Of a DNA stretch of 64,000 nucleotides, positions 1 through 64,000 are shown piece by piece. The stretch is from Klebsiella pneumoniae (lineage in GTDB: Bacteria > Myxococcota_A > UBA796 > GCA-2862545), in contig CAMASI010000008.1 of NCBI GenBank assembly GCA_945861065.1, positions 18,339 to 82,338 of the forward strand. The letters run 5' to 3'. A program made the position numbers and the translations under genes. How positions within the stretch are numbered: position 1 is the first letter of the stretch; the number at the start of each line of letters is the position of its first letter. The notes beneath the pieces are model-generated. The model was given only the letters and a program-made list of their open reading frames with translations. It was not told where the DNA came from and did no database searches.

Positions 1-1
1 G

Positions 2-1672
2 GGCAACTTGATGGCGCTCAAGGTCCCCGGTCTCGGGGCGGTGTCGTTGATGCTCGCGGCCGCCGCCTGCCTGCTCTTCGCCGACGGCACGATCACGCCG
101 GCGATTTCCGTGTTGTCTGCGATTGAAGGAATCACGGTTCGAAACCCCGGTCTTTCACCGCTCGTCGTGCCAGTGACGTTGATCGTTCTCACCGTGCTGT
201 TCAAGGTGCAGTACCGCGGTACGGCCTCGGTCGGCCGTTTGTTCGGCCCCATTACGGCGGTGTGGTTCTTCTGCATCGGCGGGGCGGGGCTGTACGAACT
301 CGTGCAACACCCTGCCATCCTCGCCGCCGTCAATCCGGCGTACGCCCTAGACTTCATCGCACACCACGGCTTGCACGGCAGCCTCGTGGTGATGGGCTCT
401 GTCGTGTTGTGCCTGACGGGTGGCGAGGCGCTGTACGCGGACCTGGGTCACTTTGGCCGCAGCGCCATCCGCACCGCCTGGTACAGCATCGCCTACCCAT
501 GTTTGTTGCTCGCGTACTTCGGGCAGGGTGCCAGGCTCCTGTCGGGCGGGCCCGTGGCGGGCGACAACGTGTTCTACAGCCTGATTCCAGAGGCCGCGAT
601 TTATCCGATGGTTCTGCTCGCGACTGCGGCGACCATCATCGCCAGCCAAGCCATGATCACCGGCGCGTTCAGCGTCGCTCGCGCCGCCATCAACCTCGGG
701 TTGCTCCCTCGGGTCCAGGTGTTGCACACGAATGACCGTGTCGAAGGGCAGATCTACATGCCCGTGGTGAACTGGAGCCTGTGGGCGGGGTGCTGCACCC
801 TGGTGCTGGTCTTTGGGAGCTCTTCCGGTCTCGCTGCCGCGTACGGCTTCGCCGTCATGGGGACCATGCTTGCCACAGGCGTCGGGACGGCGCTCCTGGC
901 CCGATACGGCTGGAACTGGCCCGCGTGGCGCGTAGCACTCGTCTTCGGCGTGTTCATCCTTCTCGATCTCTCGTACCTGAGCGCGACCGCCCTCAAATTC
1001 TTCCAGGGCGCGTGGATGCCTGCGCTCATCGGCAGTTTCCTGTTGCTTGTGATGTTGACCTGGTCCCGGGGTCGGGACGCCCTGGGCGCCGCGTACCGCC
1101 AGGTCGACCGCATCACGGTGGCTGACCTCATCGCGCAAAAAGCCAGCCTCACCGAGTTGCCACGCGCCATGGTCTTCCTCACGGCGGAGCGCGTGTCTCA
1201 AGCCAGCGACCCGGTTCCCGTGCTGCTGCTCAAGTTCATGGACCGGTACGGCGCGCTGCCCAAACACCTCACGATCTTCAATGTCGTCTTCGAAGCCAAT
1301 GTTCCGTATTGGACAGGGGAGCGATTCAACGTCACCGAATTCGGCGAACACATCGTCGCCGTGCGCATGCACGTCGGTTTCATGGAATCTCCCGACGTCC
1401 GAAAGGCCTTGTGGACGCTCAGGCACGAACGCGCCATCCGCATTCACAGCAGCCGCTGGACCATCGTGATGGGCAAGGAGTCCATCGTCATCGAAGGCGG
1501 AAGTTTGTGGTGGCGCCTGCGGGCAACGCTGTTCTCCCTGCTCCTACAAAGCGCCAGCCAAGCGCATGTGTGGTTCGGCCTGGGCGGGGACACGGGCCTG
1601 TCGAAGGAGATCATCCCGGTTCGTGTGCGACCCAAACGAGGCATGGAAGTCCAGGTGCGCCTGCAAGGCTGA
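2..1672 (+). CDS. kup: Kup-family potassium uptake protein, 5' end cut by the window edge
   Basis: This is a multi-pass inner-membrane K+ transporter of the KUP/HAK/KT family, probably a K+/H+ symporter. The signature ITPAISVLSAIEG near the visible N-terminus, the GGEALYADLGHFG segment and the NYFGQGA-like AYFGQGARLL segment match E. coli Kup closely. About 90 residues of the usual N-terminus are missing because the reading frame stays open to the first base of the window, so the apparent start near base 8 is not the true one. The second half after about residue 380 is the soluble C-terminal tail typical of the family. The stop is TGA at 1670-1672. Family assignment is secure; the ion specificity is inferred from the family. 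Confidence 0.95.
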   Translation, partial: GNLMALKVPGLGAVSLMLAAAACLLFADGTITPAISVLSAIEGITVRNPGLSPLVVPVTLIVLTVLFKVQYRGTASVGRLFGPITAVWFFCIGGAGLYELVQHPAILAAVNPAYALDFIAHHGLHGSLVVMGSVVLCLTGGEALYADLGHFGRSAIRTAWYSIAYPCLLLAYFGQGARLLSGGPVAGDNVFYSLIPEAAIYPMVLLATAATIIASQAMITGAFSVARAAINLGLLPRVQVLHTNDRVEGQIYMPVVNWSLWAGCCTLVLVFGSSSGLAAAYGFAVMGTMLATGVGTALLARYGWNWPAWRVALVFGVFILLDLSYLSATALKFFQGAWMPALIGSFLLLVMLTWSRGRDALGAAYRQVDRITVADLIAQKASLTELPRAMVFLTAERVSQASDPVPVLLLKFMDRYGALPKHLTIFNVVFEANVPYWTGERFNVTEFGEHIVAVRMHVGFMESPDVRKALWTLRHERAIRIHSSRWTIVMGKESIVIEGGSLWWRLRATLFSLLLQSASQAHVWFGLGGDTGLSKEIIPVRVRPKRGMEVQVRLQG

Positions 1673-1683
1673 AAGTTTGGCGC

Positions 1684-1712
1684 TTCACCGCTGGGCACAG
1701 ATGGGCTATTCT
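1684..1712 (+). promoter_or_regulatory. candidate sigma-70 promoter of the large repeat lipoprotein
   Basis: TTCACC (1684-1689) lies 17 bases before TATTCT (1707-1712), which fits the TAnnnT form of a -10 box. Transcription would begin about 14 bases before the ATG at 1733, leaving room for the GTGGAGA ribosome-binding site at 1724-1730. The match to consensus is partial and GC-rich lineages vary, so this is a candidate only. Confidence 0.35.
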
Positions 1713-1732
1713 GCGACCGCGTAGTGGAGACG

Positions 1733-4700
1733 ATGATGCATTGGCGTTTTTGCGTAGCAATGGCTGCGACATTGACAATGACGGCCTGTGGCAACGATCC
1801 GGGCAAAGACACGAGCGCGGACTCGGACACGAGCCCCTACGGAGAGGGCGAGCCGCCATTCGTGGGCGCCCTGCAATTCACCACCCCCGAAGACACGCCC
1901 CTGAACTTCGCGCTTGTCGCTTCTGACGTGGACGGCGATGCGCTCACCTTCGCGTGGACCGGTACGCCCACCTTCGGCGTCATCACCGGCACGCTTCCGG
2001 ACGTGACCTACACGCCCAACGCCAACGCCAACGGGACCGACGTCGTGGCGTTTACCGTGTCCGACGGCGCCAACGTCGTGGACGCCTCCGTGACCGTCAA
2101 CATCAACGCAGTCAACGACGCCCCAACGTTCACGCCTGTGCCGGAAGTCGTCACCGAAGAAGACACGCCCGTACAGATCTCGCTCGTTGTCACTGACGTA
2201 GACGGAGACTCACTCACGGTCGAAGCGGTCAACCCGCCCGATTTTGGTTCCATGTCCGGCCAGGTGCCAACGCTGCTCTTTGAGCCTCAGAGCAACTGGT
2301 TTGGCACGGACGCGGTCGTATTCCAGCTGTCTGACGGCATCGACACGCTGGACATCGCCTTCGACCTTCGGGTCACCCCCGTCAACGATGCGCCCGTAGT
2401 CGTCGACAACTACTACGTCGGCGTCGAGGACGTCGAGTTCTTCGCAGCCGAGAGCGACCTTCTCGCCGACGATCTCGACCAGGAAGGCCACGCACTTACT
2501 ATCGTGTCGGTAGGACCTTCCACGCCTCCCGTGAACCTAGGCTTGGTGGCCGGTTCCTGGCGCGTCACGCCCGACGTCGGATTCGTCGGCGAAATCGTTG
2601 TGCCGTACACCATCAGTGACGGTGCCCTGACCGGCGAGGGCAAGTTCGTCGTGACCTTTGAAGCCGCCAACGACGGCCCCACCGGCGTCGGTGACGCCTA
2701 CGACGGCACCGAGGACCAGATCCTCTCCATCCCCGCGCCTGGGGTCCTGGAAAACGACACCGACTTTGAGGGCGATGGTTTGTCCGCCGTTGTTGTGGAC
2801 GGACCCGTCAACGGCACGCTTGACCTCGCGGACGACGGCAGCTTTGAATACACGCCCGACCCCGATTTCAACGGTGCCGACAGCTTCAGCTACACGGTGA
2901 GCGACGGCATGTTGACCCACGGCCCCATCGCGGTGTCGCTCAACGTTGTGCCGGTCAACGACGACCCGCTCGCCTTTGATGACAATTACGTTTCCGGTGA
3001 AGACCTGACGCTCGCCGTCGATGCGGTGGACGGCGTGCTCGCCAACGATGACGACATCGACGGCGATCAGATGTACGCCGAGTTGCTCCTGGGCGTGCTT
3101 CATGGCACGCTGGACCTTGAGCCCGACGGAAGCTTCGTGTACCAGCCCGACCCCGGGTACTCGGGCGCGGACGACTTCGTGTACCAAGTCACCGACGACT
3201 TTGGCGGCCTGTCCTTCGGCGGCGCCGTGACGCTCACCGTCAACGCCCTCGAAGACGTGCCCGCGGCCAATGACGACACGTACGCCGCGACCGAAGACGC
3301 GGCCCTCGTCGTGCCCGCGCTGACCGGCCTGCTCGCCAACGACAGCGACGGCGACGGCGACCCGTTGTCGGTGTCCGGCGTCGGTTCGCCCCCTTCGCAC
3401 GGGACCGTCGATGTCGCGAGCGATGGCAGTTTCACCTACACGCCTGCGCCTGACTGGTTCGGAACCGACAGCTTCTCCGTGGACGTGACCGACGGAAAGG
3501 GGACCAGCGCGTCCTTGACGACCGTGAATGTCGCCTCCGTAGACGACGCGCCCGTCGCTTCGGACGATTCCTATTTGGCCGTGACCGGCGCCCTGGTCGT
3601 AGACGTCGCCTCTGGCGTTCTGGCGAACGACACGGACCTCGAAGGGGACCCTCTCACCGCGGTTCTCGGGACCGGGCCAGACCACGGCGACCTTGTACTC
3701 GCCGTCGATGGTTCCTTCGTGTACACGCCCGACGCCGGCTACGGGGGCTTCGATTTCTTCAGCTACGCGGCCAACGACGGGCTGTTGAACTCGAACAACG
3801 CCGTCGTCATGATCGAAGTCACGCCGCCGAACGAGGCGCCTGAGGCCACCAACGACTTCTACAGCGCGACCGGCGGCGTCCTGCTCATCGTGGACGGCGC
3901 TGACGGCGTATTGTCCAACGACATCGATCCCGAGGGCCTGCCGCTAGAGGCCATCCTCGTGGATCCGCCAGAACACGGCGTGCTCGCGCTCCACATCGAA
4001 GGAAGCTTCGACTACGCACCCGAGGCCGACTTCGCAGGAATCGACGAAGCGACCTACATCGCCGTGGACGTAGAGGGTGCGACGTCAGAGTTGACCACCA
4101 TCATCTTCCTCGTGGACCCCGCACCCGTCAGCCCGCCCGTGGCCGTCGCAGACAGCTACGACGGGTTTGAAGACACCGAAATGGACATCGACGCACCCGG
4201 CGTGTTGGAAAACGACGTCGGCGACAATCTGGCGGCAGCCCTCATGGCGCTGCCCCTCCACGGTGCCGTGACGCTCAACGCCGATGGCAGCTTTCATTAT
4301 GGCGCTCGCTCGCCGCTCCCGGAAGACTACGACGGCGTGGACACGTTCTCGTACGTCGCCACCAACGTAGACGGCGTGTCCAACATGGCGAGCGTCAGCC
4401 TGGTGCTCGCGGCCGTGGACGATGCCCCGCGCGGCAACGACGACTTCTACGCCGTCGCGCTCGGAGACCTGCTCGACGTGGCCGCGCCCGGCGTGCTCGA
4501 AAACGACGTCGATCCGGAAGGCGACCCGCTGTCCGCAACGGCGTACTCGGCGCCAGTGGCTGGCGTCTTCCTCGGGCAGACGGACGGGTCCTTCACGTAT
4601 GAGCCGCCATTGGTCCCCGGGGACTATGTGCTCACGTACACCCCAACCGCCAACGGCTTGTTGGGCGCCCCCAACACCGTCCACATCACTGTGTTCGATT

Positions 4701-5749
4701 CCGAAGCGCTGGAAGGCGATCGCGCAGCGCGCACCCGGAAGGACGAGTTTGTGTCCACGGGCAACTTCCTGCTGCAAGTCAGCGCAGCATCCGGTCTCCT
4801 CGCCAATGATTTCGATCCCGACGGCGATGACATGGTGGTCACAGCAGGCACCTTCGTCACAGACCTCGGCGGCACCGTAGACATCGACGCAGACGGCGCC
4901 TTCACCTACGCACCGGCAACCGGCCTCGGCGACGCGGTGGACAGCTTCCGTTACGAAGTAGCTTCGGGCGTCAGCTTCAGCTCTGGCAGTGTGGATGTGC
5001 ACCTCGTTGGCCGGGCCTGGTGGGTCGACAACACCGCCTCAGGCGACGGACGCTCGGACCGTCCGTTCAGCAGCCTAGATGAGGCCCTGGCGGCGGCGAC
5101 CGCAGGCGACGTCGTCCGAGTGCTGTCTGGCGACGGTTCGTCCTGGGGGCTCAGTTTCGGTCTCCTGCCGGAAGCCGGCATCACCGTACAGGGCGCTGGC
5201 CTGCCTCTACTCGCGCAGGGTCGCGTGCTGGAAGCGGCGGGCGTCGTACCCGAGCTCTATGCGCCCGGCGGCCTCGTGCTGCCCGTCGGCGTGTCCATCG
5301 GCGGCGCCTTGCTCGATTTGGACGGCAGTCGCCTCGTGGCCGACCGCGGCGTGCGCCTCCAAGCCGTGGACCTCGTCGGCGCGGGCGTCGTTGCTGTGTC
5401 CGGCTCGTCGGCGCGCGCCAACCTGTACAGCTTTGTGGACACCACGGCCGACGGCAGCTTGGACCTCGTCAGCACCCAGGGCTTCAGCGCAGTGACACTG
5501 GTTGGGTCAACGTTTACCGCGTTCGCAGGTCTGTCTGCCCCCGACGGGACGCTGCTGCTCGACGCGACGGATTCGAGCGCCGACTTGTGGACGTTGACGG
5601 CGGACGGGGCGTTTGTCCTCGCGTCGCTAGAAGACGGCGAATGCATGGACACCGATCTCGGAACGCTTGCGGACCGCGGCAATACGGCCCGCGATGGCGG
5701 CGAGCCCATTGTCACCGTTCATGGCGCGCTGGAACTGCGCGCCCGCTGA
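1733..5749 (+). CDS. giant cadherin-like (Big_9/VCBS type) repeat lipoprotein with C-terminal beta-helix region
   Basis: The 1338-residue protein begins with a lipoprotein signal peptide ending in the lipobox MTAC, so it should be lipid-anchored and exported. A GTG nine bases upstream is possible, but ATG at 1733 or 1736 suits the signal peptide and the GGAG ribosome site. From about residue 45 to 1095 there are about eleven tandem modules of 90-100 residues. Each follows the pattern DDxY..ED..L.V..GVLANDxDxDGD..L....HGTL.L..DGSF.YTP...F.G.DSF.Y.V.DG, and most end in VNDAP or VDDAP. This is the cadherin/VCBS-like family seen in adhesins. The last roughly 240 residues change style (WWVDNTASGDGRSDRPFSSL and following), as at the start of right-handed parallel beta-helix proteins. 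The Asp-rich repeats probably bind Ca2+. A role in adhesion or surface structure is inference. Confidence 0.88.
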   Translation: MMHWRFCVAMAATLTMTACGNDPGKDTSADSDTSPYGEGEPPFVGALQFTTPEDTPLNFALVASDVDGDALTFAWTGTPTFGVITGTLPDVTYTPNANANGTDVVAFTVSDGANVVDASVTVNINAVNDAPTFTPVPEVVTEEDTPVQISLVVTDVDGDSLTVEAVNPPDFGSMSGQVPTLLFEPQSNWFGTDAVVFQLSDGIDTLDIAFDLRVTPVNDAPVVVDNYYVGVEDVEFFAAESDLLADDLDQEGHALTIVSVGPSTPPVNLGLVAGSWRVTPDVGFVGEIVVPYTISDGALTGEGKFVVTFEAANDGPTGVGDAYDGTEDQILSIPAPGVLENDTDFEGDGLSAVVVDGPVNGTLDLADDGSFEYTPDPDFNGADSFSYTVSDGMLTHGPIAVSLNVVPVNDDPLAFDDNYVSGEDLTLAVDAVDGVLANDDDIDGDQMYAELLLGVLHGTLDLEPDGSFVYQPDPGYSGADDFVYQVTDDFGGLSFGGAVTLTVNALEDVPAANDDTYAATEDAALVVPALTGLLANDSDGDGDPLSVSGVGSPPSHGTVDVASDGSFTYTPAPDWFGTDSFSVDVTDGKGTSASLTTVNVASVDDAPVASDDSYLAVTGALVVDVASGVLANDTDLEGDPLTAVLGTGPDHGDLVLAVDGSFVYTPDAGYGGFDFFSYAANDGLLNSNNAVVMIEVTPPNEAPEATNDFYSATGGVLLIVDGADGVLSNDIDPEGLPLEAILVDPPEHGVLALHIEGSFDYAPEADFAGIDEATYIAVDVEGATSELTTIIFLVDPAPVSPPVAVADSYDGFEDTEMDIDAPGVLENDVGDNLAAALMALPLHGAVTLNADGSFHYGARSPLPEDYDGVDTFSYVATNVDGVSNMASVSLVLAAVDDAPRGNDDFYAVALGDLLDVAAPGVLENDVDPEGDPLSATAYSAPVAGVFLGQTDGSFTYEPPLVPGDYVLTYTPTANGLLGAPNTVHITVFDSEALEGDRAARTRKDEFVSTGNFLLQVSAASGLLANDFDPDGDDMVVTAGTFVTDLGGTVDIDADGAFTYAPATGLGDAVDSFRYEVASGVSFSSGSVDVHLVGRAWWVDNTASGDGRSDRPFSSLDEALAAATAGDVVRVLSGDGSSWGLSFGLLPEAGITVQGAGLPLLAQGRVLEAAGVVPELYAPGGLVLPVGVSIGGALLDLDGSRLVADRGVRLQAVDLVGAGVVAVSGSSARANLYSFVDTTADGSLDLVSTQGFSAVTLVGSTFTAFAGLSAPDGTLLLDATDSSADLWTLTADGAFVLASLEDGECMDTDLGTLADRGNTARDGGEPIVTVHGALELRAR

Positions 5750-6667
5750 TTACAACTCGTCGATGGTGGCTGCGTTGAGCTTGAGCTCACCGATGGCCAC
5801 ACCCTTCCCAGCGCCGCCCGGGTAAGTATCGACGACCTCCACACGAATGTCGCCAAAGGCCGATCCGGTGTACCCGATGATGGCGGGCAACAAGAACCAC
5901 TGCATGACGGCCTTGTCGTCCATGGTGTAGGTGATGCTGGTGTCATTCGCCGCGACCGCAATGGTCTTGGGCCGAGCATAAGGCGCGCTTCCAGGACGGA
6001 TGCCGACGGTCGCCAAGCCGTAGCCGGGCGCACGAAGGATCAGAAACGACGGTTCCGTGTCCGAGGCGGCGGCCCAAAACGTCGCGTCTTTGCCATCGAC
6101 CAGGTTGTCTGCGGGATGACCCGCTTCCTCCGAGCCAGGCGGGGTCTTGAGCGTGATCGTGCTCGCCTCGAACTCCTTCATGTACACCCGGAATTCGGAC
6201 ACCGCGAGGTTCGGGAAGTCATGGCCCGGGTACACTTCGTTGATCGTGATTCGCACGCGACCGCCCTTCAAGTCGCTGCCTACCTTCGAATCGACGAGAT
6301 CGATAATCTGCCAGCCGCGTTTGTCTTCCAACGGGAAGGTCTCGTCCACCTTGACCGCGTCCCCGTTTCCACTGTCGATAACCTCGACCCGGATGGTCTT
6401 GGCACGGGCGTAGTCGCTGAAGGTAGACTCGTCTTTGTCCCAGCCAATGACCAGACCGATCTTGTCGATCTCACCCGCCGGAACGTCCAACGCAATCCAG
6501 CTTCCAGCGTTCTCCTGCTCGGGATCGATCATCCAGCACGTTTCCGGTCGGCTGTCCAACGCTGCGGAAGCCCCCCAAAATGCCGCTCCGCGCTTTGCAT
6601 CTGACCGTTGAGAGGACGCCTCGAATCCGGCAATCGCTAGCGAGGCCAGCAGCAGCAACGACGACAT
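5750..6667 (-). CDS. secreted protein with two discoidin / NADase-type glycan-binding domains
   Basis: The 305-residue protein has a short signal peptide (MSSLLLLASLAIAG). Residues about 15-155 match the NADase-type glycan-binding (discoidin, galactose-binding) fold. The marks are ALDSRPETCW, then GSWIALDVP, and at the end ITINEVYPGHDFPNLAVSEF, the characteristic vyPG..dxxcISE strand. Residues about 165-300 repeat the plan (NLVDGKDATFWAA; VEVVDTYPGGAGKGVAIGEL). It is probably periplasmic or at the surface, where it would bind sugars. It has no catalytic domain. Its TAA stop abuts the TGA of the convergent repeat lipoprotein with no bases between. The leader carries GGAGG before the ATG. Confidence 0.72.
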   Translation of the reverse strand: MSSLLLLASLAIAGFEASSQRSDAKRGAAFWGASAALDSRPETCWMIDPEQENAGSWIALDVPAGEIDKIGLVIGWDKDESTFSDYARAKTIRVEVIDSGNGDAVKVDETFPLEDKRGWQIIDLVDSKVGSDLKGGRVRITINEVYPGHDFPNLAVSEFRVYMKEFEASTITLKTPPGSEEAGHPADNLVDGKDATFWAAASDTEPSFLILRAPGYGLATVGIRPGSAPYARPKTIAVAANDTSITYTMDDKAVMQWFLLPAIIGYTGSAFGDIRVEVVDTYPGGAGKGVAIGELKLNAATIDEL

Positions 6668-6710
6668 CGTACCCTCCGAACGGAGCGGCTAACCCCTATC
6701 GGGCCACGTC

Positions 6711-8642
6711 TCATCCGCCGTCGTTGTCGCGCTCCACGATGACGAACTCGACGCGGCGGTTGCGGTGCCGTCCCTCGGGCGTCTTGTTCGTGTCGATCGG
6801 CATTTGCTCGCCGAATCCCTGCGCGTCGAGGCGCCCGGCGTCTACGCCAGCGCCGATGAGGAAGTCACGCACCGCTTCCGCCCGGGCCTGCGACAGCCTA
6901 AAGTTGTAAGCATCGGGGCCATCGGAATCGGTATGCCCCTCCACGCGAAGGCGGGTCACGTCCGGGTTGTCCACGATGGCGGAGGCAATTTCTTGCAACA
7001 GCTCAAAGCTGAGCGGCTGGAGGACGGCCTTGTCTACCTCAAAGTAGATTCGGTCGTCGATACGAATCCGCGTCCGCTCTACGACGACGCGGGCGGGCGC
7101 ATCGTCCGGGCAGCCATCTTCGTCTAGGTACGCATTGAGCGTTTCAGGGTCGAACGGACACTGGTCCATCGTGTCGAAGATGCCGTCCTGGTCGTTGTCG
7201 GGATCCGGGCAGCCGTCTTCGTCCTGGAACGAATCGAAGTCCTCTGGATCGTTGGGGCAACCATCCTCATCGTCGTCGATTCCGTCACCGTCGGTGTCGA
7301 CAAAGGGCTTGTCGTCCGGGCAGCCATCCTGGTCTTCGAACCCATTGACCGTTTCCGCGGCGTTGGGACAAGCATCCGCCGTGTCCACGATCCCATCACC
7401 ATCGTTGTCCGGCTCCGGACAGCCATCCAGGTCCTGCCACCCGTCGAAGTCTTCGGGGTCGTTCGGGCAGCTATCCACAACATCTACGATGGTGTCTCTG
7501 TCGTTGTCCTCTTCCGGACAGCCATCTCGATCCTGGTAATCGTCAAAGTCCTCTGGATTGTTCGGACAGCGGTCGTTGACGTCCAGAATGGTGTCCTTGT
7601 CGTTGTCATCCTCGGGGCAGCCATCGTCGTCTTCAAAGCCGTCGAGGTCCTCGGGGATGTTCGGGCACTGATCCAACTTGTTGGGAACGCCGTCTTTGTC
7701 GCGGTCGAGCGTGAGCGGATCAAAGGCTGGCGCCAGGGTCGCGCCGCCAAACACGCGAAAATCTGGGGATCCGACGCCCGGTGTCAGCCCAAAACCGGCG
7801 CCGCCGACCAACGAAACGAAGGGCACAGGAAGCACCTTCAACCACGGAAGGATTTCTACAGGTGTCTGTGAAATCCTGCGCCCGCCGACCGTTCCCGCTA
7901 CGTCCCCACCCAACTCGATGGCAGGTGCCGGATGGGCGGCCAAGCCCGCGCCATACACGAACTCTGTGCCAAGCGTCAGGCCCCGAAACGTATCGGCCTG
8001 TTTGATTCGGGCGCCGCCATTGATCGCGAAACGGACCCGGTACTCACGTCCATGTACGCTGCCATCAGCAACTTCCAGCGCAGCCAATGGGGTCACCGTC
8101 GCGTTGCCTTCGCCGACAAACGAACGCGTTCCGCCGGTCGGAAGCGTCGTTTTAACCATGACTGCCAGGCCCACCGGGTAGCCTTTGTGAATGTCGACAA
8201 TGACGAACTTGGGCATGACCCGAACGTCGCCGATGCTGGAGGCCTCAAGCTCCGACGTGGGCTCGGGTGACGAAGAATCGGCAGGCTCAAAACCCTTCTG
8301 CCAGGTCACGATGGGGAGATCCGCCGTGAAGCTGAAGATGTCGCCGAGCCCGAACCCCGCCTGCAAGTCCACGACAGAGCGTTCGTCGACCAACGCATCG
8401 GGAAAATCAGGCCCAGGCCCGAGCACACGGTCGCCATCCCACGAGAGCACGAGCATGTCCTGCCCGTACATGCCCCAAAAGCCGGCACCCGCCTGCAGAT
8501 GCCACAGGGTCGTGCTCGACTCCACCACGGCATACCCAAACGGGTCCATAGCGGGCCGAAACCGTTCGATGTCGATGGGGTAGTCGGTGGGGATCGAGGC
8601 CTCTTGGGCCCAACCGGTCGCCAAAAGCAGGCACAGCATCAT
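6711..8642 (-). CDS. OmpA-family outer membrane protein with thrombospondin type 3 repeats
   Basis: The 643-residue protein has a signal peptide (MMLCLLLATGWAQ), an N-terminal region of about 280 residues that looks like an outer-membrane barrel, and six Asp-rich thrombospondin type 3 repeats. The repeats follow the form DNDxDTIxDxxDxCPNxPEDxDxxxDxDGCP, roughly residues 300-510, and are expected to bind Ca2+. An OmpA/MotB peptidoglycan-binding domain follows (about 520-640: VEGHTDSDGPDAYNFRLSQA, then RNRRVEF). It would link the outer membrane to the cell wall. Its ATG overlaps the stop of the upstream gene (ATGA), so the two are translationally coupled. Confidence 0.92.
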   Translation of the reverse strand: MMLCLLLATGWAQEASIPTDYPIDIERFRPAMDPFGYAVVESSTTLWHLQAGAGFWGMYGQDMLVLSWDGDRVLGPGPDFPDALVDERSVVDLQAGFGLGDIFSFTADLPIVTWQKGFEPADSSSPEPTSELEASSIGDVRVMPKFVIVDIHKGYPVGLAVMVKTTLPTGGTRSFVGEGNATVTPLAALEVADGSVHGREYRVRFAINGGARIKQADTFRGLTLGTEFVYGAGLAAHPAPAIELGGDVAGTVGGRRISQTPVEILPWLKVLPVPFVSLVGGAGFGLTPGVGSPDFRVFGGATLAPAFDPLTLDRDKDGVPNKLDQCPNIPEDLDGFEDDDGCPEDDNDKDTILDVNDRCPNNPEDFDDYQDRDGCPEEDNDRDTIVDVVDSCPNDPEDFDGWQDLDGCPEPDNDGDGIVDTADACPNAAETVNGFEDQDGCPDDKPFVDTDGDGIDDDEDGCPNDPEDFDSFQDEDGCPDPDNDQDGIFDTMDQCPFDPETLNAYLDEDGCPDDAPARVVVERTRIRIDDRIYFEVDKAVLQPLSFELLQEIASAIVDNPDVTRLRVEGHTDSDGPDAYNFRLSQARAEAVRDFLIGAGVDAGRLDAQGFGEQMPIDTNKTPEGRHRNRRVEFVIVERDNDGG

Positions 8643-8965
8643 CGCCGACGCCGCCTTCCGAGAATTGGGAGCACGATCAGCCAGGCGCCTAGGTTGTCAC
8701 CGCCCGTACACCCGCCACCACCCTGGAGTTGTCCGTAGGCCACACCCCCGTCGCAACCTTCGTCGTACAACCCATCGCAATTGTTGTCGATTCCGTCGCC
8801 GCACAGTTCATCGCGGCCCGGCCGAACGCTGCGATCCGAATCGTCGCAGTCGCCCTCGAGGGCGCTGTACCCGTCCAGGTCGCAGTCCTCGTCCGTCCCG
8901 GTGTCACACAACCCGAGCGCCCAGGCACGAGGCCAAACGGCAAGTAGAAAGCCGACGAGGTGCAT
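8639..8965 (-). CDS. small MopE-like Cys-rich protein with MYXO-CTERM-like sorting tail
   Basis: The 108-residue exported protein has a signal peptide (MHLVGFLLAVWPRAWALG). The body CDxDGYSALEGDCDDSD...CGDGIDNNCDGLYDEGCDGG matches the MopE-type putative metal-binding motif. The C-terminus is Gly-rich with a single Cys (GGGGCTGG), then a hydrophobic segment, then RRRRR, which is the tripartite layout of the MYXO-CTERM tags that are processed and surface-anchored in Myxococcota. A GTG at 8972-8974 would overlap the upstream stop as GTGA and is an alternative start, but ATG at 8963-8965 gives the better signal peptide. It is coupled to the OmpA gene downstream. Confidence 0.75.
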   Translation of the reverse strand: MHLVGFLLAVWPRAWALGLCDTGTDEDCDLDGYSALEGDCDDSDRSVRPGRDELCGDGIDNNCDGLYDEGCDGGVAYGQLQGGGGCTGGDNLGAWLIVLPILGRRRRR

Positions 8966-8970
8966 GGCGC

Positions 8971-9795
8971 TCACTTGGCTGCGCTATACTCGATGGCCAT
9001 ATGATGCTCAAGCCGAGCTTCGACCTTGTACTTGTTGTCGGTCAGTTCGGTATCGTTGATCATCAGCTGAATTTTCCCGTGGTCCGGCGCGAGGAATTCC
9101 ATTTGCAAACCCACGGGCAACACCGTGCTGACGCCCGTCGCGGAGGTGTACTTCAGGATCAACATGCCCGCGTAGCAGCCTTCGAGGTTGCACGGATAGG
9201 CCCCGGAAGTCGATGCGCTGGTGTCCCCAGCGGCGTTGACCCACAGGCCTTTGGGTTCCAGTTGGTAGTAGTCCATCTCAGAACCCTTGACCTTGACGCG
9301 ATCGCCTTTGCACACGTGGCCCGTAAACTGCCAATCATTGTTGATGCTGAGGTAATCGTACATCGTATAGTCAAGGGGCGGGGTCATACACTCCCCGACC
9401 GTCAACTGGCCTGGAACGGCTGACAACCAAGTGCCCCACTCCGCCATTGACCCGGCAGCCATCCCGGCTTTGCACTTTTCTAGGTTGTCCTTTGCCACGA
9501 GTTCCAGCCGCTCCATCTTGGCCAGAATGGTCGTCTCGACGTTTTCCGACACATTGGAGGGGAAAGACACGCCGTCATTGCGCTCCCCACGCCACTGCGA
9601 CATCATTGCTTCGAGCGTCTTTTGCCGTGCTTCCTTCCGCGGACCGGTCAGGAGTACGGCGAAATCGGGCGGGTAGTAACAAAAACCCGCCCAGCCGAGC
9701 TCCTGGTGCCAGCCCTCGATCACAGGAGGTGGCCCCTTTTGCTTCTTGGCATGCGCAGACCCAGCCCACAAGAACAGGGCACTTATGGTCAACAT
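8971..9795 (-). CDS. secreted protein with LecA (PA-IL)-like C-terminal fold
   Basis: The 274-residue protein has a signal peptide (MLTISALFLWAGSAHA) and a strong GAGGAGG ribosome site just before ATG 9795. The open frame runs further upstream but without a plausible start. Residues about 25-140 are not recognised. The last roughly 120 residues resemble the galactophilic lectin LecA of Pseudomonas: a GDRVKV strand, GLWVN, then CNLEGCYAGMLILK, GLQMEFLAPDHGKIQL and INDTELTDNKY. LecA ligands its Ca2+ and sugar through an ND....T..NN loop, and here ND...LT.DN is at the same place. The match is from memory of the family, so lectin function is inference. It is the first gene of a four-gene minus-strand run of exported proteins. 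Confidence 0.6.
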   Translation of the reverse strand: MLTISALFLWAGSAHAKKQKGPPPVIEGWHQELGWAGFCYYPPDFAVLLTGPRKEARQKTLEAMMSQWRGERNDGVSFPSNVSENVETTILAKMERLELVAKDNLEKCKAGMAAGSMAEWGTWLSAVPGQLTVGECMTPPLDYTMYDYLSINNDWQFTGHVCKGDRVKVKGSEMDYYQLEPKGLWVNAAGDTSASTSGAYPCNLEGCYAGMLILKYTSATGVSTVLPVGLQMEFLAPDHGKIQLMINDTELTDNKYKVEARLEHHMAIEYSAAK

Positions 9796-9854
9796 CGGCG
9801 CCTCCTCAGCGAGGCGGCTATCCCGCGACCCGCTGCGCCGCATGAACCCACGGG

Positions 9855-9878
9855 CCGGCAGACCATTCCGTCTGCCGG
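9855..9878 (-). terminator. hairpin downstream of atpE
   Basis: CCGGCAGAC (9855-9863) and GTCTGCCGG (9870-9878) are perfect 9-bp inverted repeats with a 6-base loop, placed 8 bases after the atpE stop. There is no U-run on either strand, so it may end transcription only weakly or protect the 3' end of the atp message. Confidence 0.5.
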
Positions 9879-9886
9879 ACGCCGCT

Positions 9887-10171
9887 CTAGATGCCGTTGA
9901 CGAAGATGGCGAGCAGCGCAATGGATTCCATGAGCGCCATGCCGATGATGAACGGAACAAACAGCGCGCCAGCCGCGGCCGGGTTGCGGCCGATGCTCTC
10001 GTTCATGCCACGTGCGGCCAAGCCCTGGCCGAGACCTACACCCAGCGCGGCAAAGCCGATCGCAATGCCTTTCCCAACGGGCGCGTAGTTGGCGGCCTCC
10101 TGGGCGTAGGCGACGTCGCCGACAAGCAGGACCGCAGTCGCAACTGCGACGACCGGAATGAACTTCTTCAT
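9887..10171 (-). CDS. atpE: ATP synthase F0 subunit c
   Basis: The 94-residue proteolipid forms the rotating c-ring of the F-type ATP synthase. The first about 25 residues (MKKFIPVVAVATAVLLVGDVAYA) look like a cleavable signal or extra helix, followed by two transmembrane hairpin helices with the polar loop ARGMNESIGRNP. The ion-binding carboxylate is the Glu in GMALMESIAL. A Gln is present in GLGQG, but the Thr and Tyr of the full Na+ signature are not, so H+ coupling is more likely. ATG 10171 is chosen for its GGAGAAG ribosome site. It is last in the hemL-atpZ-atpI-atpB-atpE run. Confidence 0.95.
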   Translation of the reverse strand: MKKFIPVVAVATAVLLVGDVAYAQEAANYAPVGKGIAIGFAALGVGLGQGLAARGMNESIGRNPAAAGALFVPFIIGMALMESIALLAIFVNGI

Positions 10172-10202
10172 GACTTCTCCAATTTCCGCCTCAGCGGGGT
10201 GC

Positions 10203-10982
10203 TCAGTGAGACTCGTGACCGTGTGCACCATCGTCGTGTGCCACATGGGGCAGCGCGAGGCTGATGTACACCGTCGACAACAACGAGAAAACGAAGGCCT
10301 GAACGACACACACCAGCAGGGCGAGCATGATCAGGGGAACTTGCGGTCCGGGCAGCCACCACGGGACCATGTCGCTCATCTTGGTGAAGACCTGGTGATC
10401 GCCAAACATGTTCGCCGACAAACGAACCATGAGGGCAAACGGCCGAATGAGTAGGCTCACCACTTCTATCGGGAACAACAAAGGCGCGAGCCACCAGACC
10501 GGGCCAAACAGGTGCTTGATGTAGCCCACGGGATCCCGCGAAAGACCGACCGCGTTGAACAGCAGGAAGCTTCCGATCGCCAACCCGACGTTGGTGTTGA
10601 CGTTGTCCGTGGGGGACAGAAACCCCGGAATCAGACCCAACAGGTTGCTCACGAGGAGGTACAGGAAACAGCTGACGATGATCGGCAAGAAGACCCGAGC
10701 GTCTTTTGCGGACATCATCGAGGCCATGTTGCCCTGCCAAAACTCCACGACAGCCTCGGCAAACACCCTGGGCGTCAACCGGTCGTCAGTCGCATACCGG
10801 TCAACCCCTGTGCGCGCCTTTGTTGCCTCGATTCCCATTCGCGCCAACAACGCAAATCCGAGAAGCAAGAAGACCGCCAGCCACACGTGCAAGAACGTGG
10901 CGTCCATCTGGCCAACGCCGATGAGCTCATTGCGGTCTACGGCTTCAATCAGGTGAAACCAGGAGAACCCTGACGCGATCAT
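10203..10982 (-). CDS. atpB: ATP synthase F0 subunit a
   Basis: The 259-residue membrane stator subunit forms the proton half-channels against the c-ring. The essential Arg sits in SLLIRPFALMVRLSANMFGD, and the preceding PTDNVNTNVGLAIGSFLLF and following VVQAFVFSLLSTVYI helices are typical. The C-terminus is His-rich (HVAHDDGAHGHESH). ATG 10982 overlaps the atpI stop as ATGA. The genes for subunits b, delta and F1 are not in the window, so the ATP synthase genes are split. Confidence 0.96.
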   Translation of the reverse strand: MIASGFSWFHLIEAVDRNELIGVGQMDATFLHVWLAVFLLLGFALLARMGIEATKARTGVDRYATDDRLTPRVFAEAVVEFWQGNMASMMSAKDARVFLPIIVSCFLYLLVSNLLGLIPGFLSPTDNVNTNVGLAIGSFLLFNAVGLSRDPVGYIKHLFGPVWWLAPLLFPIEVVSLLIRPFALMVRLSANMFGDHQVFTKMSDMVPWWLPGPQVPLIMLALLVCVVQAFVFSLLSTVYISLALPHVAHDDGAHGHESH

Positions 10983-11278
10983 TGGGCCACCACAGGACGC
11001 CGGGTCCATGCCACGCCAAGGCCCAGGGTCCACACGAACATCAGGCCCACCAAGAGAGGAAGGTGCGGGAAAACTTTGCCCAACAGCGCGAGCACCACAA
11101 CCGCCAACGGTAAGTGCGCTGGCAACAACACGACGGGCCACCGGAAGCGGCCATCGAGCGTCGTCGCAATCCACGCCTCGGTCCCAAACCACAGGGCGGC
11201 CAACAACAATGCGCCTATCAACGCACCTGCAACGAGCGCGGCGACCATCAGCGTTTCAACGGGGGGAAGCAGGGCCAT
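10979..11278 (-). CDS. atpI: AtpI-like ATP synthase assembly membrane protein
   Basis: The 99-residue protein has four predicted hydrophobic stretches (LMVAALVAGALIGALLLAAL; VVLLPAHLPLAVVVLALLG; LVGLMFVWTLGLGVAW) and lies directly before atpB. Size, topology and position match AtpI, which helps assemble the c-ring. ATG 11278 lies inside the end of atpZ. A TTG at 11335 would add 19 residues and cannot be excluded. The sequence itself is poorly conserved, so the call rests mainly on context. Confidence 0.65.
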   Translation of the reverse strand: MALLPPVETLMVAALVAGALIGALLLAALWFGTEAWIATTLDGRFRWPVVLLPAHLPLAVVVLALLGKVFPHLPLLVGLMFVWTLGLGVAWTRRPVVAQ

Positions 11279-11492
11279 CCGGCGGAGATCCTTGCGAACG
11301 AGCGAGACTGAGAGCGTCCACCACACTGAGAGCAAACCCGACGAAGGTAAGCAAGCCCGGCAACCAAGGACCGGTTTCCCACCGATCCGCCAACCACCGC
11401 CCGATCAGCGCACCGGCCAGCGGATACGCCATGATCCGCGATGCCGTCGCTGCCGCGACCGCGAAACTTCGCCCAGCACCCTCCGTGGCCAC
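11256..11492 (-). CDS. atpZ: AtpZ/AtpI family F0F1-ATPase accessory protein
   Basis: The 78-residue protein has two transmembrane segments in the order expected for AtpZ (ATPase_gene1): YPLAGALIGRWLADRW, then PWLPGLLTFVGFALSV. AtpZ with AtpI has been linked to ion supply or assembly of the F0 sector. The start is probably GTG 11492; a later ATG at 11432 would leave out the first 20 residues. It follows hemL by 75 bases and overlaps atpI. Confidence 0.7.
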   Translation of the reverse strand: MATEGAGRSFAVAAATASRIMAYPLAGALIGRWLADRWETGPWLPGLLTFVGFALSVVDALSLARSQGSPPDGPASPR

Positions 11493-11567
11493 GCCCTCCC
11501 GGCCCCGCGAGCTAGCCGCAGGGCTCGGCTGCGATCAAGCTGAGCGCAACGGATTGGTGCGGACCCG

Positions 11568-12854
11568 TCATCGTGGGGCCATCGCCCCGTCGATCGCCGC
11601 GCTGAGCCCGTCGATGACAACCTCAACGTCGTCATCGGACATCGCGGCGTTGAGAAATGCGGCTTCGAATTGACTTGGAGGCAACGAAATCCCGGCCTCA
11701 AGGGCGCCTCGGAAGAATCGAGCGAAGGCGCCCACGTCACACTGACGCGCTTCGTCGAGGTTCATCGGTGCTTCCTTCCGGAACCACACCGTACACATGG
11801 CGCCCACCCGCGTCATGGAACAACCGGCGGCTTGAAGCGCGTTGGCGAGGCCGGCGTCGAGACGGGCCCCGATCTCGTCTAGCCGGGCGTACACGTCTGG
11901 GTTGAGCGCCGCTAGCGTCGCACGACCGGCTGCCACCGCAACTGGATTGCCGGACAACGTGCCCGCCTGGTACACCGGTCCGAGCGGCGCCAACTGGTCC
12001 ATCAATGCGGCACCCCCGCCAAAAGCGGCCAACGGGAACCCACCGCCCACAATCTTTCCGAGACAGGTCAAGTCACCGTACACGCCGTATTTGCCTTGTG
12101 CGCCGCGCGGTCCAACCCGAAAGCCGGTCATCACCTCGTCCACGATGAAGACCGAGCCTGCGCGGTCACAGGCAGCGCGCAACGCCTCTAGGAACCCAGG
12201 CTTTGGCGGCACCGTGCCCATATTGCCGACCACCGGCTCGACGATGACCGCGGCAATCTGAGCGCCCTGCGATTCAAAACACCGCAGCACGGCGCTTACG
12301 TCGTTGTACGGCAACACCACTGTCAACGCAGCAACCGCTGCCGGCACGCCGGCGGAATCCGGCACGCCAAAGGTGAGGCCGCCCGAGCCAGCCCCCACAA
12401 GAACCGCGTCGTGGGCTCCGTGGTAGCAGCCATCGAACTTGACGACGAGGTCTCGGCCCGTCGCTCCGCGTGCCAGCCGGATGGCGTGTGCCGTCGCCTC
12501 AGAACCCGAGGAACACAGGCGAACCTTTTCCAGCCACGGCAAGCGGTCGCACAGGGCCTCCGCCAGCTCAACCTCGCCCGCCGTCGGCGCGCCGAACGTC
12601 GAGCCCAACCGCAGCGCACGGGTGGCGGCCTCCACCACCGACGGCTCCGCATGCCCGAGCAACAGGGCGCCCCAAGACCCGACGAGGTCCACGTAGCGTC
12701 GACCGTCTTCGTCCCACACGTAGGCGCCTTGTCCCCGCGCCACGAAGAGCGGATCCCCACCGACGGCACGGAACGCCCGAACGGGACTGTTCACCCCACC
12801 TGGAATTCGTTGCTTCGCGCGCTCAAGCCACGCCGCAGACCTCGGACCACTCAT
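11568..12854 (-). CDS. hemL: glutamate-1-semialdehyde 2,1-aminomutase
   Basis: The 428-residue PLP enzyme converts glutamate-1-semialdehyde to 5-aminolevulinate in the C5 pathway of tetrapyrrole synthesis. Recognised segments are RIPGGVNSPVRAF near the N-terminus, GSWGALLLGHAEP, CSSGSEATAHAIRLAR, KFDGCYHGAHD, FIVDEVMTGFRVG and the PLP-lysine motif TCLGKIVGGGFPLAAFGG. ATG 12854 overlaps the stop of the upstream gene (ATGA). No heme gene lies beside it; its pairing with ATP synthase genes is local context only. Confidence 0.96.
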   Translation of the reverse strand: MSGPRSAAWLERAKQRIPGGVNSPVRAFRAVGGDPLFVARGQGAYVWDEDGRRYVDLVGSWGALLLGHAEPSVVEAATRALRLGSTFGAPTAGEVELAEALCDRLPWLEKVRLCSSGSEATAHAIRLARGATGRDLVVKFDGCYHGAHDAVLVGAGSGGLTFGVPDSAGVPAAVAALTVVLPYNDVSAVLRCFESQGAQIAAVIVEPVVGNMGTVPPKPGFLEALRAACDRAGSVFIVDEVMTGFRVGPRGAQGKYGVYGDLTCLGKIVGGGFPLAAFGGGAALMDQLAPLGPVYQAGTLSGNPVAVAAGRATLAALNPDVYARLDEIGARLDAGLANALQAAGCSMTRVGAMCTVWFRKEAPMNLDEARQCDVGAFARFFRGALEAGISLPPSQFEAAFLNAAMSDDDVEVVIDGLSAAIDGAMAPR

Positions 12855-13549
12855 TTGTGCACCTGCGCATCGGCGACGGCGGCGTCGCCCGTTTCTCCTC
12901 TTCGCGTCGCGCACACGGCGATGCCTTGCGCGGCGGCCTGCTCCAACAATGCGTCGCCGTCTACGCCGCGAAAGGCGTTTTCGGCCTCGTCGAGCTCACC
13001 GAGTTCCAGCAACAAATTTCCTTCGCGAAGCCAACTCACGCCCGCCATTTGCGGACACGACCTGCGAATCCCGAGGAAACGCTCCCGCGCATAGTTCGCC
13101 GCGAGGTCCGAATTCGCAGCTTCGGAAGCCGCTCGCCGGGCGGCCTCAAGCTGAAAGTCGCAGGCCCTGGCCGGATCGGAAATTCCGGCGCCGTCGAGCC
13201 AAACCAACGCATCTTCCACATCGACAAGGGAGGCCAGGCGCTCGAACACGTCGGCCCTCACCACCGGATCGTCCGTGAACGCGGTCAAATAGAGCAACCA
13301 GTCCGCCGCTGCATCGTAGGCCCTCCGATCCGACCACAACACCGCTGCTACCCGCTCCACCGCCGCCCTGCGTGTCTCCTTCAACAAACCGGCCGCGGCC
13401 ACCTGCTCATAGAGCGCAACGGCCCCGATCACGTCGCCCGCCGCGAGTCTGGCATCCGCCCGCCACAGCGCAACTGGCGACTGTGGGCTGAACCACGCCA
13501 ATGCGGACAGCACGACTGCACAGGCCAAGGACGCCGTCCAACGAACCAC
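12851..13549 (-). CDS. exported TPR-like protein, function unknown
   Basis: The 232-residue protein has an N-terminal signal or anchor segment (ACAVVLSALAWFSP) followed by Ala-rich helical pairs (ARLAAGDVIGAVALYEQVAA; LGELDEAENAF) typical of tetratricopeptide repeats. The start is GTG 13549, with GGAGGGC just upstream. It heads the operon with hemL and the atp genes and is coupled to hemL. I do not recognise a specific family. Confidence 0.6.
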   Translation of the reverse strand: MVRWTASLACAVVLSALAWFSPQSPVALWRADARLAAGDVIGAVALYEQVAAAGLLKETRRAAVERVAAVLWSDRRAYDAAADWLLYLTAFTDDPVVRADVFERLASLVDVEDALVWLDGAGISDPARACDFQLEAARRAASEAANSDLAANYARERFLGIRRSCPQMAGVSWLREGNLLLELGELDEAENAFRGVDGDALLEQAAAQGIAVCATRRGETGDAAVADAQVHK

Positions 13550-13555
13550 ACGCCC

Positions 13556-13610
13556 TCCGACACCGCAAAGTAACCGGGTCAGCCGTCGCGCCCTGTCTTA
13601 CGGTGTCGGA
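13556..13610 (-). promoter_or_regulatory. 10-bp inverted repeat in the leader of the hemL/atp operon
   Basis: TCCGACACCG (13556-13565) and CGGTGTCGGA (13601-13610) are exact reverse complements 35 bases apart. On the minus-strand transcript the second arm runs into the GGAGGG ribosome site of the TPR-like gene, so the structure could hide it. It could equally be an operator. Confidence 0.4.
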
Positions 13611-13660
13611 ATCCGTCGCCTACGGGCGCGATGATCGAAAGCCGCTCCGCGATACTCCTA

Positions 13661-13700
13661 CCCGCACCCGATCCCGATCCCGATCCCCCTCCCGACCCGA
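13661..13700 (+). repeat. CCCGAT-type hexamer array upstream of the four-helix gene remnant
   Basis: Forty bases are built from CCCGAT/CCCGAC/CCCGCA units. The array ends 7 bases before the ATG of the S23-like remnant and is largely complementary to the GGGAGC array that follows the remnant. Confidence 0.7.
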
Positions 13701-13707
13701 GGCAGCG

Positions 13708-13928
13708 ATGCCGTTCGACCATGAGAAGCTCGATGTGTACGCCGTCGCCATGGACTTCCTGGTACTCGCCAACGGCGTCGTTGAGCGGTTGACTGCGCGG
13801 CGATCCTCGACGCGTGCCGTCGCCTCAACCTCGTCGAGGACGCAACGCATCGGTCCGGTAAGGAGCAGCTCGATCGCGTCGTGGCGATGCTCGTAGCCTT
13901 GGCGAAGAAGCTCCAGAATGATCGCTGA
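13708..13928 (+). pseudogene. four-helix-bundle protein (S23/23S rRNA intervening-sequence type), internally deleted
   Basis: The 5' part encodes MPFDHEKLDVYAVAMDFLVL, the typical start of these proteins. After about residue 30 the normal core (the conserved R-A-x-x-SIPxNIAEG region) is absent. The sequence continues in another frame with AAILDACRRLNLVEDATHRS and DRVVAMLVALAKKLQNDR then TGA at 13926-13928, which is the usual C-terminal helix. So roughly 40 codons are deleted with a frame change, and the gene is dead. These genes occur inside 23S rRNA intervening sequences and also dispersed, as here. Confidence 0.75.
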
Positions 13929-13944
13929 CGCTTCCAGGGGCGAC

Positions 13945-13995
13945 GCCGGGAGCGGGGTCGGGAGCGGGAGCGGGACCGGGAGCGGGCCGGGCCCG
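13945..13995 (+). repeat. GGGAGC-type hexamer array downstream of the four-helix gene remnant
   Basis: Tandem GGGAGC/GGGACC/GGGTCG units follow the remnant by 16 bases. Its reverse complement resembles the CCCGAT/CCCGAC array on the other side, so a transcript through the locus could fold into one long stem with the remnant in the loop. Confidence 0.7.
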
Positions 13996-13997
13996 GC

Positions 13998-14523
13998 TTG
14001 TGGGGATCGCGCCCGACCGTGGGTCGCGGGTCCGGTCTGCGTGTGGTTTACACCCGGGACACTGCCTTTTTCCTGGTGGATCCACAACTGGTATTCCGCA
14101 CGCCCATGTCGGCGTCGAGCGTCACCGACGGCATCCGATCACACACGTACCTGGATGGGCGAGCGGTGCTGGTGGCCCGGCTGGAACGGGGCGTGACGGT
14201 GGAGGTCCGATACAGCGACGACCAAGTCGTGGGGCGTTCATGGACGGGCGACGGGCACTACGCCGACGTGGCTTTGTGGCATCCGATGTCCGACAATTCG
14301 GTGAAGTGGTGCAGTACCGTCCTTACGAATGGTCAGTCGAGAGCAGCGAGACGCCCGCACCGCGCCCGTCCTATCCTCCGGAGCCGGTGATTCCTGGGCC
14401 GGTGTTCGTTGGGGACACGGAAGTGGTAGTGGTTGGGGTGGTGCCTGGTTCCGCGGTCGAGTTGTGGTGGAGCGAGGGGGACGAGGAGGTAGCGGTGCTG
14501 CCGGAAACGCCGGTCAGGTTGGG
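13998..14523 (+). pseudogene. frameshifted and truncated fragment of an unrecognised protein
   Basis: One frame reads protein-like to about 14303 (VVYTRDTAFFLVDPQLVFRT ... GHYADVALWHPMSDNSVK). From there the next frame continues in similar style (EVVQYRPYEWSVESSET ... PGPVFVGDTEVVVVGVV ... EVAVLPETPVRLG). The switch at about 14301-14306 fits a single indel. The end runs into antisense vapC sequence at about 14524, so the true C-terminus is lost, and no convincing start is seen. It is a remnant; the parent family is not recognised. Confidence 0.4.
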
Positions 14524-14592
14524 CAGCCGAGAACCGACGCCGCCCATCCCCTTGAAGAAGTACGCGACTGTGTTCGTGTCCAGGGCGTACAT
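14524..14592 (-). pseudogene. vapC (PIN-domain toxin) N-terminal stub
   Basis: The frame begins MYALDTNTVAYFFKGMG, a very typical VapC start including the first catalytic Asp (LDTN). After about 23 residues the similarity stops and the frame becomes low-complexity antisense of the neighbouring plus-strand fragment. The remaining PIN active-site acidic residues are missing, so no active nuclease can be made. Its ATG overlaps the antitoxin stop (ATGA), the classic toxin-antitoxin arrangement. Confidence 0.75.
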
Positions 14593-14822
14593 CAGAGCGG
14601 CTCGCGGGCCAAGTCACCGCCCTTTGCGGCATCACGGTCAGGGCCGTCGTCTTGGGGTCGCCAGCTTCCGGCAAACGCGGCGATGTCGGCGGGCCACGCG
14701 GCACCCACGCGAGACCGGAGCACATCCGCGATCCACCGGCTCACGGAGACCCCAGCGGCCCTCGCGGCTGCCCTTGTCCCCGCCTCGGTTTCGTCATCGA
14801 TGTAGATCGTCAACTGGGACAT
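14592..14822 (-). CDS. ribbon-helix-helix antitoxin (VapB-like), now orphan
   Basis: The 76-residue protein starts MSQLTIYIDDETEAGTRAAA and continues GVSVSRWIADVLR, which gives the strand-helix-helix of the RHH/CopG fold used by antitoxins to bind DNA and neutralise toxin. The C-terminal half (AAWPADIAAFAGSWRP) is the expected toxin-binding tail. ATG 14822 or 14825 is suitable. The partner toxin is only a stub, so the protein may now simply repress its own promoter. Confidence 0.8.
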   Translation of the reverse strand: MSQLTIYIDDETEAGTRAAARAAGVSVSRWIADVLRSRVGAAWPADIAAFAGSWRPQDDGPDRDAAKGGDLAREPL

Positions 14823-14834
14823 CATTTTGCTCCA

Positions 14835-14854
14835 CGTATATGTGGGAGTATACG
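14835..14854 (-). promoter_or_regulatory. operator and -10 box of the antitoxin operon
   Basis: CGTATA (14835-14840) and TATACG (14849-14854) form a perfect inverted repeat 8 bases apart. On the minus strand the -10-like TATACT (complement of 14847-14852) overlaps it, 22 bases before the antitoxin start at 14825. This suits autorepression by an RHH antitoxin. No clear -35 box is seen. Confidence 0.55.
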
Positions 14855-14946
14855 CGCCTCGGGTCGTCACGCAGCCGCCGAGTTGTCTCCAGTTGAGCCA
14901 CCGTGGTCACGCCCCCCGGCGCGGCGGAACGAGGACGCAGGTGCGC

Positions 14947-18094
<3,148 letters not shown>

Positions 18095-18105
<11 letters not shown>

Positions 18106-19246
18106 GGCCTTCACCCATCTCCGCCTTGGCGAGCTCGCTCTTGAGCGTGAACGCGCCCTTTACGACGATGGGCTCACCGGGCTGGATCCCGGTGAGGATC
18201 TGCACCTCGACTGCGTTTCTCTCGCCGAGCGTGACGGCGCGCGCCTCGAACGCAGCGCCCTCCTCCACGAACACCGACGGCCGACCCTCGACGTCCTGGA
18301 TCGCCTCGGCAGGAACAACGACGGTCGGTGCCGAGAGCGTTGCGCCGGCCCCAAGGTCGGCGCGGCCGAACATGCCCGGCTTGAGGCGATGTTCGGGGTT
18401 GTCCACCACGAGTCGCACCTCGATCGTGCGCGAGTCGGACTCGACGACGGAGCCCACCCAGTCGATCACCCCAGCGAACGCCTCGCCTGGCCAGGCGTCC
18501 ACGGTGAAGCGCACCTGCTGCCCGCGGCTGACCCGGGACAGGTCCCGTTCGAACACGTCAAGCACCACCCAAACGAGGTCGAGGTTGCCGACGTGGAAGA
18601 GCTGCGTGCCGGGAGCCACGGCTTCGCCGACGGACACCTCCGCCGAGAGAACTTCGCCGGCCACGGGGCTCTTGACGGGGAACCGCGACGGGAAGTGTTC
18701 ACCGTCGAGTGCGCCCGGGTTCACCCCGAGCACGCGGAGGCGCTCCTCGGCCGCCTCGTAGGAGGCGCTAGCTCCCGACGCCTGCGCAGACGCCTCGGCG
18801 AGTTGGGCCTTCGACGTCGAGCCGCTCGCTTCGAGCTCCCGGAGCCGCTCGACCCGCGCCAGCGCGACGTCTCGGTCGGCCATCCGCGCGTGGTAGGTGC
18901 CGATGGCCTCGCCAAGAGCGGGTGAGCGCACTTCGGCCAGAACGGTGCCCACGACGACCGGATCTCCGGGCTGGAGGAGAATGCGCTCCACTTGCCCTTC
19001 CGCGGACACGCCGACACGTGCCTCGCGACGAGGGTCGAGCTGAACCCGCGCGGTGGTGCCGAAGCCCTCGGACCAGGCACGGCTCTCCGCGGGTTGGACC
19101 ACGAGCGCGGCGGCGGCGCGCGCCGCAGGGGACAGGCTCACGCGCTCAGCGTGGCCGCCTTCTTCGGCGTGGTCGTCGTGGTCCTCGTGTTCGGGGTCCG
19201 TACCGGAAAAGAGGGAGCAACCAAGGACAAGCAGGAGGGGGATCAT
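18095..19246 (-). CDS. czcB: membrane-fusion protein of the metal efflux system, CzcB type
   Basis: The 383-residue periplasmic adaptor begins as a lipoprotein (MIPLLLVLGCSLF) with a His/Asp/Glu-rich stretch (EHEDHDDHAEEGGHAE) likely to bind metal. Barrel-sandwich segments (GQVERILLQPGDPVVVGTVL; PVKSPVAGEVLSAEVSVGEA), a coiled-coil arm around residues 110-160 and beta-barrel parts (DAWPGEAFAGVIDWVG) follow. The tail GEGHAH is again His-rich. ATG 19246 overlaps the upstream stop (ATGA). Confidence 0.92.
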
Positions 19247-20442
19247 GGCGCAACCCCGCCGAGGAGGGCGTCGTCTTCGGTGGCAAGCAGGAGGGTGATT
19301 CGGGCGAGCGCGAGGTCCGCGCGGGCGGCAGCGAGTGCGGCCTGGCCGGAGAAGACCTCGCCGCGGAGAAGGATGGTGGTGACCAGGTCCAACTCCCCCG
19401 CCCTGGAACCGGCCTCGATCGACGCGAGCGCTGCGAGGGCGTCCTCGTGGGTCGCCGGCACCGCTGACATGGTGGTGACCGCGCTCGCGTTCGCGGCAGA
19501 CGCGGTGCGGACGTCGGCGTCGGCGCGGGCAATGGCGGCTGTGAGACGGGCATTCGCCACGCTGACGTCGCCTCTTGCTACGGCGATCGCAGCGCCGTTC
19601 TGGTGCCATAGGGGAACCGTGATGCCGACCGCCGGGCCGGCGGTGACGGTGCTCCCTTCCACTTCGTAGAAGGCACCCAGGGAGAGTGCCGGAAACGCGG
19701 CGGCGTGTTCTCGGAAAGCGGCCGCCTCGGCCGCACGAAGTTCTTGGCGGGCCGCAACCACGTCGGACCGCTCCTCGACCGCCATGGCCTCCGGAAGGGG
19801 CGCCGCGTCGAGCGGGTCGGCAACGAGGTCGTCCCCGACCACCGGTCGGCCGGCGAGTGTGGAAAGGCGGGCGAAGGACGCGGCCTCCTCGGCGCCTACT
19901 GCGAGGAACTCGCCTGCTGCCGTCGCCTGCGCCAGGCGGGCGAGCCGCAATTCGAGGTCGGACGATTCTCCGACGCGGACCCGCGCTTCGGTCGCCGCGA
20001 GTTGGTGCGACGCCAGGTCAAAGCCCGCTTTCGCGAAGCCTGCGGTCTGGTGGGCGAGGACCGCTTCGACATAGGCGGCACGGGTGTCAGCGGCGACTTC
20101 GAGGCGCGCGCGCCGGACTCCCGCCTCGGCGGCGCTCCTCCGGGCGCGGGCGCTTCGGTGGTCCGCAAGGCCTTCGCCCGTGATGGACAAGGCCTGCGAA
20201 ACGGAAGCGTCCAACCGGTCGCCGATGACGGCCCAGCCGCCCTCCACCTCGGGGTTCTCCCGAAAAAAGGACGATTGGCGGACATTGCCGCTCGCCGCTG
20301 TCAGCTCAGCCTGGGCAACGGCGAGGTCGGGATTGGAAGAAAGGGCCGCGGCGACGGCGTCGTCGGGCGAAAGGGACGCGGCAAGCGCGCCCCCGCACAA
20401 GAGGTACGACAAGGTGGCTCCGAACAGATGAGGGACCAGCAT
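19243..20442 (-). CDS. czcC: TolC-family outer membrane efflux protein, CzcC type
   Basis: The 399-residue protein has a signal peptide (LFGATLSYLLCGGALA), then SPDDAVAAALSSNPDLAVAQ, the standard opening of an OEP/TolC subunit. The middle is long Ala/Glu-rich helices and a GAFYEVEGSTVTAGPAVGIT strand region with the two-fold repeat of TolC proteins. It is the outer-membrane channel of this pump. ATG 20442 is chosen; GTG 20460 is an alternative. Confidence 0.88.
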   Translation of the reverse strand: MLVPHLFGATLSYLLCGGALAASLSPDDAVAAALSSNPDLAVAQAELTAASGNVRQSSFFRENPEVEGGWAVIGDRLDASVSQALSITGEGLADHRSARARRSAAEAGVRRARLEVAADTRAAYVEAVLAHQTAGFAKAGFDLASHQLAATEARVRVGESSDLELRLARLAQATAAGEFLAVGAEEAASFARLSTLAGRPVVGDDLVADPLDAAPLPEAMAVEERSDVVAARQELRAAEAAAFREHAAAFPALSLGAFYEVEGSTVTAGPAVGITVPLWHQNGAAIAVARGDVSVANARLTAAIARADADVRTASAANASAVTTMSAVPATHEDALAALASIEAGSRAGELDLVTTILLRGEVFSGQAALAAARADLALARITLLLATEDDALLGGVAP

Positions 20443-20492
20443 GATGCCGGCTGGGCGCACACGACGGCGTGCACGCAGGACTCACGCGTCGG

Positions 20493-20876
20493 TCAGGCGT
20501 TCGGAGGGGGTGTCGGGGGCGCATTCGCGCCGACAGCGCGTTGGGTGTCGTTCGACGAAGGGGTCCGGCCGACGGCGGCGTAGCGCACCGGGTCCGGTTC
20601 CAGCATGAGGGTGAGCCACTGCTCAGCGGCTGGGCTCTGACTGAAGCTGGCCAAGGCGATGCTCTGGCTCTCGTGGCAAGGGCAGTGGTGCTGGAGCGGG
20701 GTGCAGCCGTGTTCGGCCGCGAGGGCGTCGTGCTCGCCGGCCACTGAGTGCGCGGCGTGCCCATGGGCGATCCGCTCGACAAGCTGTTCCAGAGCGCCGT
20801 TCGCGCCAGGCACCAAGCCGAGAACCCCGACCAGAAGGAAGAGAGTACGGAAGAGTCGACGGACCACGATGGTCAT
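20493..20876 (-). CDS. small secreted His/Cys-rich protein, first gene of the metal efflux operon
   Basis: The 127-residue protein has a signal peptide (RRLFRTLFLLVGVLGLVPGANG) and a His-rich segment (RIAHGHAAHS, GEHD) followed by EHGCTPLQHHCPCHES. The Cys and His spacing strongly suggests metal binding. The C-terminus is Pro-rich. Its position ahead of czcC suggests a periplasmic metal sensor, chaperone or buffer, which is inference. The start ATG 20876 follows the previous gene by 47 bases. Confidence 0.75.
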   Translation of the reverse strand: MTIVVRRLFRTLFLLVGVLGLVPGANGALEQLVERIAHGHAAHSVAGEHDALAAEHGCTPLQHHCPCHESQSIALASFSQSPAAEQWLTLMLEPDPVRYAAVGRTPSSNDTQRAVGANAPPTPPPNA

Positions 20877-20923
20877 TCGGTACCCTGCGTCCAGCCCCAA
20901 CGCAACGGTTCGTTCGGTGCCAC

Positions 20924-22228
20924 TTAAGGCAGAACCGCGGCTCCCCAACCTAAACCCTCGGCGTTGGGGTCTGGGGGTGTCACGGGCCGCGCCATGGGCG
21001 GGTCGTCGCCTCGAACCACCGATGCCAGCGCGACGAGCAGTTCCCCCGCGGTCCACAACCGGTCACCCACGGGCATCGCTGCTGGAATCTCCGTAGGAGC
21101 GGCTCCGACAAACTCGTGGATGACGGCGGACAACGCGGCCGGGTCAATCGCCAAGGGTCCCGTCAACGTCGCAGGTGCATCGGAGCGCGGTCCTGCGAGT
21201 GCTCCCAGCCGCACCATGTCACCCTCCGCCCGCCCGGCGACGACCAAAGCAAAGGCCTGAAACGCCTCGGAAAGCGACAAGTCACCGGGCAACACGCGGG
21301 GCAAGGCGTCGATTTCGATCAGCGCAGCGGCCGCCAATTGGATGTCGCTCAACCCTACGAGACGGCCTCCCAGGTCCGTCGCCTCCGGGGCTTGCGCCAA
21401 CTGTCCGGGGCGCCTAAATCCCACCATGGCGGATTTCTGAGCGGTCGACGCGGAGACGACACCCACACCGGCAGGCGCGAGCACCTCGTCCAACCAACGG
21501 GCAAACACCTCTGCCTCCTCGGCTTGGCCGTGGTCGTCCAACCCCAAGCGGACGATCGGTGTGCCCGGGATCCGGGAGGCACCATGCAGGGACTGTGCGG
21601 CCCGATCTGCCATCAGCGGCGTGAACGGACCCAAATCATAGGCGCGACCGCAAGGCCCTGCCCACGGGCCTGCCATCAAGATGGCCGTGACGCGCGGTTG
21701 CCCGTCAAAGACCATGCCGAGCCTCGGGGTCGGGGTCGCTGGACCCGCGGTGGTCAGAATGGCTCGAAACCCCGCGCGGGACAGGTGGCTCTCTTGCACC
21801 TTTCCCCAAGCATCGGTGACGACGGCGCGCACCCGTCCGTCGACCGCTTGCTCCACCGCTTTGCGGCGTTTGCGCAAAGGACCGTCGACCGCGTACGGGT
21901 CGGTGGACACCTCGCTGTCGTCGATTCGGACCGCCACTTCGTGGCCTGCCAGAACGGCTTGGGAGCCGAGCGAAACTGCGGCGTCGGTCAGCTGTTGACC
22001 TTGGGCGGGCAAATCGATCACCAGGGTTCCCGCGAGGCCGCGCGCGCTCAAGGCAGCGAGGATGCCCTGGACCAGCGCCGGGTCTCCGTCCTGGTACCGA
22101 ATCTCGACCACGAGATCGACGACACCGACGGCGGGCGGGAGCGGGTGGTGAAACGGGGCGTCGGCCGCGGCCTCCACCACGCATTCCGATGCGGCCAACG
22201 CAAGCGCTGCGAAGGTCGAGACGATCAT
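20924..22228 (-). CDS. exported protein with degenerate polysaccharide-deacetylase-like N-terminal half
   Basis: The 434-residue protein has a signal peptide (MIVSTFAALALAASE). Residues about 30-250 have the rhythm of a NodB-type barrel (LVVEIRYQDGDPALVQGILA; GLAGTLVIDL; VLAGHEVAVRI; FRAILTTAG), but the TFDDG and H-x3-H metal-ligand motifs are not present, so deacetylase activity is unlikely. The C-terminal half (LSEAFQAFALVVAG; ALSAVIHEFVGAAPTEIP; WTAGELLVALASVV) resembles pseudomurein-binding-type repeats, as in some cell-wall proteins. ATG overlaps the rimI stop. Confidence 0.55.
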   Translation of the reverse strand: MIVSTFAALALAASECVVEAAADAPFHHPLPPAVGVVDLVVEIRYQDGDPALVQGILAALSARGLAGTLVIDLPAQGQQLTDAAVSLGSQAVLAGHEVAVRIDDSEVSTDPYAVDGPLRKRRKAVEQAVDGRVRAVVTDAWGKVQESHLSRAGFRAILTTAGPATPTPRLGMVFDGQPRVTAILMAGPWAGPCGRAYDLGPFTPLMADRAAQSLHGASRIPGTPIVRLGLDDHGQAEEAEVFARWLDEVLAPAGVGVVSASTAQKSAMVGFRRPGQLAQAPEATDLGGRLVGLSDIQLAAAALIEIDALPRVLPGDLSLSEAFQAFALVVAGRAEGDMVRLGALAGPRSDAPATLTGPLAIDPAALSAVIHEFVGAAPTEIPAAMPVGDRLWTAGELLVALASVVRGDDPPMARPVTPPDPNAEGLGWGAAVLP

Positions 22229-22653
22229 GAAGACTCCCAGATGAGGTGGGCTGCGTCCGCACCGTCGGCGTAGTAGCCGAGCCTGATACCGACGGTGCGC
22301 CAGCCCATCGACTCGTACAGTGCACGCGCCGCGTCATTGCCGGCCCGAACTTCTAGAAAGGCCTTGGTCACGCCGCAAGCGTTCCAGTCAGTAACGGCCG
22401 CGAGCAGAAGCGCCCGCGCCAAGCCCCGTCGACGAGCGGAAACGTCCACAACGAGGTCGAGAATGCTGCATTCGTCGGCGGCGATGGCGACGAGCAGGAC
22501 CCCGGCGAGACGACCCTCGTGCTCGGCGACAAAGCTGCGAGTTGCGGGCGCGTCGAGCGTTCCGTACACCGACAGCGCACTCCATCCGGCGCCATGGTGC
22601 CGAACAAGGTGCGCGATAGAAGCGCGGTCGCCGTCGGAAGCCAGTCGGATCAC
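22225..22653 (-). CDS. GNAT acetyltransferase, RimI-like
   Basis: The 142-residue single-domain acetyltransferase has the acetyl-CoA loop ARRRGLARALL and the RimI-like finish EVRAGNDAARALYESMGWRT...RLGYY. RimI acetylates the N-terminus of ribosomal protein S18, and related GNATs act on other substrates. The GTG start at 22653 overlaps the previous stop (GTGA). The assignment to RimI proper rather than another GNAT is not certain. Confidence 0.75.
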   Translation of the reverse strand: MIRLASDGDRASIAHLVRHHGAGWSALSVYGTLDAPATRSFVAEHEGRLAGVLLVAIAADECSILDLVVDVSARRRGLARALLLAAVTDWNACGVTKAFLEVRAGNDAARALYESMGWRTVGIRLGYYADGADAAHLIWESS

Positions 22654-23147
22654 GGGCGCGGCTCTACCCGACGGACAGCAGCAGACGCCACCAAATCCGC
22701 GATGACGCCGCTGGCGGTCGCTACTTGGCGGTCGCGGGGGAGCCCGCTCACTTGGCGATCGATCCAGCGAGACACGATCAGGCGCCGGCGCGTCCAAACG
22801 AAAAGGCCCGCTTCGTCCAAGCCAAAACGGTCTAGGAACGCCGCCCATTCTGCGGTGCCTTGGAAACCAAGTCGCACCCGCTCGACTTCGGCCCTCAACA
22901 GGTCGTCCGAAGGCTGGTTGAGTGCAATGCGTTCGGCAGCGTGTCGAACGGCGGCTCGGTGAATCGCCCGGTCCAAGGGGTCAGACCCGAGGCCGGGATC
23001 GATGTACCCGAGCCGAGCATCGAGTTCGGCGTCGAATGCGACTTCGCTCTCGAGTACCGGCTGCCCATCCACGACCGCGACGACACGGTCAATGACGTCC
23101 GCGGCGAGCGCGTGTTCAACAACGACGAGATCGAGGGTCCACAGCAT
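22650..23147 (-). CDS. SurA N-terminal-domain-like protein
   Basis: The 165-residue protein begins, after a weak signal sequence, with DVIDRVVAVVDGQPVLESEV, the usual opening of SurA-type periplasmic chaperones. It then has an all-helical region ending at about residue 160. There is no parvulin (PPIase) domain, so it is a short SurA_N-only protein that may aid folding of outer-membrane proteins. Its ATG (bases 23147-23145) overlaps the ATG of the divergent ABC gene in the palindrome CATG. Confidence 0.6.
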   Translation of the reverse strand: MLWTLDLVVVEHALAADVIDRVVAVVDGQPVLESEVAFDAELDARLGYIDPGLGSDPLDRAIHRAAVRHAAERIALNQPSDDLLRAEVERVRLGFQGTAEWAAFLDRFGLDEAGLFVWTRRRLIVSRWIDRQVSGLPRDRQVATASGVIADLVASAAVRRVEPRP

Positions 23148-24093
23148 GGCGCAAGCGGGATATCCGGCACTGGCCGTGATCGAAGCCAGATCCCTGACCA
23201 AACGTTTTGAAGCCGTCGTCGCCGTGGACGGAATTGACCTGTCCGTTGGGAGCCACGGGATCGTCGGATTCTTGGGACCCAACGGCGCGGGGAAGACCAC
23301 AACGATGCGCTTGTTGACGGGCTACCTCCCGGCGACGAGTGGCACCGCGGTGGTCTGTGGCCACGACGTGTTCGAGGACCCCATCGCTGTGAAAGCCCGC
23401 GTCGGGTACCTGCCCGAGGCGCCCCCGCTCTATCCTGAGCTTACCGTTGGCGAATACCTGGCGTTTGTGGCGGAAATACGAGGTGTGGCTAGCGGTGCCG
23501 TAGCACGAACCGTAGGTTTGGCGATGGAGCGGGTGGGGCTGAGCGGCTGGGAGCGCAAGCTGACCGGAGCGCTGTCGAAGGGGTACCGGCAGCGCGTAGG
23601 CTTGGCGCAGGCGATCTTGCACAACCCGCCGCTACTCATCCTCGATGAGCCGACGTCGGGCTTGGACCCGGCCCAATTGCCGGCGATTCGGCGTCTCATT
23701 CAAGACTTGGCCGTGGACCGCGTTGTCCTGTTGTCCACGCACATATTGCCGGAAGTGGAAGCCCTGTGCGAAAGGGTTGTGTTGGTGAACAAGGGCAAGA
23801 TCGCCGGCGACGGGACCGTGCAAGAACTGGCCGAGAAGACGGGGCGCGGCGCGTGGACGGAGTTGCATGTGATGGGCGACCCGGCGGAGGCCTCTGGCAG
23901 AATTGCGGCACTGGCTTCTGTGACGCGTGTGACCCCGTTGGGTGGTGGTCGTTTTCGTGTCGAGGGCGGCGCTCACGCGGCTGCCGACGCCGTGTTCGCC
24001 TGTGTCTCCGCCGGTTGGCGCGTGCCGGTGGCGGCGCCGCGCGTGGCCACACTCGAAGACGTGTTCTTAGCGTTGGTCGGAGGTGAGACGTGA
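23146..24093 (+). CDS. gldA: ABC transporter ATP-binding protein, GldA-like
   Basis: The 315-residue ATPase has Walker A (GPNGAGKTT), the signature ALSKGYRQRVGLAQAI, Walker B (LLILDEPTSGLDP) and an H-loop (LSTHILPEVE). The C-terminal roughly 80 residues are the extra domain common in GldA/CcmA-type exporters. Together with the next three genes it matches the gliding-motility-associated ABC module (GldA, GldF, GldG), which is widespread and not proof of gliding. The start is either ATG 23146 or GTG 23176, and neither has a strong ribosome site. Confidence 0.85.
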   Translation: MAQAGYPALAVIEARSLTKRFEAVVAVDGIDLSVGSHGIVGFLGPNGAGKTTTMRLLTGYLPATSGTAVVCGHDVFEDPIAVKARVGYLPEAPPLYPELTVGEYLAFVAEIRGVASGAVARTVGLAMERVGLSGWERKLTGALSKGYRQRVGLAQAILHNPPLLILDEPTSGLDPAQLPAIRRLIQDLAVDRVVLLSTHILPEVEALCERVVLVNKGKIAGDGTVQELAEKTGRGAWTELHVMGDPAEASGRIAALASVTRVTPLGGGRFRVEGGAHAAADAVFACVSAGWRVPVAAPRVATLEDVFLALVGGET

Positions 24094-24818
24094 ACGGACC
24101 TGGCTTTCGCCTTGCGGCGTGGGCCGTGCTCAAGAAGGAGCTGCGGGTCTTATTTCTTTCCCCGTTGGCAACGGTCTTTCTCACGGCCTGGTTGCTTTTG
24201 GGTGGCCTTTTTTTCTATCTCGGGGTCGCACTGACGGGTGAAGCGTCCCTTCGCGGCACGATGGCGAACCTCGGCGTGACGCTGTTGTTCTGTGTGCCGC
24301 TCGTGACGATGCGTTCGTTCGCCGAAGAACAGCGCTCTGGAACGCTCGAACTCTTGCTCACTGCGCCTGTTCCCCTTGGGGCGCTCATCGTCGGCAAATG
24401 GGCGGCCGTTGCGGTCCTGAACTCGGTCCTGCTTGGGTTTGCCTGCATTTGGGGCCTGCTGCTCGTCATCTACGGCGACCCGGATTTGGGCGTGCTGTTC
24501 ACCAGCTACGTCGGCTTGTGGTTGTGCGCGGGCACCTTCGCGGCGGCCGGTTTGTTCGCGTCGTCGTTGACGAAGGACCAAATGGTTGCGGGTGTGGTTG
24601 CCGTACTGATGCTGCTGCCGTCGTGGCTTGCAAGCGCGGCGCGCGACCTTGCGCCAGAGGCGTGGCTACCCGTGCTCGACCGCTTGTCCTTCACGGAGCA
24701 CTTGAGGAGTTTTGCTCAGGGTGTGGTGGACTCCGCCGACTTGGCTTGGTTCGCGGGCGTGACCTTCGTCTTCTTGTTTTTGACCTGGCGTTCGTTGGAA
24801 TCGCGGAGGTGGAGGTGA
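24090..24818 (+). CDS. gldF: ABC transporter permease, GldF-like
   Basis: The 242-residue membrane protein has about six hydrophobic segments. Its family features are LKKELRVLFLSPLATVFLT, PLVTMRSFAEEQRSGTLELL and TAPVPLGALIVGKWAA, the conserved cytoplasmic loop of ABC-2 permeases. The GTG start overlaps the ATPase stop as GTGA. Confidence 0.88.
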   Translation: MNGPGFRLAAWAVLKKELRVLFLSPLATVFLTAWLLLGGLFFYLGVALTGEASLRGTMANLGVTLLFCVPLVTMRSFAEEQRSGTLELLLTAPVPLGALIVGKWAAVAVLNSVLLGFACIWGLLLVIYGDPDLGVLFTSYVGLWLCAGTFAAAGLFASSLTKDQMVAGVVAVLMLLPSWLASAARDLAPEAWLPVLDRLSFTEHLRSFAQGVVDSADLAWFAGVTFVFLFLTWRSLESRRWR

Positions 24819-26260
24819 GCCAGGGATTGCAGAGGCGCTTTGCGACTGGCCTCAATGCGGTGTTGGTGGGGGCATTGGTCGTGGCTGTCACGGCGACGTT
24901 GGTTGTGCTCGCCGAACGTTGGCGCTCCCGACTGGACCTCAGCCAGGATGGCGCGGCGACGTTGGCGCCCGAAACAATCGCCGCTGTTTCCCGCGTTTCT
25001 GGCAGTGGAGAATGGGTTCGGGTGACGGCATTTTCCGCACAGCGCAAGGATGCGGAGTCGTGGGAGCGCGACCGGTTGGTCCGAGACCTGTTGCGAGAGC
25101 TGCATTTGCGATCCGAGGCCGTCACCGTGCGGTTTGCCGACTTCGACCGCGATCGCTTGTTGGCGGAGTCGTTGGGCGTCGATCGGTACGGTACGGTGGT
25201 CGTCGAGAGCCGCGACGACCGGGTGGACATCATCGATCGCGAACTGTTCCGGCATCAGGGGAAAGGCAAGGAGCGTCGGGTTGAGTTCGTCGGAGAGGCG
25301 CCCATCACAGCGGCGATCGAGCAGGTCCTCGCAAAACACACCTTCAAACTCTACTCCCTCAAGGGTCACGGCGAACACGAGTTGTTCGATCGAGGGCTCG
25401 GAGAGTGGAAAGCGATGGCGACCCTCATCGATGGCCAGGGGTTCACCGTCAAGACGATCGACCTGCTGAGAGACGCGGAGGATGGCGCCGCCCCGGCCGT
25501 GCCCGACGACGCCAGTGCGGTCATCTTGCTGGGTCCAAAGGTGCAGCTCGCAGTCAGCGAGGATGCCGCGCTGCGCGAATACCTTGGGCGTGGCGGATCG
25601 ATCGGCTTCTTCCTCGACCCCGGAAACGCAGTCCCGGACCTGCTGAGCGACCTGGGCGTGGTGATCCCTACTGGGATCGTGTTGGACAAGGAAGTGGTGT
25701 ACCCGTTTGTGGACCGGCCTCTGCTTCGATACCGGAACCATCCGATTACCGCGCCGCTTGCCGCGGATGAGGCAAGCACGGTGGTGGCGCGTGCGGCTTC
25801 GATCGCCCTCACGACGCTCGATGGCATCACGGCGTCGCCTTTGCTGTCCACCGGTCGCGGAGGATGGCTCGAACGGGGCGACCTCCGTGAACCGACCTAC
25901 GACCCGAGCGAGGACGGTGAGGGCCCGGTCGACGTCGCGGTTGCGCTGCAAATTCAGCGGCCGCACCCCTTGATTCGGCATGCGCCAAGTGCGCGTGTGT
26001 TGGTGGTGGGCGACGCCGATTTGGCGAGCGACGAAGTCTTGGCAGAAGGTCCGGGAAACCCGACCTTTCTTGGAAACTCGCTCCGGTGGTTGGCGCATGC
26101 CGACGAACGAATGGGCCGTGTCGGACGACCCAGTCGGGTCCGTAGGGTGGCCTTGACGCCGGAGCAGTTGACAGTCGTTCAAGTCGCTGCCATCGGCGGC
26201 CCGGCGGGATTTGCGTTGGTATTGGGCCTCGGCATCCTCGCGGTTCGGAGGCGCTGGTGA
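24815..26260 (+). CDS. gldG: GldG-like ABC-type auxiliary protein
   Basis: The 481-residue protein has an N-terminal helix (GLNAVLVGALVVAVTATLVVL), a large extracytoplasmic GldG domain (RLDLSQDGAATLAPETIAAV at its start; YSLKGHGEHEL; a strand series around AVILLGPKVQLAVSE) and a C-terminal helix (GFALVLGLGILAVRRRW). It is thought to be the substrate-side subunit of the transporter. GTG at 24815 overlaps the permease stop and is preceded by GGAGG. Confidence 0.85.
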   Translation: MSQGLQRRFATGLNAVLVGALVVAVTATLVVLAERWRSRLDLSQDGAATLAPETIAAVSRVSGSGEWVRVTAFSAQRKDAESWERDRLVRDLLRELHLRSEAVTVRFADFDRDRLLAESLGVDRYGTVVVESRDDRVDIIDRELFRHQGKGKERRVEFVGEAPITAAIEQVLAKHTFKLYSLKGHGEHELFDRGLGEWKAMATLIDGQGFTVKTIDLLRDAEDGAAPAVPDDASAVILLGPKVQLAVSEDAALREYLGRGGSIGFFLDPGNAVPDLLSDLGVVIPTGIVLDKEVVYPFVDRPLLRYRNHPITAPLAADEASTVVARAASIALTTLDGITASPLLSTGRGGWLERGDLREPTYDPSEDGEGPVDVAVALQIQRPHPLIRHAPSARVLVVGDADLASDEVLAEGPGNPTFLGNSLRWLAHADERMGRVGRPSRVRRVALTPEQLTVVQVAAIGGPAGFALVLGLGILAVRRRW

Positions 26261-27699
26261 ACGCTACGCTGCGGCGTTTCCGAGGTGCGCTGGTGGCGCT
26301 GATCGCCCTCGGGGCCGTTGGCGCAACACTGGGCATCGTGGATGCGATGAGGCCGAAGCTGCCCACGTCAGATGAACTTAAGCCGATGTTGTATCGCTTC
26401 GAGAAGGATGATCTCGTCGGTGCCAAGATCGTGCGACCGGACCAGTCCCTCGAATTGACCAAGGTGGAGGGTGAGTGGCTGATCGCAGGTCAACCGTGGC
26501 GGCCGGCACGCTCGATGACCCGAAAAATCGCCCACCAGCTTCACGACCTGACCGCCCGCGCCGAGGTGATCGAACACGAGGAAAATCTGTCCGTGTACGG
26601 CCTAGGCGAGGACGCGATCCACGTGCTTTTGACGATGAGAGATGGCGACACGCACGAGTTTGAGGTCGGCGACCCGAATCCAACATCCGTGAGCTTTTAT
26701 ATTCGGCCCCTGCCTGCGGGTCGGGTCTTTGTCGTGAAGAAGTCCTCCATGGATTTTTGGCGGGTGGACATCGACGCCTTCCGTGAGACGAAGTTCGCAA
26801 CCTTCGACGCGGACGACGCCGTTGGAATCGACGCAACCGTGGACAGCCGCCAGTTGAGCCTGCATCGCACAGGTGAATTGACGTGGGAAATGACGGCGCC
26901 CGTGACCCAGAGGGCAAGCCGAGACGCTGCGCGGATGATGCTGGGCCGCGTGGCGGCCCTGACCGCCCAAGATGTGGTGCAAGAAGGGCGCAATGGGCTC
27001 GTGCGATTGGGCGCCGACCCCCCGAAACACATCGTGCGCATCACGATGGCGACGGGCGACTCCGTCACCCTGCACTTCGGCGACCCGATTCCGGAGACCG
27101 ACCCGAGCCAGTCATACGTCTACAGTGTAGAGGAAGACGCCGTTTTCGTGGTCAAGGATGGCCTTTTGGATGCCTACCGGAAGACCGTGGAAGAATACCG
27201 AAACGAGGTGCTATTCCCCGGAAACCATGAATGGACGGTGGAAAGGATGGTGGTTCGGCAGGGCACCGTGAACGAGTTGGCCCTCGAACGAACTTCAGAT
27301 GGTTGGCGGTGGCCAGATGGCCAATCGATTCCGGGATCTACGCCCAAGCGCGTCGCGGGCGCGGCGGCGGATCTACGAGCGGTCGGATTTCACGACGTGG
27401 TTCCAAAGGGTGCGAGCCTGGAGGTGCCTACGGCCACTGTGGTGTTGACGTTTCAGGACGGCAACACGGCGCGTGTCGACGTCGGCAGCAGTTTTGACGT
27501 CATGGTTCGTGACCGAACCGCGAAACGATCGTTTGTGCGCATTGAGGGTGACCCCACCGTCTACGAAGTCGACGGCATGCTGTCGGAGGTGTGTGCGGAC
27601 CTGTTTCGTGAGTACGGTCGCAAGACGGAGCGAGACGCAGAGAGGCACCTCGATTTGGCCCCTTCACCCCCCGTTGAGCCTGCGGCCCCGTCGGAGTAG
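26257..27699 (+). CDS. DUF4340-domain membrane-anchored protein
   Basis: The 480-residue protein has an N-terminal anchor (ALVALIALGAVGATLGIVDAM) followed by two or more DUF4340-like repeats. Each has the pattern of a small beta unit: IVRPDQSLELTKVEGEWLIA, HVLLTMRDGDTHEFEVGDPN, FVVKKSSMDFWR, and later EWTVERMVVRQGTVNELALE. Such proteins regularly follow GldG. It is probably extracytoplasmic and part of the transporter, with molecular role unknown. The start GTG overlaps the gldG stop. Confidence 0.78.
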   Translation: MNATLRRFRGALVALIALGAVGATLGIVDAMRPKLPTSDELKPMLYRFEKDDLVGAKIVRPDQSLELTKVEGEWLIAGQPWRPARSMTRKIAHQLHDLTARAEVIEHEENLSVYGLGEDAIHVLLTMRDGDTHEFEVGDPNPTSVSFYIRPLPAGRVFVVKKSSMDFWRVDIDAFRETKFATFDADDAVGIDATVDSRQLSLHRTGELTWEMTAPVTQRASRDAARMMLGRVAALTAQDVVQEGRNGLVRLGADPPKHIVRITMATGDSVTLHFGDPIPETDPSQSYVYSVEEDAVFVVKDGLLDAYRKTVEEYRNEVLFPGNHEWTVERMVVRQGTVNELALERTSDGWRWPDGQSIPGSTPKRVAGAAADLRAVGFHDVVPKGASLEVPTATVVLTFQDGNTARVDVGSSFDVMVRDRTAKRSFVRIEGDPTVYEVDGMLSEVCADLFREYGRKTERDAERHLDLAPSPPVEPAAPSE

Positions 27700-27708
27700 A
27701 GGGGCCGC

Positions 27709-29217
27709 GTGAACGACGCCGACCTCGCCATGACCACCCGGCCTCCCGTGCCTGTCGGGGAGGGGCGGTATCTGGTGTACGGCAACTTGGGGACCGGTGG
27801 CGCCGCCGGCGTGTACGTGGCCTGGGACAATGTCGGGTCCCAATGGGTCGCAGTGAAGGCCCTGTCTACGTCTGTGTTGAATGACGCGGCGATGCGATCC
27901 CGATTTGAGCGCGAAGCCGAAACAATGAAGCGGCTGCGCAACCCGCACATCACGAGGCTCTTCGACGCGCGACTCGATCATGTGCCTCCGTTCATCGTGA
28001 TGGAGCTCGCTCGGGGCGGTTCGGCAATGGACTGGGTTCGGAGGCATGGGCCGATGCCTGCTGCCTTGGCGGTCGATTTAGCGATCGCCATCTGTGCCGG
28101 GCTCGCGGCAGCCCATGGCGCGGGCGTCGTTCACCGGGACGTCAAGCCCCACAACTTCCTGATTCACGAAGATGGCACCTGTAGAATCACGGATTTCGGT
28201 ATCGCACGAACCGACGAGCAGGGCCTGACCCTGACTGGCGTGCAAATCGGAACTTTTTCGTACATGGCGCCGGAGCAGCGCAGCAACACGAAAAACGTCG
28301 ACAATCGGGCGGATGTGTACGGTGTGGGCGCGTCGTTGTTCACGCTGTTGACGGGCACGGCCTCCTCCGAATTGTTTGTGGCCGACCAGGACGACACCTT
28401 GTTGGAGGCGGTGCCCGAGGCACTCAAGCGCGTGATCCTCACGGCAACGCAGTACAATCCAGAGGATCGTTACGAAGGGGTCACGCAGCTTTCTCAGGCC
28501 TTGCGCCGTGTGCGCAGCACCATCACCGAGCCGCCCCGGTCCGTTGGACTTGCTCGCGGCCTGTTGGATTTGCCGGCCACCCCACCGGAAACGGTATTTC
28601 CGGGCGCGGACCTCGACGATCTGGATCGGTCCTTGCTCGGGGCCCCCGACAACAGCGGTGTTCGCAACATTCGAAAGGTGGGGGAAACGGCGCCTCGTCC
28701 TGCGGACCGAACGTCCGAGCCGGGTCGTCGCAGAGCGAAGCGGCCGGTCCGTTCGCCTGGACCCCAATTGTCGCCAGGAAGCATGTATGCATTGATGGGC
28801 GCAATTGCCGTCACCACCATGTGTTCTGTTGGCGCCATTGCCTTTGGCAGCTGGGTCGTGGGTCAGGCGCGTTCTGAGGCGGAGGATGCGCGTGACCAAA
28901 TGCTCGAGATCATCGAGACGCAGGGCCTGTACGTCGCTCAGGTGGGGCATGACGGGCGGTTGGAGAGGATGTACTTCGACTTTAAGGATGCCGCGGGACC
29001 CGAGCGTACCGTCCGTGGTTTGTCCATGGTTGACGCGCTGGAGGACTTTGCTGGGGCCCGTCGTTTGCCTGCTGACTTGCAGCCTCGAATGGCCGAGATC
29101 ACGGAGGCGCGGACCCAGTACGCAACGTCGATGGATCGCTGGGCATTGGCCTCGAATACCCGGCTGGGAACCCTGGCGGTGGCGCTCGGAACTGTGCCTC
29201 GCCCCGACGCCCGTTGA
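27709..29217 (+). CDS. transmembrane Hanks-type Ser/Thr protein kinase
   Basis: The 502-residue protein has a kinase domain (about residues 20-265) with the Gly-rich loop GTGGAAGVYVAW, VAVK, the catalytic loop HRDVKPHNFLI, DFG and APEQ, so it should be active. A Pro/Arg-rich juxtamembrane linker and a single transmembrane helix (ALMGAIAVTTMCSVGAIAFG, about 359-385) follow, then an extracytoplasmic tail of about 115 residues with no known domain. GTG start with GAGGGG upstream. A PP2C phosphatase lies three genes on and may be its partner. Confidence 0.93.
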   Translation: MNDADLAMTTRPPVPVGEGRYLVYGNLGTGGAAGVYVAWDNVGSQWVAVKALSTSVLNDAAMRSRFEREAETMKRLRNPHITRLFDARLDHVPPFIVMELARGGSAMDWVRRHGPMPAALAVDLAIAICAGLAAAHGAGVVHRDVKPHNFLIHEDGTCRITDFGIARTDEQGLTLTGVQIGTFSYMAPEQRSNTKNVDNRADVYGVGASLFTLLTGTASSELFVADQDDTLLEAVPEALKRVILTATQYNPEDRYEGVTQLSQALRRVRSTITEPPRSVGLARGLLDLPATPPETVFPGADLDDLDRSLLGAPDNSGVRNIRKVGETAPRPADRTSEPGRRRAKRPVRSPGPQLSPGSMYALMGAIAVTTMCSVGAIAFGSWVVGQARSEAEDARDQMLEIIETQGLYVAQVGHDGRLERMYFDFKDAAGPERTVRGLSMVDALEDFAGARRLPADLQPRMAEITEARTQYATSMDRWALASNTRLGTLAVALGTVPRPDAR

Positions 29218-30176
29218 TGCGCGTCCTCGGGATCGAAACGAGTTGCGACGAAACGGCGGCAGCGGTGGTGGGTATTGCGGGGATTGAGTCGGACGTCGTG
29301 TGGACGCAACTCGACCACTCCGCGTACGGGGGAATTGTGCCGGAAGTCGCGGCGCGCGCCCATATCGTTCACCTCCCGGGAATCGTCGAGCAGGCGCTCT
29401 CGGAGGCGTCTGGGCCGATCGACGCGGTGGCCTGTACCGTTGGCCCGGGACTGATCGGCGCGCTGCTGGTAGGCGTCGCATTCGGTCGAGCCCTAGCGGC
29501 GGCGAAGGGCGTGCCTTTTGTACCGGTACACCATGTGGAGGCGCATGCGCTGGCCCCGCAGTTGTGCGACCCGGCGCCGGCGTTGCCCTACTTGGCGCTG
29601 GTCGTCAGCGGGGGACATACGGCGTTATTTCGAGTGGACGATCCGGAGCGGATTCAACTGTTGGCGACGACTGTGGACGATGCGGCAGGTGAGGCGTTCG
29701 ACAAGGTTGCTCGGCTGCTCGGTCTGGGTTGGCCTGGCGGTCCGGAGATCGATCGACTCGCTGCGACCGGCAACCCAGCTGCGGTGCCGCTTCCTCGGCC
29801 GACGGCCACCGGGTTGGACTGGTCCTTCGCCGGGCTGAAGACGGCGGTTCGGACTGCATTGAAGGCCAATCCCGCACCTGCGGACGTCGCGGCGAGCTTT
29901 CAAGCAGCGGTGGTGGATGTGCTGCTGGATCGTTGCCGCAAGGCCATGGCAACGACGGGCTTGAGGCAACTGGCTCTCGGGGGCGGCGTGGCTGCCAACA
30001 GCCTGTTGCGCACACGTGCCGCTGCCGAGCTTCCGGGCGAGGTTTTCATTCCGCCCGGACGCCATTGTACGGACAATGCGGCGATGATCGCTCATGCAGG
30101 CCGCTTGTCGCTGCTCCGAGGCACGACGAGAACGTCGGTCGTGGCGCGCCCGTCTTGGGCCGTGGGTCAACGGTGA
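29217..30176 (+). CDS. tsaD: tRNA N6-adenosine threonylcarbamoyltransferase TsaD
   Basis: The 319-residue protein is the Kae1/YgjD family subunit that transfers threonylcarbamoyl to A37 of ANN-decoding tRNAs with TsaB and others. The opening RVLGIETSCDETAAAVV, the metal ligands in VPVHHVEAHA, and LALVVSGGHTAL, VDDAAGEAFDKVARLLGLG and GGGVAANSLLR are all present. ATG at 29217 overlaps the kinase stop (TGATG). Confidence 0.98.
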   Translation: MRVLGIETSCDETAAAVVGIAGIESDVVWTQLDHSAYGGIVPEVAARAHIVHLPGIVEQALSEASGPIDAVACTVGPGLIGALLVGVAFGRALAAAKGVPFVPVHHVEAHALAPQLCDPAPALPYLALVVSGGHTALFRVDDPERIQLLATTVDDAAGEAFDKVARLLGLGWPGGPEIDRLAATGNPAAVPLPRPTATGLDWSFAGLKTAVRTALKANPAPADVAASFQAAVVDVLLDRCRKAMATTGLRQLALGGGVAANSLLRTRAAAELPGEVFIPPGRHCTDNAAMIAHAGRLSLLRGTTRTSVVARPSWAVGQR

Positions 30177-30970
30177 CGGCTCCAAAAAAGCGCTATGGAC
30201 AGCATTTTCTCGTGGACCCTTCGTGCGCTGCACGAATTGTACGTTCGGCCGCAGTCGTGCCTGGCGAAAAGGTGCTTGAGGTGGGCCCTGGACGGGGGAT
30301 CCTCACGCAGAGCCTGCTCGCGGCGGGCGCACAACTTCGCGCGGTCGAGATCGACAAGGACTTGCTTGGGCCACTCCGCCAACGGTTCCCAGACCTCGAC
30401 CTGATCGAGGGAGATGCGACGACGCTCGATTGGTCTGTGGTCTGTCCTGGTTCTGGCTGGCAGGTTGTGGCGAACCTTCCTTACAACGTGGCGACGCCGC
30501 TCGTGGTGGGCTGGGTTTCACAACCAGAAACGTTTTCCCGGCTCACGGTCATGCTTCAGCACGAGGTTGCAGAACGGCTCGTGGCCAAGGTCGGGGACGA
30601 GGCCTGGGGCCGTCTGTCCATTGCAATCGCCATTCGGGCGCAAGTGACGTGGGTCATGTCGCTGCCGCCCGGTGCCTTTAAGCCGCCGCCAAAGGTGCGG
30701 TCGGCCGTCGTGCGAATCGAACCTCGCCCGGCGCCGGACTTCGGACCGGCCGGCGAAGCAGCGTTCGAGAAGGTGGTGCAAGTCGCCTTTGGTCAGCGTC
30801 GAAAGACACTTCGTAACGCTCTGATGGCATCGTTTCCGGCGTCCGTCGTGGACGAGGCCCTGTCGTCCATCGTTTTGGACGGCACGCGGCGTGCCGAGAC
30901 CTTGGAGATCGACATCTTCCGTCACCTCGCAGCTGCCCTGCGTCGCGGCCTGGAGGACCGCCCGTTATGA
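30173..30970 (+). CDS. rsmA: 16S rRNA dimethyladenosine transferase RsmA/KsgA
   Basis: The 265-residue SAM-dependent methyltransferase dimethylates A1518 and A1519 of 16S rRNA. It opens KKRYGQHFLVDPSCAARIV, the SAM site is VLEVGPGRGILTQ, the catalytic motif is NLPYNVATPLV, and it ends with the helical domain (VAFGQRRKTLRNAL). GTG 30173 overlaps the tsaD stop (GTGA). Confidence 0.96.
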   Translation: MTAPKKRYGQHFLVDPSCAARIVRSAAVVPGEKVLEVGPGRGILTQSLLAAGAQLRAVEIDKDLLGPLRQRFPDLDLIEGDATTLDWSVVCPGSGWQVVANLPYNVATPLVVGWVSQPETFSRLTVMLQHEVAERLVAKVGDEAWGRLSIAIAIRAQVTWVMSLPPGAFKPPPKVRSAVVRIEPRPAPDFGPAGEAAFEKVVQVAFGQRRKTLRNALMASFPASVVDEALSSIVLDGTRRAETLEIDIFRHLAAALRRGLEDRPL

Positions 30971-31000
30971 CAACCTTGCGTCCGCGGGGCGCATGATGGG

Positions 31001-31765
31001 GTGTGCGTGCGCGTTCTCTCCTGTGGCATCACCGATGTGGGTCTCAAACGCGGCCACAATGAAGACAACTACCTGATCAACGAGGAGTTGAACCTGTTTG
31101 TGGTCGCCGATGGCATGGGCGGACATGCAGGTGGGGAGTACGCTTCTGCGATCGCCGTCAACACGGTCGAGGAGGTGGTCACCTCGATTGAAGTTCAGGG
31201 CGCGCCGGCCGGGGTCGAGGACGACCCGGTCGAGTTGACCAGGTACAAGATTCGGGAGGCCATTCGCCTTGCAGGTCGTCGCATCTTCGACAAAGCGAGG
31301 GAACAACCCGAATACCACGGGATGGGTACCACCGCAGTCGTGCTGCTTCTCGAACATGGCTCTGCGTTCATCGCACATGTGGGTGACAGTCGGGTCTACA
31401 TGGTTCGGGATGGCAAGATCGAGCAGGTCACGGAGGATCATTCGCTGATCGCCGAAAAGCTGCGGCACGGTCTGCTCACCGCAGACGAGGCCAAGAATCA
31501 CCGGATGCGGAACGTCATCACGCGCAGCCTTGGGTACCAGGAAGACGTGGAAGTGGACCTGACCGTGAAGGCTTCTCGCAAAGGCGACACGTTTCTGTTG
31601 TGTTCCGATGGTTTGTCGGGCCACGTCAATGCCGACGAAATGGCGGACTTGTTGGGCCGACATGGTCCCCAGGGCGCGGCGCGCCGGCTGGTCGCGCTGG
31701 CCTGTGAACGTGGGGGTGACGACAACATCACTGTCGTCGTCGCGACCGTGGAGGACCTGCGGTGA
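31001..31765 (+). CDS. PP2C-type Ser/Thr phosphatase (Stp1/PrpC-like)
   Basis: The 254-residue metal-dependent phosphatase has all the family motifs: GHNEDNYL, VADGMGGHAGGEYAS, GMGTTAVVLL, HVGDSRVYMVRDGKIEQVT, EDHSL, LCSDGLSGHV and GGDDNITVVV, which carry the Mn/Mg ligands. It probably dephosphorylates targets of the nearby kinase. Start GTG 31001 or GTG 31007; the latter leaves MRVLSCGITD. Confidence 0.92.
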   Translation: MCVRVLSCGITDVGLKRGHNEDNYLINEELNLFVVADGMGGHAGGEYASAIAVNTVEEVVTSIEVQGAPAGVEDDPVELTRYKIREAIRLAGRRIFDKAREQPEYHGMGTTAVVLLLEHGSAFIAHVGDSRVYMVRDGKIEQVTEDHSLIAEKLRHGLLTADEAKNHRMRNVITRSLGYQEDVEVDLTVKASRKGDTFLLCSDGLSGHVNADEMADLLGRHGPQGAARRLVALACERGGDDNITVVVATVEDLR

Positions 31766-32631
31766 ACGCTGGGGACGTTTCCCCGCCGGCGCCGGATCCG
31801 AGATTTATTCGGGTCTCGTCGCCCCCCGTCAATCCATTGCCCGTTCGGCTGCTGCTGTTCGTGTGTTTCCTGGCCGCCGCGTTGCTCGCGGTCAGTGTTC
31901 CTCGGGCGATTCGCCTCGGACCGCTGGTCGCGGAAAATCGGATTCTGACAGAGGAACTTCGGTCACAGTTGACCGGATATGAGCAGTTTGAAGAAGACTT
32001 CAACCGCTGGGAGGGTCAACTCAAGCAATTTGATTCGTTGTTTCAGTCCAGATGTGTGCAACCCGCTGCGGACGCTGTGCCTCGGGTCGTGGTGCCACCG
32101 GTTGAGGGCACGGCCGATGTTCTTATGGCGAGATTACCGGCTGTCGTGAGGCGGTTGAGCGACAAACCAGGCCATGACGGGCGATCCGTGCAGGACGTGA
32201 TCGATGAGATTGAGCAGAGCCTCGGGAAGGTGCGCGCGGCGCCGTCGCGGGACCCCGTCCCGGGTAACTTTGTGACGTCCGATTTTGGGCGTCGTCGGGA
32301 TCCGCTGGACGGTCGTGTGGCGCATCATGGCGGCGTCGACATCGACGGAGCCTACGGCGAACCTGTGATGGCCACAGCGCCCGGTCGGGTCATTGAGGCG
32401 GACTGGCACGAGGGCTACGGAAAACGGGTGCAGTTGGAACACGGCTACGGGATGGGAACCGTGTACGCGCATTTGCAGGATCTGGACGTGAACGAAGGGG
32501 ATTGGGTGCTGATTGGGCAGCAAATCGGCACCGTCGGCAGCACGGGACAATCCACAGGAAGCCATTTGCACTACGAGGTTTGGGAGTACGGACGTGCCCG
32601 AGACCCTTTGCCTTTCTTGTCGGGTGATTAG
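31762..32631 (+). CDS. M23-family peptidoglycan endopeptidase
   Basis: The 289-residue membrane-anchored enzyme has a transmembrane segment (VRLLLFVCFLAAALLAVSV), a coiled-coil stretch (LRSQLTGYEQFEEDF ... QLKQF) and a C-terminal LytM domain. The domain has the metal ligands VAHHGGVDIDG (H..D) and HLHYEVWEYG (HxH), preceded by FVTSDFGRRRDPLDGR. It should cleave peptide cross-links of the cell wall. GTG start overlaps the phosphatase stop. Confidence 0.9.
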   Translation: MNAGDVSPPAPDPRFIRVSSPPVNPLPVRLLLFVCFLAAALLAVSVPRAIRLGPLVAENRILTEELRSQLTGYEQFEEDFNRWEGQLKQFDSLFQSRCVQPAADAVPRVVVPPVEGTADVLMARLPAVVRRLSDKPGHDGRSVQDVIDEIEQSLGKVRAAPSRDPVPGNFVTSDFGRRRDPLDGRVAHHGGVDIDGAYGEPVMATAPGRVIEADWHEGYGKRVQLEHGYGMGTVYAHLQDLDVNEGDWVLIGQQIGTVGSTGQSTGSHLHYEVWEYGRARDPLPFLSGD

Positions 32632-32691
32632 CGACGGCACGCCCACGGCGCCGGACTGTCCGGATTAGCTGGCGTGGCCTTCGGACCGGTC

Positions 32692-35406
32692 ATGATCGAC
32701 AAGTTGACGAACCTGGTCAAGCGCGTGTTTGGCGACGCCAACGAACGGGAATTGAAGCGCATTGCGCCGCTCGTTCAGAAAATCGCGGCGCTTGAACCGT
32801 CGATGAAAGCCCTCAATGACGACGCGCTTCGAGCGAAAACGGACGAGTTCCGCGCACGACTCGCGGCGGGTGCGGCGTTGGACTCCCTGCTGCCCGAGGC
32901 CTTTGCCGTCGTCCGCGAAGCCAGCATTCGTTTCCTCAAGATGCGCCCCTACGATTGCCAGATGATCGGCGGAATCGTGCTGCACCAGGGCAAGATCGCG
33001 GAGATGAAGACGGGGGAGGGGAAAACGCTTGTCGCGACCGCACCCGCCTACCTCAACGCCCTGACCGGAAAGGGCGTTCACGTCGTGACCGTCAACGACT
33101 ACCTGGCGCAACGGGACGCGGACTGGATGCGCCCGCTGTACTCGGGCCTCGGCGTGTCCGTCGGCGTCATCTTGTCGGGCCATCGGCCAGAGAAAGAGAA
33201 ACGGGCAGCCTACGCAAGTGACATTACCTACGGCACCAACAACGAATTCGGCTTCGATTACCTGCGCGACAACATGAAGTACAGCTTCGACGACATGGTT
33301 CAGCGCGGGCACGTGTTCGGAATCGTGGACGAAGTGGACAGCATCCTCATCGACGAGGCGCGTACGCCGCTCATCATTTCGGGCGAAGCGCAGGGTTCGT
33401 TGGACCTGTACGCCATCAGTGACGCGGTCATTCCGAGCCTTCGTTCCGCCATCGACTTCGTCATCGACGAAAAGGCCAAGGCGGTCACCCTCACCGAAGA
33501 CGGCATGCAGCGGGTTGAATCCAAACTCGGTTTGGACAACCTATACGACCCGGCGAATATGGAGATCAATCACCACATCCATCAGTCGCTACGTGCCCAC
33601 CACCTGTACCGGCGCGACGGTGAGTACGTCGTTCGAGACGGCAAAGTCATCATCGTGGACGAGTTTACCGGCCGCCTGATGACCGGCCGAAGGTGGTCAG
33701 ACGGCCTGCATCAAGCCGTCGAAGCGAAAGAAAAGGTGAACGTCGAGCGGGAATCGCAGGTGTACGCCACAATTACGTTCCAGAATTTGTTTCGTATGTA
33801 TGGGCGTTTGTCAGGCATGACTGGAACCGCCGCAACGGAAGCTGCGGAGTTCGCCAACATCTACAATCTGGACACGGTGGTCATCCCGACCAACCAAGCG
33901 GTCGCGCGAACGGACCGAGACGACATCATCTTCCGGACGATGACGGAGAAGTTTGAAGCGGTCACCAACGAAATCGTAGACTGCCACGGGCGAGGTCAGC
34001 CGGTGCTGGTGGGCACAACATCCGTCGAGAAGAGCGAGTTGTTGTCGCGCGAGTTGGGCAAGAAGGGCGTGCCGCACGAAGTGCTCAATGCGAAGAATCA
34101 CCATCGGGAAGCGCTCATTGTGGCGAACGCAGGCCGAAAGGGCGCCGTCACGATCTCGACGAATATGGCCGGTCGTGGAACCGACATCAAACTCGGAGGC
34201 AACCCAGAGGCGTTGGCGAGGCTGGAGAATCCAACGGCGCCGACGTCCGAACTCGCCTCCTTGATCGAACGGTACGAATCCACCTGCAAGGCAGAAGCGG
34301 ACGTCGTTCGAGGCGTAGGCGGCCTGCATATTCTTGGGACCGAGCGGCACGAGTCGCGTCGCGTAGACAACCAGTTGCGCGGGCGTTCCGGGCGTCAGGG
34401 GGATCCTGGATCCTCGCGGTTTTACCTTTCGCTAGAAGACGACCTGCTTCGTATCTTCGGGTCCGACAAGATTACCCTTTGGATGGAGCGCATGGGCCTC
34501 AAAGACGATGAGCCCGTTGAAAACAAGTGGGTCACGCGGTCGATCGAGAACGCACAGGTCAAGGTCGAGGCGCAGAACTTCAACATGCGCAAGAACCTGC
34601 TCGAGTACGACGACGTCATGAACTACCAACGAAAGGGCGTGTACGACCTTCGTCGGCGCGCGCTCGCGTCGGAGGGCATTCGTGAGCTGGTGGACGACTC
34701 GGTGAACGGCGTCGTGACCGACGTCATGGACGATTTTGTTGGCGAGGGCGTCAACCCAGAGAATTGGAATACGGTGTCGATCCGCGAGAATCTCGAACGT
34801 GTGTTTGGCATTGTCTGGGAGGACGCGGACAACAAGTTGCGGGACTTGTCTCGGGAGGAACTTCGCGCGCGGCTCCAACGGGAGACCAGTGAACGGGTCG
34901 CAACGACAGTGGATCGGATGGGCGAGGCGATGTTTGTCGAGGTGGCGCGGTACGGCCTCCTGCAACTCACCGACTCGTTGTGGAAGGACCACCTGTTGGC
35001 CTTGGACCGCCTGCGCCAGGGTGTAAGCCTTCGCGGCTATGGGCAACGCAACCCGTTGTTGGAGTACAAACGCGAAGCGCTACAAATGTACCTGATGATG
35101 AATGCCTACCGTGATGAGCAGCTCATCGCTCAGTTGCTTCGCGTGGAGCCTGACGCTGCTGCGGCGGCGACGCCGAAGCCGACTCGGCAACAGGCTCGCC
35201 GACCGGACCCCGCCGAGTTGCAGCTCACGTTGCCCGCAGTACCTGAAGAGGCCCCAGTGGCGGCCCCGGCACGGGGCGCGGAAGCGCGGGAATTCGCTGC
35301 GCTTCACGGTGTTCGACGCAACGACTTGTGCCCGTGCGGGTCGGGGAACAAGTTCAAGAAGTGTTGTGCCGGCGCCGGCGAAGAGGCAGAAAGCGCCGCG
35401 GGCTAA
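32692..35406 (+). CDS. secA: protein translocase ATPase SecA
   Basis: The 904-residue motor drives preproteins through SecYEG. Walker A is in EMKTGEGKTLVATAPAYLNA (about residues 104-120), the DEAD-type motif is DEVDSILIDEARTPLIISG, and the second ATPase half contains TNMAGRGTDIKLGGNPEA and GRSGRQGDPGSSRFYLSLED. The tail (RNDLCPCGSGNKFKKCC) is the SEC-C zinc motif that binds SecB and lipids. ATG 32692 is preferred to the GTG at 32674 because family proteins begin M-x-x-K-L. Confidence 0.98.
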   Translation: MIDKLTNLVKRVFGDANERELKRIAPLVQKIAALEPSMKALNDDALRAKTDEFRARLAAGAALDSLLPEAFAVVREASIRFLKMRPYDCQMIGGIVLHQGKIAEMKTGEGKTLVATAPAYLNALTGKGVHVVTVNDYLAQRDADWMRPLYSGLGVSVGVILSGHRPEKEKRAAYASDITYGTNNEFGFDYLRDNMKYSFDDMVQRGHVFGIVDEVDSILIDEARTPLIISGEAQGSLDLYAISDAVIPSLRSAIDFVIDEKAKAVTLTEDGMQRVESKLGLDNLYDPANMEINHHIHQSLRAHHLYRRDGEYVVRDGKVIIVDEFTGRLMTGRRWSDGLHQAVEAKEKVNVERESQVYATITFQNLFRMYGRLSGMTGTAATEAAEFANIYNLDTVVIPTNQAVARTDRDDIIFRTMTEKFEAVTNEIVDCHGRGQPVLVGTTSVEKSELLSRELGKKGVPHEVLNAKNHHREALIVANAGRKGAVTISTNMAGRGTDIKLGGNPEALARLENPTAPTSELASLIERYESTCKAEADVVRGVGGLHILGTERHESRRVDNQLRGRSGRQGDPGSSRFYLSLEDDLLRIFGSDKITLWMERMGLKDDEPVENKWVTRSIENAQVKVEAQNFNMRKNLLEYDDVMNYQRKGVYDLRRRALASEGIRELVDDSVNGVVTDVMDDFVGEGVNPENWNTVSIRENLERVFGIVWEDADNKLRDLSREELRARLQRETSERVATTVDRMGEAMFVEVARYGLLQLTDSLWKDHLLALDRLRQGVSLRGYGQRNPLLEYKREALQMYLMMNAYRDEQLIAQLLRVEPDAAAAATPKPTRQQARRPDPAELQLTLPAVPEEAPVAAPARGAEAREFAALHGVRRNDLCPCGSGNKFKKCCAGAGEEAESAAG

Positions 35407-35508
35407 GGGTGTTCGGCGGATCATCCTCCAGGCTCGACTGGGGCCAGCCTCCGTGCTAGTCGCGCGGCCCTCCGAGCGAATCGCGCGGAGAGATCACACG
35501 CCGCGATT

Positions 35509-35538
35509 TTGACGGTCAGCCTGGGTGCCTCGTATCTA
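35509..35538 (+). promoter_or_regulatory. candidate promoter for the rpsB operon
   Basis: TTGACG (35509-35514) is followed by an 18-base spacer and TATCTA (35533-35538), about 50 bases before the rpsB ATG. The -35 is strong and the -10 partial. The 180-base gap after secA contains no gene and this is the best promoter candidate in it. Confidence 0.45.
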
Positions 35539-35587
35539 CGGGGCTGGCGAGGCCACGCGGCGGAGGACCAACCCAAAGGAGTGCCCC

Positions 35588-36403
35588 ATGAACATCTCAT
35601 TGCGCGACCTGCTGCAGGCCGGCGTGCATTTTGGTCACCAGACCCGTCGTTGGAACCCCAAGATGAAGCCGTACATCTACGGCGCCAAGAACGGGGTCCA
35701 CGTCATCGATCTGCAACGCACCGCACGCGGGCTCGTAGATGCCGTGCGCTTTGCCAGTGCGACCGTGTCGCATGGCGGTCAGGTGTTGTTTGTCGGGACC
35801 AAGCGTGCCGCGCGCGAGATCGTGCAGGAAGAAGCCAAGCGCTGCGGGATGTTCTACGTGAACCACCGTTGGCTCGGAGGCACGCTGACCAACTGGGTCA
35901 CCGTGAAGAAGTCGATCGAGAAGCTCACCCAGTACGAGAAGGCACGGGATGAGGGTCGTTTCGAACTGCTGACCAAGCGGGAAGCCCTGGAGCTGACGCG
36001 CGAAATCGGAAAGCTGGAAGAGTCGTTGGGCGGCATCAAAACGCTGCGCGACCGGCCGGCCGCCTTGTTTGTTGTGGACCCGAAGAAGGAGCACATCGCT
36101 GTCAAGGAGGCCCGTACGTTGGGAATCCCGGTGATCGGTTTGTGCGACACCAACTGCGACCCCTCGGGCATCCAGCACGTCATCCCCGGCAATGACGACG
36201 CCATCAAGTCCATTCGCCTGTTCACCGCCGCAATTGCCGACGCCATCGCCGAAGGGCGCCGGCTCAGCACCGGTCGGGCTTCGGCAGCCTCCGTCTTCGT
36301 GGGTGCCCGCGATGACGACGAAGTCGTGGATGTGGAAGAAATGGGCCGTCGCGCCCGCTTCAGCCACGCTGATCCCGCCGAAGAACGCGACGCCGAATCC
36401 TGA
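35588..36403 (+). CDS. rpsB: 30S ribosomal protein S2
   Basis: The 271-residue protein starts [20 protein letters not shown] with the strong AAAGGAG ribosome site. The family segments [33 protein letters not shown] and [20 protein letters not shown] are all present. The C-terminal tail of about 50 residues is acidic. It leads the rpsB-tsf-pyrH-frr run. Confidence 0.98.
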
Positions 36404-36412
36404 GAGGAACCC

Positions 36413-37057
36413 ATGTTGGACAGTATCAAGACGCTCCGCGAACGAACGGGCGCGGGCATGATGGATTGTAAGAAAGCGCTCACCGAGTCGCAAGGCGACA
36501 TGGAGAAAGCTGTCGATTGGCTTCGCGCCAAAGGCATTGCCAGCGCCGCGAAGAAAGCGGGCCGAGCCGCCACCGAGGGGTCGGTCCACGCCTACATCCA
36601 CGCGGGTGGTAAGGTTGGCGTATTGGTCGAGATCAACTGCGAAACCGATTTCGCGGCGATGAACGAGGGGTTCCAAACCCTGGTGCGCGACGTCGCCCTG
36701 CACATCGCAGCCTCGAACCCGCAGTACCTGGTCCGTGAAGACGTACCGGCGCACGCGCTAGCCCACGAGCGAGAAGTGCAGAAGCAACGGGTGATCGAAG
36801 AAGGAAAGCCCGCGGCTGTGGCCGAACGAATCGTCGAAGGACGCATGTCCAAGTTCTACGAGGACGTGTGCCTCATGGAACAGAAGTTCGTGAAGGACGA
36901 CGCGAAGACGATCAAGGATGTCGTGTCTGACGCCGTCGCGAGAATCGGCGAAAACATTCAAATCCGTCGTTTCGCTCGGTTTGAGTTGGGCGAGGGGCTG
37001 GCGAAACGGACCGACGACTTCGCAGCCGAAGTCGCAGCGGCTGCCGGCGTCAGCTGA
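36413..37057 (+). CDS. tsf: elongation factor Ts
   Basis: The 214-residue factor exchanges GDP on EF-Tu. It has the N-terminal UBA-like module ([33 protein letters not shown]) and the core [14 protein letters not shown]. It is shorter than the E. coli protein (283 residues), lacking most of one subdomain, as in short-type EF-Ts. Start ATG with GAGAGGAACC upstream. Confidence 0.97.
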
Positions 37058-37782
37058 TGTCGAACACCCCGCGCTACCGCCGCATCCTGCTCAAAGTGTC
37101 AGGGGAGATGCTGGGGGGTGACGAGGGGCAGGGCATCGAGTCGCATGTACTCGACGCCTTTGCGCAAGAGATTCACGCTGTCCGAGACCTCGGTTGTGAG
37201 ACCGCTGTTGTCATCGGCGGCGGGAATATCTTCCGCGGTATTTTTGGCGCAAAACGCGGAATGGACCGGGCGACCGCCGACACAATGGGGATGCTCGCGA
37301 CCTGCATCAATGCGCTCGCTTTGCAGGACGCATTGGAGCGACGGGGTTGCCATACCCGCGTGATGAGTGCCATTCAGATGCATCAGGTGAGCGAGCCGTA
37401 CATTCGGCGTCGGGCCACCCGACATCTGGAAAAGGGCCGCGTCGTCGTGTTCGCGGCGGGAACAGGTCAACCGTTTTTCAGCACCGACACCGCGGCCGCC
37501 CTGCGGGCTGCAGAAATTGGCGCGGACCTCATCATCAAAGCGACCAAGGTCGACGGCGTATATGACCGCGACCCGTTGAAATTCCCGGACGCGACGCGAT
37601 TCGACCGGCTCGATTACGTCGAAGTTCTTAAGCGCGACCTTCATGTGATGGACCAAACGGCCATCACCATGTGCCGCGAAAATCACATCCCAATCCTAGT
37701 GATTGCGTTCGGCGCAGGCCGCGTGGTTCGCGCGGTCAGCGGCGAACCCATGGGGACCCTCGTCAGCGACCCGATGCGTTAG
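37057..37782 (+). CDS. pyrH: uridylate kinase
   Basis: The 241-residue UMP kinase makes UDP in pyrimidine synthesis. It has [64 protein letters not shown] and [13 protein letters not shown]. Its ATG overlaps the tsf stop (TGATG). Confidence 0.98.
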
Positions 37783-37809
37783 GGCGGCTGGACGGAGGAT
37801 TGCTGCCCG

Positions 37810-38370
37810 ATGGATGAGTATCTGGAGGCTCTCGCCGACGACATGAAGGGCGCTTTGGAGGCGCTCGGGCGTGAACTCGCCAAAGTGCGAACGGGCAGGG
37901 CGAGTCCTAAACTCGTGGACGGCGTGGTGGTCCTTGTTCATTCCTACGGCGCGACGATGCCGCTCAATCAATTGGGTACGGTTCAGGCGCCAGATGCACG
38001 CCTGATTACCGTCTCGCCGTGGGACAAATCCACCATCGTGGACATCGAAAAGGGCATCATGGCTGCGGGATTGGGCCTCAACCCGAGCAACGACGGCCAA
38101 ATCATTCGAATTCCGGTGCCGCCGCTGTCGCAACAACGACGCGTCGAGTTGCAAAAACTGGTACGAAAGGATGGCGAAGACAGCAAGGTCCGCGTGCGCG
38201 CCATTCGTCGTGAGTACAACGAAACGTTCAAGGCGGGCGAAAAGGACGGCGATTGCACGGAAGATGAGTGCCGTCGCTTACTTGAAAAGGTTCAATTGGC
38301 CACGGATAAGGCCATTGAGCAGATTGAGAAGCTCGTGACGGCGAAAGAGGCCGAGGTGATGGAAGTGTGA
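37810..38370 (+). CDS. frr: ribosome recycling factor
   Basis: The 186-residue factor splits post-termination ribosomes with EF-G. Typical signatures are ELAKVRTGRASPKL, the YGATMPLNQLGTVQAPDARL strand, GLGLNPSNDGQIIRIPVPPL and the C-terminal helix that closes the three-helix bundle. ATG start 27 bases after pyrH. Confidence 0.98.
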   Translation: MDEYLEALADDMKGALEALGRELAKVRTGRASPKLVDGVVVLVHSYGATMPLNQLGTVQAPDARLITVSPWDKSTIVDIEKGIMAAGLGLNPSNDGQIIRIPVPPLSQQRRVELQKLVRKDGEDSKVRVRAIRREYNETFKAGEKDGDCTEDECRRLLEKVQLATDKAIEQIEKLVTAKEAEVMEV

Positions 38371-39104
38371 CGACCGAACCGCGCCAACAAGGGCCGCGCC
38401 ATGTCGCCATCATCATGGACGGCAACGGACGGTGGGCTCATTCGCGTGGCCTGCCACGTCAAGACGGTCACGAGGCGGGTGCCGAATCGGTGCGTGAAAT
38501 TGTGCGCGCGGCCGGCGAACTCGGAATCGACGTGCTCACATTGTATAGTTTTTCGACCGAGAATTGGGCGCGTCCTGAGGCAGAGGTCGACGCGCTGATG
38601 CGCCTGTTGGGTCGGTTCCTGGTGGATGAACGCGACGAGATGATGCGAAATCGCGTGAGACTCGGCGCGATTGGGGATTTGGAACGGTTGGATCCGGTCG
38701 TGAAGAGCCTGCTGGACGTTGCCATCGCCGCTACCGAAAGCAACGATGGGCTTCGGCTCTTCCTCGCGCTGTCCTATGGTGCCCGAAGCGAAATCGTACA
38801 TGCTGCGAAAGCCGTCGCGGCTGAGGTCGTTGCGGGTCGTTTGACCGTGGATGAGATCGATCAGGGCCACCTAGAGCGTCACCTGTCGATGGCCGGCCTG
38901 CCGCATCCCGACCTGCTGATTCGCACGAGTGGGGAAATGCGGCTGAGCAACTTCTTGCTCTGGCAGGTCGCCTACGCGGAAATCGTGGTGACCGATGTGC
39001 CGTGGCCCGACTTTCGACGCGAACACTTGGTCGCCGCGTTGGACGAATATGGGCGGCGGCAAAGGCGGTTCGGGCGAACCGGCGCCCAGTTGTCCTCGTG
39101 CTGA
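38367..39104 (+). CDS. uppS: undecaprenyl diphosphate synthase
   Basis: The 245-residue cis-prenyltransferase makes C55-PP, the lipid carrier for cell-wall and LPS precursors. It contains VAIIMDGNGRWA with the catalytic Asp, LTLYSFSTENW and IRTSGEMRLSNFLLWQVAY. GTG start overlaps the frr stop. The usual dxr gene between frr and uppS is absent here. Confidence 0.96.
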   Translation: MTTEPRQQGPRHVAIIMDGNGRWAHSRGLPRQDGHEAGAESVREIVRAAGELGIDVLTLYSFSTENWARPEAEVDALMRLLGRFLVDERDEMMRNRVRLGAIGDLERLDPVVKSLLDVAIAATESNDGLRLFLALSYGARSEIVHAAKAVAAEVVAGRLTVDEIDQGHLERHLSMAGLPHPDLLIRTSGEMRLSNFLLWQVAYAEIVVTDVPWPDFRREHLVAALDEYGRRQRRFGRTGAQLSSC

Positions 39105-39904
39105 TTCGCACGGTAGCCGCTGCGTTTGCGCTTGCGATCGTCCTTCCGCTGTTGGTGTGGGGAGGCGTTGCGGGTACGGCCGCGCTGGTCGCGGTGGCGT
39201 CGGCGATTTGTATTCACGAATTTGTCGGGATGGCGCTGCCGTCTTGGCGCGGCTGGGGCCACATTGCCGTGGGATTGCCGTGGCTCTGCATTGCGGTCGC
39301 GGGGTGGACGGTCGGGGCAATCGGCGCATTGGTGACGGCATCGATTGCCTTCGTCGTGCTGTTTGGCTCGATCGCGCTTCGTCCGGGAGCAGATCTGCCG
39401 GTGGCGGTAGAGCGCCTCGCTCGCGTGACCCTTGGACTTGCGTGGATCGGTCAACTTGGTTGGGTGATTCCGATCCGGAATGAAGCGTCGGGAGGGGCCT
39501 GGCTTGCGCTTGCGCTGGTGGTGCCGTGGTGTGGCGACACGGGCGGGTACATTGCCGGCCGTTGGTTGGGTCGAACGCCCATGCATCCCGCGGTCAGCCC
39601 GAAAAAAACGATGGAAGGCGCTGCCGGATCGATCATGTCTGCCGCGGTCGGGGCCGAAGTCGTGCGTTGGTTGTGGCTCTCTGAACTCCCGCTTGGGTCT
39701 GGGGTTCTTCTGGGGGCCATGCTCGCTGCTGTGGCCATTGTTGGAGACCTGGCGGAGTCGATGCTCAAGCGAGCGTGGGGCGTGAAAGACACAGGCGCGA
39801 TCTTGCCAGGGCACGGAGGTCTGCTTGATCGCATCGATTCCGTGCTCTTCGTGGCACCATGGGTGTACTTGGTGTGTACAATCGCTGGGGAAAAGCACGG
39901 ATGA
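39098..39904 (+). CDS. cdsA: phosphatidate cytidylyltransferase
   Basis: The 268-residue multi-helix membrane enzyme makes CDP-diacylglycerol. The C-terminal signature SMLKRAWGVKDTGAILPGHG followed by GLLDRIDS and a central PWCGDTGGYIAGRWLGRTP establish it. GTG 39098 lies in the last codons of uppS. No nearer start is likely because the first helix begins at once (IRTVAAAFALAIVLPLLVW). Confidence 0.94.
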   Translation: MLIRTVAAAFALAIVLPLLVWGGVAGTAALVAVASAICIHEFVGMALPSWRGWGHIAVGLPWLCIAVAGWTVGAIGALVTASIAFVVLFGSIALRPGADLPVAVERLARVTLGLAWIGQLGWVIPIRNEASGGAWLALALVVPWCGDTGGYIAGRWLGRTPMHPAVSPKKTMEGAAGSIMSAAVGAEVVRWLWLSELPLGSGVLLGAMLAAVAIVGDLAESMLKRAWGVKDTGAILPGHGGLLDRIDSVLFVAPWVYLVCTIAGEKHG

Positions 39905-41541
39905 TCGTCGTCGCCGGTCTCGTCATGTTGGGTCTGCTCGTCGTGATCCACGAAGGCGGGCACATGATCGCAGCCAAGCTGTTGGGAATCGGCGTGCCCG
40001 TGTTCTCCGTGGGCATGGGCCCGCGAATCGCTGGAATTCGACTGTGGGGCACAGACTTTCGCCTCTCTGCCATTCCTGTTGGCGGGTACGTTCGAATGAC
40101 CGGCGCGGATCCGTTTGGAGACGCTGAGGAGAGTGGTGAGGTGTTCGAGCGCCAGAATTTCATGGCGCGCCCGGTTTGGCAGCGACTCATTGTCATGGCG
40201 GCCGGCCCTGGTGCAAACCTGTTGCTCCCCATCGTGTTGTTTTCTGCCGTGCTGATGGGCGGCGAGCCGCAGCCAGACGCGTCGGTCGGCTTTGTGACAG
40301 CCGAATCGCCGGCCTTCGTCGCGGGGGTGCGTGAAGGAGACATGGTCCGTCGTATTGGCGGGAACGCCGTTCTCTCCTGGGGCGACGTGATCGACGAATT
40401 GCTGGCGCGACCCGGCCAAACAACGAAAATTGATTTGGAACGAGACGGCGTCGCGATGGACGTCACGGTCCCAGGGTCCGCGATCGTTACGGTGGACGGA
40501 TTGCTCGACGGCGACGCGCTGGGGATAGCAAGCGAGCGCCTTTCTTCGTCGATCGGGGTCGATGATCCCTCGAGCCCTGCGTTCAGGTCTGGGCTTCGGA
40601 CGGCCGATCGGGTGGTTTCTGTGGACGGGGTCGAGGTCCGTGACTGGCGAGGCCTGATTCGCGCCATCGGCCCAGGTGCGCACGCTGTTGTCGTGGACCG
40701 TGTCGCCGGCGCGGCGATCGAGCGCATCGAGGTCAAGTTGCTGGCGGACGCTTGGGCTTCGGCACGCCCCGACCCGTGGGCAAACGGTTGGGGAATCGTC
40801 CCGTTGCAGATGTTTGTCCGGCACGTCGTTCCCGAGGGCGCCGCGGTGGCTGCGGGGATCCTGCCGAATGATCGCCTGTGGTCGGTGGACGGGTCAATAT
40901 TGCCAGATTGGAGAGGATTGACGCAGCGAATCATGGCGACCGTAGACGAACAGGCCGAGGCTGGGGCGCCAAGACCCGTGCGTGTCGAAGTCGTTCGCGA
41001 AGGTGCCATTGTTGGCGTTCAACTGGTGCCGACGTTGGTTCGGGAATTGGTACGTGTCGAAGCCAGGTATCGACCGATGATTGGGGTTCAGCGGTGGGAT
41101 GGCGCGTTCGTGACGGCTCCGGAAGTGCGCCGCTACTACGGTCCATGGGAGGCGGTGGTCCGCTCTGTGCAGACCAGTCGGAGGGTGCTGAGCGATACGC
41201 TTCAACTGTTCGGCAACCTGTCGATCGGCAACGTCAAGGTCGACGAGGGCCTGGGAGGACCGGTCGAAATCTTCCGGCATGCAGCCGCCAGCGCGGAGGA
41301 AGGGATCTTTGCGTTTGCGCGGATGATGGGCATGATCAGCTTCAGCCTTGGGATTGTGAATCTGCTCCCGGTGCCGGTGCTGGACGGCGGACACATCCTG
41401 TTCTACACGTTGGAAGCGATTCGAGGTCGGCCGCTGTCGTTGGTCGTCCGAGAGCGATTGCAGATGGCGGGCGTGCTCGCGCTGGTTGCGTTGATGCTCT
41501 ACGTGACGTGGGGCGAGGTGCTTGACGTCGTGTTCGGGTGA
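39901..41541 (+). CDS. rseP: site-2 metalloprotease RseP with three apparent PDZ domains
   Basis: The 546-residue inner-membrane zinc protease has the active-site motif HEGGH (residues 17-21) and the second metal motif region in VNLLPVPVLDGGHILFYTLE (from about 486). PDZ domains begin near residues 128 (VGFVTAESPAFVAGVREGD), 221 (SSPAFRSGLRTADRVVSVDG) and 307 (VPEGAAVAAGILPNDRLWSV). Two is usual, and the extra one accounts for the length above E. coli RseP (450). It clips anti-sigma factors and signal peptides. ATG overlaps the cdsA stop. Confidence 0.93.
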   Translation: MIVVAGLVMLGLLVVIHEGGHMIAAKLLGIGVPVFSVGMGPRIAGIRLWGTDFRLSAIPVGGYVRMTGADPFGDAEESGEVFERQNFMARPVWQRLIVMAAGPGANLLLPIVLFSAVLMGGEPQPDASVGFVTAESPAFVAGVREGDMVRRIGGNAVLSWGDVIDELLARPGQTTKIDLERDGVAMDVTVPGSAIVTVDGLLDGDALGIASERLSSSIGVDDPSSPAFRSGLRTADRVVSVDGVEVRDWRGLIRAIGPGAHAVVVDRVAGAAIERIEVKLLADAWASARPDPWANGWGIVPLQMFVRHVVPEGAAVAAGILPNDRLWSVDGSILPDWRGLTQRIMATVDEQAEAGAPRPVRVEVVREGAIVGVQLVPTLVRELVRVEARYRPMIGVQRWDGAFVTAPEVRRYYGPWEAVVRSVQTSRRVLSDTLQLFGNLSIGNVKVDEGLGGPVEIFRHAAASAEEGIFAFARMMGMISFSLGIVNLLPVPVLDGGHILFYTLEAIRGRPLSLVVRERLQMAGVLALVALMLYVTWGEVLDVVFG

Positions 41542-42185
41542 TCGTGCTTGCGGTGGACACAACGGCGCCGGTCATCGGCGTCGCGGCGAGCGATGGGTTG
41601 CGCACGTTTAGCCGCGTGGGGCGCGTAGAAAGAGGAGCCGAGGCTGTTCTCGTCGAATGGTCCTGTGAGGCTCTGGCGGCTCTGGGCGCGTCGTTGCGTG
41701 ACGTAGCTGGGGTTGGCGTCGCGATGGGGCCCGGCACGTTTACGGGAACGCGCGTGGGGCTCGCACACGGCCTGGGGATTGGCATCGCGAATGGGGCGCA
41801 GATGTGGCCTGGGGATGGCCTTGCGTGCCGTGCGCGCGCCGTCGGTGGGACCATGTCGGTGCTGACGCTGCTGGATGCCCGCCGGGGTCGGGCGTATGCG
41901 TCAGCTTTCTCGCCGGACGGGACTTGCACCCATGCTGCGGCCGATGCGCCGCTGAGCGATGCGCTCGGGTGGATGGTTGCCCCCTTCGTGGCAACCGGCG
42001 AAGGTGCCTTGTTGTGGAAAGACGATGTCGAGCGCGCCGGCGGGTGTGTGGCGCAGAATGCAGACGACCCAGCTGTCCACGTGCTTGTCGCGGACTCCTT
42101 TGCGACGATCAGCGCTGGCCAGGGCGTTCCTGTGAGTCGAATGACCCCGCGTTACCTCCGCGCCCCAGGTGTGGAGGCGCGTTGA
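41538..42185 (+). CDS. tsaB: TsaB, partner of TsaD in t6A synthesis
   Basis: The 215-residue protein has the ASKHA start IVLAVDTTAPVIGVAASD and VGVAMGPGTFTGTRVGLAHG, typical of TsaB/YeaZ. It lacks the TsaD metal ligands, as expected for the scaffold subunit. The C-terminal half (PRYLRAPGVEAR at the end) also fits. GTG start overlaps the rseP stop. Confidence 0.95.
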   Translation: MIVLAVDTTAPVIGVAASDGLRTFSRVGRVERGAEAVLVEWSCEALAALGASLRDVAGVGVAMGPGTFTGTRVGLAHGLGIGIANGAQMWPGDGLACRARAVGGTMSVLTLLDARRGRAYASAFSPDGTCTHAAADAPLSDALGWMVAPFVATGEGALLWKDDVERAGGCVAQNADDPAVHVLVADSFATISAGQGVPVSRMTPRYLRAPGVEAR

Positions 42186-43189
42186 CGGTAGCGGGAAGTG
42201 GAAGCCTGTCGGTGGCGGTCCTTGGCGCTACCGGGTTGCTCGGCGCCGAAATCGTGCGTGTGTTGGACGCGGCGCCATGGCGGCCTGCCCGACTCGTACC
42301 GCTAAGCAGCGGCCGGTCGTCTACAACACATGTGGACTGGGGTGAGGACCGGGTTGTGGTGGACGATTTGTCCGATCAGGCGCTCGGGGAAGTCGACTTG
42401 GTCATTCTGGCCGCTCCGAGCGCGGTGTCGCTGGAGGCGGGCCGCGATGCGCTCAAACAGGGTGTGTCGGTCGTGGATTGTTCCGGTGCGCTCGCGGCGG
42501 AGTTGCCGGTCTTGGTGCCATGGATCACCCCGGAGCTGCTGCCTCGTTTGGAACGCGGCGCGGTGATTCCAGCGGCGCCTGCGCTGCTTGTGGCGAGTAT
42601 TGTGGCACCACTTCGCCGTTTGGGCGTCGATGCGCCGGTGTCGGCGACAGTCATGTTGCCTGCGTCGACCGCGGGTCGAGCAGGACTCGATGAACTGTCC
42701 AAGCAGGTGGTGGGCCTGCTCAACGGCAGCGCCCCGCCGCGCAAAGTATTCGAGGGTGGCCTCGCTTTTGATCTTGTTCCGACGGTTGGAACGGTCACGC
42801 CGGGTGGGTGGACGACGCGCGAGAGAGACGTTGCGGCCCTCGTCCTTCGGCTGACGGGTGGGGAGGCCGCCATCGACGTCACCCTGGTCCAGGTGCCGGT
42901 CTTCAGCGGTATGGCAGCGGCCATCCATTTGATGGCGCGCGTGCCCGTGGACAAGGTCCGGGAGGCGTTGGAGGCTTCGGGCTTGGTGTTGTCAGAGACG
43001 CGCTCAGGGCCTCGGCCTCGACGAATGGATGGGTTGGCATTTCCGCACGTGGGGCGGGTCCGCGCCGGCGCTGACGGCTCGGTGCATCTTTGGGTTGCGA
43101 TGGACAACCTTCGTTGCGTCGCGACCGCAGCCGTACACGTCGCCGGTGCACTTTTGGCCCGGTCGGGCGCCCTACAAGCCCCGTCCTGA
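42182..43189 (+). CDS. aspartate-semialdehyde dehydrogenase homologue lacking catalytic residues (USG-1-like)
   Basis: The 335-residue protein has the ASADH fold: VAVLGATGLLGAEIVRVL at the NADP loop, LVILAAPSAVSLEAG, VSVVDCSGALAAELPVLVPW and PTVGTVTPGGWTTRER. The catalytic Cys normally in an NPNCST-like segment is replaced (VIPAAPALLVAS, about residues 127-138), and the catalytic His of GHS is GMA here (VPVFSGMAAAIHL). It therefore cannot be a normal Asd and resembles the USG-1 family. It starts at TTG 42182 (TTGA overlap) or GTG 42212. Confidence 0.72.
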   Translation: MTVAGSGSLSVAVLGATGLLGAEIVRVLDAAPWRPARLVPLSSGRSSTTHVDWGEDRVVVDDLSDQALGEVDLVILAAPSAVSLEAGRDALKQGVSVVDCSGALAAELPVLVPWITPELLPRLERGAVIPAAPALLVASIVAPLRRLGVDAPVSATVMLPASTAGRAGLDELSKQVVGLLNGSAPPRKVFEGGLAFDLVPTVGTVTPGGWTTRERDVAALVLRLTGGEAAIDVTLVQVPVFSGMAAAIHLMARVPVDKVREALEASGLVLSETRSGPRPRRMDGLAFPHVGRVRAGADGSVHLWVAMDNLRCVATAAVHVAGALLARSGALQAPS

Positions 43190-43308
43190 CAGGTTGTCGC
43201 TGGTCCGTCGGCGGTTGTGAGTCCGTTGACAACGTGTCCGATCCGCGGCGGCTGACCCTGCTGATTGGGGGCCGGGCAACGCGGCACGCTTCCTGCTAGT
43301 GTTCGCGC

Positions 43309-45789
43309 ATGTGGCTCTCGATCCTGATTCCCTCGGCGTTTGCCCTGCCGCCGGACCGGCAAACAGGCAAGGTGGACGTTGGGTCCAACGACGTAGAGCG
43401 GTTTGCGGTGTCGTCGGACGGCCGTTGGGTCGGGGGGCGTGACAAAGGGACGAAGGACCTCTTTGTGATCGACGTCGAAGACTGGTCGGTGCTTTCGGCG
43501 GCGCCCTGCGATGTGAGCGGTGTGGCCTTTGCCCCTGACGGCGTGGACGTCGACGTTTGGGTTGCGTGCGAGGACGGTTTTCTGCTGTTGTTCGGCGTGG
43601 ATGACGGCGCCTTGGTTGCGCAGGAAGACAATGAGGGCGCGGCAATCTCGATTGACGTCGGCGAGGGTACGGGACTCGTCGGCGTGTGGCTGTACGACAA
43701 CAGCACCGCCTCTACGCTGGTGCTCGCCAGTTGGGATTTGGCCGACACGTCCCCCGTAGGGATTTACACGCTCGATTCTGGTGGTGCCAAAGCGGGCAGT
43801 CTACCGGTCAAGACGTCGGACACGGCGTCGGCCAAGTTCCAGGAAGGTGTTGTCGCCGGCTCGTATTTGATCATCGCACATGGCGGAGAAGACATGTCGG
43901 CGGTGAGCTTGCCGGCGGGTGCGGCGATCGCTTTTCCGATTTCCGCGATTCAGCCGGTAGACATCGCTGCGGGTGGCGCGGGTTTCGCCTACGGGGTGGA
44001 TGATTCAGGCGTGCTCGGACGCTATTCCGCCTACGACGGCGATTTTCCAACACTTTTGACGGGTTTGCCCAGCCCGCAGGCCGTGGCGGCCAACATCTCC
44101 GACGACGGAACGGACGACTGGTTGGTCGTGTATGGCGACGACGTTCAGATCTTTAGTTTCAACCAATATATCCTCGATACCGAGCCGCTCCACGTTTTCC
44201 CGATCGAGGACGAAGACGGCAGCACTGTGCAAGACGCAGTCGTCTCCGATGGGTACGTGTTTGGCGGGGGCGAGGGCGGCAAGGTCAAAGTCGCCAGCGC
44301 GCGCCCGTGGGTGTACCCGGACCTGTTGTTCCTGGCCTCGGTGGGCACGCCCGGTGGAACCGACGGCGAACATGTGCCGGGCGATGAGATCACGCTGACC
44401 TTTCAAGTCGACACCGACGCCACCTGCGACGTGCATCTGGGCGGAAGCCGCGTGGGCGATGGGGTGGTGCTCGACGGTGGAATCGAAGCGCTGACAGACA
44501 TCCCGGTGGCGTCCAACATCACGGTCGACGAGACGTGGGACGAAGGCGACAACTTCGTTTACATCGTTTGTGTCGACGACACGACGCTGCTGACTGGCCA
44601 CGCGGCCGCGCACGTGGATGTGGATGCGCCGCCACAGCCTCCCGTGCTGACGGGCGCAAACTTGTTGTTTGCCGACGAAGCGCTTGAGCTGACCTTTGAG
44701 GGCATCGACGACGAGGACCTCGACCACTACACCGTCTACGTGTCCGATTCGTCGTTTACAGCGAGCGACTGGGCGACGGGCGGTCCTGCATTCACAGAAG
44801 GTACGTTTTCGGCGCCACTCGATGTGAACGCGGCTGCCGAGGAATCGATAGACTTGCGGCTCGAACCGTTGACTAACTACAAAGAATATTGGGTGGCCGT
44901 CCGCGCTTTTGACGCGGGAGGCAAGGAAGGTCCGATGAGTGTTGTGTTGTCAGAGACGCCTCGCCCTACGTTCACCGCGGCCCAGCTCGCCGGCGAACGC
45001 GGCGGCACGCCTTGGTGCGGAACGACGGGTGCGCTTGCGACTCCCTGGTGGCTTGTTGGTGGCTTCTTGGCGATGGTCCGTCGACGAGGTCGCTCTGGGG
45101 TCGTCGGGGCTGCCCTTGCGGTCGCCCTGGTGCCAGGGGTGGCATTCGCTGGCGAAAATGGCGACATGGAGCGCCGATCGCATGGAAATTTCGAGGCCCG
45201 ATATGGCACTGTTGGCTTCGCGACCGTCGACGGGAAAAAGAACCCGATCGACAAGGTCTACACCGAAGCGCCCGATGACATCCTGTGGATCGAAGCGGGG
45301 CCGCAGCTGTTCCACATCGTAGAAATCGACTTCGGTACGGGATTTCTGCAGAGCCTCGCCAAGACCATAGACGGTTCGGGTTCGCAGTCGGCGGACAAGA
45401 CGATGTTGACTTGGTGGCCGTTCATGGTGGACGGCACGCTAAGGCTTGAGATCGTGGACGAGCAATGGGTCGTTCCGTTTGCGCGCGGCGGATTTGACTA
45501 CATCATTTACAGCGAGAGTTCCGACAACGGCTCGGGCGGAAAGGACAAACTCCATGGTGCCAAGATCGGCAACCACTATGGGTTTGGAACCAACTTGTTG
45601 CTCGATCCGCTGGCCCGAGCGCGGGCGAGTAAACTCGAAGCCCAGACTGGAATCAACGACACGTACTTGACGTTTGAATGGCGGCGTCAGAATGTGGACC
45701 ATCGCAAACTTCCGTGGGGGTCACCTGTCAAACAGGGTTTTGACTTCTCCGGGGATCAGTTCACGGTTGGCCTCAAGCTCGACTACTGA
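43309..45789 (+). CDS. fusion: surface protein with internal MYXO-CTERM-like segment plus outer-membrane barrel
   Basis: The 826-residue ORF begins with a short signal (MWLSILIPSAFA). Residues about 20-350 look like a WD/beta-propeller-type exported domain, and 350-560 like Ig/FN3 domains. At residue about 569 comes WCGTTG, a hydrophobic stretch ending VGGFLAMV and RRRGR, the layout of a MYXO-CTERM tag. This is followed at once by a second signal-like stretch (GAALAVALVPGVAFAG, about 599-615) and about 210 residues resembling the MXAN_2562-type outer-membrane barrel family (EARYGTVGFATVDGKKNPID; ILWIEAGPQLFHIVEIDFGT). The reading frame is continuous, so one polyprotein-like product may be cut to two. 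Confidence 0.68.
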   Translation: MWLSILIPSAFALPPDRQTGKVDVGSNDVERFAVSSDGRWVGGRDKGTKDLFVIDVEDWSVLSAAPCDVSGVAFAPDGVDVDVWVACEDGFLLLFGVDDGALVAQEDNEGAAISIDVGEGTGLVGVWLYDNSTASTLVLASWDLADTSPVGIYTLDSGGAKAGSLPVKTSDTASAKFQEGVVAGSYLIIAHGGEDMSAVSLPAGAAIAFPISAIQPVDIAAGGAGFAYGVDDSGVLGRYSAYDGDFPTLLTGLPSPQAVAANISDDGTDDWLVVYGDDVQIFSFNQYILDTEPLHVFPIEDEDGSTVQDAVVSDGYVFGGGEGGKVKVASARPWVYPDLLFLASVGTPGGTDGEHVPGDEITLTFQVDTDATCDVHLGGSRVGDGVVLDGGIEALTDIPVASNITVDETWDEGDNFVYIVCVDDTTLLTGHAAAHVDVDAPPQPPVLTGANLLFADEALELTFEGIDDEDLDHYTVYVSDSSFTASDWATGGPAFTEGTFSAPLDVNAAAEESIDLRLEPLTNYKEYWVAVRAFDAGGKEGPMSVVLSETPRPTFTAAQLAGERGGTPWCGTTGALATPWWLVGGFLAMVRRRGRSGVVGAALAVALVPGVAFAGENGDMERRSHGNFEARYGTVGFATVDGKKNPIDKVYTEAPDDILWIEAGPQLFHIVEIDFGTGFLQSLAKTIDGSGSQSADKTMLTWWPFMVDGTLRLEIVDEQWVVPFARGGFDYIIYSESSDNGSGGKDKLHGAKIGNHYGFGTNLLLDPLARARASKLEAQTGINDTYLTFEWRRQNVDHRKLPWGSPVKQGFDFSGDQFTVGLKLDY

Positions 45790-45801
45790 GAGCGGACGCC
45801 G

Positions 45802-46593
45802 ATGTCGCGATGGCGGCTCGATCTCGAGTACGACGGCACCCTGTTCGCGGGCTGGCAGGCCCAGGGCAGTTTGCGTACGATTCAGGCAGCGGTCGAAGCT
45901 GCTGCGACGCGGATCTTCAATGAACCTGTTCGGGTCAGTGCCGCAGGGCGTACGGACACGGGTGTGCACGCGGAACACCAGGTCGCCTCGTTCCTGGCCG
46001 ACACAGTGCGTACGCGGAGGGCGGTTGTTCTCGGGATGAACGCTGTGCTCCCGTCGGACGTGTCAGTGGTGGACGCGTCGCAGGTTCCAGACGCATTTGA
46101 CCCTCGCCGGAGCCTGCATGGCAAGCGGTATCGGTATCGGTGGCTGACCCGGCTTGGGGCCAGCCCGCTGCGACGTGACCGCGCGTGGCACGGGAGTCCA
46201 CCGCTCAACAGCGACGCGATGGCAGAGGCGATCACGGCAGTTCGAGGCCAGCATGATTTTTCGTCGTTTCGTGCTGCCGGGTGCCAGGCGGCGACGGCTG
46301 TTCGAACCGTGCAAGGCGCCCGCGTGCTCGTTGTCGGGGACGAAATTCAGCTCGTGATGGAAGGAACAGGGTTCCTCAGAAACATGATTCGCATCGTTGC
46401 CGGCTCGCTCACGGAGATTGGCCGCGGCGCAAAGCCTACAGATTGGCTCGCTACCTTGTTGCACACGCGCGATCGTGGCCAAGCCGGACCCACAGCGCCA
46501 CCGCATGGGCTCACCTTAGAGAGGATCTGGTACGCAGGAGAGCCCGACGCGCCCCGGTGGGCGGGATTTCGGGAAGTTTCAAGCGAAGAATGA
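45802..46593 (+). CDS. truA: tRNA pseudouridine synthase A
   Basis: The 263-residue enzyme makes pseudouridine at positions 38-40 of tRNA anticodon stems. It has LEYDGTLFAGWQAQ, the catalytic Asp in SAAGRTDTGVHAEHQVASF, GKRYRYRW and GTGFLRNMIRIVAGSLTEIG. ATG start just after the preceding stop. Confidence 0.97.
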   Translation: MSRWRLDLEYDGTLFAGWQAQGSLRTIQAAVEAAATRIFNEPVRVSAAGRTDTGVHAEHQVASFLADTVRTRRAVVLGMNAVLPSDVSVVDASQVPDAFDPRRSLHGKRYRYRWLTRLGASPLRRDRAWHGSPPLNSDAMAEAITAVRGQHDFSSFRAAGCQAATAVRTVQGARVLVVGDEIQLVMEGTGFLRNMIRIVAGSLTEIGRGAKPTDWLATLLHTRDRGQAGPTAPPHGLTLERIWYAGEPDAPRWAGFREVSSEE

Positions 46594-46622
46594 GCTTCCG
46601 ACGGGGAGGCAGGACCGAGGTC

Positions 46623-46931
46623 CTACCATTCCTCGCCTTCCTCGGCGCGCTCTTCTTCCTCGTCGTCTTCGCCCTCGGCGTCGGCGTCGGCGTCTTCGTC
46701 TTCGTCGAGCACGCTCTCGTCTTCTTCCTCTTCGAATGCCACTTCTTCTTCGCCTTCAGCCTTCGGCCTCGCTTTGCCCTTGCCCAACATGGCGCGCACG
46801 TCGCGCTGCGGTGCATCGCGCTGATCGGCCTCGCAATCTGGGCAATTGGGGTCGGGTCGGTTGAGGTCGTAGAATCGGGTGCCACACTTGAAACAAGTGT
46901 AGCGGGTGCCGAGCTTGGCCTTGTCGAGCAT
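46623..46931 (-). CDS. FYDLN acid-domain zinc-ribbon protein (TIGR02300 type)
   Basis: The 102-residue protein opens KLGTRYTCFKCGTRFYDLNR with a second CPDC further on, a small zinc ribbon, and ends with a long Glu/Asp tail (about 50 residues). This matches the TIGR02300/FYDLN acid family found in Proteobacteria; function unknown. Start ATG 46931; the open frame upstream runs into antisense of the next gene. Confidence 0.85.
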   Translation of the reverse strand: MLDKAKLGTRYTCFKCGTRFYDLNRPDPNCPDCEADQRDAPQRDVRAMLGKGKARPKAEGEEEVAFEEEEDESVLDEDEDADADAEGEDDEEEERAEEGEEW

Positions 46932-47031
46932 GCCGTCTCCGTCGCGGGGCGCCCGTCTACCCATGCCGGGCGCTGACCGCAAGCGGGGGCAGACCATGCT
47001 AAGCACGGGGGTCCGAGGCGGGGGATTGGAA

Positions 47032-48498
47032 ATGCGGCCGGTTTGGATCAGTTGGGTTTTGTTGGCGGTTGCCTGTGGCGAGGGCAATGGCGAAGACACG
47101 GCATCCTTGGCCTTCGACAAGGACATCGACGGCCTCGGGGAGGCAGACAACACCGAGAGCTTCGGGACCAAGATGTGCACTGACGAAGACGGTGCAGTCT
47201 ACGTCGTGTGGATGGATGACCGGTTGACGCCCGACAAAGCAAGCGTGTGGTTCAACCGATCCCTCAATGGGATCGACTGGCTCAACTCGCCTGTTCGCGT
47301 GAACAGCGGGGACGAAGAAACGTCGGTGTACGAGGCGGACATCGCTTGTACGACACAAGGCGTATTCATCGCATGGGAAGACGATCGCGACGGCGAGATC
47401 CTCAACCACAACATCTACTTGGACGCTTCGTACGACGGTGGCGTCTCCTTTCTCGACGAGGACATCCTCATCGATGAAGACACAGACGGGCTGGCCTTTA
47501 GTAAGGGTCCTGACGTGTTCGCAGTGGGCACGGACGTCTACGTCGCATGGTTCGACCAGGTCAACGGCGCCTACGACATTTACGTGTCCTCTTCGGGCGA
47601 CAACGGCGAGTCGTTTCGCGATCCGGTGCGCGTGGACTCCGATGCGGCCGGCGCCGCCTACTCGGCTTGGCCCCAATTGTTCGCAACGCCGATCGGTAGC
47701 GTCTATGTCGCGTGGGAAGACAGCCGGAGTGGCGCGTCCGACGTTTACTTTGCGTACTCGGACAACGCGGCGAACACGTTCAAGCCGGACATTCGGATTG
47801 ATGGCGGCGACGATGACGGCGCAAACAACAGCTTTGAGCCCCGGCTAGCGGCGGACGGAAACGACGTGTACGTCGTGTGGTTCGATGAACGCAATGGCGT
47901 AGGGCGTGACGTGTTCATGAACTATTCGTCAAACGGGGGCGTTGACTGGAAGTCCGTGTCGGATCGCGTCGATACCGACAATGCCGGCTTCTTCAACAGC
48001 AAATTTCCGCAGGTCAAGGTGTCCGACAATCTCGCCCACTTCGTGTGGCAGGATAATCGTGACACCAACTACGATGTCTACTATCGGCGTGCGGCGGCTG
48101 GCGTGCTCGGGGATCCGGAGGTCCTCATCGAACACGACGAATCTCCGGGCTTCAGCGTGTCCTCGTTGCCCGTACTGGACGAACGTGACGGCCAGCTGGT
48201 GGTCGCGTGGACCGACGGCAGGCAAGAGGCCCTCAACGCGGGTGACGACGGCTACACCGACGTGTACTACGTGAATTCGAATAACGGCACGGACTGGGGC
48301 GAGGAAGACCTTCGTGTTGATGTTCTGCCCCCCGGCGTGTCGTACAAGGTCGACCTGAACATGGAGATCGTGGGCGGCTACGCCTACTTTACCTGGACGG
48401 ACGGCCGCAATGGCACCAGCGACGTGTACTTCAATCGGCTTCCGATTGGAGAGGGCGCGGTCATCCCAGAGACGACCGAGGGCAGTACGGCCCCCTAG
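47032..48498 (+). CDS. lipoprotein with BNR/Asp-box-like beta-propeller repeats
   Basis: The 488-residue protein has a lipobox (VLLAVAC) and then repeated units with the pattern VYVxWxDxRxGxxDVYxxxSxDxGxxF: WEDDRDGEILNHNIYLDASYDGG, WEDSRSGASDVYFAYSDN and WFDERNGVGRDVFMNYSSNGG, for example. About seven or eight units make a sialidase-like propeller fold. No catalytic sialidase residues are visible, so binding or structural function is likelier than enzymatic. ATG 47032 has GGGGATTGG upstream. It diverges from the FYDLN gene across 100 bases with no clear promoter. Confidence 0.78.
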   Translation: MRPVWISWVLLAVACGEGNGEDTASLAFDKDIDGLGEADNTESFGTKMCTDEDGAVYVVWMDDRLTPDKASVWFNRSLNGIDWLNSPVRVNSGDEETSVYEADIACTTQGVFIAWEDDRDGEILNHNIYLDASYDGGVSFLDEDILIDEDTDGLAFSKGPDVFAVGTDVYVAWFDQVNGAYDIYVSSSGDNGESFRDPVRVDSDAAGAAYSAWPQLFATPIGSVYVAWEDSRSGASDVYFAYSDNAANTFKPDIRIDGGDDDGANNSFEPRLAADGNDVYVVWFDERNGVGRDVFMNYSSNGGVDWKSVSDRVDTDNAGFFNSKFPQVKVSDNLAHFVWQDNRDTNYDVYYRRAAAGVLGDPEVLIEHDESPGFSVSSLPVLDERDGQLVVAWTDGRQEALNAGDDGYTDVYYVNSNNGTDWGEEDLRVDVLPPGVSYKVDLNMEIVGGYAYFTWTDGRNGTSDVYFNRLPIGEGAVIPETTEGSTAP

Positions 48499-48514
48499 CC
48501 AATGGCCCTTCAAC

Positions 48515-48551
48515 TTGACCGGGCGCTGGCCGTTCGTTAGCCGCTGCGCCC
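48515..48551 (+). promoter_or_regulatory. rplM leader hairpin with a preceding -35-like box
   Basis: TTGACC (48515-48520) precedes GGGCGC (48521-48526), which pairs with GCGCCC (48546-48551), with an inner GGC/GCC. The hairpin is 30 bases before the rplM ATG. It could be the site at which L13 represses its own operon, which is known in E. coli, or a chance GC-rich stem. Confidence 0.3.
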
Positions 48552-48581
48552 TGACGGATCCGCCCGTCTCTAGAGGAACCG

Positions 48582-49016
48582 ATGAATACGTACGTCGCGA
48601 AACCGGGCGAAATCGAGCGCGCTTGGTACGTGGTCGACGCCAACGAAGTTCAGCTCGGACGCCTTGCGACCCGAATCGCAATGGTGCTCCGCGGCCGTCA
48701 CAAGCCGACCTACACGCCCCATGTGGACACCGGCGACTTCGTCGTGGTGGTCAATGCAGGCACGGTGGCGTTGTCTGGCACCAAACTCGATTCCAAGATC
48801 TATTACCACTACACCGGCCATAAGGGAGGTCTGAAGACCTCTACGGCACGTGATGTGAGGGCGCGGGATCCGGAACGGATGATCCGCGAGGCCGTTCGCG
48901 GGATGTTGCCCAAGAACCGTCTGGCTCGCCAGATCATCACCAAACTCAAAGTTTACGCAGGTGGCGAGCATCCGCACGTCGCCCAGCAGCCCACAGCACT
49001 CCCGAACGTCTGGTAG
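48582..49016 (+). CDS. rplM: 50S ribosomal protein L13
   Basis: The 144-residue protein contains [52 protein letters not shown] and [23 protein letters not shown] precedes the ATG. It forms the usual pair with rpsI. Confidence 0.98.
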
Positions 49017-49020
49017 AATG

Positions 49021-49431
49021 ATGGCCGTCCGCACCGCTCCCGTAAAGATCCAATTCTATGGCACAGGGCGTCGCAAGACGTCGACCGCTCGCGTGTTCCT
49101 GCGCCCCGGCACTGGCCGCATCAGCGTGAACTACCGCGAGGTCACGGACTACTTTCCTCGCGCCAGCAGCGTGATGGACCTGTACCAGCCGCTCGCGCTC
49201 ACGAATTCCGCGAACGATTTCGACATCCTGGTCACGGTCAAAGGCGGCGGACCCTCGGGTCAGGCCGGTGCCGTTCGCCTAGGACTTGCACGGGCACTCA
49301 TTGAGGCCAATCCCGAACATCGCGGTGTGCTCAAAGCCGCCGGCATGCTCACGCGGGACAGTCGCGAGGTCGAACGCAAGAAGTACGGCCGTGCGGGCGC
49401 CCGGCGCCGCTTCCAGTTCAGCAAGCGCTAG
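49021..49431 (+). CDS. rpsI: 30S ribosomal protein S9
   Basis: The 136-residue protein contains [39 protein letters not shown] and [25 protein letters not shown] at its C-terminus, which contacts tRNA in the P site. Two ATG codons in tandem (49018 and 49021) follow rplM by a few bases and either may be used. Confidence 0.98.
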
Positions 49432-49498
49432 TAGGTCTGGCGGTCATCGGCAGGCATCGCTGTCGGTCCGTCTCCTGAGGCGCTTCACCGCGTGATAG

Positions 49499-51698
<2,200 letters not shown>

Positions 51699-51702
<4 letters not shown>

Positions 51703-52394
51703 CCGCGCTGCGTGTGCGCGACCTTGCTCAACAACACGGTCCCGTCGTCGCCTTGCACGGCTTGGACTTGGACGTGGAACCGGGGAAGATTGTCGGGCTT
51801 CTCGGACCCAATGGCGCCGGAAAATCCTCAGCGATGCGCTTGTTGTCGGGTGAAGATCGGGTGCTTCGCGGCACAATCTTGTTGGGATGCGAGGACGTGA
51901 CGTCGTGGCCTGTGTACCGCCGGGTTCGGTCCGGACTCGGGTACGTCGCGCAATCGCCTTCGGTCGTCCCTGAGCTCAGCGTGTACGACAACGTGGTGCT
52001 TGGGCTGGCCGATACCTCCGGCGTTCACGGTTGGCTTGAGGCTGCTGACCTGCTTGGGCTCGCTGGGCGAAGAGCGGCGATCCTGTCGGGCGGTGAGCGT
52101 CGCCGCTTGGAAATCGTTCGCGCCCTTGCCCGGGGTCCGAAGGTTCTGTTGTTGGACGAGCCGTTCGCGGGCCTGGACCCGATTCATGTGGGTTGGGCAG
52201 AGCACGCCCTGCGAGGCGCCGCAGAGCGTGGTGTGGCGGTTGTGCTGTCAGACCATCAAGTTGCGAGCACCTCACGCCTGTGCCATGAAATTGTGCTGCT
52301 TCTTTCGGGTCGTGTCGAAGTCAGGGGCAGTCCGGCGGCTGTCCGAGCCAATGCAGAGGCGGTGAAGCAGTTCTTTGGGCAGGATTCTTGCTGA
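51699..52394 (+). CDS. lptB: LPS export ABC ATPase LptB
   Basis: The 231-residue ATPase has Walker A (GLLGPNGAGKSSAMRLL), signature LSGGERRRLEIVRAL, Walker B (VLLLDEPFAGLDPIHV) and H-loop (VVLSDHQVAS). LptB powers LPS extraction from the inner membrane with LptF/G. The lptB-rpoN-hpf order is common in Gram-negative bacteria. TTG start overlaps the previous stop. Confidence 0.93.
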
Positions 52395-52503
52395 CCCACT
52401 GGACAGGCAGGTGCGTGGGCGGTATTGTTTGACTGTAAACGGCCGGTGCGGTCGTACTTGAGACGGGTCCAAACCGCCTCCGTTGGGTGTTTTTGTTCGC
52501 TGT

Positions 52504-52518
52504 GTGCGGTGACCGCAC
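52504..52518 (+). promoter_or_regulatory. perfect palindrome in the rpoN leader
   Basis: GTGCGGT (52504-52510), one base, then ACCGCAC (52512-52518) is a perfect 15-base dyad, 32 bases before the rpoN ATG. It may be an operator or small hairpin. Confidence 0.3.
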
Positions 52519-52549
52519 GCATGTGTTGACGTGTGTGGAGAGCAGCTGG

Positions 52550-53992
52550 ATGGCCCTGGACCTGAGACTTGAAGCAAGGATGGTGCAGGGCCTCGTGATG
52601 ACGCCGAGGCTGCAGCAGGCGATCAAGTTGCTTCAGTACAACCATTTAGAGATGGCCGAGCACATCCAGGAGGCCATGCTGGACAATCCGACGTTGGAAA
52701 CGTCGTCAGAGGCCGCGGGTCCGGATGAACTCGACGATCGAGCGTACCAGGTTCGTGATGAGGTCCGCAAGTCTGAAGGCGACGTCATCGAGCAACAAAA
52801 TGGCGTTGGAACACCGATAGATTGGGAAAAGTTTCTCGCCCAGATGGAGGATCGGCCGCGCGGGGCCTCGATGTCTGGCGGCCAAAACTGGGAAGAGTTG
52901 CCGCCGATCGAAACCAATCTGACCTACGGCGAGTCGTTGGCGGATCACCTTCTGTTCCAGTTGCATATGGCGCGTACAGGTGCGGACGAGCGGATGGCGG
53001 CTGAGGTCATCATCCACAACCTCGATCATCGAGGGTACTTGCGGAGCACCTTGGAGGAGGTGTGCGCTTCGGCCCAGGTAGATGCGGAAGTCGCACAGGA
53101 GGCGCGCGAGTTGGTGCTTGGGTTCGACCCCATCGGATGTGGGTCGTTCGACCTTGGGGAGTGTTTGTCCGTGCAGGCACGGTTCCATTACCCTGAGGAT
53201 GACAACTTTGCGGCGATCCTGACCCGCCACCTTCAAAACTTGGAGCGGAGAAACTACGGCGCGATTTCGCGCGATCTCGGGATCGAGATTGAGGACGTCG
53301 GCGAATACCATCGGATGATTAAGGACCTTGAGCCGAACCCCGGCCGGGGGTTCAGCACGGACGAACCTAGGTACATCTCACCGGACGTTTATGTCGTACG
53401 CCAGAACGGGGCGTGGCACGTTGAGGTGAACGAAGACGGAATGCCGGAATTGCAGGTCAGCAGGACGTACCAGAAACTACTTAAGGGCGCGTCCAAGCAG
53501 GATCGCGAGTACCTTCTCGATAAACTTCGCGGTGCTGAGTTTCTGATCAAGTCGGTGCACAAACGTAGGCGTACGATTCGCCGGGTCATGGACGCGATTG
53601 TCAAGTATCAAGCAGATTTCTTTGAGAGGGGCCCGGAAGCGCTTCGGCCGCTCGTACTGCAAGACGTTGCCGACGAGGTCGGTGTGCATATGAGTACAGT
53701 GTCGCGTGTAACGACCAATAAATATGTGCACACAAGTCACGGCATCTTCGAACTCAAGTATTTCTTTAGTGGCGGCGTTCGCCAAGTCGTGGGGGAGGAT
53801 CTGGCCTCCGAGGCGATCAAGGTGCGCATCAAGCTCCTCATTCAGCGTGAGGATTCTTTGGCCTGCCTTTCAGATCAGGACATCGCTGACCGGCTCAAGC
53901 GCGAGGGCATTCGGCTCGCTCGGCGCACGGTGGCCAAGTACCGCGAGGCGATGAACATCTTGCCTTCGTCATTGCGGAAACGATCGTTTTAG
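52550..53992 (+). CDS. rpoN: RNA polymerase sigma-54 factor
   Basis: The 480-residue factor directs polymerase to -24/-12 promoters with enhancer-binding activators. It has the Gln/Leu-rich region I (LRLEARMVQGLVMTPRLQQA; IKLLQYNHLEMAEHI), a core-binding region and the RpoN box near the end (ARRTVAKYREAMNILPSSLR). ATG 52550 is chosen because region I starts here; an upstream frame exists but has no similarity. GTGTGGAGAG upstream provides the ribosome site. Confidence 0.97.
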   Translation: MALDLRLEARMVQGLVMTPRLQQAIKLLQYNHLEMAEHIQEAMLDNPTLETSSEAAGPDELDDRAYQVRDEVRKSEGDVIEQQNGVGTPIDWEKFLAQMEDRPRGASMSGGQNWEELPPIETNLTYGESLADHLLFQLHMARTGADERMAAEVIIHNLDHRGYLRSTLEEVCASAQVDAEVAQEARELVLGFDPIGCGSFDLGECLSVQARFHYPEDDNFAAILTRHLQNLERRNYGAISRDLGIEIEDVGEYHRMIKDLEPNPGRGFSTDEPRYISPDVYVVRQNGAWHVEVNEDGMPELQVSRTYQKLLKGASKQDREYLLDKLRGAEFLIKSVHKRRRTIRRVMDAIVKYQADFFERGPEALRPLVLQDVADEVGVHMSTVSRVTTNKYVHTSHGIFELKYFFSGGVRQVVGEDLASEAIKVRIKLLIQREDSLACLSDQDIADRLKREGIRLARRTVAKYREAMNILPSSLRKRSF

Positions 53993-54020
53993 TCGCGAAG
54001 CGAATTCACTGGAGGACCTG

Positions 54021-54341
54021 ATGAGGCTCGACGTCACATTTCGCCACCTGTCCCCGCGGGAGGGAATCAAGGAGAGAGTCGAAGAACGCGCATCCCGGTT
54101 GGAACGGTTCCTCGAACCGAGCAGCAGCGTGGCGTTGATTTTCGAAGCGACCCGGGGAACGGTCGTGGCGGAGCTGCTGGTGTCTACGCGCGGCGACCTC
54201 GTCAAAGCGACGGCCCAAGGCCACGAACTCCGGGGTTTGGTCGACGAGGTCTTCCATGCCATCGAGCATCCCCTTCGCCGCGTCAAGGAGCGGCATGCCG
54301 AACTGGCTCGCCGGGGCGGTCGCACGGCGACTCAGTTCTGA
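54021..54341 (+). CDS. hpf: ribosome hibernation promoting factor, short form
   Basis: The 106-residue protein (MRLDVTFRHLSPREGIKERV) is the N-terminal HPF domain that blocks the decoding centre of idle 70S ribosomes. The short type lacks the C-terminal dimerisation domain. GGAGGACCTG is before the ATG. It follows rpoN as in many bacteria. Confidence 0.93.
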   Translation: MRLDVTFRHLSPREGIKERVEERASRLERFLEPSSSVALIFEATRGTVVAELLVSTRGDLVKATAQGHELRGLVDEVFHAIEHPLRRVKERHAELARRGGRTATQF

Positions 54342-54344
54342 GCG

Positions 54345-54406
54345 GGGTCCTTTGGCCTGGGCGTCTGTAAGGGCAACGTTTCTTTGTCAGCTGGCGTTGC
54401 GGACCC
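54345..54406 (+). promoter_or_regulatory. structured leader of metK, candidate cis-regulatory RNA
   Basis: GGGTCC (54345-54350) pairs with GGACCC (54401-54406), and within it GCAACG (54373-54378) pairs with CGTTGC (54395-54400), so the two 3' arms are contiguous. The remaining about 55 bases to the ATG include GGAG. This is a nested two-stem structure in the place where SAM-responsive leaders are common, but I recognise no known riboswitch consensus. Confidence 0.35.
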
Positions 54407-54460
54407 GGGCGCTTGCCGAATCCGCCCGTTATGGCGGCCGGCCTTTCGCGGAGCGGCGTA

Positions 54461-55615
54461 ATGGCTGGCAAAAACTACCTGTTCACCTCTGAGTCGGTGA
54501 CCGAGGGACATCCAGACAAGGTGTGCGACAACGTGTCGGACGCCATTCTTGATGCACACCTGGCGGGCGATCCGCACGCGCGGGTGGCCTGTGAGACCAC
54601 GATCAAGACGGGATTCGTGCTGGTCGCCGGTGAGGTGTCTTCCCGCGCCCACGTCGACATCCCTAGGGTTGTTCGAAACACGGTGTGCGACATCGGCTAC
54701 AACAATTCCGAGGTCGGATTCGACGGCGCGACGTGCGCGGTGTTGGTCGCCCTCGAAGCACAGAGTCCAGACATCGCCATGGGCGTGGACGAGGGCGACA
54801 ACAAAGAACAGGGCGCCGGTGACCAAGGAATGATGTTTGGGTATGCGTCGAACGAGACGGACCAGCTCATGCCCGCCTCGATTTACTATGCCCACCGGCT
54901 TTCAGAACGTTTGTCCGAGGTACGGCGGTCCGGATTGATCGGCTACCTGCGGCCCGACGGGAAGACCCAAGTCACCGTAGAGTACAAGAACGGCCTACCA
55001 GCCCGTATTGACTGCGTGGTTGTGAGTTCCCATCACGGCCCCCACGTGACCTTGGCGCAGCTACGGGAAGAGGTGTTGCAACACGTGGTTCGCGCGACCA
55101 TTCCGGCCTCACTGTTGGACGACAAGACGACGTTCCACGTCAATCCGACGGGCAACTTCGTTGTGGGTGGGCCGGTGGCGGACGCCGGATTGACCGGGCG
55201 AAAGATCATTGTGGACACCTACGGCGGCCATGGGGCCCACGGTGGCGGCGCGTTTTCGGGCAAGGACCCTAGCAAGGTGGACCGTTCTGCCGCCTACATG
55301 GGTCGTTACATTGCGAAGAACCTTGTTGCGAGCGGCGCATGCGATCGCGCGCTGGTTCAGTTGGCCTATGCGATTGGGGTCGCTGAGCCCGTCAGTGTAA
55401 TGGTCGACACGTACGGCACGGGAACGGTGTCCGACGACCGACTCACAGCCGCTGTACGGGAGATTTTCCCGCTCAAGCCAAAGGGCATCACGCAGCACCT
55501 CGATCTACTTCGGCCGATCTACCGGAAGACCGCTGCTCATGGCCATTTCGGGCGGCCTGGCTTCCCCTGGGAACGCACCGACAAGGCCGACGACATCCGG
55601 CACTTCATTCGCTGA
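54461..55615 (+). CDS. metK: S-adenosylmethionine synthetase
   Basis: The 384-residue enzyme makes SAM from methionine and ATP. Motifs present are [59 protein letters not shown] and [23 protein letters not shown] 54461 fits family N-termini (M-x-x-x-x-Y-LFTSES) and has GCGGAGCG upstream. Confidence 0.98.
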
Positions 55616-55630
55616 CCTGCACGGTGGATC

Positions 55631-55658
55631 CCGGCCGAGTGAGGTCATAGAGGGCCGG
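55631..55658 (+). terminator. hairpin between metK and the sdh operon
   Basis: CCGGCC (55631-55636) and GGCCGG (55653-55658) can form a 6-bp stem 15 bases after the metK stop, with no following U-run. The sdh start ATG follows by about 18 bases, so it may also lie in the sdh leader. Weak evidence. Confidence 0.3.
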
Positions 55659-55676
55659 CCGAATAGGGGTTTCGAG

Positions 55677-56504
55677 ATGGCCCAAAGTGCGGGCGTCGGC
55701 GGGCACGTAGGCGGTTTCGGAACGACGCTGCGTCGCGACGACTGGTGGGTAGGTCCCGTGGCTACTGCGGCGGGCCTCTTGCTATGGCTTGCGTACTACT
55801 TCTGGGCGGCCGTGCAGGGACAGAATTACGTCGCCGGCCCGTACCTGTCGCCGTTCTATGCGCCGTTGCTCTTCGCAGACCCCTCACGCGTCGGGGCCGC
55901 GGAAGTGGGCCATGCGTTGTTTGGTAACTTTCCGGGCTGGTGGCCTGCCTTTGTGCCCGCGTCGCCTGCGTTGGTCGTGGGGTATCTGCCTGGGGTGTTT
56001 CGGGTCACCTGCTACTATTACCGGAAGGCCTATTACCGGGCATTCTTCGGCATGCCTCCAGGATGCGCTGTGGGTGCCCGCCCTCAAGACTATCGTGGCG
56101 AAACGGCGCTCCTGATCTTCCAGAACCTGCATCGCTACACCCTCTACATCGCGATCGCCTTGCTCCCGTTTTTGTGGTTGGAAACTGCGTATGCCTTCAC
56201 CTACCAGGGGCGAATTGGCGTCGGTGTCGGGTCCATTCTGCTTTTGTCGAACTCAGTGTTGTTGACGGGGTACACGTTCGGTTGCCATGCGTGGCGCCAC
56301 CTGATCGGCGGTCGGTTGAATTGTTTCTCCTGCGACGGTGGCGCTCACGCCCAGCACTCAGCGTGGTCGTTGTCATCGTGGCTCAACGCGCGACACATGC
56401 AGTTTGCGTGGACGAGCCTGATCTGCATCGCGGTCTGCGACATGTATGTACGGCTCGTGAGCTCGGGCGTTCTCTCCGACCTCAACACCTGGGAAGGTTT
56501 TTGA
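55677..56504 (+). CDS. sdhC: succinate dehydrogenase membrane subunit, single large type (actinobacterial Sdh1-like)
   Basis: The 275-residue protein has about five hydrophobic segments (VGPVATAAGLLLWLAYYF; VVGYLPGVFRVTCYYY; LYIAIALLPFLWL; GVGVGSILLLSNSVLLTGYT; WTSLICIAVCDMYVRLV). It takes the place of the usual SdhC and SdhD pair and anchors the flavoprotein and iron-sulfur subunits. Conserved-looking Cys and His are clustered at the fourth helix: C203-H204 and H208, then C216 and C219 (GCHAWRHLIGGRLNCFSC). The arrangement resembles a Rieske-type 2Fe-2S site. The ATG has a CGAG rather than a strong ribosome site. Confidence 0.75.
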   Translation: MAQSAGVGGHVGGFGTTLRRDDWWVGPVATAAGLLLWLAYYFWAAVQGQNYVAGPYLSPFYAPLLFADPSRVGAAEVGHALFGNFPGWWPAFVPASPALVVGYLPGVFRVTCYYYRKAYYRAFFGMPPGCAVGARPQDYRGETALLIFQNLHRYTLYIAIALLPFLWLETAYAFTYQGRIGVGVGSILLLSNSVLLTGYTFGCHAWRHLIGGRLNCFSCDGGAHAQHSAWSLSSWLNARHMQFAWTSLICIAVCDMYVRLVSSGVLSDLNTWEGF

Positions 56505-58342
56505 TGGGCGCGCTCGATATTTCTGAGATTCAGACCATTACGCACGACGTTTTGGTGATCGGCGCAGGCGGCGCGGGCCTTCGTGCCGCGATCGCGGCTG
56601 CCGAGGCTGGGTTGGACACCGGGGTCGTGTGCAAATCGCTTTTGGGCAAGGCGCATACGGTCATGGCCGAGGGAGGCGCTGCTGCGGCCTTAGGCAACGT
56701 CGATTCCCGAGACAATTGGAAAGTGCATTTTCGCGATACCATGCGAGGAGGAAAATTCCTCAATCAGTGGCGAATGGCCGAGTTGCATGCGCAACAGGCC
56801 CCTGACCGAGTTCGCGAGTTGGAAGCGTGGGGCGCGGTATTTGATCGAACGCCCGATGGTCGAATCAACCAACGCAACTTCGGCGGCCACAGGTTTCCTC
56901 GACTCGCCCACGTGGGTGATCGAACCGGCCTGGAGATGCTCCGCACGCTCCAGGACAAGGCCGTGCACACGCAGGGCGTGTCTGTGCACATGGAGTGTAC
57001 GGCGCTTCGGTTGATCAAGGATGGCGATCGAATTGCAGGCCTCATCGCTTATTGGCGCGATTCGGGTCGTTTTGTTTTGTTTCGGTGCCGTGCAATCATC
57101 ATGGCGACGGGTGGCTTTGGGCGTGCGTGGCGGGTCACTTCCAATTCATGGGAGTACTCGGGCGACGGGCATTCCATGGCTTACGAAGCGGGCGCCGAGC
57201 TGATGGACGTGGAGTTCACCCAGTTCCATCCCACGGGAATGGTGTGGCCGCCCTCCGTGGCAGGGGTATTGGTAACCGAAGGCGTTCGTGGCGAGGGCGG
57301 AGTCTTGTTGAACAACCGCGGTGAGCGGTTCATGTTCAATTATATACCGGAAAAATTTGCCAAGGAGACCGCGGATACTGTTGAGGAGGGGGAGCGTTGG
57401 CTCAACGGCGACAAGCAGGCGCGGAGGCCACCGGAACTTCTGACGCGTGACGTCGTCGCGCGGGCCATCGCCGCAGAGGTTGCGGCCGGACGAGGCAGCC
57501 CACACGGAGGGGCGTTCTTGGACATCGCCAGCCGGCGACCGGCGGAAGTAATCAAGAAGAAGCTGCCTTCGATGTACCACCAGTTCAAGGAGCTCGCCGA
57601 GGTAGACATCACCAAGGAGGCGATGGAGGTCGGGCCGACCTTGCACTACATCATGGGAGGGATCCGGGTGGACCACGACACCCAAATGACGCGGGTGCCA
57701 GGCTTATTCGCGGCGGGTGAGTGTGGGGCCGGTCTTCACGGCGCGAATCGCCTCGGAGGCAACTCGCTGTCCGACTTGCTGGTATTCGGCCGCTTGGCTG
57801 GGCTTGCCGCAGCGGAGTACCTCAAAACCTGTCCGGATGCGTCGATTGATGAGGACCAGGTTCTGAGCGCAATTCGGAGGGCGACGTCGTTCCTCAACCG
57901 CGAGTCAGGTTCGAACCCGTATGTGGTGCACGACGACCTTCGCGACGTGATGGGTCGACACGTCGGAATTTGGCGCACGCGAGAAGGGTTACAAAAGGGA
58001 CTCGCGGAGATTGCGCGGATCGGGCTTTTGGCTGCAGACGCCAAGGCCTTTGGGGCCAGCCAGTTCAATCCAGCCTGGTCTGAAGCCCTCGACCTGCAGA
58101 ATATGGTCATATGCGCAGAAATGGTTGCTCGTGCCGCGTGCATTCGAGAGGAGAGCCGAGGCGCCCATTCCCGGGAGGATTTCCAAGGGGAGAGAGCGGA
58201 ATGGGGGCACCGCAACATCGTGATTCGTAAGGGCGTGAAGGGCGGGATGGAGTTGACGGTGCTGGAACGGCCTCCCGATCCGCCGTCACTTGCCGGGATT
58301 GCCAACGCAACGGTTGAAGAATTGGAAGGGCCCCGTGGCTGA
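56504..58342 (+). CDS. sdhA: succinate dehydrogenase flavoprotein subunit
   Basis: The 612-residue FAD protein oxidises succinate to fumarate. It has the dinucleotide site LVIGAGGAGLRAAIAAAEAG, the His for covalent flavin in KAHTVMAEGGAAAALGN, active-site FTQFHPTGMVWP, and HGANRLGGNSLSDLLVFGR. The capping domain and C-terminal helical domain are complete. ATG overlaps the sdhC stop (TGATG). Confidence 0.97.
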   Translation: MGALDISEIQTITHDVLVIGAGGAGLRAAIAAAEAGLDTGVVCKSLLGKAHTVMAEGGAAAALGNVDSRDNWKVHFRDTMRGGKFLNQWRMAELHAQQAPDRVRELEAWGAVFDRTPDGRINQRNFGGHRFPRLAHVGDRTGLEMLRTLQDKAVHTQGVSVHMECTALRLIKDGDRIAGLIAYWRDSGRFVLFRCRAIIMATGGFGRAWRVTSNSWEYSGDGHSMAYEAGAELMDVEFTQFHPTGMVWPPSVAGVLVTEGVRGEGGVLLNNRGERFMFNYIPEKFAKETADTVEEGERWLNGDKQARRPPELLTRDVVARAIAAEVAAGRGSPHGGAFLDIASRRPAEVIKKKLPSMYHQFKELAEVDITKEAMEVGPTLHYIMGGIRVDHDTQMTRVPGLFAAGECGAGLHGANRLGGNSLSDLLVFGRLAGLAAAEYLKTCPDASIDEDQVLSAIRRATSFLNRESGSNPYVVHDDLRDVMGRHVGIWRTREGLQKGLAEIARIGLLAADAKAFGASQFNPAWSEALDLQNMVICAEMVARAACIREESRGAHSREDFQGERAEWGHRNIVIRKGVKGGMELTVLERPPDPPSLAGIANATVEELEGPRG

Positions 58343-59120
58343 GCGCTCCATTCGTGTGTGGCGGGGCGACCGTACTGGAGGTCGTTTCGAAGAGTACACC
58401 GTTGAGGTCGACCCCGGCATGGTGGTGTTGGACCTCGTCCATCGCGTGCAGACGCTTCACGCGGGGGATGTCGCCTGCCGATGGAATTGCAAGGCAGGAA
58501 AATGCGGTTCGTGCTCGATGGAGATCAACGGGCGGCCGCGCCTCTCTTGTATGTCCCGCGTTGCAGACCTACCTGCGGACCAGCCGATCACCGTTCAGCC
58601 CCTCAAGGCTTTTCCGATCATCCGCGACCTCGTGACGGATGTGAGTTGGAATTACCAGCAGAACAAACGAATCACGCCATTTACTCCGGGACCGGCGCCA
58701 GCTGACGGCAACTACCGAATGAAACAGGTGGACGTCGACCGCATCCAGGAATTTCGCAAATGCATTGAGTGTTATTTGTGCCAGGACACGTGCCACGTGC
58801 TGCGTGATCACGGTCGCACGCGAGATTTCGTCGGGCCGCGCTTCATGATTCGGATTGCGAGCCTGGACATGCACCCGCTCGACACGGTGGACCGAATCGA
58901 TAAGTTGAAGACGGATTATGGCTCGGGATTCTGCAACATCACGAGGTGTTGTACCGAGGTTTGTCCTGAGCATATCGCGATTACAGACAACGGAATTATT
59001 CCGCTGAAGGAACGCTTAGTAAGTCGCCATTACGATCCGATTGCCATGCTTTTTCGCAAAGTATTCGGGCGGGCTTCGAAGGACGGAAGTCGTCCGATGG
59101 CCGCCGCGCAACCCAAATAG
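58335..59120 (+). CDS. sdhB: succinate dehydrogenase iron-sulfur subunit
   Basis: The 261-residue protein has a plant-ferredoxin [2Fe-2S] site ([20 protein letters not shown] with a further Cys in RLSCMS) and a C-terminal pair of cluster sites ([33 protein letters not shown]) for [4Fe-4S] and [3Fe-4S]. It carries electrons from SdhA to the membrane subunit. GTG 58335 overlaps the sdhA end by 8 bases. Confidence 0.96.
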
Positions 59121-59128
59121 GAGGAGAG

Positions 59129-60430
59129 ATGTCTAGCCGTATTCCCCGCCCGTCCCGAGGCACCCCGATCACGGTCGGCGTTGGAGGCGTACTCACGGTA
59201 CCGGATGACCCGATCCTTTGTTTCATCGAGGGTGACGGCACGGGTCCGGACATTTGGCGCGCGAGCGTTCGTGTGCTCGATGCCGCCGTGAACAAGGCCT
59301 ATCGGGGTCGCTGTGCCATCTCGTGGCATGAGGTTTACGCGGGAGAGAAGTGCTTTCAGAAGTTCGGCGAGTGGGTGGTGCCTGAGACCATCGCTGACCT
59401 ACGCGAGTTCAAGTTCGGAATCAAAGGACCGCTGACCACGCCCGTCGGTGGCGGGATTCGGTCGTTGAATGTAGCGCTGCGGCAAGAACTCGATTTGTAC
59501 ACCTGCTTGCGGCCCGTCCGTTGGTTTGAGGGCGTGCCCAGCCCGGTGAAGGACCCGGGCGCGGTGGACATGGTCATCTTCCGCGAGAATAGCGAGGATA
59601 TCTACGCGGGGGTCGAATGGGCGGAAGGAACGCCCGAAGTCAAAAAGGTGATTGATTTCCTGATCAAGGAGATGGGCGTCAAAAAGATTCGTTTTCCCGA
59701 GAGTTCGGGCATTGGAATCAAGCCAGTGTCGAGAGAAGGGACAGAGCGCCTGATGCGCGCCACGCTCAACTACGCACTGGCCCATCGGCTGCCCAGCGTC
59801 ACGATTGTGCACAAGGGCAACATCATGAAATTCACAGAGGGCGCCTTCAAATCGTGGGGTTATGAACTTGCCGAACGCGAATATGGCGATCACGTGTTCA
59901 CTTGGGCGCAATACGAGCGGATTGAGGTAGCCCAGGGTCAGGGTGCCGCGAATCAAGCGCAATCCGCAGCACTAGCGGCTGGTAAGCTGCTGGTCAAGGA
60001 CGTGATTGCCGACGCGATGCTGCAGCAGGTGTTGTTGCGGCCGCGCGAATACAGCGTCATCGCGACGCTCAACCTTAACGGCGACTATTTGTCTGATGCG
60101 CTTGCGGCCCAGGTCGGCGGCATCGGGATCGCGCCCGGGGCCAATATCAACTACGATACCGGCGTGTCGGTCTACGAGGCGACGCACGGCACTGCGCCCA
60201 AGTACGCCAATCTGGACAAAGTCAACCCGAGCTCGGTCATTCTCTCGGGGGAGATGATGCTCCGTCGGCTCGGGTGGACGGAAGCCGCCGACCTCGTGAT
60301 TCAGGGGGTGTCGCAGGCGATTCAAGACAAGGTGGTCACCTACGATTTTGCCCGCTTGATGGAAGGCGCCACCGAGGTCAAAACCAGCGTATTCGCGGAC
60401 GCTGTCATTGCGCGGATGGTTCCCGCATGA
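59129..60430 (+). CDS. icd: isocitrate dehydrogenase, NADP-dependent
   Basis: The 433-residue enzyme makes 2-oxoglutarate. Features are [29 protein letters not shown] (with the phosphorylatable Ser), [14 protein letters not shown] and the NADP-determining [18 protein letters not shown] with AGGAGAG close upstream. Follows sdhB with 8 bases between. Confidence 0.97.
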
Positions 60431-61659
60431 AACTCCACGAATACCAGGCAAAATCCATTCTTCGTGGCTACGGTGTCCCGGTTCTCCAGGGGGGCGCCGC
60501 TACGGATCCCGAGGGGGCCGTGGCTGCAGCGGCGTCGATCGGCGGCACCTTATGGGTCGTCAAATCTCAGATTCACGCAGGAGGGCGCGGCAAAGGGCGC
60601 TTTGTGGGTCAGGTGGATGCTGCGACGATTGCGGCGGCCTCACGTGGCGAGGACGCGCCCGGGAAAGGCGGCGTTCGCTTAGCGCGTAGCCCGGAGGAGG
60701 TCAGGGCCGCCGCAGCCTCAATGCTCGGCGCTACGTTGGTGACGAAACAAACCGGGGAAGCGGGGCGAAGAGTACGCACGGTCTTTGTCGAGGCGGGTTG
60801 CGCGATTGCCCGAGAGTTGTACTTGTCGGTTCTCTTGGACCGGTCCAACAACAGGATTCTGTTTGTCGGATCGGCTGCGGGAGGCGTCAATATCGAAGAA
60901 GTTGCTGAGCACGAGCCGCACCGAATCCACAAGGCCTGGATCGATCCTGTCGTCGGCTTCAGTGCGTTTCAAGGCAGAAAGTTGGGCGCCGCATTGGGCC
61001 TGACTGGAAAATCGGTCAACGCATTCGTGAAGTTTTGCCAAGCGACCTACGCCGCGTACATGGGCTCGGACGCGTCCATGCTCGAAATCAATCCTTTGGT
61101 TGTCATGGCGGACGGTGGCATGCTTGCGCTCGATGCAAAGATGACGATCGACGACAATGCGCTATTCCGCCACCCGGAAATTGCCGCAATGCGCGACGAA
61201 CACGAAGAGGATCCGGCGGAGATTGAGGCAGGAGCGTGGAATCTGTCCTACGTGTCGCTGGACGGAAATATCGGTTGCCTCGTCAACGGGGCGGGACTTG
61301 CGATGGCGACGATGGACATCATTCAGTACAAAGGCGCCAAGCCCGCCAATTTCCTCGACGTCGGTGGCGGCGCCTCCGCGGAGCAGGTCACCGCTGCGTT
61401 CCGAATCATTACCAAAGACCCTGCGGTGAAGGGTATCCTCGTGAATATTTTCGGTGGAATCATGCGGTGTGACGTCATTGCCGCGGGCGTGATTGCCGCA
61501 GCGAAAGAGATCGGGCTGCAGGTGCCCCTGGTGGTCCGGCTCGCGGGCACAAACGTCGAACTCGGGAAGAAGATGCTTGCAGATAGCGGCTTGCGCATCA
61601 CGCCTGTGGACACATTGGACCAAGCTGGTAGCGCGATCGTCGCAGCTGTGGGGGTGTGA
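60427..61659 (+). CDS. sucC: succinyl-CoA synthetase beta subunit
   Basis: The 410-residue ATP-grasp protein begins [18 protein letters not shown] and contains [53 protein letters not shown] and [13 protein letters not shown]. Some 20 residues longer than E. coli SucC, mostly around the charged region near residue 65. ATG overlaps icd stop (ATGA). Confidence 0.97.
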
Positions 61660-61660
61660 A

Positions 61661-62548
61661 ATGGCGATCCTCGTCAATCGGGACACCCGCGTCATTACGC
61701 AGGGCATCACGGGTAACGCAGGTGCGTTTCACACCCGCCAATGTCGAGCCTATGGCACGAACATTGTGGGCGGCGTCGTGCCAGGAAAGGGTGGGACTAC
61801 GTGGGAGGACACGGGTATTCCCATTTTCGATACGGTGAGCCAGGCTGTGGCGGCAACGGGGGCGAACGCTAGTATGCTCTTTGTGCCGCCTCCGTTCGCG
61901 GCGGACGGTATTCTCGAAGCCATTGACGCCGGGATTGCCCTCATTACCGCAATTACCGAGGGCATTCCTGTTCGCGACATGATCCCTGTGGCAGCGGCGT
62001 TGTTATCGTCGTCGACGCGGCTCGTCGGTCCGAATTGTCCGGGCGTAATTACGCCGGGGCAATGCAAGATGGGAATCATGCCGGGCGCGATCCACACGCC
62101 TGGTCGTGTGGGTGTACTCAGTCGGTCGGGTACCCTGACCTATGAAGCGGTCGGCCAATTGTCCGAGGTGGGGCTGGGTCAATCTACCTGCGTGGGAATC
62201 GGCGGTGATCCCATCATCGGGACCAAGTTCATCGATGTACTTGCGCTGTTCAAGGACGACCCCGACACAGATGCCGTCATCATGATCGGTGAGATTGGTG
62301 GGACCGCGGAGGAAGAGGCCGCCGCGTACATCAAGGCCCACCTGCGGAAACCAGTGGTTGGATTTATTGCCGGCGCGACCGCACCTCCGGGCCGACGCAT
62401 GGGCCATGCAGGCGCGATTGTTTCGGGCGGCCAAGGTACCGCGGAGAGCAAATTCCAGGCGCTCGAGGCGGCGGGTGTGCACATCGTTCGCAGTCCAGCC
62501 GACATGGGCCGCCGAATGGCTGCAATCCTCGGCCACAGCCCACGGTGA
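61661..62548 (+). CDS. sucD: succinyl-CoA synthetase alpha subunit
   Basis: The 295-residue CoA-binding subunit begins [20 protein letters not shown] and has the phosphorylated His in [18 protein letters not shown]. It makes one substrate-level phosphorylation with sucC. ATG lies one base after the sucC stop. Confidence 0.98.
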
Positions 62549-62563
62549 TTGGGTTAGCGCGGC

Positions 62564-62582
62564 GCCCCGCATTGACCGGGGC
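62564..62582 (+). terminator. hairpin between sucD and ndk
   Basis: GCCCCG (62564-62569) and CGGGGC (62577-62582) are exact inverted repeats with a 7-base loop, ending just before the GGAGGAG ribosome site of ndk. It may attenuate readthrough or alter ndk translation. There is no U-run. Confidence 0.3.
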
Positions 62583-62594
62583 TGGAGGAGCCAA

Positions 62595-63014
62595 GTGGCG
62601 ATCGAACGGACGCTGTCCATCATCAAACCTGATGCCGTGAAGAAGCAATTGATCGGCAAGATCGTGGGTCGTTTTGAGCAGGAAGGCCTTCGGATTGTAG
62701 GCCTCCGCAAACAATGGTTGTCGCAGCGAGACGCTGAGGGTTTCTACGCGGTGCACAGCGCCCGTGGGTTCTTCGACGAATTGTGCACGTTCATGAGCAG
62801 TGGCCCCGTTGTCGTGATTGTATTGGAAGGCGAAAACGCGGTATTGGCCAATCGCGACATCATGGGCGCGACCGATCCGAAGAAGGCGGCCGCTGGCACG
62901 CTGCGGGCGCTACATGCTGACAGCATCGGCGAAAACGCGGTTCATGGCAGCGACAGCGTTGAAAACGCTGCGATTGAGATCGCCTACTTTTTCCGAGCAA
63001 CAGAACTCAGCTGA
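62595..63014 (+). CDS. ndk: nucleoside diphosphate kinase
   Basis: The 139-residue kinase equalises NTP pools. It has [20 protein letters not shown] and the phosphohistidine in [23 protein letters not shown] 62595 is preceded by GGAGGAG. The sucCD-ndk order is common. Confidence 0.97.
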
Positions 63015-63043
63015 GGAGCCGCGGCTGCGGTTAGGCTCACCCC

Positions 63044-63817
63044 ATGACGCAACTGAGCTTGACTCTGGGTCAGGACCTGTGGCGCGAGTTGTTGGGTGCG
63101 GCGCTACCGATCCGGTTGGCTGCCGGCAACGTGGCGATTGCTGCGACCGCACGCCAGTTAATCGTCCAAACTGGCATGCCGGGGCGGGTGTCCGGCTTGT
63201 TGATGGACGGTCACGCGCCCCGTCCGGTGCGCTTTGTCTCGGACCGGGCTGCAGCGCTGTGGCGGCGTCGAAAGGCCGGGGTGTACCGACGACTCGGCGC
63301 TCTTGTGCATGTGCAGGGGAGCTGGACTGTAGAGCTCGACGCGCTGGGCACCGACGTTCGGTACGGCCGCCAAGAGGTTTCGGCGGATGCTTGGGTGCGA
63401 GGTGTCGCCGAAGGGACGGTGTATTTATTGGAGGAGCGCGTGGAGTTCCCGTTTCGTTTGGAGCGCCGCGTCGGCGCCTCGGTGGCGCTGAAGGACATCC
63501 GCTATGACCGGGGGCAGGAAGCCGTATTGGGCTCGCTCTCGGATCTCGCCGTTCACATCGGCGACGGTGCAGCAATGCAGCTTCTGTCCAGGTTGGCGGA
63601 GGCGGTTCTCGGCCCTCGGCTCGCGGAACTGAACCCGGTGCCGCTCGTGACCAAAGAGGGTGTGCGCAGCCTGCTAGGCAGTCTGGTGGGCTCGCTCCAC
63701 GTCGAGTTGGGCGTGGAAGACCTCGAACTCACTGTCGGAGAAGGGGAGGCGACGCTTCGGGTGTTCTTGGGCTTCAGCCGAGCACAGCTCACCGATCGGC
63801 AGGCCAAAGGTGCTTAG
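63044..63817 (+). CDS. hypothetical protein
   Basis: The 257-residue protein has no signal peptide. It has amphipathic strands (VRFVSDRAAALWRRRKAGVY; VHVQGSWTVELDALGTDVRY; LEERVEFPFRLERRVGASVA) and a helical-then-strand C-terminal half (LSDLAVHIGDGAAMQLLSRL; LELTVGEGEATLRVFLGF). It may belong to a beta-rich lipid-binding-like fold, but I do not recognise it. The stop TAG (63815-63817) is partly supplied by the palindromic element that follows. Confidence 0.6.
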   Translation: MTQLSLTLGQDLWRELLGAALPIRLAAGNVAIAATARQLIVQTGMPGRVSGLLMDGHAPRPVRFVSDRAAALWRRRKAGVYRRLGALVHVQGSWTVELDALGTDVRYGRQEVSADAWVRGVAEGTVYLLEERVEFPFRLERRVGASVALKDIRYDRGQEAVLGSLSDLAVHIGDGAAMQLLSRLAEAVLGPRLAELNPVPLVTKEGVRSLLGSLVGSLHVELGVEDLELTVGEGEATLRVFLGFSRAQLTDRQAKGA

Positions 63818-63996
63818 GGCCCGCGCAAAAATAACTTGCGCATTCGGACTTGCTGGCATCCCGCGGCGCTGCGTTGCGGGGACCCCGCCGAACCTGCGAA
63901 GTACGCCACGTACTCCTCGGTTCGGCTGCACCCCGCGCCTTGCGCGGCGGGCGCCATCAAGCCCTCGATGCTGCAACTTATTTTTGCGCGGGCCCT
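63817..63996. mobile_element. MITE-like palindromic element with perfect terminal inverted repeats
   Basis: The left end GGGCCCGCGCAAAAATAA (from 63817) and the right end (to 63996) are exact reverse complements, flanked by TA on both sides (63815-63816; 63997-63998), as in TA-targeting IS630/Tc1-mariner-type elements. The matching arms extend to 22 bases with the flanks. The interior (63835-63977) is itself an imperfect palindrome centred near 63906 (for example CGAACC/GGTTCG and CGTACT/AGTACG), so the whole 180 bases can fold into one hairpin. It contains no transposase. It could also act as a bidirectional terminator. Removal of the element plus one TA would leave GCT TAA as the end of the preceding gene. 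Confidence 0.75.
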
Positions 63997-64000
63997 AAGG

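Follow-up and report, generated by a model that had tools for sequence, protein, structure and literature searches.

A conserved open reading frame that joins a tag-bearing protein to an outer-membrane barrel: a candidate polyprotein of the bacterial envelope

In the 64,000-nucleotide stretch of DNA analysed here (the window), a single ORF of 826 codons plus a stop (43309..45789, forward strand) joins a propeller/fibronectin-like protein, kin of MXAN_2561, to an outer-membrane barrel, kin of MXAN_2562, through a tag-like and signal-peptide-like segment at residues 562-614. We consider it fairly probable, at about two chances in three, that the product is a polyprotein which would be cut at both the tag and the signal peptide, yielding the pair of proteins for which relatives have two separate genes. 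The fusion is conserved in an order of uncultured bacteria, likely Myxococcota, and the two-gene forms are found both inside that order and elsewhere in the phylum.

Architecture of the fused ORF

An earlier note on this DNA had described an uninterrupted 826-codon frame that carries a MYXO-CTERM-like segment in its middle, followed by a signal-peptide-like stretch and a barrel. The frame, which opens just 3 codons ahead of the ATG (829 amino acids in total), is indeed unbroken, and these elements lie at residues 562-614 and beyond, where the translation reads GERGGTPWC(570)GTTGALATPWWLVGGFLAMVRRR(591-593)GRSGVVGAALAVALVPGVAFA(612-614)/GEN. The ORF is predicted to begin with an unusually short signal peptide (residues 1-12, MWLSILIPSAFA; 43309..43344, +), a hydrophobic stretch without Lys or Arg that ends in AFA and whose residues 2-12 form a helix in the model; most of the homologues displayed have N-termini that are likewise short, uncharged and hydrophobic. 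A predicted beta-propeller occupies residues about 18-330 (43360..44298, +; AlphaFold2 pLDDT mostly about 90). The 50 matches listed by Foldseek, at 7-15% identity, included WD40 propellers (for example 5nuv, TMt 0.74), a search that recognised the fold and named no function. Two predicted beta-sandwich domains of fibronectin-III type follow at residues about 337-550 (44317..44958, +); some relatives give fn3 matches, and the second domain falls inside the match to the MXAN_2561_fam profile.

The internal MYXO-CTERM-like tag (residues 562-593; 44992..45087, +) contains Cys570 (45016-45018), a hydrophobic stretch and an Arg cluster at 591-593, and the match to the MXAN_2561_fam profile runs as far as residue 592, at profile position 303 of 304. 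This tag is not C-terminal: behind it come an internal signal peptide (residues 594-614; 45088..45150, +), for which the Arg cluster of the tag is the n-region, and 212 more residues. A signal peptidase I site is predicted at 614/615 (AFA/GEN), and residues 615-826 (45151..45786, +) would make up the mature 8-stranded outer-membrane barrel, with eight long strands at 626-825 in the model. The MXAN_2562 family (NF040596) was matched with 79.8 bits by the whole ORF and 83.6 bits by the barrel alone (E 1.4e-23), short of the cut-off of 100, and the MXAN_2561 family (NF045522) with 28.8 bits (E 8e-7), short of the cut-off of 150. The barrel is kin of the MXAN_2562 family and not a member by cut-off, and its earlier naming as MXAN_2562-type was right. 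Pfam returned a sub-threshold DUF389 match across the join and nothing else for the fused ORF, NCBI family and Pfam searches gave no match to an OmpA domain, and no match to CFI-box-CTERM (NF041770, cut-off 40 bits) was reported in it.

The window comes from a draft of 147 contigs, in which a sequencing or assembly artefact might have deleted a stop or shifted the frame, an error at the tag-to-signal junction being what the earlier note had named as fatal to its reading. Such an error is refuted by independent homologues, and we give it a negligible chance. A search of 5.8 billion proteins, with the best 7995 candidates scored, yielded at least 39 other homologues, every one of them long (683-865 amino acids) and covering 94-100% of the query in 38 cases and 78% in one. 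In addition, the in-frame join is present in 55 of the 60 genomes of the order that carry the barrel, that is, in 54 besides that of the window, most of the sequences compared being metagenome assemblies.

Fused, overlapping and separate forms

The search for one gene or two in related genomes, suggested in the earlier note, found both, as the other 5 of these 60 genomes carry two genes. These five, which belong to one genus, form a split clade nested inside the fused order, where the tag and the signal peptide are intact as true termini. Across the phylum we read 144 loci (L002, a copy of L001, and also L056 and L069 were dropped before counting), of which 70 were MYXO-fused, 11 CFI-fused and 63 split, the fused or split state and the upstream tags being assigned by reading translations; 40 loci were chosen for spread of families and frame lengths, so the fused shares there are not rates. 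Five of the CFI-fused loci were recognised by family search, three more by motif and three by resemblance alone, and in split loci the tails of CFI type were judged by eye, without a family model. The two kinds of tag, MYXO-CTERM and CFI-box, precede the same barrel, and each scores above its NCBI cut-off in relatives: TIGR03901 reached 24.9 bits in the fused relative L129 (cut-off 20), and CFI_box_CTERM 67.7-97.6 bits in five tested fused relatives (cut-off 40).

In 62 of the 63 split loci an ORF with a tag-like tail ends at most 700 nt upstream of the barrel, and the segment that matches the internal tag is a true C-terminal tail. The start codon overlaps the stop by 4 nt, as ATGA or GTGA, in 15 of 26 measurable split pairs, these overlaps having been measured on one set of 29 split loci and not on the other 34. 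Among the best 50 matches listed outside the class, 7 were fused and 43 split; eight class-level genomes had a match, and the six that were read were all split. On a barrel tree of 108 rows, a quick search without bootstraps in which changes were counted without direction, there are at least 11 changes between fused and split, and 4 changes of split label are forced by starred branches.

Upstream of the fused ORF lies a gene that we take, from its sequence, to be asd-like (42180..43189, +; start approximate), whose homologues adjoin many fused and split forms; 12 nt past the stop of the fused ORF begins a presumably truA-like gene (45802..46593, +; this name, too, was taken from its sequence), whose homologues adjoin many fused and some split forms. 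One or other neighbour was present at 68 of the 69 other MYXO-fused loci, at 9 of the 11 CFI-fused and at 27 of the 63 split ones; at the 5 split loci in the window's order the asd-like neighbour was seen, the truA-like one not. Where a neighbour is common to both forms, fused and split, they are unlikely to be paralogues. The other 36 of the 63 split loci, among them all six class-level loci examined and the majority of those in families f14 and f31, showed neither an asd nor a truA neighbour, and the sequence retrieved often stops short of one or both; the case for one and the same locus therefore extends to the 27 with a shared neighbour.

The join and its possible processing

Conservation at the join falls on the Cys of the tag, on the Arg cluster and on Ala-x-Ala, and the remainder drifts. 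In an alignment of 54 fused ORFs (L061, counted as fused, was left out as it is cut by the contig end), Cys570 was kept in all 53 rows covering that position (the Cys of L030 falls outside its row, yet is visible in its translation), Arg592 in 53 of 54, Ala614 in 52 of 54 and Ala612 in 47 of 53. The Cys-to-Arg spacing varies between 20 and 28 residues and that from Arg to Ala between 16 and 32 (53 rows), and 40 of the 53 other ORFs are 31-42% identical to that of the window over the C-terminal 330 amino acids. A plain linker lacking tag conservation, which would have spoken against the earlier proposal, is not what these rows display.

Scoring the tag, another check proposed in the earlier note, gave a divided answer: Cys570, the hydrophobic stretch 571-589 and Arg591-593 are all present in the window, whereas the NCBI MYXO-CTERM model (TIGR03901) gave this segment 13.3 bits against a cut-off of 20. 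With a model made from C-terminal tags alone, whose training set included tags of the window's genome and of split relatives and hence kin of the tested joins, 62 of 70 fused joins exceeded 99% of shuffles and 8 failed. Since a hydrophobic-Arg-hydrophobic hairpin reads alike in both directions, this shuffle control is lenient, and 33 of the 70 reversed joins also exceeded the 99% point. Measured against reversed joins, 50 of the 70 lay over the 95% point and 41 over the maximum, 29 not rising above the best reversed join. The join of the window scored 3.8 bits (-1.4 reversed), above the 95% point of shuffles (1.4) and below the 99% point (4.3), and its tag is a weak instance by both scores. 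For the signal peptide, a matrix trained on 46 split barrels gave the window 14.7, above the 99% shuffle point of 14.2; 64 of 81 fused joins exceeded 95% of shuffles and 44 exceeded 99%, which 37 missed. The best sites lay behind a basic pair in 76 of the 81; just 58 showed the anticipated small-x-Ala with the anticipated spacing, and as the cleavage sites chosen automatically for the matrix were often two residues early, this result backs the region and not the exact site.

The genome of the window encodes a CPBP protease with a myxosortase core (L102:1414-2178; Mrt_core NF040914, 113.1 against a cut-off of 100) that fails the cut-offs for MrtX, MrtC and MrtP, a signal peptidase I (162 against 47) and GspD (488.7 against 351.35). 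MrtX is reported to cut MYXO-CTERM and to require the Cys (PMC11980579).

The best reading of the join is that two adjacent export signals would share one Arg cluster. The N-terminal signal would take the first half through Sec until the hydrophobic stretch of the tag halts transfer, with Arg591-593 left in the cytoplasm; the same arginines, as the n-region of the signal peptide 594-614, would allow transfer to restart, so that the join may form a hairpin in the inner membrane whose two ends face the periplasm. A myxosortase-type protease would cut directly after Cys570, a residue that, as in the published model, would carry a lipid, and residues 13-570 would become a lipid-anchored protein exported to the surface by type II secretion. 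Signal peptidase I, cutting after Ala614, would release residues 615-826 for barrel insertion, and the hairpin itself, about 44 residues long, would be left behind as a peptide. Coming from a single ORF, the two products, possibly partners, would be made at a fixed 1:1 ratio.

Between a polyprotein and a fusion with a dead tag, the alternatives posed in the earlier note, the comparison of sequences favours the polyprotein, with both cuts as predictions: it fits far better, because Cys, Arg cluster and Ala-x-Ala are kept in the 54 fused ORFs and because the nested two-gene genus keeps tag and signal peptide as true termini. Were signal peptidase I to release the barrel and the tag to have no function in sorting, the first half would stay in the inner membrane, held by a two-helix hairpin. 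The signal-peptide end is conserved as well as the tag, the tag of the window scores low by both measures and the protease of the genome falls below the MrtX, MrtC and MrtP cut-offs, all of which would agree with this single cut; we nevertheless hold it to be rather unlikely, as a plain membrane anchor has no need of the Cys kept in every row that covers it, and as the corresponding segment of split loci is a genuine C-terminal tail.

An envelope protein of two domains that is left uncut, its join being a plain membrane hairpin, would account for a frame uninterrupted throughout an order and would likewise keep the hydrophobic stretches and Arg, so that only Cys and Ala-x-Ala favour cutting. 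We regard this as improbable: these residues are conserved, changes between the fused and the split state of the pair have recurred, and in the model the barrel's first strand begins just 11 residues past Ala614, too few to span the periplasm for a barrel tethered to the inner membrane. The barrel could also be made separately from an in-frame internal start, such as Met589 (45073), an ATG 3 codons before Arg592, and two-gene relatives do frequently overlap by 4 nt. However, an ATG lies between Cys and the h-region in just 15 of the 54 fused ORFs and at no common place, 9 of the 54 have no ATG, GTG or TTG there, and a word of at least 4 bases resembling a ribosome-binding site precedes a candidate in just 7 of 54, the window not being one of them; moreover, the fused product would be made anyway. 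Sparse, scattered starts and so few such words rule out this route as a general one, and we see very little chance of it.

Relation to known systems and significance

Sorting tags have been described as C-terminal, and to our knowledge few cellular bacterial polyproteins are known. The cytochrome b/c1 precursor encoded by Bradyrhizobium fbcH and the viral stop-transfer/signal polyproteins also place an internal signal peptide, cut by signal peptidase, behind a membrane segment, but they carry neither a sorting tag nor an outer-membrane barrel. The CFI-box-CTERM proteins have the same barrel fused downstream in 11 of the sampled loci, the window having a MYXO-CTERM-like tag instead. The families MXAN_2561 and MXAN_2562 are matched by the two halves in that order, the first profile ending at the tag; they are two families encoded by two genes, whereas the window has a single ORF, neither half of which reaches the curated cut-off of its family. 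No paper on this particular fusion was found in the literature searched.

The earlier note held that an internal sorting tag, if it works, would be a novelty. In the excerpts consulted of Guo, Haft and Wall (2025; PMC11980579), however, sorting tags that work in mid-protein are already cited, and an internal MYXO-CTERM is described in Myxococcus xanthus MXAN_5598, proposed by the authors as a gene fusion whose N-terminal part is processed. The fusion in the window is widespread, recurrent and new in form, and in view of that proposal it is not a new category. As there described, MXAN_5598 resembles it in uniting a surface protein, an internal MYXO-CTERM and an outer-membrane barrel in one ORF, and differs in having an adhesin region and an OmpA domain, where the window has a propeller, no OmpA and kinship with MXAN_2561/2562; it is discussed there as a single protein, whereas here one pair was traced across the phylum. 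A separate OmpA-type ORF in the window's genome, L209 (PF00691, 68.1 bits), resembles MXAN_5598 more closely. TraA/TraB of M. xanthus also combine a MYXO-CTERM protein with an outer-membrane barrel protein, and their ORFs are reported to overlap (PMC11980579); their genes are separate and TraB bears OmpA.

The genome of the window holds two further ORFs with a tag and an export signal in mid-frame, which also counts in favour of the polyprotein.

We put it at a little better than even that envelope polyproteins are a general strategy of the Myxococcota, in which a C-terminal sorting tag and the next signal peptide would be pressed into one hairpin around a common Arg cluster, and a pair of proteases acting on the periplasmic side would yield a surface protein and its outer-membrane partner at 1:1. 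On this view the arrangement would have been gained and lost repeatedly for one pair, with both kinds of tag, and would be seen in the window's genome in three unrelated protein pairs, one of them with a second half that begins with a lipoprotein signal. The family offers natural controls: its two proteins are encoded separately, with overlapping ORFs or as a fusion, flanked in many genomes by the same neighbours, and the tag and the signal peptide are retained. Should the two cuts prove real, every fused ORF would be a self-reporting myxosortase substrate, since without processing the first half would be stuck in the membrane and the barrel kept from the outer membrane; the site of myxosortase cutting and the modification preceding it would become directly testable, and annotation that seeks tags at C-termini only would miss such proteins.

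A conserved fusion of two envelope protein families

The fused ORF (43309-45789, + strand) reads as the uninterrupted frame of 826 codons described in the earlier note. Its C-terminal part matched MXAN_2562_fam, the NCBIfam outer-membrane barrel family that note had named, at 79.8 bits, though below the cut-off of 100. Its middle matched MXAN_2561_fam, described as MYXO-CTERM-anchored, at 28.8 bits (cut-off 150), and this profile alignment ended (303 of 304) at residue 592, within the Arg cluster of the tag. As the ORF matches both families, with the MXAN_2561 profile ending at the tag, it represents the fused counterpart of the two families, whose members MXAN_2561 and MXAN_2562 carry neighbouring locus numbers in M. 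xanthus. An AlphaFold2 model (40 homologues, mean pLDDT 89.0) laid out a propeller, placed by Foldseek with WD40 propellers, two beta-sandwich domains, the join between tagged protein and barrel, and a barrel with 8 long strands; the join, at about 570-617, was modeled with low confidence as two short helices. The frame opens with a putative, very short N-terminal signal peptide (43309-43344), with counterparts in L075, L076, L093, L098 and L099 and in most of the homologues P0003-P0039. Such peptides, some 10-15 residues long and free of Lys and Arg, appear frequent in the lineage (MWLSILIPSAFA, MLLLLVQLSAFA, MWTLLFATAFA).

A search of 5.8 billion proteins, with 7995 candidates scored, yielded 39 further long homologues, 38 of them with query coverage of 94-100%. 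The barrel was present in 60 of the 63 genomes of the window's genus, family and order, and all 60 loci were read. Whether homologues are one gene or two, a question raised earlier, thus has a divided answer: 55 loci were fused and the other 5, confined to a single genus within one family, were split into two genes. The fusion is real and old, and a sequencing error as the source of the frame was not borne out, given the 39 long homologues and the 55 fused loci. In the class outside the order, where 8 genomes had a match, the 6 loci read were all split.

Fused and split states across the phylum

MXAN_2562_fam was matched in 274 of 377 genomes of a phylum sample. Outside the class 78 loci were read: 42 that were either selected to cover varied families and frame lengths or available beforehand comprised 13 MYXO-fused, 11 CFI-fused and 18 split loci, and the 36 that complete the best 50 among the matches listed there comprised 2 fused and 34 split. 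The resulting 144 loci (60 from the order, 6 from the class, 78 outside it) included 70 MYXO-fused, 11 CFI-box-fused and 63 split. In 62 of the 63 split loci (the exception being L146) the barrel follows, within 700 nt, the end of an ORF whose tail is of the MYXO or CFI type. In 15 of 26 measurable split loci a start codon of the barrel overlapped the stop of the preceding gene, as ATGA or GTGA. Five CFI-fused relatives tested (L122, L126, L145, L153 and L068) scored 67.7-97.6 bits on CFI_box_CTERM against a cut-off of 40, and MXAN_2561_fam was still matched by the upstream half in CFI-fused relatives; judged by these profiles, the partner is unchanged and the tag different. This model, NF041770, is named as a C-terminal domain and sits mid-protein in these five, with the same barrel fused behind.

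The fused ORF lies in what we take to be an rseP-tsaB-asd-pair-truA neighbourhood (39859-46593), common to many relatives. Beside 68 of the other 69 MYXO-fused loci (all but L152) lay a homologue of the asd-like or the truA-like gene that flanks the window's ORF. The same held for 9 of the 11 CFI-fused loci and for 27 of the 63 split ones; none was seen in the other 36 split loci within the short stretches read. Where such a neighbour is shared, it indicates that the fused and split states belong to one locus. In gammaproteobacteria asd and truA flank fimV, so the envelope proteins that occupy the slot between them may differ from phylum to phylum.

A quick maximum-likelihood search on 108 barrel sequences produced a tree that requires a minimum of 11 transitions, counted without direction, between the fused and split states; its starred branches alone force 4 split-label changes. 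The 5 split loci of the order fall inside a starred group alongside 17 fused loci, and there the tag truly ends one gene while the signal peptide truly begins the next. Most simply, these loci would be products of fission; had both elements been dead in a fused ancestor, both would have to return in the split loci.

Residues at the join and predicted processing

The main evidence for a putative tag followed by a signal peptide is residue conservation, with model scores as support. In an alignment of 54 fused ORFs, the segment linking the last sandwich domain to the barrel showed little conservation otherwise, while Cys570 was kept in all 53 rows covering it, Arg592 in 53/54, Ala614 in 52/54 and Ala612 in 47/53. 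Spacing was 20-28 residues from Cys to Arg and 16-32 from Arg to Ala, both stretches being hydrophobic; from Cys to the -1 Ala, acidic residues numbered zero in 30 of 53 ORFs and at most 3 in any. A tag HMM trained on terminal tags only (28 of them taken from the window's genome and 26 from split genes) placed 62 of 70 fused joins above the 99% point of shuffles, a lenient control because 33 of the 70 reversed joins also cleared it (highest 12.2 bits). Against reversed joins, 50/70 exceeded the 95% point (9.9) and 41/70 the maximum. For the window's join the score was 3.8 bits, which lies above the 95% but below the 99% point of shuffles, versus -1.4 when reversed. With a signal-peptide matrix trained on 46 split barrels, 64 of 81 fused joins lay above 95% of shuffles and 44 above 99%, the window among the latter; a basic pair preceded the best site in 76/81, and 58/81 also had small-x-Ala at the expected distance. 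In the relative L030 an Asp/Ser/Gly-rich repeat linker (GDDSAGDD...) separates the internal signal peptide from the barrel.

TIGR03901, the NCBI MYXO-CTERM model, scored 24.9 bits at an internal position in the fused relative L129, over the cut-off of 20, and detected the tag in 16 of 54 fused members at E up to 10. In the window it did detect the MYXO-CTERM form recognised in the earlier note, but at 13.3 bits, below the cut-off. By these scores the window's own tag is among the weaker ones, and the case rests on the relatives.

A signal peptide places its basic n-region on the cytoplasmic side and its Ala-x-Ala on the periplasmic side, with a hydrophobic core between them. If the tag and the signal peptide stand back to back, a single Arg cluster would serve both, and the join would form a hairpin whose predicted cut sites both face the periplasm. 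For MYXO-CTERM proteins, PMC11980579 describes Sec export, anchoring by a hydrophobic stretch whose Arg residues stay in the cytoplasm, and a probably lipidated Cys; MrtX cuts on the distal side of Cys and type II secretion then carries the protein to the surface. For TraA, dependence on Cys and on MrtX is shown there, lipidation being speculative. The window's genome encodes signal peptidase I, GspD and a CPBP protease that scored 113.1 on the NCBI myxosortase-core model (cut-off 100) and below the cut-offs of MrtX, MrtC and MrtP. Since the first barrel strand begins only 11 residues past Ala614 in the AlphaFold2 model, an outer-membrane barrel could not remain tied to the inner membrane. We give a probability of about two in three to a polyprotein with predicted cuts at Cys570, by a myxosortase-type protease, and after Ala614, by signal peptidase I. 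The reversed joins and the neighbour count weigh slightly against this mechanism, as they do against the wider polyprotein view given below.

That the barrel is instead made separately, from an internal translation start within the frame, seems very improbable. The window does have an ATG three codons before Arg592, but only 15 of the 54 fused ORFs have one between Cys and the h-region and 9 lack any ATG, GTG or TTG there; the candidate starts lie at differing positions, and a ribosome-binding-site-like word (at least 4 bases) precedes them in only 7 ORFs, the window not among them.

Other tag-signal ORFs and their meaning

A TIGR03901 search of the window's genome at E up to 10 led us to inspect 47 distinct places (48 rows, one tag twice), and two ORFs besides the window's carry a tag that leads directly into an export signal, with a further domain behind it. 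A 1138-aa frame (L209:1807-5220, - strand, contig G000:C117) runs from an adhesin region of calcium-repeat-like type through tag and signal peptide to a second half with an OmpA domain at its end, and the same kind of join recurs in the relatives L212, L213, L215, L216, L218, L220 and L221. A 1267-aa frame (L210:1376-5176, + strand, contig G000:C4) joins a CotH-like part, tag, lipoprotein-type signal (STVAAC) and MopE/fibrinogen-like part, as does L224 from the same genus. Like the window's, both tags score below the NCBI cut-off (14.6 and 12.3 bits). At a further place, L088 (G000:C14:53581-53664), the frame of a tagged peptidase-like ORF runs past the MYXO-CTERM without a stop for another 177 codons, antisense to a convergent ORF.

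The L209 ORF is much like MXAN_5598, whose possible working internal MYXO-CTERM is already in print, its authors suggesting gene fusion and processing and citing sorting signals that work mid-protein (PMC11980579). The expectation that a working internal sorting tag would be new is not supported. Our literature search found no paper on the MXAN_2561/2562 fusion. As far as that search shows, what is new is that this pair is recurrently fused and split, with the fused state conserved order-wide; that a signal peptide directly follows the tag, with the Arg cluster in common; that MYXO-CTERM is swapped for a CFI-box at the same join; and that three such ORFs occur within one genome. We lean slightly towards the view that envelope polyproteins with a tag-signal hairpin may be a general strategy of Myxococcota.
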